DNA from: a virus
Reading direction: 5' to 3' (one strand)
Length of the DNA stretch: 26,070 nt
IMG/VR virus record: IMGVR_UViG_3300034682_000408
Coordinates: 1 to 26,070 of that record
Positions 1 to 26,070 of the stretch are shown piece after piece (positions within the stretch are counted from its first letter, which is position 1; every line of letters begins with the position of its first letter). The translations under genes were made by a program, and so were the position numbers. The notes below the pieces were generated by a model. The model saw only the letters and a program-made list of their open reading frames with translations. It made no database searches and was not told the origin of the DNA.

Positions 1-297
1 GACCACGACCTCATCACCGGCAGCCGCTGGGACGCCGGCCATTACCGGTCGGTGGGCGCCTGCCCGGAACTGCGCTTCGAGCCGCTCAACGTCCACCGCC
101 AGTGCGTGAAGTGCAACCGGAACCTGTCGGGTAACGCGGTCGAGTACCGGATCCGGTTGGTGAAGCGCATCGGCGCCGACCAGGTGGAATGGCTCGAAGG
201 GCCTCATAAGCCCCAGCGCCTGACCATCGAAGACCTGCAGGCCATCAAGGCCCTGTACAGGCAGAAGCTCAGAGACCTGAGGAGGGCGGCAGCATGA
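1..297 (+). CDS. ninG: NinG (Rap-like) recombination protein, 5'-truncated by the window edge
   Basis: The reading frame is open from base 1 to the stop at 295-297, giving 98 codons with no start, so this is the C-terminal part of a longer gene. It carries the features I associate with NinG: an AGHYRSVG segment (about residues 13-20), then LRFEPLNVHRQC, a CxxC pair (CVKC) followed by N and LSGN, and a VEWLEGPH block. In lambda-like phages NinG/Rap is a structure-specific nuclease for recombination intermediates, encoded in the nin region just ahead of the late antiterminator Q. The position here fits that. Its stop overlaps the next ATG (ATGA at 294-297). A GTG at 52 could be taken for a start but lies inside the conserved domain. 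Confidence 0.9.
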   Translation, partial: DHDLITGSRWDAGHYRSVGACPELRFEPLNVHRQCVKCNRNLSGNAVEYRIRLVKRIGADQVEWLEGPHKPQRLTIEDLQAIKALYRQKLRDLRRAAA

Positions 298-422
298 CCT
301 GGACGATCGCAGATACGGCCGGCGCGTTGCTGCTGGCCATGACCATCGCCTCCACCTGGTGCGTAGTGCGCGCCAAGACCATCGAGACACGCCGCAAGAA
401 GGAGAACGGCCCATGCAACTGA
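294..422 (+). CDS. small one-segment membrane protein, function unknown
   Basis: A 42-aa ORF with ATG at 294 overlaps the ninG stop by four bases and ends at 420-422 inside the next gene. The N-terminal half is hydrophobic (about residues 9-26, rich in Leu, Ala, Met and Ile) and the C-terminus is very basic (RRKK), as expected for one membrane-spanning segment with the positive end inside. The four-base start/stop coupling on one side and the ten-base overlap on the other support it being translated. I do not recognise a family. Small membrane ORFs are common in the nin region of lambdoid phages. Confidence 0.6.
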   Translation: MTWTIADTAGALLLAMTIASTWCVVRAKTIETRRKKENGPCN

Positions 423-1003
423 ACAGCGCGCGCCAGGCGTGGCACGACTGCCTGCATACTCCATGGGACAGCCAAGGTGTGTTCATCGAGCAGCTCGGCC
501 TGCTGGGCACCATGGTCCAGACCACCGAGAAGCAGCGAAAGGCGAGCCATGCCGTGCACCAGGCCCTGGCCGGCGGCGTGCAGGCGGCTATCGGCCAGCT
601 CGCCGGCAGCATCAAGGCGTTCGGCAACTTCATGTACGCGCCGCGGCTCGATGCCGACACCCAGGAGGATGCCGAAGAGGCTGTGTTCATCATGGTGCAG
701 CAGCGCTCCCCGCGCATGACTGCCGCCAAGCGCGAGAAGCTGGAGTATGTGGTGAAGGGCGTCATGGCCCGGTACCGGTACATGCACCAGGGCGGCCAGT
801 CGGCAAACCCCGACCCACTGGAGTCGCCGGAAGGCTTCCGGGCGTGGCTGGTGGCGCACTACGACGTGAAGCTTGAGTCCACCAACTGGGAGCGTGACTG
901 GGCCGGATTTGTGCGTCTGGCGTTCGAGTGCTGCGAGGATCTGGACAAGGCAGCGCTGAGTCCTGTTGCAGCCGCAATCAACGAAATGCGAAGGGCCGCT
1001 TGA
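413..1003 (+). CDS. putative late-gene antiterminator (Q-position protein)
   Basis: This 196-aa protein starts at ATG 413, chosen because an AAGGAG Shine-Dalgarno lies at 399-404; an in-frame GTG at 359 has no such site. The protein is soluble and mixed alpha-helical, without transmembrane segments or Cys clusters. The functional call rests on position: it follows ninG and precedes a promoter-terminator leader and the holin/terminase genes, exactly where Q sits in lambda-like phages. I do not see the zinc-finger pattern of the phage 82-type Q proteins, so it would belong to another Q type. It could also be an unrelated conserved phage protein. The stop lies in the loop of a small hairpin (992-1009). 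Confidence 0.5.
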   Translation: MQLNSARQAWHDCLHTPWDSQGVFIEQLGLLGTMVQTTEKQRKASHAVHQALAGGVQAAIGQLAGSIKAFGNFMYAPRLDADTQEDAEEAVFIMVQQRSPRMTAAKREKLEYVVKGVMARYRYMHQGGQSANPDPLESPEGFRAWLVAHYDVKLESTNWERDWAGFVRLAFECCEDLDKAALSPVAAAINEMRRAA

Positions 1004-1009
1004 GGCCCT
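992..1009 (+). other. small hairpin over the stop codon of the Q-position gene
   Basis: AGGGCC at 992-997 and GGCCCT at 1004-1009 form a perfect 6-bp stem with the TGA stop in the 6-base loop. No U-tract follows, so it is not a convincing terminator. It may stabilise the 3' end of the message. Confidence 0.35.
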
Positions 1010-1010
1010 A

Positions 1011-1056
1011 TTGCGTTCCCGTTCGGCTGGTGGCATGATTTCGCCATTCTGATAAT
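1011..1056 (+). promoter_or_regulatory. candidate late promoter (pR'-like) with pause-like element
   Basis: TTGCGT (1011-1016), a 17-bp spacer and CATGAT (1034-1039) preceded by TG at 1031-1032 form a plausible extended -10 promoter. The predicted start is near 1046. A second -10-like sequence, GATAAT, sits at 1051-1056, where lambdoid late leaders carry the sigma-dependent pause. It lies between the Q-position gene and a strong terminator at 1081-1108. Alternatively GATAAT is itself the -10, with a poor -35. The call comes from pattern and position only. Confidence 0.35.
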
Positions 1057-1071
1057 TTTGCCTTCGGCAAA
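1057..1071 (+). other. C(UUCG)G tetraloop hairpin in the late leader
   Basis: TTTGC at 1057-1061 and GCAAA at 1067-1071 enclose CTTCG, so the RNA would fold with a very stable C(UUCG)G loop. It lies between the candidate late promoter and the terminator at 1081-1108 and could take part in pausing or loading of antitermination factors. Confidence 0.4.
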
Positions 1072-1080
1072 CACCCCCTT

Positions 1081-1108
1081 AAAACCCAGCCCTCGTGCTG
1101 GGTTTTTT
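1081..1108 (+). terminator. strong rho-independent terminator before the holin (tR'-like)
   Basis: A perfect 10-bp stem, AAAACCCAGC (1081-1090) with GCTGGGTTTT (1097-1106), has a 6-base loop and runs into a T-tract ending at 1108. It precedes the holin start by about 30 bases, the position of lambda tR'. Late transcription would have to read through it. Confidence 0.9.
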
Positions 1109-1139
1109 CGTATCCGCTCCCCGAAAGGGAGGAATCGAG

Positions 1140-1463
1140 ATGGCCCATATGCCAGAGAAAGATCCATCCTTCTGGGTGATGGTACTGACCGCCCTTAGAG
1201 AGAACGGCCTTGCGATGGGCCTGACATTCGCCCTTACCTGGCTGCGTATTCAGTTCGACGGACAGGAGACGCGCCCAGTACGCCAGCTGATTGAGGCCAC
1301 GCTTGGCGCTTTGATCGTGATGGTGGTTGGCCTGACCGTGAAGGAGTTCGGCCTCAGCATCGCCTGGTCGTTCGCCACTGCCGGCTTCGTCGGCGTGCTG
1401 GGCGTTGAGCAGGCTCGCCAGCTTGGCAAGCGCTGGGCGGAGCGGAAGGTCGAAGGTCCTTAA
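1140..1463 (+). CDS. lambda-family phage holin
   Basis: This 107-aa inner-membrane protein would form the lesions that release or activate the endolysin. ATG 1140 is preferred because AGGGAGG lies 7 bases upstream (1127-1133); an in-frame GTG at 1095 falls inside the terminator. Hydrophobic segments are visible near residues 17-34 (GLAMGLTFALTWLRI), 50-66 (ATLGALIVMVVGLTV) and 70-90 (GLSIAWSFATAGFVGVLGV), so three membrane passes are likely. A charged C-terminal tail follows (KRWAERK). Size, topology and sequence style fit the lambda-type holin family found in many Pseudomonas prophages. The endolysin and spanins are 24 kb downstream, so the lysis module is split. Confidence 0.82.
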   Translation: MAHMPEKDPSFWVMVLTALRENGLAMGLTFALTWLRIQFDGQETRPVRQLIEATLGALIVMVVGLTVKEFGLSIAWSFATAGFVGVLGVEQARQLGKRWAERKVEGP

Positions 1464-1466
1464 CCC

Positions 1467-1501
1467 GCGCCACAAAATCATGAAGTGCCATTTCGTGGCG
1501 C
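1467..1501 (+). other. intergenic hairpin ahead of the 54-aa membrane ORF
   Basis: GCGCCAC (1467-1473) pairs with GTGGCGC (1495-1501). After one mismatch, AAAT (1475-1478) pairs with ATTT (1490-1493), leaving an 11-base loop. No U-tract follows. The stem ends one base before the Shine-Dalgarno GAGGG (1502-1506) of the next ORF, so it could modulate that start or protect the upstream mRNA. Confidence 0.5.
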
Positions 1502-1513
1502 GAGGGTAGTCCC

Positions 1514-1678
1514 ATGGCATCGGTAACCGCACGTATTGTTTGTCGCCATCGCTGGTTGCTCAAGTTCTACCTGGCCGGAGTTCTCGCCATGGCGCATCTG
1601 ACCGGTCGCGAACCATGCCCTGAGCGCTTCAGCTACTGGTTTGGTCGCGGCATCAAGATCGAGGTTCACCCTGAATGA
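1514..1678 (+). CDS. small membrane protein, possible holin partner
   Basis: A 54-aa ORF with ATG at 1514, GAGGG 7 bases upstream, and a stop overlapping the next gene as ATGA (1675-1678). One hydrophobic stretch (about residues 14-30, WLLKFYLAGVLAMAHLTG) follows a basic N-terminus (RIVCRHR), as in a single-pass inner-membrane protein. It sits directly after the holin, which makes an antiholin or second-holin role possible, but no sequence motif proves it. The well-placed ribosome site and tight coupling to both neighbours support it being a real gene. Confidence 0.65.
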   Translation: MASVTARIVCRHRWLLKFYLAGVLAMAHLTGREPCPERFSYWFGRGIKIEVHPE

Positions 1679-2109
1679 CCACCATCGCCTACAAGGATGG
1701 CGTGATCTCCTACGACTCCCGCCAGACCCGCAGTGGCTCCATCGTTTCCGATGACTGCCAAAAGCTCACTGTCGTGGATGGGGTAAGCTTCTTCCTGTCC
1801 GGTGCCGTGTGCGATGAGAAGGCCCTGATTGCGGCCTACTTCGGCACGCCTTCGCCTGTTCCGGTCGAGTGCTCGGGCTATGTGGTGGATGGCGGCAGGC
1901 TGCAGATGGTCGGCCATGACGACAAGACTGGCGTATGGCGGCAGGACCTCGACCCGGCCAACCCTGACGCGATCGGCAGCGGCTCGGCCTATGCCCTGGC
2001 AGCGATGGACATGGGTGCAAGTGCTGAAGAGGCAGTACGCGCTGCCATGAAGCGGGACATCTACACCGGCGGCAAGGTTCGCACAGTTCGAATCTCCCGC
2101 GATCAGTAA
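1675..2109 (+). CDS. proteasome/HslV-like (T1 family) Ntn-hydrolase
   Basis: This 144-aa protein has the signature of the T1 threonine peptidases. After Met removal the chain begins TTIAYKDG, like HslV and proteasome beta subunits. The catalytic set is recognisable: Thr2 (nucleophile), Asp14 in YDSR (the Asp17 equivalent), Lys30 (the Lys33 equivalent, with the same 16-residue spacing from Asp14), an SGA turn at 42-44, GSGSAYALAAMD at 101-112 and Asp128/Thr131 followed by GG. It has no propeptide and is shorter than HslV (about 175 aa). No ATPase partner is encoded nearby. It overlaps the upstream ORF by four bases and ends 9 bases before the small terminase gene. A role in removing scaffold or in host proteolysis is only inference. 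The family call is firm, the function open. Confidence 0.82.
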   Translation: MTTIAYKDGVISYDSRQTRSGSIVSDDCQKLTVVDGVSFFLSGAVCDEKALIAAYFGTPSPVPVECSGYVVDGGRLQMVGHDDKTGVWRQDLDPANPDAIGSGSAYALAAMDMGASAEEAVRAAMKRDIYTGGKVRTVRISRDQ

Positions 2110-2440
2110 GGATTCGACATGAGCACCAAGCAACCCGACTGGGAGGCGATCGAACGAGCCTTCCGGGCCGGGGCGCTTTCCATCCGCACCATCGCTGACC
2201 GAAACGGGGTGAGTGACACCGCGATCAGGAAGAAGGCCAAGGCCTTGGGCTGGGAGCGGGACCTTTCCGAGCAGGTCCGCAAAGAGGTTCGCAACAAGCT
2301 GGTTCGCGGCGAGGTTCGCGAAGACCAATGTGCGAACCCTGAGCGGGACGCCGAGATCATCGAAGAGGCGGCAGAAGAGGGCGCGACGGTTGTTCGCAGC
2401 CACCGCCGCGACATTCGCAAGGCCACGAACCTTGCGAACC
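2076..2440. repeat. cluster of GGTTCGC heptamers, candidate terminase-binding (pac/cos) region
   Basis: GGTTCGC occurs at 2076-2082, 2286-2292, 2301-2307 and 2313-2319, and its complement GCGAACC at 2332-2338 and 2434-2440. Near matches are at 2086-2091, 2391-2397, 2413-2418 and 2425-2431. The first lies at the end of the peptidase gene, the rest in the small terminase gene. Three direct copies are spaced 15 and 12 bases apart. Elsewhere in the window I find only scattered single copies (for example near 1606, 14757, 16956 and 19533). Packaging initiation sites of several phages lie in or beside terS. Part of the cluster encodes Val-Arg pairs, so protein constraint contributes. Confidence 0.5.
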
Positions 2441-2718
2441 TGCTGATGGATGATCTGATGACGACCATCAAGCATCGCGAAGAGATCGAAGACGAGATCG
2501 AGCGCGATACTGCTGATGATCAGAGCGGTTTCCGCCGTAGCGCGATGCTTGGGGCGGTGAGTCTTCCTAGCAACGCCAAGACCCTTTTCCAACTGTCCTC
2601 TGCCATGAAGAACCTGCAGGTGCTTGAGCGCACCGCATTCGGCTTGGACGACAAAGAGCAGCCGAAAGACGCCGACGAGCTGTCGCAGCTGATGGATGAA
2701 CTCTCGAAGGATGCCTGA
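2119..2718 (+). CDS. terS: terminase small subunit
   Basis: A 199-aa protein directly upstream of the large terminase. It would recognise the packaging site and load the motor. Residues about 5-45 form a helix-turn-helix of the terS type (EAIERAFRAGALSIRTIADRNGVSDTAIRKK in outline), fitting DNA binding. The middle is strongly acidic and helical (EEAAEEG, IEDEIERD), as expected for oligomerisation. The C-terminal part may contact the large subunit. ATG 2119 follows AAGGA at 2108-2112. The gene contains most of the clustered GGTTCGC motifs, so it may encode the site its own product binds. The stop is two bases before the next ATG. Confidence 0.85.
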   Translation: MSTKQPDWEAIERAFRAGALSIRTIADRNGVSDTAIRKKAKALGWERDLSEQVRKEVRNKLVRGEVREDQCANPERDAEIIEEAAEEGATVVRSHRRDIRKATNLANLLMDDLMTTIKHREEIEDEIERDTADDQSGFRRSAMLGAVSLPSNAKTLFQLSSAMKNLQVLERTAFGLDDKEQPKDADELSQLMDELSKDA

Positions 2719-2720
2719 CC

Positions 2721-4208
2721 ATGAAGCCCGAGCACATGAAACTGCTCAGGGATCGGTTTTGGCGGCTGAACAACCTGTACTTCATCACGGACAAGCAGGG
2801 CAAGAAGGTCCGCTTCCGCATGACGCAGGAGCAGATCGACTACTTCCAGGGGATGCACACCCGCAACATCATCCTCAAGGCTCGGCAGCTGGGATTCACC
2901 ACGCTGGTGTGCATTGTCCAGCTGGATGCTGCGCTGTTTGAGGCTGCCAAGTGCGCCCTGATCGCCCACACCTTGAACGACGCCAAGCGGCTGTTTCGCG
3001 AGAAGATCAAATATGCTTATGACCACCTTCCCAAGGAGATACGCGCTGCCAACCCTGCTCGCAACGATGCTGCTGGTGAGCTTGTGTTTAGCAAGGGCGG
3101 ATCGCTCTACGTGTCCACATCCTTTCGGGGCGGGACTCTACGGTATCTGCACGTATCCGAATTCGGGAAGATCTGTGCCAAGTTTCCCCACAAAGCCCGA
3201 GAGATCGTCACCGGGGCATTCGAGGCCGTCGCCGCAGAGTGCTTTGTTACGATCGAGTCGACGGCGGAGGGCCGGGCGGGCTACTTCTTCGATTACTCGC
3301 AGAGCGCAGAGAAGCAGCAGCTGGCAGGTGTTCCCCTGGGCCTGCTCGACTGGAAGTTCTTCTTCTTCAGCTGGTGGCGGAACCCGCTGTACTGGCTGGA
3401 CCCGGCCGGAGTGGTCATTCCCGACCGCCTGACCAAGTATTTCGACGACCTGACCGCCAAGCACGGCATCGTCACCAACCAAGGCCAGCGCGCCTGGTAC
3501 AGCGCCAAGGAAAAGACCCTCGGCGACGACATGAAGCGGGAGTACCCGTCGATCCCTGCCGAGGCATTCCAGCAGACGATCGAGGGTGCCTACTACGCCA
3601 AGCAGTTCACCAAGCTCTACGCCGCCCAGCGCATCGGCAAGCTGCCTGACAACAGCCACCTGCCGGTGCACACCTTCTGGGATATCGGCGTGGGCGACTC
3701 CACGGCCATCTGGTTCGTCCGGATCGTCGGCGAGGAGTACCACATCGTCGATTTCTACCAGAACAGCGGCGAAGGCCTGCGGCACTACATGAAGGTGCTG
3801 AAGGATCGCGGCTACGAGTACGGCGAGCACTGGGGCCCCCACGACATCGACAACCGGGAATTCGGTAGCGACGGCAAGACTCGGCGCGAACTCGCACGAG
3901 AGGGCTACGAGATCGACGGACAGCGCTATTCGCTGACCTTCCAGGTGGTGCCCAAGCTCGGCGTGGACGAAGGCATCGAGCAGGCTCGGGAAATCCTCCC
4001 CAACTGCGCCTTCGACGAAGCCAAATGCGAGGAGGGCATCACCGCCCTGGAGAGCTACCGCAAGGAATGGGACGACAAGCGCGGCTGCTGGAAAGACAAG
4101 CCGCTGCATGACTGGTCATCCCACCCTGCTGACGCATTCCGCTACTTCGCCGTGGCCAAGACCAAGCGCTCCGTGGTCAAGCACGTACCCATCACGTTCA
4201 CTTTCTGA
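2721..4208 (+). CDS. terL: terminase large subunit (packaging ATPase and nuclease)
   Basis: This 495-aa protein has both motor parts. In the N-terminal ATPase, the Walker A-like P-loop is KARQLGFTT (residues 53-61), Walker B with catalytic Glu is LHVSE (143-147) and motif III is TIESTAEG (177-184). The C-terminal nuclease has an RNase H-like start, FWDIGVGDST, with Asp321, an HDIDNREFG segment, and HDWSSHPADAFRY near the end with Asp464 and Asp471 as metal ligands. The length is normal for the family. It translocates DNA into the prohead through the portal and cuts the concatemer. ATG 2721 follows AAGGA 10 bases upstream and starts two bases after the terS stop. The portal gene follows 8 bases later. 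Confidence 0.95.
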   Translation: MKPEHMKLLRDRFWRLNNLYFITDKQGKKVRFRMTQEQIDYFQGMHTRNIILKARQLGFTTLVCIVQLDAALFEAAKCALIAHTLNDAKRLFREKIKYAYDHLPKEIRAANPARNDAAGELVFSKGGSLYVSTSFRGGTLRYLHVSEFGKICAKFPHKAREIVTGAFEAVAAECFVTIESTAEGRAGYFFDYSQSAEKQQLAGVPLGLLDWKFFFFSWWRNPLYWLDPAGVVIPDRLTKYFDDLTAKHGIVTNQGQRAWYSAKEKTLGDDMKREYPSIPAEAFQQTIEGAYYAKQFTKLYAAQRIGKLPDNSHLPVHTFWDIGVGDSTAIWFVRIVGEEYHIVDFYQNSGEGLRHYMKVLKDRGYEYGEHWGPHDIDNREFGSDGKTRRELAREGYEIDGQRYSLTFQVVPKLGVDEGIEQAREILPNCAFDEAKCEEGITALESYRKEWDDKRGCWKDKPLHDWSSHPADAFRYFAVAKTKRSVVKHVPITFTF

Positions 4209-4216
4209 GGCCACCC

Positions 4217-5641
4217 ATGCCGAACTTCATTCCCCGGGCAGAGTACTCGGAGGCCTTGCCCGGCTGGCAGCTGGTCAAGCGCTGCGTGGCCGGCGCCCGT
4301 GAGGTGCGCAAGCACGACGAATACCTGCCGATGCCGGACCCGGAGAACAAATCACCGGAGAACCTGGCGCGGTACAAGCAGTACAAGAAGCGAGCGATGT
4401 TCCTGAACATCACCGGGCGCACGCGTACCGGCCTGCTGGGGGCGGTGTTCCGCAAGACAGCCGAACTGCAACTGCCCGCCGGCGTGGAGTACCTGAAGGA
4501 GAACGCCAGCGGCGACGGCACGAGCCTGGAGCAGCTTTCCAAGGATGCTGTGGGGGAGTGTCTGGATGCTGGTCGTGGCGGCTTCCTCGTGGATTTCCCT
4601 GCGGTTGAGGGCGTGTCCTCGATGGCGGACATGCAGGGTCGGCGAGCCCTGATCCATCACTACGACGCCGAGTCGATCATCGACTGGGACGAGCAGGTGG
4701 TCGATGGTGTGAAGCGCCTGGTCTATGTCTGCTTGCTGGAGTGTGTGTCCGTGTTCAGCTCGGACAGTTTGGAGCGCACAACCAGCACCCAATATCGCGT
4801 GTTGCTGCTGGTTGATGGCCGCTACGTCCAGCGCATCTACGGAAAGGACGGCGTCAACTACACCGAATTCTCGCCGCTCGACAAGAACGGCCAGGCCTTC
4901 GATCACATCCTTTTCAGCTTCTACGGCTCTCAGAACAACGACGCCAGCGTCGACAAATCGCCTCTTGAAGACCTGGCTGATGTGAACATCCTGCACTACG
5001 GCAACAGTGCCACGGTGGAGGAGAGCGGCTTCATCAGCAGCCAGCCCACGCTGTTCATCACCACCGACATCAGCGCGGATGATTTCGCCAAGCTGAACCC
5101 CAACGGCATCCACATCGGCTCTACCCGCGGGTTCAACCTCGGCAAGTCCGGTGACGCAAAGCTTGTCCAGGCGGCCGAGAGCCAACTGGCCCGCACGTTG
5201 CTCAAGGACAAGGAAGAGCAGATGCTGATGATCGGCGCCCGCATCGTCCAGAAGGCGGGCGGAGCCGAGACGGCCGAGGCCGTGCGCATCCGCTACAGTT
5301 CGGACAACAGTGTGCTTGGCACAATCGCTGGCAACGTGTCTGAGGCCCTGAAACGGGCCATCCTCGACGCCGAGCGCTTCATGATGGGCGAGCCGGACGA
5401 GGAGGGGACGGTCTTCTGGCTCAATCAGTCGTTCTTCGACGAGACGATGACCGCCCAGGACATCCTGGCCCAGGTCCAGCTCTGGCAGCAGGGAATCATC
5501 GCGAAGTCCGACCTGCGCACCAACCTGCGCCAGGGCGGCGTGCTCGAGGCCGACCGCACCGACGAGCTGATCGACGATGAACTGGCCGAGCAGCCGCCGG
5601 TGACCGGCGACGACACCGGAGGCGGTGAGGATGAGCAGTGA
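4217..5641 (+). CDS. portal protein (DUF4055 type)
   Basis: This 474-aa protein lies between large terminase and a MuF-like head protein, the standard portal position. Its opening (a WQLVKRCVAG helix, then KRAMFLNITGRTRTGLLGAVFRK) and central VDFP/IIDWDEQ blocks match what I recall of the DUF4055 portals of Pseudomonas and other proteobacterial phages. The tail (DDELAEQPPV...) is acidic and low-complexity, often seen at portal C-termini. It would form the dodecameric ring at one vertex that admits DNA, docks terminase and later the connector. ATG 4217 follows the terL stop by eight bases, with a weak GAGG. The 3' end overlaps the next gene by 11 bases. Confidence 0.87.
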   Translation: MPNFIPRAEYSEALPGWQLVKRCVAGAREVRKHDEYLPMPDPENKSPENLARYKQYKKRAMFLNITGRTRTGLLGAVFRKTAELQLPAGVEYLKENASGDGTSLEQLSKDAVGECLDAGRGGFLVDFPAVEGVSSMADMQGRRALIHHYDAESIIDWDEQVVDGVKRLVYVCLLECVSVFSSDSLERTTSTQYRVLLLVDGRYVQRIYGKDGVNYTEFSPLDKNGQAFDHILFSFYGSQNNDASVDKSPLEDLADVNILHYGNSATVEESGFISSQPTLFITTDISADDFAKLNPNGIHIGSTRGFNLGKSGDAKLVQAAESQLARTLLKDKEEQMLMIGARIVQKAGGAETAEAVRIRYSSDNSVLGTIAGNVSEALKRAILDAERFMMGEPDEEGTVFWLNQSFFDETMTAQDILAQVQLWQQGIIAKSDLRTNLRQGGVLEADRTDELIDDELAEQPPVTGDDTGGGEDEQ

Positions 5642-6683
5642 CGGCTACCTGTCGGACGCAGCGACTCGCCACCAGGTGCACGTGCAGCGCTACGCCGGTG
5701 GCAGCCTAAAGCGCCTGGCCAAGTTCATCACCAAGGCCATCAGCACCGCGAAATCCCGCGTATCAGAGGGATTGAGCCGTTATGGCACCCAACGGTACGA
5801 GAAGCAGATTCAGGAGCTACAGGGCGAGTTGGCGGGCGTATACGGCGAGATGAAGCAGCAGGCCGTGCTCGACCTGACGGAGTTCGCCGGGTACGAGGCT
5901 GAGTTCAACATGACCCTGTTGGGCAAGGTCGTGAAGACGGTCGTGCAGCTGAACAAGCCGAGCATTGAGCAGGTCGCCGCAGCAGCGCTAGCCGATCCGA
6001 TCGACTTGGAGGTCGGCAAGGGCCGGCAGCGAATCAGCATCTCCGGTGCGCTCGACCAATACGGCACCAAGAAAAGCGCCGAGATCATCAGCGAGATTCG
6101 CGTTGGCTCGGCGCTTGGTGAGACAACTGGCCAGATCACCCGCCGGCTCACATCACTGGGGATCCAGCAGCGCGACCAGGCCGGGGCGCTGGTGCGGACC
6201 ATGACCAACCACATCGCCAGTTCGGCGAGGTCGCAGGTAATGGCCGACAACGACGATATCCTGAAGGGGAAGCGCCGGGTCGCCACGCTGGATGGCAGAA
6301 CCACGCCGCTCTGCAGGGCCCTGGACGGCACAGTGGTGCCCATGACCGCGCCGTCGCCGCCATTCCACTGGAACTGCCGAACAACTGAGATACCAGTGCT
6401 CAAGGACGAGTTTGCCCGGGAGATACCCGGTTCGACTCGCCCAGCGGTAGGCCCTGACGGCGCCGAACAGGTCAGCAGCAAGACCACCTACGGCGAATGG
6501 CTCGCACGCCAGCCGGCAGCGTTCCAGAAGGACGTGCTCGGGCCGGCGCGCTATGAACTGTTCAGCAAGGGCGAGCTGACCATCGACCGCTTCGTTGACG
6601 ATGACGGTAGAACCCTGACCCTCAAAGAGCTGCGCGAGCGCGAGCCGATGGCCTTTGATAAGGCGGGTTTGGTATCGTCCTAG
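5631..6683 (+). CDS. phage head morphogenesis protein, SPP1 gp7/MuF family
   Basis: This 350-aa protein starts at ATG 5631, preferred over GTG 5625 because GGAGG at 5618-5622 is 8 bases away. The middle to C-terminal part has the MuF signature: an ARSQVMADND helix, TLDGRTTPLC (Asp221, Cys228), a proline pair and FHWNCR (His246, Cys249), giving the conserved Cys/His set. In SPP1 and Mu this family binds the portal and is carried in the capsid in low copy. Some members carry effector domains, but none is evident in the remaining 100 residues (which include KTTYGEWLARQ). It overlaps the portal gene by 11 bases, suggesting coupled translation. Confidence 0.88.
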   Translation: MSSDGYLSDAATRHQVHVQRYAGGSLKRLAKFITKAISTAKSRVSEGLSRYGTQRYEKQIQELQGELAGVYGEMKQQAVLDLTEFAGYEAEFNMTLLGKVVKTVVQLNKPSIEQVAAAALADPIDLEVGKGRQRISISGALDQYGTKKSAEIISEIRVGSALGETTGQITRRLTSLGIQQRDQAGALVRTMTNHIASSARSQVMADNDDILKGKRRVATLDGRTTPLCRALDGTVVPMTAPSPPFHWNCRTTEIPVLKDEFAREIPGSTRPAVGPDGAEQVSSKTTYGEWLARQPAAFQKDVLGPARYELFSKGELTIDRFVDDDGRTLTLKELREREPMAFDKAGLVSS

Positions 6684-6709
6684 CCCCATAATGGATTATG
6701 AAGGTAGCC

Positions 6710-7033
6710 ATGATTTACAAGCCGACCGTCTCAGAAGAGTACGATCTAGAGATTTATCTCTACTACTACAAGTGCGCTTTAGACGCAAATCAACCAGATG
6801 CTGCCGAGTCGCAGCTTGCGAAGCTAAATCAAACTATCCAGAAATCAATCTCTAACGGTCGAATGGATAGCGATTCGCAGGCGACCTTTGAATTTCTTGT
6901 CGAATACCCTGACTTGTATGTTCTGGCCAAGCAGTTCGGGGCAGGCCTGGGGGATTTGGTATCGACTGCTCGTGAACAGCATCCATATGGCCCTGGTGCT
7001 GCTGATGTTATACGAATGGTTTATGACTGCTAA
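6710..7033 (+). CDS. moron-like gene between head genes, unknown function
   Basis: A 107-aa ORF in a stretch visibly richer in A+T than its neighbours. I prefer ATG 6710 because GAAGG (6700-6704) precedes it; ATG 6698 in the same frame has no ribosome site. The product is acidic, soluble and probably helical, with a tyrosine-rich patch (YDLEIYLYYYKC) near the start and a C-terminal Cys. No signal peptide, membrane segment or known motif is seen. A possible -10 (CATAAT, 6687-6692) lies just upstream, and a strong terminator (7050-7071) closes the unit before the scaffold gene. This isolated layout and the composition suggest a later insertion expressed independently of head assembly. Confidence 0.75.
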   Translation: MIYKPTVSEEYDLEIYLYYYKCALDANQPDAAESQLAKLNQTIQKSISNGRMDSDSQATFEFLVEYPDLYVLAKQFGAGLGDLVSTAREQHPYGPGAADVIRMVYDC

Positions 7034-7049
7034 AAGATGAGATTTACAG

Positions 7050-7071
7050 ACCCGCTTCGGCGGGTTTTTTT
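7050..7071 (+). terminator. rho-independent terminator after the 6.7-kb moron
   Basis: ACCCGC (7050-7055), loop TTCG and GCGGGT (7060-7065) are followed by a T-run to 7071. It separates the moron from the scaffold gene. Confidence 0.92.
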
Positions 7072-7114
7072 ATGCCCGCAGGCAGGGCCTGCTCAACGTC
7101 TCTGGGAGACAGCA

Positions 7115-7834
7115 ATGACCTTGAAATTCCAACTGGACAGCCTTGAAGGCGTAGATGAATCCATCCAGGCCCTGTACGTCGAGAAGGACGGCAAGTTCGT
7201 CCTCGGTATCGACGGGCTCCCGCAGCAGGAAGACGTCACCGGCCTGAAGGCCAAGGTTGACGAACTGCTCGGTGAGAAGAAGGCGGCCGAGAAGGCGCGC
7301 AAGGAGGCAGAGGAAACCGCTCGCCTCGAGCGCGAAGAGGCCGCCCGCAAGTCGGGCAACGTCGAGGAGCTCGAAAAGTCCTGGTCCGAGAAGTACGCCC
7401 GCCGTGAGGCTGAGCTGACCTCCCAGCTCGAAACCACCAACAGCACCCTGCAAGGCCAGATCCGGGATCTGACCGTGGGGCGCACCGCTACCGAGATCGC
7501 CACCAGCTTGGCTGTCCCAGGCAGCGCCAAGGCATTGCTTCCCCACATCGAGCGCCGGCTGAGCGTCGAGCAGCGCGACGGTAAACCCACCGTTGTCGTG
7601 CTGGACGCAGCCGGCAAGCTCTCGGCGGCAACGCTGGACGAGCTGAAAGCAGAATTCACCAACGATCCGGCCTTTGGCCCGCTGATTGTTGGCAGTAAAG
7701 CATCTGGCGGCGGGGCCGGGGGTGCAAAAGGTGGCGGCGGGGCCGCGCTGAAACGTTCCGAAATGTCCTCTACCCAGAAACGCGAGTTCATCGAAGCGCA
7801 CGGGCAGAGCGCCTACCTCAAATTGCCCAAATAG
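7115..7834 (+). CDS. capsid scaffolding protein
   Basis: This 240-aa protein lies immediately upstream of the major capsid gene, the usual scaffold position. ATG 7115 follows GGGAG at 7104-7108; the frame is open further upstream but without a start context and through the terminator. Residues about 45-110 are a long charged coiled coil (many EKA/EEA/AR repeats). A Gly-rich linker (GGGAGGAKGGGG) precedes a basic C-terminal segment ending KLPK, which is where scaffolds commonly bind coat. It would guide prohead assembly and then leave. No conventional head protease (S14, S49 or U35 type) is visible in the head module, so how it is removed is unclear. Confidence 0.8.
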   Translation: MTLKFQLDSLEGVDESIQALYVEKDGKFVLGIDGLPQQEDVTGLKAKVDELLGEKKAAEKARKEAEETARLEREEAARKSGNVEELEKSWSEKYARREAELTSQLETTNSTLQGQIRDLTVGRTATEIATSLAVPGSAKALLPHIERRLSVEQRDGKPTVVVLDAAGKLSAATLDELKAEFTNDPAFGPLIVGSKASGGGAGGAKGGGGAALKRSEMSSTQKREFIEAHGQSAYLKLPK

Positions 7835-7844
7835 GGAGTAACAC

Positions 7845-8792
7845 ATGGCTACCACCGTCAACTCGGACATGATCGTTTACAACGATCTTGCCCAAACCGC
7901 CTACCTGGAGCGCATCCAGGACGTGATCGATGTCTTCAACGCCTCGTCGAATGGCGCCATCGTGCTGAATAACGAGCTGATCGAAGGTGACCTGCGCAAG
8001 CGGGCCTTCTACAAGATCGGCGGCGCGATCGGTCACCGCGACGTGAACTCCAGCGCTACCGTGACCGGCTCCAAGATCGGTGCCGGCGAGATGGTCGGTG
8101 TGAAGGTTCCGTTCAAGTACGGCCCTTACGAGACTACCGAAGAGGCCTTCAAGCGTCGCGCTCGCTCGCCTGAAGAGTTCTCCGAGCTGGTTGGCCAGGA
8201 CTATGCCGACGCAGTGCTGGAAGGCTACATCCAGTACGCGATGGCCGCCCTCAAGGCCTCGATCGGTGCGAACGCCAACATGGTCGCCACCGGCAGCTTC
8301 GCCACTGACGGCAAGAAGGTTCTGACCAAGGGCATGCGCAAATTTGGCGACCGATTCGGACGTATCGCGCTGTGGACCATGGATTCGGCCACCTACTTCG
8401 ACATGGTGGATCAGGCGATCAGCGAGAAGATCTACGAAGAAGCGGGCGTGGTTATCTACGGCGGCCAGCCGGGCACCATGGGCAAGCCGGTACTGGTTAC
8501 CGACACCCATCCCGCCGAAACCATCTTCGGTCTGCAGTCCGGCGCGATTCGCGTCACCGAATCCCAGGCCCCGGGCTTCCGCTCGTACCCGATCAACACC
8601 CAGGAAAACTTGGCGATGGGTTTCCGCGCCGAGGGCACCTTCAACCTGGATCTGCTGGGTTACAGCTGGGCCGACGCAACCGGCGGCATCAACCCGAACC
8701 TGGCCGCTGTGGGCGCTGGTGCCAACTGGGCCAAGTACGCAACCAGCGATAAGGCCACTGCTGGCGTGCTGATCGACCTGGGCACTCCGTAA
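7845..8792 (+). CDS. major capsid protein
   Basis: This 315-aa protein follows the scaffold by ten bases and has GGGAG before ATG 7845. The sequence reads as an HK97-fold coat protein: a helical N-terminus (LERIQDVIDVFN), a GSKIGAGEMVGVKVPFKYGP strand/E-loop region, a long helix with a Glu/Ala-rich pattern (EEFSELVGQDYADAVLEGY), and a beta-rich C-terminus with GYSW. Codon choice is the most biased in the window, as expected for the most abundant protein. It forms the icosahedral shell. There is no obvious N-terminal delta domain for protease removal, in keeping with the separate scaffold gene. A hairpin follows at 8803-8823. Confidence 0.88.
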   Translation: MATTVNSDMIVYNDLAQTAYLERIQDVIDVFNASSNGAIVLNNELIEGDLRKRAFYKIGGAIGHRDVNSSATVTGSKIGAGEMVGVKVPFKYGPYETTEEAFKRRARSPEEFSELVGQDYADAVLEGYIQYAMAALKASIGANANMVATGSFATDGKKVLTKGMRKFGDRFGRIALWTMDSATYFDMVDQAISEKIYEEAGVVIYGGQPGTMGKPVLVTDTHPAETIFGLQSGAIRVTESQAPGFRSYPINTQENLAMGFRAEGTFNLDLLGYSWADATGGINPNLAAVGAGANWAKYATSDKATAGVLIDLGTP

Positions 8793-8802
8793 TCACGCAT
8801 CG

Positions 8803-8823
8803 GGCGACTCGTAATGGGTCGCC
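8803..8823 (+). other. hairpin following the major capsid gene
   Basis: GGCGAC (8803-8808) pairs with GTCGCC (8818-8823), with a 9-base loop and no U-tract. It lies directly before the Shine-Dalgarno of the next gene, so it may stabilise capsid mRNA or dampen downstream translation. Confidence 0.4.
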
Positions 8824-8835
8824 TTGGAGATCATC

Positions 8836-9420
8836 ATGGAACTGATCTACACCGCGCAGGCCTCCGGGTTCGAGCCGGGTAAGCGCTATCGCAATCCTCA
8901 GCACTTCGACCGCCCCGAGCCTGGCGTGAAGGCGGTCGTGATCGTAGGTGACTGGCCAAAGGTGGCCGACGCCTACGAAGATGCTGGTGCTGAAGTGACT
9001 TTTGTTGAGGCGCCGAAGCGTGTGGCCCTCGTTGAAGGCCCGGATCAAGCTGAGCTTGATCGCCTAACTGCAGAGCTGGCCTCTGTCGGGGTGATCGTCG
9101 AATCCTTCGCTGCTCAGAGCCTGGAGCGCCCAGAGGGCGAACTGGGCGAAACAGCAGGCCGCCTGTTCCAGGTGCTGGAGGCCGTTAATGCCGGCGTCGC
9201 CAGCCTGCAGCGTGAGCGCGACGGTGAAGTGCAGAAGGTTGCCGGCCTGGAGCAGGAGAAGGCAGAGCTGCTGAAGCACATCGAATCTCTCAAGGCGGCG
9301 AGCGCTGATCCCGAGGTCGAGGCGCTGAAGGTCAAGCTGGACCAGGCAGGCGTCACCTACCGCGCCAACGCCTCGAAAGAGTCGCTGCAAAAACTGGTCG
9401 ACGAGCTCGACAAGAAGTAA
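8836..9420 (+). CDS. head-region protein with coiled coil and C-terminal HeH/LEM-like domain
   Basis: This 194-aa protein starts at ATG 8836 (TTGGAG 6-7 bases upstream); a TTG at 8824 is in frame but is part of that ribosome site. The N-terminus (IYTAQASGFEPGKRYRNPQHF) is compact. The middle (about residues 75-150) is a Glu/Gln-rich coiled coil, and the last 35 residues (ALKVKLDQAGVTYRANAS, then LVDEL) match the helix-extension-helix fold seen in many phage head genes. Placed after the capsid gene, it could be a head decoration or vertex protein or an accessory connector. The family is common here, but its role is not established. Confidence 0.65.
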   Translation: MELIYTAQASGFEPGKRYRNPQHFDRPEPGVKAVVIVGDWPKVADAYEDAGAEVTFVEAPKRVALVEGPDQAELDRLTAELASVGVIVESFAAQSLERPEGELGETAGRLFQVLEAVNAGVASLQRERDGEVQKVAGLEQEKAELLKHIESLKAASADPEVEALKVKLDQAGVTYRANASKESLQKLVDELDKK

Positions 9421-9424
9421 CACC

Positions 9425-9438
9425 GGGGCTGCCGCCCC
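9425..9438 (+). other. short GC hairpin between head genes
   Basis: GGGGC (9425-9429), loop TGCC and GCCCC (9434-9438) are followed by ATTCATT rather than a clean T-run. This is probably an intercistronic RNA hairpin or a weak attenuator. Confidence 0.35.
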
Positions 9439-9459
9439 ATTCATTAAAGCGGAGGCCTG

Positions 9460-9852
9460 ATGGCTATCTACATCACTGTGGCCGACGTGGATACCATCCT
9501 CGGGGCTGTCTGGGCGCCTGCTGAGTCGAAAGACGAGGCGGTATTCGAGGCCAACGCCTACCTGACCGCGCTCAACCTGGTCGGCATCGACATGGACGAC
9601 ATTCCCGACGATGTGACGCAGGCCGGCGCTCGGCTGGCCAAGTGCGCATCCCAGGGCAAGCTGTACCAACAGCAGACCGAGGGATCGCTTGAGGCCAAAA
9701 CGGTCAAGGCTGGCTCGGTATCCACCAGCAAGACCTTCGGCTCGATCGACAAGACCAGCACGGCCGCACAGCCGGCCTGCGTGCAGCTGGCTCTGGCCCT
9801 GCTCACGCCATGGCGCAGCAATCCATTCGCCTTCCGCGTGTCGAGGGGGTAG
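9460..9852 (+). CDS. head-tail connector protein (DnaT-like domain family)
   Basis: A 130-aa protein with GGAGG 7 bases before ATG 9460. It is predominantly helical: residues 5-50 resemble the adaptor helices of gp6/gp15-type connectors, and the C-terminus (QLALALLTPWRSNPFAFRVSRG) matches phage proteins usually annotated as putative DnaT-like ssDNA-binding. In this position, just after the capsid genes, such proteins are better explained as the adaptor ring that docks under the portal. I see no evidence for a replication role. The next gene begins three bases after its stop. Confidence 0.65.
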   Translation: MAIYITVADVDTILGAVWAPAESKDEAVFEANAYLTALNLVGIDMDDIPDDVTQAGARLAKCASQGKLYQQQTEGSLEAKTVKAGSVSTSKTFGSIDKTSTAAQPACVQLALALLTPWRSNPFAFRVSRG

Positions 9853-9855
9853 GGC

Positions 9856-10236
9856 ATGGGCCTACGCGACGACATTCAGGCCGATCTGGCCGAGGCCTTC
9901 GACGATGACCTAGCTGATGCCGTGTCCGAGTTCACCGGCACCTACATGGGGCCCGGCGTCTGGGATCCGGTCAGCGAGACCACCACGGCCCAGCCGGTGA
10001 ACTACACAGGGCGCGGAGTGCTCGACAGCTACGACAGCCGGCGCATCGACGGTCTGAACATCCTGGTGGGCGATGTGCTGCTGATAGCGCTGGCCAACGA
10101 GGTCACCGACAAGCCCGCAGTTGGCCACCAGATCACGGCTACAGACCTGATCACCGGCCTGCCCGTGACGTACCGCATCGTCAGCCCAGGCATAGACCCG
10201 GCCAAGGCGCATTACGAGATCCAGCTGAGGAAGTGA
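9856..10236 (+). CDS. head-closure/neck protein, often misannotated glutamate 5-kinase
   Basis: A 126-aa protein starting at ATG 9856 behind TAGGG. A helical N-terminus (LRDDIQADLAEAFDDDLADAV) is followed by a beta-rich body (VNYTGRGVLDSYDSRRIDG, LNILVGDVLLIAL, PVTYRIVSPG), the build of small beta-barrel stoppers such as lambda gpFII and SPP1 gp16. Databases often label homologues glutamate 5-kinase, but no kinase motif is visible. It would cap the connector after DNA filling and provide the tail attachment surface. It ends three bases before the next ATG. Confidence 0.65.
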   Translation: MGLRDDIQADLAEAFDDDLADAVSEFTGTYMGPGVWDPVSETTTAQPVNYTGRGVLDSYDSRRIDGLNILVGDVLLIALANEVTDKPAVGHQITATDLITGLPVTYRIVSPGIDPAKAHYEIQLRK

Positions 10237-10239
10237 CTT

Positions 10240-10668
10240 ATGGCCAAGGGGAGAGGGTGGAGCACGCCACCAAGTGCGTTTGCCGGCGTGGTTGAGGATG
10301 CGCTGACACAGCGATCCAGGGCGATAGCCATGGCGATGCTTGGGGAGATCGTGCTGCGCTCGCCGGTTGGCAACCCAGACCTCTGGGCAAGCCCTCCGCC
10401 ACCAGGCTACTCGGGCGGCAGATTCCGGGGCAGTCATATCGTCAGCATCGGAGCACCCGTCTACACCCAGACGACCAAGATCGACAAGAACGGCGCCGAA
10501 ACCATCGCCGAAGGGCAGCAGCAACTGTCTGGACTTGAGCCGTTCACCGTCATTTTCATCCAGACGAACTTACCCTACGCCGAAAAACTAGAGGACGGCC
10601 ACTCGACCCAGGCGCCCGGTGGCGTCTACGCGATGTCCTTCCATGGCGTCTCGCAGGCCTACTCATGA
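10240..10668 (+). CDS. tail completion protein (HK97 gp10-like)
   Basis: This 142-aa protein starts three bases after the previous stop; GAGGAAG just before that stop can serve as ribosome site. It has an opening helix (FAGVVEDALTQRSRAIAMAMLGEIVLRSPV) and the pattern near the C-terminus, TNLPYAEKLEDGHSTQAPGG, which I associate with HK97 gp10-type and minor tail Z-like proteins. These join the tail terminator to the head connector. Its order (connector, closure, completion, terminator) is standard for siphoviruses. It overlaps the next gene by ATGA at 10665-10668. Confidence 0.72.
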   Translation: MAKGRGWSTPPSAFAGVVEDALTQRSRAIAMAMLGEIVLRSPVGNPDLWASPPPPGYSGGRFRGSHIVSIGAPVYTQTTKIDKNGAETIAEGQQQLSGLEPFTVIFIQTNLPYAEKLEDGHSTQAPGGVYAMSFHGVSQAYS

Positions 10669-11072
10669 CCTTTGAACAAATCCGGGCCATTGTCACTGGC
10701 CGCATGGCGCAGTGGGTGGGCATTCCCGCATCTGCTGTCGACTACCCGAACAACCCGCAGGGGCCGTTCGACCCGGCCGGCAAACCAATCTGGGCCAGGC
10801 TGGCGGATGTTCCTGGCTTGGCCAGCGCGCCAGAGATTGGCATCGGCCCGTGCGTGCGCCGCACAGGCATCATCGTGATTCAGCTGTTCGTGCCTACCAA
10901 CAAGGGCACCCTGGCCATCGCCAAGGCCGCCGACACGCTGGTGCAGCACTTCGAGTTCTACAGCGACCCGACCGGGCCATTTGAGTGCCATGCGGCCTCG
11001 GCCAACACCATCGGCGATGACGGTCATGGCTGGTATCAGGTCAACATCAGCGTGCCATACCGGGCTTACTGA
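10665..11072 (+). CDS. tail terminator protein (lambda gpU-like, DUF4128 type)
   Basis: A 135-aa protein overlapping the upstream gene by four bases. It has the alpha/beta layout of gpU-type terminators: an initial helix (FEQIRAIVTGRMAQW), a VDYPNNPQGPFDP loop, a strand pair (GIIVIQLFVPTNKG), a long helix (LAIAKAADTLVQHFEFY) and closing strands (WYQVNISVPYRAY). It would form the hexameric ring that stops tube polymerisation at the length set by the tape measure. In lambda-like order the tube gene should follow directly; here the KilA-N cassette intervenes. The stop lies in a hairpin loop (11061-11077). Confidence 0.8.
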   Translation: MTFEQIRAIVTGRMAQWVGIPASAVDYPNNPQGPFDPAGKPIWARLADVPGLASAPEIGIGPCVRRTGIIVIQLFVPTNKGTLAIAKAADTLVQHFEFYSDPTGPFECHAASANTIGDDGHGWYQVNISVPYRAY

Positions 11073-11084
11073 GCCCGCCAATTT
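11061..11084 (+). terminator. possible weak terminator at the end of the tail-terminator gene
   Basis: CGGGCT (11061-11066) and AGCCCG (11072-11077) form a perfect stem with a 5-base loop, followed by CCAATTT rather than a strong T-tract. It could reduce read-through into the KilA-N cassette, or could simply protect the 3' end. Confidence 0.35.
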
Positions 11085-11085
11085 C

Positions 11086-11167
11086 TGCCGAAAGGCAACC
11101 CAACACGCAGCCTAGGCCCGTACAGCCGAACGGTGGATGTTCGTTCATCCGTCCGCCCCGGCTGCGT
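11086..11167 (+). promoter_or_regulatory. structured leader upstream of the KilA-N gene
   Basis: This non-coding stretch has three nested or tandem inverted repeats. TGCC-GAAA-GGCA (11086-11097) is a GNRA-type hairpin. ACGCAGCC (11105-11112) pairs with GGCTGCGT (11160-11167). Inside it, GGATG (11135-11139) pairs with CATCC (11146-11150). Additional AGCC/GGCT and CGG/CCG pairings are possible between the outer and inner stems. It could be a leader RNA or a set of operator half-sites for the KilA-N protein. I see no convincing -35/-10 pair. Confidence 0.4.
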
Positions 11168-11198
11168 TTCTATTCGCCTGATGAACGAGGTGTCACAG

Positions 11199-11720
11199 AT
11201 GATCGAGAGCAACGTCATTCCGTTTCACTACCAAGGCAAAGCCGTGCGTTTCAACAGCGACGGGTGGATCAACGCCACGGACGTAGCCAAGCGCTTCGGC
11301 AAGCGCCCGGTCGATTGGCTTCGCCTGCCAGCAAGCATCAGCTACCTCAAGGCTCTGGCGAGAGCACTGGGCCTGGACACCGAAGTGGGAAAATCTCACT
11401 TCGGTCTTGTCGATGCAGTGAAGGGCGGCAAGGGGCAGGGTACCTGGCTCCATCCAAAGCTGGCCGTTGCGTTCGCTCGCTGGCTCGACGATGACTTCGC
11501 CGTATGGGCCGACCTGCACATTGATGCATTGCTGCGCGGAGAGCTGAACGAGAAGCAGCAATTTGACCGCGCCTGCCGTGCCCTTGACGACGCGAAGGCC
11601 GTTGCAAGCCTGAGCGGTCGTGAGCTGGCCCGCTGGCGCAACAAGAAGCCAGGGCTCGAGCACCAGGTCGAATACTGGCGCGACCAGTTGCAAATGACCC
11701 TTGGGCTCGACGCGGCCTGA
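11199..11720 (+). CDS. KilA-N domain DNA-binding protein (accessory cassette)
   Basis: A 173-aa protein. ATG 11199 is chosen because GAGGT precedes it by 7 bases and the conserved domain starts just after; ATG 11181 and GTG 11133 are in frame but lack ribosome sites or overlap the structured leader. Residues about 5-105 are a KilA-N domain: FHYQGKAVRFNSDGWINATDVAKRFGK in outline, then GTWLHPKLAVAFARWLDDDFAVW. The remainder is a charged helical tail (LARWRNKKPGLEHQVEYWRDQ). KilA-N proteins of phages bind DNA and often act as antirepressors or regulators. Its placement between tail terminator and tube genes, ending in its own terminator (11739-11760), marks it as an insertion. Confidence 0.85.
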   Translation: MIESNVIPFHYQGKAVRFNSDGWINATDVAKRFGKRPVDWLRLPASISYLKALARALGLDTEVGKSHFGLVDAVKGGKGQGTWLHPKLAVAFARWLDDDFAVWADLHIDALLRGELNEKQQFDRACRALDDAKAVASLSGRELARWRNKKPGLEHQVEYWRDQLQMTLGLDAA

Positions 11721-11738
11721 TCCAAGCCCAACCAATGC

Positions 11739-11760
11739 ACCGCCACATGGCGGTTTTTTT
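11739..11760 (+). terminator. rho-independent terminator after the KilA-N gene
   Basis: ACCGCC (11739-11744), loop ACAT and GGCGGT (11749-11754) are followed by a T-run to 11760. It closes the KilA-N cassette 25 bases before the tube gene. Confidence 0.92.
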
Positions 11761-11784
11761 ACGCCTATCGATAGGAGAAACCGC

Positions 11785-12954
11785 ATGTCGAGCGGAGCCA
11801 AGGTCCAGCTGGCCTGGATCAAAGAAGTAACCCCGGGCGTGACCCCGGCCGGCGACTGGAACGTGCTGACGCGAATCAGCAACGGCCTGATGCCGACGTT
11901 CAACTCGGAAGAGAACAACGAAATCGGCTTCACCCGCATGTCGCAGGGCACGGCCCAGACCACCGTGGACGTTGGTGGCGATATCGAAACCAAGTGGCGC
12001 TTCGGCGCGCTGGACGAGTTCATGGCCTCCTGCTTCGGCAAGGCCTGGGCCAGCAACCAGCTCACCATGGGCGACGACCGCATCACCTTCTCGATCGCCT
12101 CCTACGCGACCGACATCGGTGTCTCGGCAATCGCCCGCGGCGTGCAAGTCGCCACCATGAACTTCGATTTCCCGGGCGACAACGAGGTCACGGTCACCAC
12201 GACCATGGCGGCGCGCGCCTGGGATGACAAGGGCGACAACACCTCTTTCATCATTAACGCCCAGCCAGAGGCCAGCCAGCGCCGATTCAGCTTCAAGGAC
12301 ATCAGCGGCCTGAAGATCAACGGCGTCCAGGTGGGCGAGGACAACGCCTGCGTCGACAGCTTCAACCTGCAGTTCGACAACGCCGTTCAGACTCAGCGCT
12401 GCATCGGCAACGGCAACCCGTACCCGGGCAACATCATCGCCACCACGTTCACCCCGTCCGGTGCGATCACCATCAGCTGGTCGAAAATGGCCTATGAGCT
12501 GTGGAAGGCCCAGAAGGGCAACGACGCGATCAGCTTGGAATTCACCATCGGCAACGCAGATGGCGGCTACCAGTTCTTGATCCCCGAGATGGAAGTTACC
12601 GCTGATTGGCCTGATGGCGGCTCGACCGACATCATCCAGGTGGAACTGAACTACACGGCCCGCCGCGTGGCGCCGACAATCACCCGCCTGCCGGCGCCTA
12701 TCGTTGTGGCTGCCGTGGATATCACTCCGGCCACCCTCAGCGTGGCAGTGGGCGAAACCGGCGACCTCGAGGTCGTAGTCACCCCAGCCGGTGCAAGCCA
12801 GCAAGTCACCTGGACCAGTTCCGCCCCGGCCATCGCCAGCGTGAGCGAGACCGGCCTTGTCACCGGCCTGGCCGTAGGCACGGCCACCATCACGGCCACC
12901 AGCGCTGCAGACGGCACCAAGACCGACACCTGCGCTGTCACCGTCACCGCTTAA
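11785..12954 (+). CDS. major tail tube protein with C-terminal Ig-like (Big_2) domain
   Basis: This 389-aa protein starts at ATG 11785 with AGGAG 7 bases upstream; the in-frame GTG at 11701 lies inside the KilA-N gene. Residues 1-300 are a beta-rich tube protein (KVQLAWIKEVTPGVTP, a common opening of this family, and GGDIETKWRF). Residues about 307-389 form a bacterial Ig-like domain of the Big_2 type: DITPATLSVAVGETGDLEV, VTWTSSAPAIASVSETGLVTG and GTATITATSA in sequence. The tube part stacks as hexamers around the tape measure, and the Ig domain would project outside and may give weak surface binding. High-expression codon bias is visible. A GC-rich hairpin follows at 12961-12990. Confidence 0.87.
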   Translation: MSSGAKVQLAWIKEVTPGVTPAGDWNVLTRISNGLMPTFNSEENNEIGFTRMSQGTAQTTVDVGGDIETKWRFGALDEFMASCFGKAWASNQLTMGDDRITFSIASYATDIGVSAIARGVQVATMNFDFPGDNEVTVTTTMAARAWDDKGDNTSFIINAQPEASQRRFSFKDISGLKINGVQVGEDNACVDSFNLQFDNAVQTQRCIGNGNPYPGNIIATTFTPSGAITISWSKMAYELWKAQKGNDAISLEFTIGNADGGYQFLIPEMEVTADWPDGGSTDIIQVELNYTARRVAPTITRLPAPIVVAAVDITPATLSVAVGETGDLEVVVTPAGASQQVTWTSSAPAIASVSETGLVTGLAVGTATITATSAADGTKTDTCAVTVTA

Positions 12955-12960
12955 ACCTTT

Positions 12961-12995
12961 GCCCGGCGCGCCCTGCGGTGTGCGCCGGGCCTTTT
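12961..12995 (+). terminator. GC-rich terminator or attenuator after the tube gene
   Basis: GCCCGGCGC (12961-12969) pairs with GCGCCGGGC (12982-12990), with a 12-base loop and then CTTTTA. The stem is very stable but the T-run has only four bases, so partial termination is likely. This would make tube transcripts exceed chaperone transcripts. Confidence 0.6.
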
Positions 12996-13011
12996 ACCGC
13001 AGAGGAATACC

Positions 13012-13497
13012 ATGGGCATCACCATTGCAAAGAAGCCTAAGCTGGACATCAACGGCGAGCGCTGGGTGCACTTCAAGGTCGGCGCCAATGGCCTGGCCGT
13101 GAAGTGCGACAAGGGGCCGGACACTGCCTCGATTCTGGTCGCATCCATCGCAAACCCTATCTACAAGTCGCACCAGGCCGTGATCCGCCGGCACCTCGCC
13201 GCGCTGAACCAACAGGCCGGGGTTGGAACCGCTGGCTTCACCGTCGACTCCATCCCCGATGTCGAGCTCGAAACCGACGACGACCTGTTCATCGACCTGG
13301 CTGCGAAGCACCTGATCAAGGACTGGCAGGGCATCGATGTCGAAGAGCGCCCGGGCGAGCCAGCCAAGTACACCCCGCAGCTGTGCAAGGCGCTGATCGA
13401 GCAGCTGCCCAGCGTCTACTTCCTGGCCCTGCGCACTGCCCTGGACATCGCCAAGCGCATCGAGGAGCAGGCCCAGGCCACTGCGGAAAAGCAGTAG
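13012..13497 (+). CDS. tail assembly chaperone G
   Basis: This 161-aa protein starts at ATG 13012 with AGAGGA upstream and lies between tube and tape measure, the position of lambda G. The N-terminus (MGITIAKKPKLDINGERWVHFKV) and a helical C-terminus (LPSVYFLALRTALDIAKRIEEQAQ) fit the tail chaperone family. It binds the tape measure and recruits tube subunits. The -1 frame is open across its end and continues for 118 codons without a usable start, so a fraction of ribosomes should shift to make a GT fusion. A GGAAAAG sequence at 13485-13491 lies two codons before the stop. Confidence 0.82.
   Translation: MGITIAKKPKLDINGERWVHFKVGANGLAVKCDKGPDTASILVASIANPIYKSHQAVIRRHLAALNQQAGVGTAGFTVDSIPDVELETDDDLFIDLAAKHLIKDWQGIDVEERPGEPAKYTPQLCKALIEQLPSVYFLALRTALDIAKRIEEQAQATAEKQ
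13485..13491 (+). other. candidate -1 ribosomal frameshift site (GGAAAAG)
   Basis: In the G frame this reads G GAA AAG, followed by CAG and the TAG stop (13495-13497). Slipping back one base gives GGA AAA and then GCA GTA GCG in the frame of the T ORF. The A-site tRNA(Lys) re-pairs fully and the P-site imperfectly, so it is a variant of the GGGAAAG type. A small AGCG/CGCT stem (13496-13509) lies just downstream. Confidence 0.6.
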
Positions 13498-13847
13498 CGG
13501 CATATCGCTGGGGTAGGGACTGGGCCGGGCCGGAGAACGAGAAGAAGCGCTGGAAGCATGAGCGCCTCGGGCTGAAGGCCCAGGAGCCGCCCGAGATCGA
13601 CGATGTGGTGGCCGAGATCCTTGAAGCCTACGGTCACATCGGCCGGTCCCGACAGTACGTCGGCATGGTTGGTGCGCCGGCCCCGATTGCGCCGTCCGCC
13701 ATCGCCGAATACCTCAACCGCTACCCCTCGGTGATATGCCGCGAAGAGTTCGACACCGCCATATTCGCCCTGGACGACGAGTTTCGCCGGCGGTGGGATG
13801 AGCAGCAGCAAAAAGAAGCTTCAAGCAATGGCCATCGAAAACGATAG
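13491..13847 (+). CDS. T extension of tail assembly chaperone GT, expressed by -1 frameshift
   Basis: This frame is offset -1 from G and encodes 118 residues after the slip site, beginning AVAAYRWGRDWAGPENEKKRW and ending DDEFRRRWDEQQQKEASSN in outline. No ATG or GTG with a ribosome site exists near its beginning; the first in-frame Met is well inside (GMVGAPAP). The -1 product would therefore be a fusion of about 278 residues, as in lambda gpGT, where the T part binds tube subunits while G coats the tape measure. The highly charged RRWDEQQQ end fits the family. It stops 87 bases before the next gene, which has its own promoter element. Confidence 0.78.
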   Translation, partial: AVAAYRWGRDWAGPENEKKRWKHERLGLKAQEPPEIDDVVAEILEAYGHIGRSRQYVGMVGAPAPIAPSAIAEYLNRYPSVICREEFDTAIFALDDEFRRRWDEQQQKEASSNGHRKR

Positions 13848-13879
13848 GGGTCATTGCTCTTAGTAGTGTGCGCATAGTT

Positions 13880-13911
13880 TTGGTGCTTCCTATTGATGAT
13901 GGTAAATTGCC
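13880..13911 (+). promoter_or_regulatory. candidate moron promoter, copy 1
   Basis: TTGGTG (13880-13885), a 17-bp spacer and TAAATT (13903-13908) with an extended -10 TG at 13900-13901. It contains the 15-mer TGATGGTAAATTGCC (13897-13911), repeated exactly at 14237-14251. It is followed at 13922 by AAGGAG and the start of the secreted-protein gene. Confidence 0.5.
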
Positions 13912-13934
13912 TCCTTCAACCAAGGAGCCGACCC

Positions 13935-14219
13935 ATGAAAAATGGAAGTATCTTCGCTGCGATCGCCATTGCGGCAACCCCTGTGTTTGCTAGCGCAGCC
14001 GCCGAATCAAGCTCCGTGTCGATGAGCTTCGAGAAATGCCAGGCAGCTCAGGCGAACACCATTGCTCAGCTGAATGTTCCGCCTGACGATATCGTTCACA
14101 TTGTGAACACCGGTGTTATGACGATGACCCGAATCTATGTTGAAGATGGCAGCGTGCTGATCACATGCAGCGGCCCTGACAACAAAATGGTGATAACTAA
14201 GTCCTCAGAAGGGCGTTGA
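13935..14219 (+). CDS. small secreted (periplasmic) protein, moron candidate
   Basis: A 94-aa protein starting at ATG 13935, seven bases after AAGGAG. The first 22 residues form a classical signal peptide: basic KN start, hydrophobic IFAAIAIAATPVF, and an Ala-rich ASA cleavage region. The mature part has two cysteines (35 and 78) that could form one disulfide, and is small and acidic. No enzyme motif is recognised. It has its own promoter-like element, is more A+T-rich than the tail genes and interrupts the chaperone-tape measure order. Lysogenic conversion or superinfection exclusion at the envelope is a reasonable guess only. Confidence 0.75.
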   Translation: MKNGSIFAAIAIAATPVFASAAAESSSVSMSFEKCQAAQANTIAQLNVPPDDIVHIVNTGVMTMTRIYVEDGSVLITCSGPDNKMVITKSSEGR

Positions 14220-14251
14220 TGGTGGCGTCACACAAGTGATGGTAAATTGCC
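14220..14251 (+). promoter_or_regulatory. candidate moron promoter, copy 2
   Basis: The same 15-mer as at 13897-13911 recurs at 14237-14251, giving an extended -10 (TG at 14240-14241, TAAATT at 14243-14248). The -35 (TGGTGG, 14220-14225) is weak. AAGGAG follows at 14261-14266, 24 bases from the repeat start (25 in copy 1). Confidence 0.45.
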
Positions 14252-14271
14252 AACATCATTAAGGAGTCGGT

Positions 14272-14628
14272 ATGGAACCTATCTGGGGATTGATCTTTTT
14301 CTTGCTGGTGTGCGCTGTTTCGGCCGTGATTGCTAGCAAGAGAGGAAACAGCGCGATCTTGCATTTTCTGATCACGGCTGCGTTGGGTTTTTTGTTCACC
14401 GTAGTCGTCATCAAGGCAACTGGCGGTAGCGATGGATTCTCGGCTGGGCTAGCAGGCTTTGTTGGTGGCTTAGCGGGTGTCCTCGTTGCAGCAATGCGAC
14501 GATCTGACTCAGCGCGAGCTGAACACTCTGGGTCCAGTGACCGTTTCAAGAAGTGCAAATTTTGCGCAGAGGTCGTAAAGATCGAAGCTATCAAGTGCAA
14601 ACACTGCGGATCAGATTTGTCCGGGTGA
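14272..14628 (+). CDS. membrane protein with C-terminal zinc ribbon, moron candidate
   Basis: A 118-aa protein starting at ATG 14272, five bases after AAGGAG. Three hydrophobic segments are visible: about residues 4-22 (IWGLIFFLLVCAVSAVIA), 29-48 (ILHFLITAALGFLFTVVVIK) and 55-75 (GFSAGLAGFVGGLAGVLVAAM). The soluble tail has a CX2C-X10-CX2C zinc ribbon (Cys95, 98, 109, 112; CKFCAE and CKHCGSDL), the form found in many small bacterial membrane proteins of unknown role. It shares its upstream element with the previous gene and is closed by a terminator. An envelope function such as superinfection exclusion is possible but unproven. Confidence 0.78.
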   Translation: MEPIWGLIFFLLVCAVSAVIASKRGNSAILHFLITAALGFLFTVVVIKATGGSDGFSAGLAGFVGGLAGVLVAAMRRSDSARAEHSGSSDRFKKCKFCAEVVKIEAIKCKHCGSDLSG

Positions 14629-14645
14629 CTGCATCGTTTAACAAA

Positions 14646-14669
14646 AGACCGCCTTTAGGCGGTTTTTTT
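14646..14669 (+). terminator. rho-independent terminator after the zinc-ribbon gene
   Basis: ACCGCC (14648-14653), loop TTTA and GGCGGT (14658-14663) with T to 14669. Flanking A and T bases extend the stem. The 13-mer ATGCCCGGAGAAA follows directly and supplies the ribosome site of the tape-measure gene. Confidence 0.92.
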
Positions 14670-14685
14670 ATGCCCGGAGAAAGGT

Positions 14686-17601
14686 ATGACCCAGGAATCC
14701 CGCCTGGCGGTAACGATCGACTCGCGGGGCGCAAAGCGCAATGCGGACGACTTGACTGGTTCGCTGCAGGACATGACGCGCGCGGGAGATGCCGCTGCGA
14801 CATCGGCTGACAGCGTGAGCAGCAGCTTGGATGATCAGCGAAAAGAGCTCGCTCAGTTGTTGGGCCAGATAAACCCAACGGTTGCTGCCTTGGGTCGTCT
14901 CGACGATATGCAGGAAAAGCTGGCGAAGCTGAAGAAGGCCGGCGTGGTCGAGAGCGACACGTTCGTCGAGTACACCCAGCGCATCAATACGATGCGAGAG
15001 GCTCTCGGTGAAACGACGACCAGCATGAACAAGGCCGGCATGTCAGCCAAGGCATACCAGGCAGCCCTGCGCGGGGTGCCTGCCCAGTTCACCGATATCG
15101 CGGTCAGCCTTCAGGGAGGTCAAGCACCGCTTACGGTCTTCCTGCAGCAAGGCGGCCAGCTTAAGGATATGTTTGGCGGCGTTCTTCCAGCCGCCAAGGC
15201 TCTTGGTGGTTATGTCCTAGGCCTGGTGAATCCGTTCACAGTGGCGGCCGCAGCAGCCGGAACGCTGGCCTTGGCCTACTACAAGGGCTCCGAGGAGTCG
15301 GATCGGCTTACCGATGCGATCATCCGAAACGGAAACGCTGCTGGTACCAGCTACAGCGAACTGGCAGGGCTTGCAGAGCAGGTCGCTGCTACAGGCGCGA
15401 CGGTTGGCGCGGCATCGAAGGTTCTCGAACAGCTTGCCGGGGCCGGTAACGCCCTCACTCCTATGTATGCGCAGATCACCAAGGCATCACTGGCCTGGTC
15501 GAAGCAGACCGGGGAAGACGTTACCAAGGTGGTCCAGTCCTTCAATGAGATCGCTAAAGGTCCAGTTGAGGCGGTGAAGAAGCTCGATGCAGAGCTCAAC
15601 TTCCTTACTGCAAGCCAGTACGCGAACATCATCTCTCTGGAGAAGCAGGGGAGAACCATAGATGCCGCAAGGGCGGCGACCGACCTTTATGCCACTGCAT
15701 TGAGCACCAGGTCGGCAGAGATGGAAAGCAATCTCGGCTCCCTAGAGTCCGCCTGGCAATCCTTGGGCAGCTTCGCCAAGAAAGCCTGGGATGCGATGCT
15801 GGATGTCGGGAGGAAGACCACTCCAGAGCAGGAGTTGGCTGACGTCTATAACCAGATCGCCGAAGCGCGCAAGACCATCAGCAAATATGGTACTGCCGCG
15901 AGCAGCCTGATGGGCGTAAACCCTGACAGCCTCAAGGCGCTCGAAAAGCGAGCGACTGAGCTACAAGGTCGTATTGCCGACGAAGCCTGGAAGGCGTGGG
16001 AAGGGAATACCAACAGGTTTGTTCAAGACGCCGGCAAAAAAGGCGTGGACTTGATCAACTCGACGTTCACTGCCGCGCAAACCCAGACCCAGAAGCTGCA
16101 GAAACAACTGGAGGATCTCGACAAGGCCCGTGCCGATGCGATGGCGGCGGGTGGCTTCAATTCTGAGCAAGAAACAAAATACGCCACAGCCCGGAAGAAC
16201 ATCGAGCAGGAAATCGCGGACATCAAAACCCGCGAGGCGAAGAAGAACGCTCCGAAGAACGTCAACCGTGGCGTGGCCGAGGCAGAAAACACGTTCGCTC
16301 GCCTGTATGGCCAGTACGACCCAGCAGCCCAGGCCGCCCGGGCGCTGACCAAGGAGCAGGGGCAGCTCGACCTGGCATTGAGCAAGGGCAAGATCACCCA
16401 GGAGGAGTACAGCAAGGCGCTGGCCCAGGCGTCGATCAACTACGCCGCCGCCATCAAGGGCGCCAAAGGCCTGACCCAAGCCGAGGAATACCGGGCGCAG
16501 CTCCAAAAACAGCTGGACAATGACCGCGCCCAGTACAGCCTGGATGCAGCCAGTGTTGGCATGGGCGACCTGCAAACGCAGCGCATGCAGCAGCGTGTTC
16601 AGCTCGAGCAGCAGACCAACGATCGTATCCTGCAGCTGCGCACCGAACTGGCAAACGCCACGACGGAGAAGCAGCGCCAAGACCTGCAGACGCAGATCGA
16701 CCTGACGAACGAGTTTCTACCGCAGCAACTGGCAGCGCTCCAGGCCGGCTGGGCGCAGATGGACCAGGCCATGCTCAACCCTATCAACGGGTGGACGGCA
16801 GCGGTGCAGAACTTCGGCAACCAGGCGCGGGATATCGCCGGGCAAACACAGTCGATCTTCTCCAGCGCGTTCAACAACATCTCCACCGACATCACCGACG
16901 CGATCATGTCCGGGCAGCTGTCCTTCAGCAACCTGGGCGATATCGCCGGGAACGTGGTTCGCGACATCCTCGCGGGCTTCGTGAAGATGGGCGTGCAGAT
17001 GGCGCTGAATGCGGCGCTGAACGCCACGCTCGGCACTGCAGCAGCCAGCCAGAGCATGATCCTGGCAGGAACCACGGCCACGGCCTGGGCGCCGGCGGCG
17101 GCGATGGCATCCCTTGCGACACTTGGCGCCAACTCCGTGCCTGCTGCTGCCGCGCTGACCTCGACCACTGCCCTGGCATCCAGTCTGGCTGTGATCCCAG
17201 GCTTCGCCACCGGTGGTTATGTGTCCGGCGCCGGTACCGGCACCTCCGACAGCATCATGGCCCGCCTGAGCGACGGCGAGTTCGTGGTGAATGCCGCGGC
17301 CACCAAGCGCAACCGGGCGCTGCTGGAGGCGATCAACTCGAATGAGCGGGTATCTGTGGCTGGTGGTGGCGGCTCGGTTCTATCGACTCAATCGGCCGGC
17401 AGCACCCAGGCGCCCGTGGTCACTCAGCCAAACGTCACCGTGAACCTGATCGAAGACCGGTCCCGCGCCGGCACGGTAGATCAGCGCACTGGCGACAACG
17501 GCCAGCTTGAGATCGACGCCTTCGTGGCTGACATCTGGGGTGGCGGCGAGCGGGCGCAGGCAATGGAGGCGGCCTACGGGCTGAAGCGAGCTGCTGACTA
17601 G
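14686..17601 (+). CDS. tail length tape measure protein (lambda gpH-like)
   Basis: A 971-aa protein starting at ATG 14686 behind GGAGAAAGG. It is the second longest gene after the tip protein. The N-terminal half fits the lambda/Pseudomonas tape-measure family (RLAVTIDSRGAKRNADDL, and a conserved RGVPAQFTDIAVSLQGGQAPLTVFLQQGGQL block). A hydrophobic region lies at about residues 165-199 (GYVLGLVNPFTVAAAAAGTLALAYY), consistent with membrane insertion during DNA ejection. Long Gln/Ala/Lys coiled coils fill about 440-690. The C-terminus has the usual Gly-rich FATGGYVSGAGTGTSD and LSDGEFVVNAAAT motifs. A lambda-like conversion would predict a tail of about 145 nm. Confidence 0.93.
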   Translation: MTQESRLAVTIDSRGAKRNADDLTGSLQDMTRAGDAAATSADSVSSSLDDQRKELAQLLGQINPTVAALGRLDDMQEKLAKLKKAGVVESDTFVEYTQRINTMREALGETTTSMNKAGMSAKAYQAALRGVPAQFTDIAVSLQGGQAPLTVFLQQGGQLKDMFGGVLPAAKALGGYVLGLVNPFTVAAAAAGTLALAYYKGSEESDRLTDAIIRNGNAAGTSYSELAGLAEQVAATGATVGAASKVLEQLAGAGNALTPMYAQITKASLAWSKQTGEDVTKVVQSFNEIAKGPVEAVKKLDAELNFLTASQYANIISLEKQGRTIDAARAATDLYATALSTRSAEMESNLGSLESAWQSLGSFAKKAWDAMLDVGRKTTPEQELADVYNQIAEARKTISKYGTAASSLMGVNPDSLKALEKRATELQGRIADEAWKAWEGNTNRFVQDAGKKGVDLINSTFTAAQTQTQKLQKQLEDLDKARADAMAAGGFNSEQETKYATARKNIEQEIADIKTREAKKNAPKNVNRGVAEAENTFARLYGQYDPAAQAARALTKEQGQLDLALSKGKITQEEYSKALAQASINYAAAIKGAKGLTQAEEYRAQLQKQLDNDRAQYSLDAASVGMGDLQTQRMQQRVQLEQQTNDRILQLRTELANATTEKQRQDLQTQIDLTNEFLPQQLAALQAGWAQMDQAMLNPINGWTAAVQNFGNQARDIAGQTQSIFSSAFNNISTDITDAIMSGQLSFSNLGDIAGNVVRDILAGFVKMGVQMALNAALNATLGTAAASQSMILAGTTATAWAPAAAMASLATLGANSVPAAAALTSTTALASSLAVIPGFATGGYVSGAGTGTSDSIMARLSDGEFVVNAAATKRNRALLEAINSNERVSVAGGGGSVLSTQSAGSTQAPVVTQPNVTVNLIEDRSRAGTVDQRTGDNGQLEIDAFVADIWGGGERAQAMEAAYGLKRAAD

Positions 17602-17672
17602 CGTGGTTCTGAAGGCTGGCATAACGTCATCATGCATGATTAGACTGAACTCCCATTCATAGAGGAATCCTC

Positions 17673-18116
17673 ATGGAAAATAACGAAGGGCAGGAAGAGC
17701 AGTTTGATGATGGCGTTGACCGGGATTGGTTGCTTCAGCATCTCGTGACCACTGCCAACCATGAAAAGAACTTCAGCCAACCGATCACCCTTTGGGTAGG
17801 TGGAGGCATAATCTCGGGGTTGCTAGTCTCGGGGCGCAAGTATTTCGAGGAATACAGCAAAGAATTCGCTAGTCGTTTTCATCCCGATGACTTCGAGAAA
17901 ATGCGGGACATGATCATTGGTCTGGGGCATCCATACTACGAGAAGGTGGAGAAGCCCATAGTCAACGACGTTATGTTTATTCACCTTCTTGATGCGACAT
18001 TTTGGTCGCCATCCGGATCAATCCCGTCCGGAGCTGGAAACGGTGTCACTTGGCGCGGCCGGATAAGTCAGATCACAGGATACAGCCTCGGCAAGATAGT
18101 AAGAGGCGAGAAATAA
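17673..18116 (+). CDS. GvpU-like protein, moron candidate
   Basis: A 147-aa protein with AGAGGA six bases before ATG 17673. Its body resembles the gas-vesicle accessory protein GvpU as I remember it: a helix with WLLQHLVTTANHE, a beta hairpin ITLWVGGGIISGLLVSGRKYFEEY, then MFIHLLDATFW and near the end VTWRGRISQITGYSLGKIVRG. These three blocks appear in the same order and spacing in GvpU. No gas-vesicle structural genes are present, so here it may be a stand-alone chaperone-like or unknown protein. The unit is A+T-rich, has a weak possible -10 (TAGACT, 17641-17646) and ends in a strong terminator. It interrupts tail genes. Confidence 0.65.
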   Translation: MENNEGQEEQFDDGVDRDWLLQHLVTTANHEKNFSQPITLWVGGGIISGLLVSGRKYFEEYSKEFASRFHPDDFEKMRDMIIGLGHPYYEKVEKPIVNDVMFIHLLDATFWSPSGSIPSGAGNGVTWRGRISQITGYSLGKIVRGEK

Positions 18117-18121
18117 GAGAG

Positions 18122-18146
18122 AGCCCCGATAATTCGGGGCTTTTTT
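18122..18146 (+). terminator. rho-independent terminator after the GvpU-like gene
   Basis: AGCCCCGA (18122-18129), loop TAAT and TCGGGGCT (18134-18141) form a perfect 8-bp stem followed by T to 18146. Confidence 0.94.
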
Positions 18147-18197
18147 ATGGGCGTCATTCGGCGCAGACCCGCAGTAAATCCCTCCCAAGAGAAAGCC

Positions 18198-18341
18198 ATG
18201 ACCACAGAAAACGACGAGGCCGAGACTGGGCCAGGCACGGCTGTGCCCGAGCCTGTCGCACCGCCTGACGAGAAAGAGCTTCTGCAGCAAAGGCGAATGG
18301 CACGCATCGAGGAAGCGCTGGGCCTCAGCCCTCTCACCTAA
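18198..18341 (+). CDS. small acidic tail-region protein
   Basis: A 47-aa ORF with ATG 18198 behind AAGAGAAAG. It is Pro/Glu-rich at the start (TAVPEPVAPPDEKELL) and has a short basic helix at the end (RRMARIEEALGLS). The in-frame upstream ATG at 18147 follows the terminator without a ribosome site. It sits 25 bases before the minor tail gene, so it is probably a conserved accessory of the tail operon. No function is recognised. Confidence 0.55.
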   Translation: MTTENDEAETGPGTAVPEPVAPPDEKELLQQRRMARIEEALGLSPLT

Positions 18342-18366
18342 AACGAACCTCAGCTGAGGAACGGCA

Positions 18367-18819
18367 ATGATTCAATACCCGGCAGAATTGCCACTTCCTC
18401 TGCAGGAGGGGTATGGCCTGAGCACGGTTGATCCGATGCGGGCTACGCCGATGGTCACCGGGCGGTCGCGGTACCGGCTTCGGCACCGCTACGTCCCGAC
18501 CGAGGTTCGGTTCAACTTTAACTTCAGCCAGGCAGAGGCCGGGCTGTTCGAGGCCTGGTACGCCCGAACCATCAACAACGGGATGGAGTGGTTCGAGATC
18601 CAGTTGCAGACGCCGGCTGGATTCACGACCTATCAGGCGCACTTCAAGAGCATCCCGGCCGGGCCGGAACTGACTCAGATCACTCGCTGGCGGTACTCGG
18701 CAGTCGTTGAGCTGAAAGAGCGACCGCTGATCCCGGCCCCGTGGGAGCAGTTCCCACAGTACTGGCTGCACAAAGACATCATCGACTTGGCAATCAACAG
18801 GGAGTGGCCTGAAGCATGA
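18367..18819 (+). CDS. minor tail protein (lambda gpM-position)
   Basis: A 150-aa protein between the tape measure and the DUF1833 gene. It has a beta-rich build with conserved aromatic residues (RYRLRHRYVPTEVRFNFNF, FEAWYARTINNGMEWFEIQL, RWRYSAVVELKERP), typical of baseplate or distal tail adaptors. By order it would be the distal tail protein that joins the tube to the tip complex (gpM-like). GCTGAGGAACGGCA before ATG 18367 provides a ribosome site. It overlaps the next gene by ATGA (18816-18819). Confidence 0.7.
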   Translation: MIQYPAELPLPLQEGYGLSTVDPMRATPMVTGRSRYRLRHRYVPTEVRFNFNFSQAEAGLFEAWYARTINNGMEWFEIQLQTPAGFTTYQAHFKSIPAGPELTQITRWRYSAVVELKERPLIPAPWEQFPQYWLHKDIIDLAINREWPEA

Positions 18820-19295
18820 GCCTGATCGAGGAGTGCTATGCCTCGGGAAGGGGCGAGCTGGTCGACACCATCGAGGCGCGGGAGGAGGGCGGCACAACAT
18901 CGCACCTCTACTGCTCTGGCTGGGAAGACCGGGTATGCACCACCGAGGACGGTCGCACGCTGACATTCATCGCGATGGCCATGGACCTGGCCCTGCCAAA
19001 GAACGACAACAGCGCGTTCCAGAATCTGGTGCTCGGCCTGGACAACGTGACCGGCGAGGTGCAGGAGGTCGTGGAGGAGGCCAAGGCGGCCGACGACCGA
19101 TTCATCATCACCTTCCGCCGCTACCTGGCCGAAGACCTGACGTTCCCGCAGGAGCGGTACCGCATGACGCTGCTAAGCCGGGAATATGAAGACGACGTGG
19201 CCAAGCTCACCGCCGGCTTCTTCGACCTGCTCAACACCAACGGTCTGCGCACCGTGCTGACCACCACCTTGGCACCTGGCCTGAAGTACCTCTAA
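18816..19295 (+). CDS. DUF1833 tail tip protein (lambda gpL-position)
   Basis: A 159-aa protein overlapping the upstream gene by four bases. The block order (YASGRGELVDTIEAREEGG, LYCSGWEDRVCTTEDGRT, AMDLALPKNDNSAFQNLVLGLDNV, then ITFRRYLAEDLTFPQERY) matches DUF1833 proteins, which occupy the gpL slot in many proteobacterial siphoviruses. Cysteines occur in SHLYCSGW and RVCTT but do not clearly form the Fe-S cluster set of lambda gpL. It would connect the distal tail ring to the tip protein. The NlpC gene begins two bases after its stop. Confidence 0.82.
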   Translation: MSLIEECYASGRGELVDTIEAREEGGTTSHLYCSGWEDRVCTTEDGRTLTFIAMAMDLALPKNDNSAFQNLVLGLDNVTGEVQEVVEEAKAADDRFIITFRRYLAEDLTFPQERYRMTLLSREYEDDVAKLTAGFFDLLNTNGLRTVLTTTLAPGLKYL

Positions 19296-19297
19296 CC

Positions 19298-19675
19298 ATG
19301 ATCGAGAAATTCATGCGCGCCCCGTATCGCGAGGGTGCACGGGGGCCTATTGCCTTCGATTGCTGGGGGATGTGCATCACCGTTCGCCACGAGGTGTTCG
19401 GCCTTCCGCTGCTGCCAAGCCTGGGCGCCGTGGGCAAGAACAAGCTCAGGGCCAACACAAGCGCTTATCACGATCTGCGCCAAGGGATGGAGGAATGCGC
19501 CCCGGAGCCTGGGGCTATTGCTGCCGTGTTCCGCGGTTCGCTCTGCCTGCATGTTGGGGTGGTGGTTGAGAGCGAAGGGCGCCTGAAGGTGCTGGACACA
19601 AACCCCGGCGGCGCCTGCCTCCGGACGACCGGCGAGTTCGAGGCCGCCCACCCGAAAGTGGTGTACTACCGATGA
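19298..19675 (+). CDS. NlpC/P60 (C40) tail peptidase
   Basis: A 125-aa cysteine peptidase with the catalytic Cys22 in FDCWGM, His85 in CLHVGVVV and a third polar residue near D100/N102 (VLDTNPGG). It is shorter than lambda gpK, which has an additional metalloprotease (JAMM) domain; only the NlpC part is present here. In the tail-tip operon such enzymes are thought to cleave cell-wall peptides during DNA injection or to process tip components. ATG 19298 is two bases from the previous stop. The 3' end overlaps the tip gene as ATGA (19672-19675). Confidence 0.85.
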   Translation: MIEKFMRAPYREGARGPIAFDCWGMCITVRHEVFGLPLLPSLGAVGKNKLRANTSAYHDLRQGMEECAPEPGAIAAVFRGSLCLHVGVVVESEGRLKVLDTNPGGACLRTTGEFEAAHPKVVYYR

Positions 19676-22600
19676 TCGAGTTCTATCCGAACAAGCTGAG
19701 TGACACGGCGCCGCTCGGCACCTGGAAGACCGACCGCCGTATGTCCATCGAGGAGTGGTTGAAATCGCTGGCGCCGTCGTATGAGCGCCGGGAAAGCCCA
19801 CCAATCAGCATTGTGCTCAATGATGAGCTGATCGAGCAGCGCCTGTGGCACAAGGTGAAGTTCAAGCCTGCTGACCTGCTGCAGATCTACCGGGAGCCTA
19901 AGGGCACCGACCCGTTTTCCATCACCTTCGCCCTGTTCAAGGGCGCCAAGGCGGTGCTGAAGTCGATCATGCCCAAAATGCCCGGCATGCCATCCAGCGC
20001 CGGCACTCAGCAGGGCGACCCGTTGACCGAGGCCAGCGCAAAGGGCAACAAGGTCAAGCTGGGCGATCCAGTGCGCCAGATCGCCGGGCACCAGCGGGTC
20101 TATCCGTCCTACCTGACCCAGCCGCGCCGGGCGCACGTAGCACCGCGTGACCAGCGCGTGGAAATGCTGCTGTACATCGGCGAAGGCGAGTACGACGTGC
20201 CGCTGGCCAAGGTGAAGGTGGGCGAAACCCCGCTGATCTCCCTGGGCGCAGACGCGAAGTTCACCATTTACCCTCCAGGCGCAGACCTGTCTGGCGACCC
20301 GGCACACATCAACTGGTTCAACGCCCCGGAAGTCGGGGCAAGCTCAAGTGGTTCCGCTGGACTTGAGCTGACGATGGCCACCGACCTCACCAGGTCGGCC
20401 ACGGCTTCCGCGTATCAGTTCGTCGGCGATACGATCAGCGTTCCGGCCGGTGCCGGCCAATTCCCGGAGGACTGGTCCAGCGGGATCATTATTCGGGCTT
20501 TGGCTCCATACAGCTATGAGGTAGTCGACGGCGGCGATGACCGTGACATCATCCGCGGTCCGCTGGAAATGCTGAATCCAAGCTCGGGTATGCTGATCGA
20601 AGTGGCTGGAGCAAATGCCGGGATGTACGTGGTGCACAGCTTCACGCCAGCAGTGCCAGCAGTTCCGGCTGATCCAGGATCGGCTTCTACACTGACAGGG
20701 TCCGCAGCGCCAAGCCGTTACGATTTTGACGTGACGCCGCTCGGCTTCACAATTTCGCACGCAGGAACGGCATACCCAGTAGCTCTGAACTCCGCGACAA
20801 CAGACATTGCCGGTCTGGTCTCGGCTCTGAATGTGCAACTGACTGGCGTGCCCATCAAGGCCGAGCAGTCCTCAGGCGTGATTCGCTTCGTAGAACTGAC
20901 GCCGTTCTTCGGCATGCCCATCACGGCGTCCGGCGCTTCGGTAGTGCTGGGCTCTGCGCCAGTAGGTGTCACAGGCGCAGCCACTACCGGCGGCACGCCT
21001 GCGCAGCCGGCTCAGATGACGCTGAACTACGACGGTGGCGAGCCGGTGGTTGGCCTTGCGTTGGGTCAGGGTCTGGCAACTATCGGCCCGCGCGGCCTCC
21101 GCTACCGGATCACGGCCTTCAGCACGAGCCTGATTGAGGTGGAGCGACTGACCTCGTCTGGATCGGCCGATGAGGACTGGCCTGGCTTCAATTCCATGCA
21201 GACGGTGAACGGCCTCATAACTCTGGACGCCTCGAATCTGCAAGGCGGTTACCGTGGGCCGTTTGCCTGCTGCCCGGACAACGAGAAGGTCATCGAACTG
21301 GAGTGGACCGTAACCTACGCCAATGGCCTGTGCGGCATAGGACGCGAGGGGCAGATCTACGAGATTCCGACCTACTACGTGTTCGAGTATCGCGACATGG
21401 ACGTGTCCGGAGCCTGGACCCAGCTCCAGTACATGAACGTGGGTGGGTCGCTTGATGCCCAGGGCTTCACTGAGCGCGTATCGCTGCCATACGCAATGCG
21501 CGCCGAGGCCCGTATCCGCAAGCAGTACGTGGATCGTCCCGGCCGTATCAACGATGAAGCGCGTGATGACGCAACATGGACGGACCTGCGCGGGCGGATG
21601 CAGAACTCGCCCACCAGCTATCCAGGCTTGACGGTCATCACCTGCAACATCCGCGGCGGTGACCGTCTGTCTGCGCAGTCTGAGAGCCAGGTCAGCGTTG
21701 AGGCGACTCGCATTCTCCCGCTGATGGATGGTGGTACCGGGCCAAGCCGCGACATCGTTCCTTGGTGCATCTACCAGCTGAAGCAGCGCGGGTACGCTGA
21801 TGATGACCTGGATCTGCCCGAGTGGCAGGCCTTCCACAACATCTGTGTTGCCCGCGGAGACACCTACGACGAAACGCTGGAATCGACGATAACGGTCAAG
21901 GACATGATCAACAATGCCTTGGCGTGCAGCTTCGGCGAACTGGTGACCTTCCGGGGCCTGCTGCGCCCGGTTCGGGATAGCGCCCGGGCCGCGTTCGATG
22001 TGACCTACGGCCCGAAGACCCAGACCTACTCGCCGCAGAACATGACCAAGATGCTGAAGATCAGCGGCGCCATGCCGTCGATCAACGACTTCGACGGCGT
22101 GGATGTGGAGTTCTTCTCGCGCACCACCTGGGCGTGGGAGACGGTCGAGTGCCGGTGGCCGGGTGACCTCGGCACCAAGGTCGAGAAGATCAAGATGCCT
22201 GGCATCAGCGACAGGACCAGGGCCTACCGTATCGGCATGCGCCGGCGTGGCCACCAGAAGTTCAGGACCGACATCTACACCTGGGAAACCGAAATGGACG
22301 GCAGCAACAGCGGCTACTTGAGCTTCGCAGCCGTTGCGGATGACGCGCCAAAGCGTTGCCAGAGCGCGATTCTGCTGGCCTTCGAGGTGACTGGGTCGGG
22401 AACGCTCCTGACCTCGTCGGAGCCGCTGGACTTCAGCGCTGGCGGCGAGCACCGGATAGGCGTGCGCAAGCTGGATGGCACGCTGTCCGGACCTTGGGTA
22501 GCCACACAAGTGGACCAGTACACGGCGCGGGTTGATGCCATCGACTTCACGCCAGTGGTAGACGGCCCTCTGGAGCCGCCACACATACTGTTCGGCCCTG

Positions 22601-22725
22601 CCTCGCGCTGGGCATATCCGACGCTGATCACCAGTTCTGACCCTGCAAACGGCAACACGTCGATGAAGGGCATGCCCTACGACGCCCGCGTTTATACCTA
22701 CGACGACCAATTCCCGCCGGCCTGA
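19672..22725 (+). CDS. tail tip/host specificity protein J-like, with N-terminal gpI-like part
   Basis: A 1017-aa protein, the longest in the window. Residues about 1-110 have a beta-grasp-like fold pattern (PPISIVLNDELIEQRLWHKV, then ADLLQIYREPKG) followed by a hydrophobic/basic stretch (FSITFALFKGAKAVLK), as in lambda gpI. From about residue 125 the J-like part begins (KGNKVKLGDPVRQIAGHQRVYP). Later blocks include LEWTVTYANGLCGIGREG, VEATRILPLMDGG and RTRAYRIGMRRRGHQKF, of the kind seen in TipJ-type tail proteins. It would form the tail tip that contacts the cell. No separate gpI gene is seen, so fusion is likely. A terminator follows. Confidence 0.82.
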   Translation: MIEFYPNKLSDTAPLGTWKTDRRMSIEEWLKSLAPSYERRESPPISIVLNDELIEQRLWHKVKFKPADLLQIYREPKGTDPFSITFALFKGAKAVLKSIMPKMPGMPSSAGTQQGDPLTEASAKGNKVKLGDPVRQIAGHQRVYPSYLTQPRRAHVAPRDQRVEMLLYIGEGEYDVPLAKVKVGETPLISLGADAKFTIYPPGADLSGDPAHINWFNAPEVGASSSGSAGLELTMATDLTRSATASAYQFVGDTISVPAGAGQFPEDWSSGIIIRALAPYSYEVVDGGDDRDIIRGPLEMLNPSSGMLIEVAGANAGMYVVHSFTPAVPAVPADPGSASTLTGSAAPSRYDFDVTPLGFTISHAGTAYPVALNSATTDIAGLVSALNVQLTGVPIKAEQSSGVIRFVELTPFFGMPITASGASVVLGSAPVGVTGAATTGGTPAQPAQMTLNYDGGEPVVGLALGQGLATIGPRGLRYRITAFSTSLIEVERLTSSGSADEDWPGFNSMQTVNGLITLDASNLQGGYRGPFACCPDNEKVIELEWTVTYANGLCGIGREGQIYEIPTYYVFEYRDMDVSGAWTQLQYMNVGGSLDAQGFTERVSLPYAMRAEARIRKQYVDRPGRINDEARDDATWTDLRGRMQNSPTSYPGLTVITCNIRGGDRLSAQSESQVSVEATRILPLMDGGTGPSRDIVPWCIYQLKQRGYADDDLDLPEWQAFHNICVARGDTYDETLESTITVKDMINNALACSFGELVTFRGLLRPVRDSARAAFDVTYGPKTQTYSPQNMTKMLKISGAMPSINDFDGVDVEFFSRTTWAWETVECRWPGDLGTKVEKIKMPGISDRTRAYRIGMRRRGHQKFRTDIYTWETEMDGSNSGYLSFAAVADDAPKRCQSAILLAFEVTGSGTLLTSSEPLDFSAGGEHRIGVRKLDGTLSGPWVATQVDQYTARVDAIDFTPVVDGPLEPPHILFGPASRWAYPTLITSSDPANGNTSMKGMPYDARVYTYDDQFPPA

Positions 22726-22743
22726 CCGGACCTTATCGAGCAT

Positions 22744-22765
22744 GCCCGCCAAGTGCGGGCTTTTT
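22744..22765 (+). terminator. rho-independent terminator between tip and tailspike genes
   Basis: GCCCGC (22744-22749), loop CAAGT and GCGGGC (22755-22760) are followed by TTTTT. The 13-mer ATGCCCGGAGAAA (22767-22779) follows, as after the terminator at 14669. Confidence 0.87.
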
Positions 22766-22781
22766 CATGCCCGGAGAAAAT

Positions 22782-24941
22782 ATGCGCTACAACACCGGAA
22801 ACCCAGTTGGCCCGGATGGCTCCAGCAGTCCGTTCGATTTGCACGATAACGCCGGGAACCTTGACCTTGCCGCCAACGCCGCCGCGGAAACGTGGATCGA
22901 TAGGCTTGGCCGGGCTCGCAAGTCCTGGGCTGGCATGGAGGCAGATTTTTCGGCATCTCAGGCAGAAAAGGAAGAGCGCTTCCAGCAGTTTCTCCTATCT
23001 TCCGGCTATCAGGATCTAGGTGAATACGCTGCCGGACTGGAAATCACTGGTCGCAACCAGGTGTTTCGCAAGGATGGTGAGCTGTACCGAGCCGCCGCAT
23101 CGGCGGACCTACCGTACACCACCACCGGCGACTGGGTTACCGAGTCCAGCAAGTTCGTTTCTGTGGGCGATGCCGCGCTTCGTCAAGAGCTTGCAGAGCC
23201 CCCTGGATCGAGAATGGTTGGGCATCTGCTTGGAGAGTCATCTACTTACCTAAGGATTCTTGGCGACAAGCTTGATGAGCTTCCAAGCGTAAAAGACTTC
23301 GGGCCAGCTGGTACTGGTAACGGCGTGACATCCGACCATTTGGCCGCAATTGCAATGGGTCAAGCCTTGGGCTACATCAGATTTTCCCGAGGAAACTATG
23401 TTTTGGATACTTGCCAGCTCGATTGGCCGGTGTTTTACGATAAGAAAGCAAGCACAAAGGTCAACAGCGGACAGACTGTCACGATCACCCAGGCGGTATC
23501 CTCGCCAAAGCAGTTCATATTCAAGGGTGACGGGCTCTACAACCTGACTCAGGTTGAAACCGGGTCTGGCGAAGACGTACGGTACGTACACGCATCGTGG
23601 TTCGGCGCATTTCCAAGCGCTGTAAACTCCGGCGATCAGGCGCCTGCTATCAATAGAGGTTTCGCGTCCATGGGCAATGCCCGTGAGTCTGTGATGGATT
23701 TCGACATCGGCGGTTACGTAATGTCATCTCAAGCCACAATAACTCGTGGGGGATGGGTTAAGGGGGCTGGCTCGAGAAGGACGGTTTTCAAATTTAACGC
23801 CGATGGTTATATCGGATTTATTGATACGGTTGCTGGTCTCGCGAAGATCACGGATTGCAACTTTGAGCTTATTCCCGGGACGGTAAGTAACCGTTCCTCA
23901 CCGTTCGTTCAGTTCAATGGTAATGAGTCTGAATTCTATAACGTTCGAATGGGTGAGACTGAGAAAGGTATCGTCGTAACAGGTAACTCAGCAAGAATCT
24001 ACAATATCGCGGCTGCTTATGGAAGCAATAAGCCGTCTGGATCTGATCTGATTCATGTGAAGGGTGGTAACGGGCACGTCATCAACAAGGTCAATCTTGC
24101 TACATCTTCTGCTTTCGGGCCAGAAATGATTATCCGAGTTGGAGGTGATGGCAATCTAGGGATAAATTATGTAAACATCTCAGATGTTTATCATATGACT
24201 CCCAGTATTACGGTCGGTGTCAAGGCTGCTGGCGACAATATATCCGGGGTTTTTGCCAGCAGGCTTCAGTATCATGGGTTTGCTGGCACTCCTCCGGCGC
24301 AAATGGTGCTTCTTGAAACATCTGGATCTGCAACCCTTGATAATGTAAGCGTAGATCACATTCAGGGCAGCTCAAGATCAATTGCCATGGTAACTGTAAG
24401 GCAGGGCAGTACAGGGGCAATGCGTCGGATCGCAATTGATGGCGTTCAGGATAGGCGCACTGACGGAAATGGTATTGAGCTTATACGGACTGCAGGAGTT
24501 CTTGATGATGTTTCAGTCGGTGCTAGGGTTCAGCTAAAAACACGGACCAATGCTATATACAGAAGCGGAACTCTTGGAGAGATTCGCGTAGCTCAGGGGG
24601 TTGAAAATGATTCCAGCTCCCAAGTAGGTAAAAAAGCATCAATTCCTGATGATGGGGTTTTTCAGATCAGTCTTGGTAAATCTGTGTTTTCTGCTCTGGT
24701 CAGCATATCGTCAGTGGCAGGCTCAACAATAAATTATGGCTTGTACGCTGTTCGCGCGGCAAACTCTCCGGCGGTAAGCTCAATAAGCCAGACCGCAACT
24801 ATGGCTACTGCCACAGCGGTGCTAAGCGGTACAACTGGTGTGGATGGCAGAATTACACTAGGTGTTACAGACGGGGTTTTGTACATTGAAAATAGAAGCG
24901 GAGCAGCTATAAACGTGGCTGTCAGCATAATCGGGGTTTGA
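22782..24941 (+). CDS. tailspike/tail fibre with beta-helix receptor-binding domain
   Basis: This 719-aa protein starts at ATG 22782 behind GGAGAAAA; the in-frame ATG 22767 is the upstream half of that ribosome-site repeat. Residues about 1-60 are a helical attachment region. About 80-125 (GLEITGRNQVFRKDGELYRA, TTTGDW) match the spike N-terminal domain that anchors tailspikes. From about residue 165 to 620 the pattern of short Gly/Asn-rich strands (for example VKGAGSRR, NCNFELIPG, GIELIRTAGVLDDVSV) fits a right-handed beta-helix, which often degrades or binds surface polysaccharide. The last 90 residues form a Ser/Ala/Thr-rich knob. The G+C content falls sharply after the N-terminus, which suggests horizontal exchange of the receptor part. 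Confidence 0.82.
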   Translation: MRYNTGNPVGPDGSSSPFDLHDNAGNLDLAANAAAETWIDRLGRARKSWAGMEADFSASQAEKEERFQQFLLSSGYQDLGEYAAGLEITGRNQVFRKDGELYRAAASADLPYTTTGDWVTESSKFVSVGDAALRQELAEPPGSRMVGHLLGESSTYLRILGDKLDELPSVKDFGPAGTGNGVTSDHLAAIAMGQALGYIRFSRGNYVLDTCQLDWPVFYDKKASTKVNSGQTVTITQAVSSPKQFIFKGDGLYNLTQVETGSGEDVRYVHASWFGAFPSAVNSGDQAPAINRGFASMGNARESVMDFDIGGYVMSSQATITRGGWVKGAGSRRTVFKFNADGYIGFIDTVAGLAKITDCNFELIPGTVSNRSSPFVQFNGNESEFYNVRMGETEKGIVVTGNSARIYNIAAAYGSNKPSGSDLIHVKGGNGHVINKVNLATSSAFGPEMIIRVGGDGNLGINYVNISDVYHMTPSITVGVKAAGDNISGVFASRLQYHGFAGTPPAQMVLLETSGSATLDNVSVDHIQGSSRSIAMVTVRQGSTGAMRRIAIDGVQDRRTDGNGIELIRTAGVLDDVSVGARVQLKTRTNAIYRSGTLGEIRVAQGVENDSSSQVGKKASIPDDGVFQISLGKSVFSALVSISSVAGSTINYGLYAVRAANSPAVSSISQTATMATATAVLSGTTGVDGRITLGVTDGVLYIENRSGAAINVAVSIIGV

Positions 24942-25042
24942 TTGGCAAGTTAACTCATGCCCTCGTCATCTGCTTGATGCTGTTGAGCATAACTTACATG
25001 CATCGAAAAGTTTCGAACGTATTTCTCCTCAAGGACTTTACA

Positions 25043-25546
25043 ATGGCAAAAATCACCGAATCTCAGGCCGGAGGCGCGAACGTGCTCCGGTTTCTGGATC
25101 TCATCGCCTTCTCGGAAGACACGTATCGAATCGGAAGCCAGGCTGGCTACGACGTTATAGTGACTGGCATCGACATGAAGCCTGAAACCTTCAGCGACTT
25201 CAGTGACCACCCGTTCGCCAAAGGGCGGAAGTCCAAGAAGATCAATTCCAAAGGGCTGACCAGCAACGCGAGCGGGCGTTACCAATTCATGCTCAAGGAC
25301 TGGGCGCATTACCGCGATCAGTTAAAGCTTCCCGATTTCGGACCTCTCAGCCAAGACAGATGGGCAATCCAGCTGATCCGCGAGCGTCGAGCGCTGGACG
25401 ACATCAAGGCCGGCCGCATTGCTGAGGCCATCGCCAAGTGCTCGAACATTTGGGCCTCGTTTCCCGGGAACAACTACGGCCAAAACCCGCACAAGGTCGA
25501 GAAGCTGCTGGCTCAGTGGCAGAAGCTCGGCGGGGTGTTGGCATGA
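25043..25546 (+). CDS. endolysin, lambda gpR-like lytic transglycosylase (GH104)
   Basis: A 167-aa protein starting at ATG 25043 with AAGGA 7 bases upstream. It matches lambda R in order: FLDLIAFSED (catalytic Glu25), GYDVIVTG, FSDHPF, a GRYQFMLKDW block, LPDFGPLSQDRWAIQLI, then IAKCSNIWASFPGNNYGQ. It cleaves peptidoglycan glycan strands after the holin opens the membrane. The frame is also open upstream to TTG 24938 and would add a hydrophobic stretch (LTHALVICLMLLSITYM); this is probably not used because there is no ribosome site. The stop overlaps the Rz start as ATGA. Confidence 0.92.
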   Translation: MAKITESQAGGANVLRFLDLIAFSEDTYRIGSQAGYDVIVTGIDMKPETFSDFSDHPFAKGRKSKKINSKGLTSNASGRYQFMLKDWAHYRDQLKLPDFGPLSQDRWAIQLIRERRALDDIKAGRIAEAIAKCSNIWASFPGNNYGQNPHKVEKLLAQWQKLGGVLA

Positions 25547-26070
25547 CCTGGCTCGGCGCGGTACCAGCCTGGTGCTGGTGGCTAATCGCCCTGGTGCTGG
25601 TCACCGGTGGCCAGCAGTACCGGGTTGTTCTTGCCAATGGAGAAGCCACAGACGCACGCAAGGAACTATCCGACTACCGCCTGGAGGTTTCCGAGCGCGA
25701 CCGACGCGCCACTGCCCAGGCCAGAAACGAAGAACAGCGCCGCCAAGCCGTGGCGGACGAGGAGGGCGAGAGTGCACGACAAGAATTGGAGCTGGCCAAA
25801 GGTCGCGCCGCTGCTGCTGAGTCTGCTGCTAACGGGCTGCGCGGGGAAATCGCCAGGCTGCGCGCGGGCCAGCGAGCCACCTGCGATACCATCGTTGCCC
25901 AGCAGCGCCAGGCAGGAACCTCTGCCGTCGTGGTGCTCGGGGGATTGCTTGAAGAGTCTGACCGAATGGCGGGAGACCTCGCGACAGCGCTTGAGCGAAG
26001 CCGAATAGCCGGCCTGGCGTGCGAGGCAGTGGTAGATGGGCTGCGCGTTAACCCTGTCCAAAAACCATGA
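25543..26070 (+). CDS. Rz: i-spanin Rz (DUF2514 type)
   Basis: This 175-aa protein overlaps the endolysin stop by four bases. A short N-terminus is followed by a hydrophobic segment (about residues 7-22, VPAWCWWLIALVLVTGG) that anchors it in the inner membrane with the rest in the periplasm. Residues about 30-115 form a Glu/Arg/Ala-rich coiled coil (KELSDYRLEVSERDRR, AAAAESAANGLRGEIARL). With the outer-membrane lipoprotein Rz1 it would span the periplasm and fuse the membranes in the last step of lysis. The stop TGA coincides with the last base of the window, so the gene is complete. Confidence 0.87.
   Translation: MTWLGAVPAWCWWLIALVLVTGGQQYRVVLANGEATDARKELSDYRLEVSERDRRATAQARNEEQRRQAVADEEGESARQELELAKGRAAAAESAANGLRGEIARLRAGQRATCDTIVAQQRQAGTSAVVVLGGLLEESDRMAGDLATALERSRIAGLACEAVVDGLRVNPVQKP
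25772..26008 (+). CDS. Rz1: o-spanin Rz1, lipoprotein nested inside Rz in the +1 frame
   Basis: A 78-aa ORF begins at GTG 25772, preceded by GGAGG at 25761-25765 (6-base spacing). The N-terminus is KNWSWPKVAPLLLSLLLTGC: a basic/hydrophobic signal ending in the lipobox L-T-G-C with Cys23 as the lipidation site. The mature 56 residues are proline-rich and short (ASEPPAIPSLP, EPLPSW) with a second Cys pair (CSGDC), as in lambda Rz1. It lies wholly within Rz, offset +1, the same arrangement as in lambda. It would be an outer-membrane lipoprotein that pairs with the Rz C-terminus. The GTG start and nesting make it easy to miss. Confidence 0.87.
   Translation: MHDKNWSWPKVAPLLLSLLLTGCAGKSPGCARASEPPAIPSLPSSARQEPLPSWCSGDCLKSLTEWRETSRQRLSEAE

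Follow-up and report, generated by a model that had tools for sequence, protein, structure and literature searches.

A repeated-word array inside the small terminase gene of a Pseudomonas phage as a probable headful packaging site read by TerS

The pac site of phage P1 consists of hexanucleotides repeated in pacA, in two clusters inside the small-subunit gene, and these words are Dam sites. By this description it is like the array reported here, which also consists of short words repeated inside a small-subunit gene. In the headful phages SPP1 and SF6, pac and the start of the TerS gene overlap, direct repeats occur in sets within pac, and TerS has an N-terminal helix-turn-helix (PMC6316719, PMC4737164); all this is similar to our array. 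The DNA-binding domain of SF6 TerS, however, bound pac DNA in vitro with little sequence specificity (PMC4737164), which counts against our reading of the array, and covariation between residues and words is not found in the SPP1 and SF6 papers (PMC6316719, PMC4737164). Unlike in SPP1 and SF6, the array of the present family lies deeper in the gene, has a fixed spacing of 15/12 or 12/13 and is made of covarying words. The headful phage P22 has its packaging site inside the TerS gene as well, but this is described as one 22-bp asymmetric sequence rather than as spaced repeats, and binding of TerS was not measurable in vitro (PMC9611059). In lambda, 21 and N15 the TerS recognition helix discriminates the repeated R sequences of cosB in a phage-specific manner (PMC4669245), similar to what we propose below. 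Yet these phages package by cos, their R sites adjoin cosN, and three specificities have been characterised, compared with 12 words with residue-to-base correspondence here; moreover, cosB of the lambda type needs cohesive ends, whereas an array-bearing relative with mapped ends is permuted (PMC6372524). According to a review from 2022, pac-type TerS proteins make weak, sequence-independent DNA contacts in vitro, and base reading is still to be deciphered (PMC9611059). A TerS site in its own gene is of a known kind; the readable, covarying code appears to be new, and our literature searches, which covered open-licence papers, found no description of the array or the code.

The window, i.e. the whole stretch of DNA analysed here, is a virus contig fragment of 26,070 bases. 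The genes around the array and the relevant parts of terS are:

1141-1463: holin
1675-2109: HslV-like (proteasome beta type) peptidase, directly 5' of terS
2119-2718, + strand: terS, small terminase subunit, 199 aa, the proposed reader of the array (phrog_1206, E 3e-67, residues 2-194)
2182-2247, + strand: predicted TerS helix-turn-helix, residues 22-43 (AlphaFold2 model and covariation)
2215-2247, + strand: TerS recognition helix, residues 33-43 (AlphaFold2 model)
2215-2217, 2218-2220 and 2227-2229, + strand: candidate specificity residues D33, T34 and R37 (covariation)
2721-4208, + strand: terL, large terminase subunit, proposed to be recruited by TerS (phrog_2, E 3e-42)
4217-5641: portal; terL and portal lie directly 3' of terS

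Comparison of the protein with the family model places the window TerS in phrog_1206. A profile search against solved structures returned no TerS, the best match being the helix-turn-helix of TyrR (E 0.04), and homology to the solved TerS of SPP1 and SF6, which would mark an SPP1-type protein, was not detectable. Foldseek of the TerS model against the PDB gave no significant match, and dominance of the comparison by the long helical core may be the reason. The AlphaFold2 model has a tri-helical domain with helices 8-17, 22-29 and 33-43 (pLDDT about 82-87). The third of these is the predicted recognition helix, and residues 33, 34 and 37 lie at its start, as its positions 1, 2 and 5.

The window contains ten copies of GGTTCGC, where 5.3 are expected (sd 2.4). 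Six exact copies fall within 2076-2440, four direct (2076, 2286, 2301, 2313) and two inverted (2332, 2434), and the remaining four are scattered (1608 on the minus strand, 14758, 16956, 19535). Among all heptamers and all 365-base stretches of the window, this count is the highest. When the sequence was shuffled by dinucleotides, none of 200 runs gave six copies of a heptamer, whichever it was, within 365 bases; when the genes were shuffled by synonymous codons, one of 200 did. GGTTCGC itself stayed at three or fewer per 365 bases in both sets. The clustering is not explicable by chance. The direct sites at 2286, 2301 and 2313 are spaced by exactly 15 and then 12 bases. The first-pass annotation, which had reported six copies in 365 bp with the others scattered and three of them 15 and 12 bases apart, was thus right in both counts. 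Its placement of the cluster, 2076-2440 at the start of terS, holds for 2286-2440. The copy at 2076 lies inside the HslV-like gene, with 36 bases between its end and terS, and it is placed outside the array because the relatives listed have no GGTTCGC in the 100 bases upstream of terS; being unconserved, it is probably a chance occurrence. GGTCCGC at 2274 was dropped as well, as it is not conserved among relatives. The conserved array, near matches included, starts about 170 and ends about 320 bases into the coding region. Its sites, with their conservation among relatives in a codon alignment of 73 non-redundant terS genes, are:

2286-2292, + strand: site 1, GGTTCGC (GTT 72/73, CGC 73/73)
2301-2307, + strand: site 2, GGTTCGC, 15 bases past site 1 (GTT 73/73, CGC 73/73)
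2313-2319, + strand: site 3, GGTTCGC, 12 bases past site 2 (GTT 73/73, CGC 73/73)
2332-2338, - strand: site 4, inverted GGTTCGC, GCGAACC on the + strand (GCG 72/73, AAC 73/73)
2391-2397, + strand: site 5, TGTTCGC, core GTTCGC, GGTTCGC in one clade (GTT 72/73, CGC 71/73)
2412-2418, + strand: weaker site 6, CATTCGC (ATT 66/73, CGC 67/73)
2425-2431, - strand: weaker site 7, inverted GGTTCGT, GGTTCGC in several relatives (from the relatives' alignment)
2434-2440, - strand: site 8, inverted GGTTCGC (GCG 65/73, AAC 64/73)

Close relatives comprised about 95 TerS genes, 75-98% identical, from viral contigs, bacterial genomes and phage records. Each of them has at least two exact GGTTCGC and at least four copies of the core GTTCGC. 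At 2287, 2302 and 2314 GTT CGC is kept in 72-73 of the 73 aligned genes, which is the opposite of the synonymous divergence in close relatives that had been named at first as evidence against a recognition array. Val and Arg codons elsewhere vary: the expected pairwise synonymous difference is 0.61 for Val and 0.63 for Arg, compared with 0-0.03 observed at the core sites. The stretches with the least synonymous variation in terS, 2311-2337 and 2281-2307, coincide with the core array. Since the core codons hardly differ among relatives and Val and Arg are encoded variably elsewhere, selection on the array is judged to act at the DNA level. In the clade including PseuP_222, an extra inverted copy read in a different frame (TGC GAA C) stands beside site 4, and some members also have a direct copy, GGT TCG C, near 2170, likewise in another frame. 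Low synonymous variation was also seen in the first terS codons (2119-2184; 9-codon ratios of 0.35 and 0.44, mean 0.66), which could reflect the translation start or another DNA signal. In terL it was very low at 2808-2834 and 3156-3182 (ratios 0.23 and 0.31, 60 relatives).

TerS proteins 31-45% identical to that of the window have no GGTTCGC array and carry another word in the same geometry, down to about 30% identity. The general form is GGT-b4-b5-b6-CA, and 12 words were found, including GGTACGCA (HK639, GF-2, ST101), GGTATCCA (USP25), GGTTTCCA (Cruim01) and GGTGACCA (PS-1); L111 has GGTTGCCA and ENT1 GGTAACCA. The survey of 480 loci yielded 405 usable terS genes, which were searched with a test that presupposes no word, namely three copies identical in 7/7 bases at 15/12 or 12/13 spacing. 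Such a perfect triple was present in 358/405 genes, compared with 4/405 after synonymous shuffling. In the 93 genes of the class with 12/13 spacing, the first two copies share a reading frame that the third does not. The position of the inverted copy is variable across the family, while the direct triple is fixed. At in-frame sites the encoded dipeptide (V-R, V-S, V-A or V-T) shifts together with the word, as would be the case if the linker in the protein were dictated by the DNA word. Judged from the family as a whole, GGTTCGC is one of at least 12 words of a family-wide array and not a feature of the window phage alone. The exact pattern GGTTCGC-8-GGTTCGC-5-GGTTCGC was found in 15/399 Pseudomonas genomes, once each and always in a terS with the DTAIR helix; a reversed control pattern was found in none of the same 399 genomes. 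In a PS-1-like subgroup (L361, L355, L338) with E-G-T-I-R-S or E-S-T-I-R-S helices, the words begin with TTC or GTC instead of GGT (TCACGCA, TCGCGCA); judged by this subgroup, even the half of the word that is constant elsewhere can change.

The variable bases follow three residues of the predicted recognition helix. With the word register chosen codon-aligned, residues 33-34-37 correspond to b4-b6 as follows:

D-T-R: TCG
E/D-G-R: ACG
H-T-N: TTC
H-G-N: ATC
H-T-Q: TGC
H-N-L/M: GAC
H-A-L: AAC
H-V-A: TAC
H-V-S: TAA

A tree of 123 representatives was built with the helix-turn-helix and the array region left out (164 alignment columns). On this tree the word changed 42 times, and 37 of the changes fell on branches with a change in the helix residues. 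By parsimony, with p-values that depend on the tree, b4 shared 25 changes with residue 34 (p 7e-24), b5 shared 18 with residue 37 (p 2e-15), and b6 shared 18/18 with residue 33 when D and E were merged (p 2e-24). Outside residues 28-43, no column did better than p 1e-6 among 393 tests. As b5 tracks residue 33 as well and residues 33 and 37 often change jointly, the assignment of b5 to residue 37 rests mainly on the conditional table. Pairs of TerS less than 40% identical outside the helix and array region but with the same four helix residues had identical words in 1272/1272 cases; in pairs more than 90% identical with differing helix residues, the word differed in 21/23. Predicting a base from one residue, using relatives less than 55% identical, was correct in 85/93, 75/82 and 95/99 cases (48, 23 and 22 by majority guess). 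Common side-chain preferences are Arg with G, Asn with A, Asp or Glu with C, and His with G; the residue-base pairs would fit these if the helix reads the complementary strand. Two exceptions to the code were found, L398 (H-T-N with GTTGCC) and L448 (H-V-N with TAC).

The covarying helix is encoded only about 60-130 bp from the core array. As they lie so close together, recombination of the whole block may have contributed to their joint changes. Switches of a single residue with a single base, HTAN to HTAQ with GTTTCC to GTTGCC and EGTR to ESTR with TCACGC to TCGCGC, argue that such recombination is probably not the whole story.

Remote homologues were examined after the rules of the code had been written down, which makes them a partial prospective test. 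The outcome looks mixed. L512 and L513 fit the code. For L527 (E-S-R) the predicted GTGCGC ranks first among the clustered words; its cluster lies 1.4 kb upstream, and terS holds additional copies. In L519 (E-I-R) a GT[T/A]CGC array with 12/15 spacing precedes the matched terS by about 0.4 kb, with b5 and b6 as predicted. In L112 (D-T-H), GTTTGC just 5' of terS agrees with the prediction in b4 and b6 and not in b5, and GTTCGC is present in L155. No array was detectable in L159, L202, L515, L517, L518, L520, L522, L525 and L526. The GGT[A/T]CGC-like array of L519, at 1083-1143 of that locus, is located upstream of the matched terS and not inside it.

Taken together, the array is most probably the part of the packaging-initiation (pac) site that is recognised in a headful Pseudomonas phage; it is located in terS and would be bound by the N-terminal helix-turn-helix of TerS. 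The covariation with the predicted recognition helix strongly implies binding of TerS to the array; we infer that TerS physically binds it at several sites, that TerL is recruited and cuts nearby, and that the array serves packaging. In the proposed mechanism, the helix-turn-helix would bind copies of GGT-b4-b5-b6-CA, with the recognition helix reading b4 by residue 34, b5 by residue 37 and b6 by residue 33. Copies 12-15 bp apart would be filled by several such domains belonging to one TerS oligomer, and TerL, brought by TerS, would make the first cut near the array. A site for headful (pac) packaging is expected to be specific, to lie in or near terS and to be repeated or asymmetric; the array in terS, with an exact triple once per host genome (15/399), agrees with this. 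For Edno5, virion reads point to a genome that is permuted and has no fixed ends (PMC6372524), headful packaging is reported for vB_EhrS_49 and vB_EhrS_59 (PMC7317114), and Cruim01 and the Orisa phages have no detectable ends (PMC11256456). In our analysis arrays were present in Edno5, vB_EhrS_49 and SEN34. The initial suggestion of a packaging-site recognition array is therefore upheld by codon conservation, by covariation with the helix and by permuted or headful relatives (PMC6372524, PMC7317114), the copy at 2076 excepted.

Binding by TerS could also serve another purpose. Covariation tells who binds and not why, and the same array would be bound by TerS if it were an operator through which TerS regulates transcription of terS and the packaging genes while packaging starts elsewhere. 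In SPP1 pac overlaps promoters, so that both roles can coexist (PMC6316719). We nevertheless regard a purely regulatory role as unlikely: about 170-320 bases inside the coding region is a poor place to control the own gene, family members reported to be headful need a TerS site (PMC6372524, PMC7317114), and the exact triple occurs only once per host genome. A reader other than TerS, either a host factor or a phage replication initiator acting on the repeats as iterons, is less probable still. Although the direct repeats are iteron-like and SPP1 likewise has a replication origin within the gene of its initiator (PMC6316719), it is TerS with which the word covaries, most strongly in columns of the predicted recognition helix. 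Moreover, Shamal and FBPa19 have TerS and the array in common with the window phage, while their neighbour genes, including the downstream terL, are annotated differently.

Other explanations do without a DNA-binding protein. Three direct copies and one inverted copy could form mRNA hairpins that control translation of terS and terL, and in the window the inverted copy does give a perfect 7-bp stem and the RNA 2275-2350 folds better than shuffles (z -3.85). But the fold is not unusual in HK639 (z -0.26) or Cruim01 (z -0.52) and is thus not conserved across words, it is the inverted copy whose position varies while the direct triple is fixed, and the covariation with recognition-helix residues is left unexplained; we consider this very improbable. 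An effect of the protein or of codon usage, with Val-Arg repeated in a linker, hardly deserves credence. All three core copies do encode Val-Arg in the window clade; yet synonymous codons are avoided at the core sites and used elsewhere, copies also occur in other reading frames, the dipeptide shifts to VS, VA or VT in concert with the word, and the encoded linker is partly of low confidence in the AlphaFold2 model (residues 65-74, pLDDT <50). Chance and codon usage are rejected by the shuffles, the codon conservation and the 358/405 triples compared with 4/405.

Returning to packaging, we think it likely that the small terminases of a large family of headful phages read their packaging site base by base through a modular code. 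Lineages would have switched specificity repeatedly, through one to four substitutions in the helix and a joint rewriting of every copy, even though the array is embedded in their own terS, and the phages would thus fall into packaging-compatibility groups that can be read from the sequence. If the code is true, each TerS should prefer its own word, i.e. GGTTCGCA for TerS of PseuP_222 (DTAIR) and GGTACGCA for TerS of HK639 (EGAIR). Dozens of natural switches with a base-by-base prediction make the question of base reading by TerS testable. Packaging sites could also be located from the sequence in many prophages, for example in SEN34, where the array is present and no packaging sequence was identified (PMC5261728). 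Furthermore, the code could help to predict which satellites or plasmids can be mobilised by a given phage. The phages phiAH14a and phiAH14b are reported as a headful helper-satellite pair (PMC4936722); the TerS candidate of phiAH14a has no such helix or array, and hence the pair provides no test. At a place similar to that of the HslV-like gene of the window, phiAH14a has a gene annotated as proteasome subunit beta.
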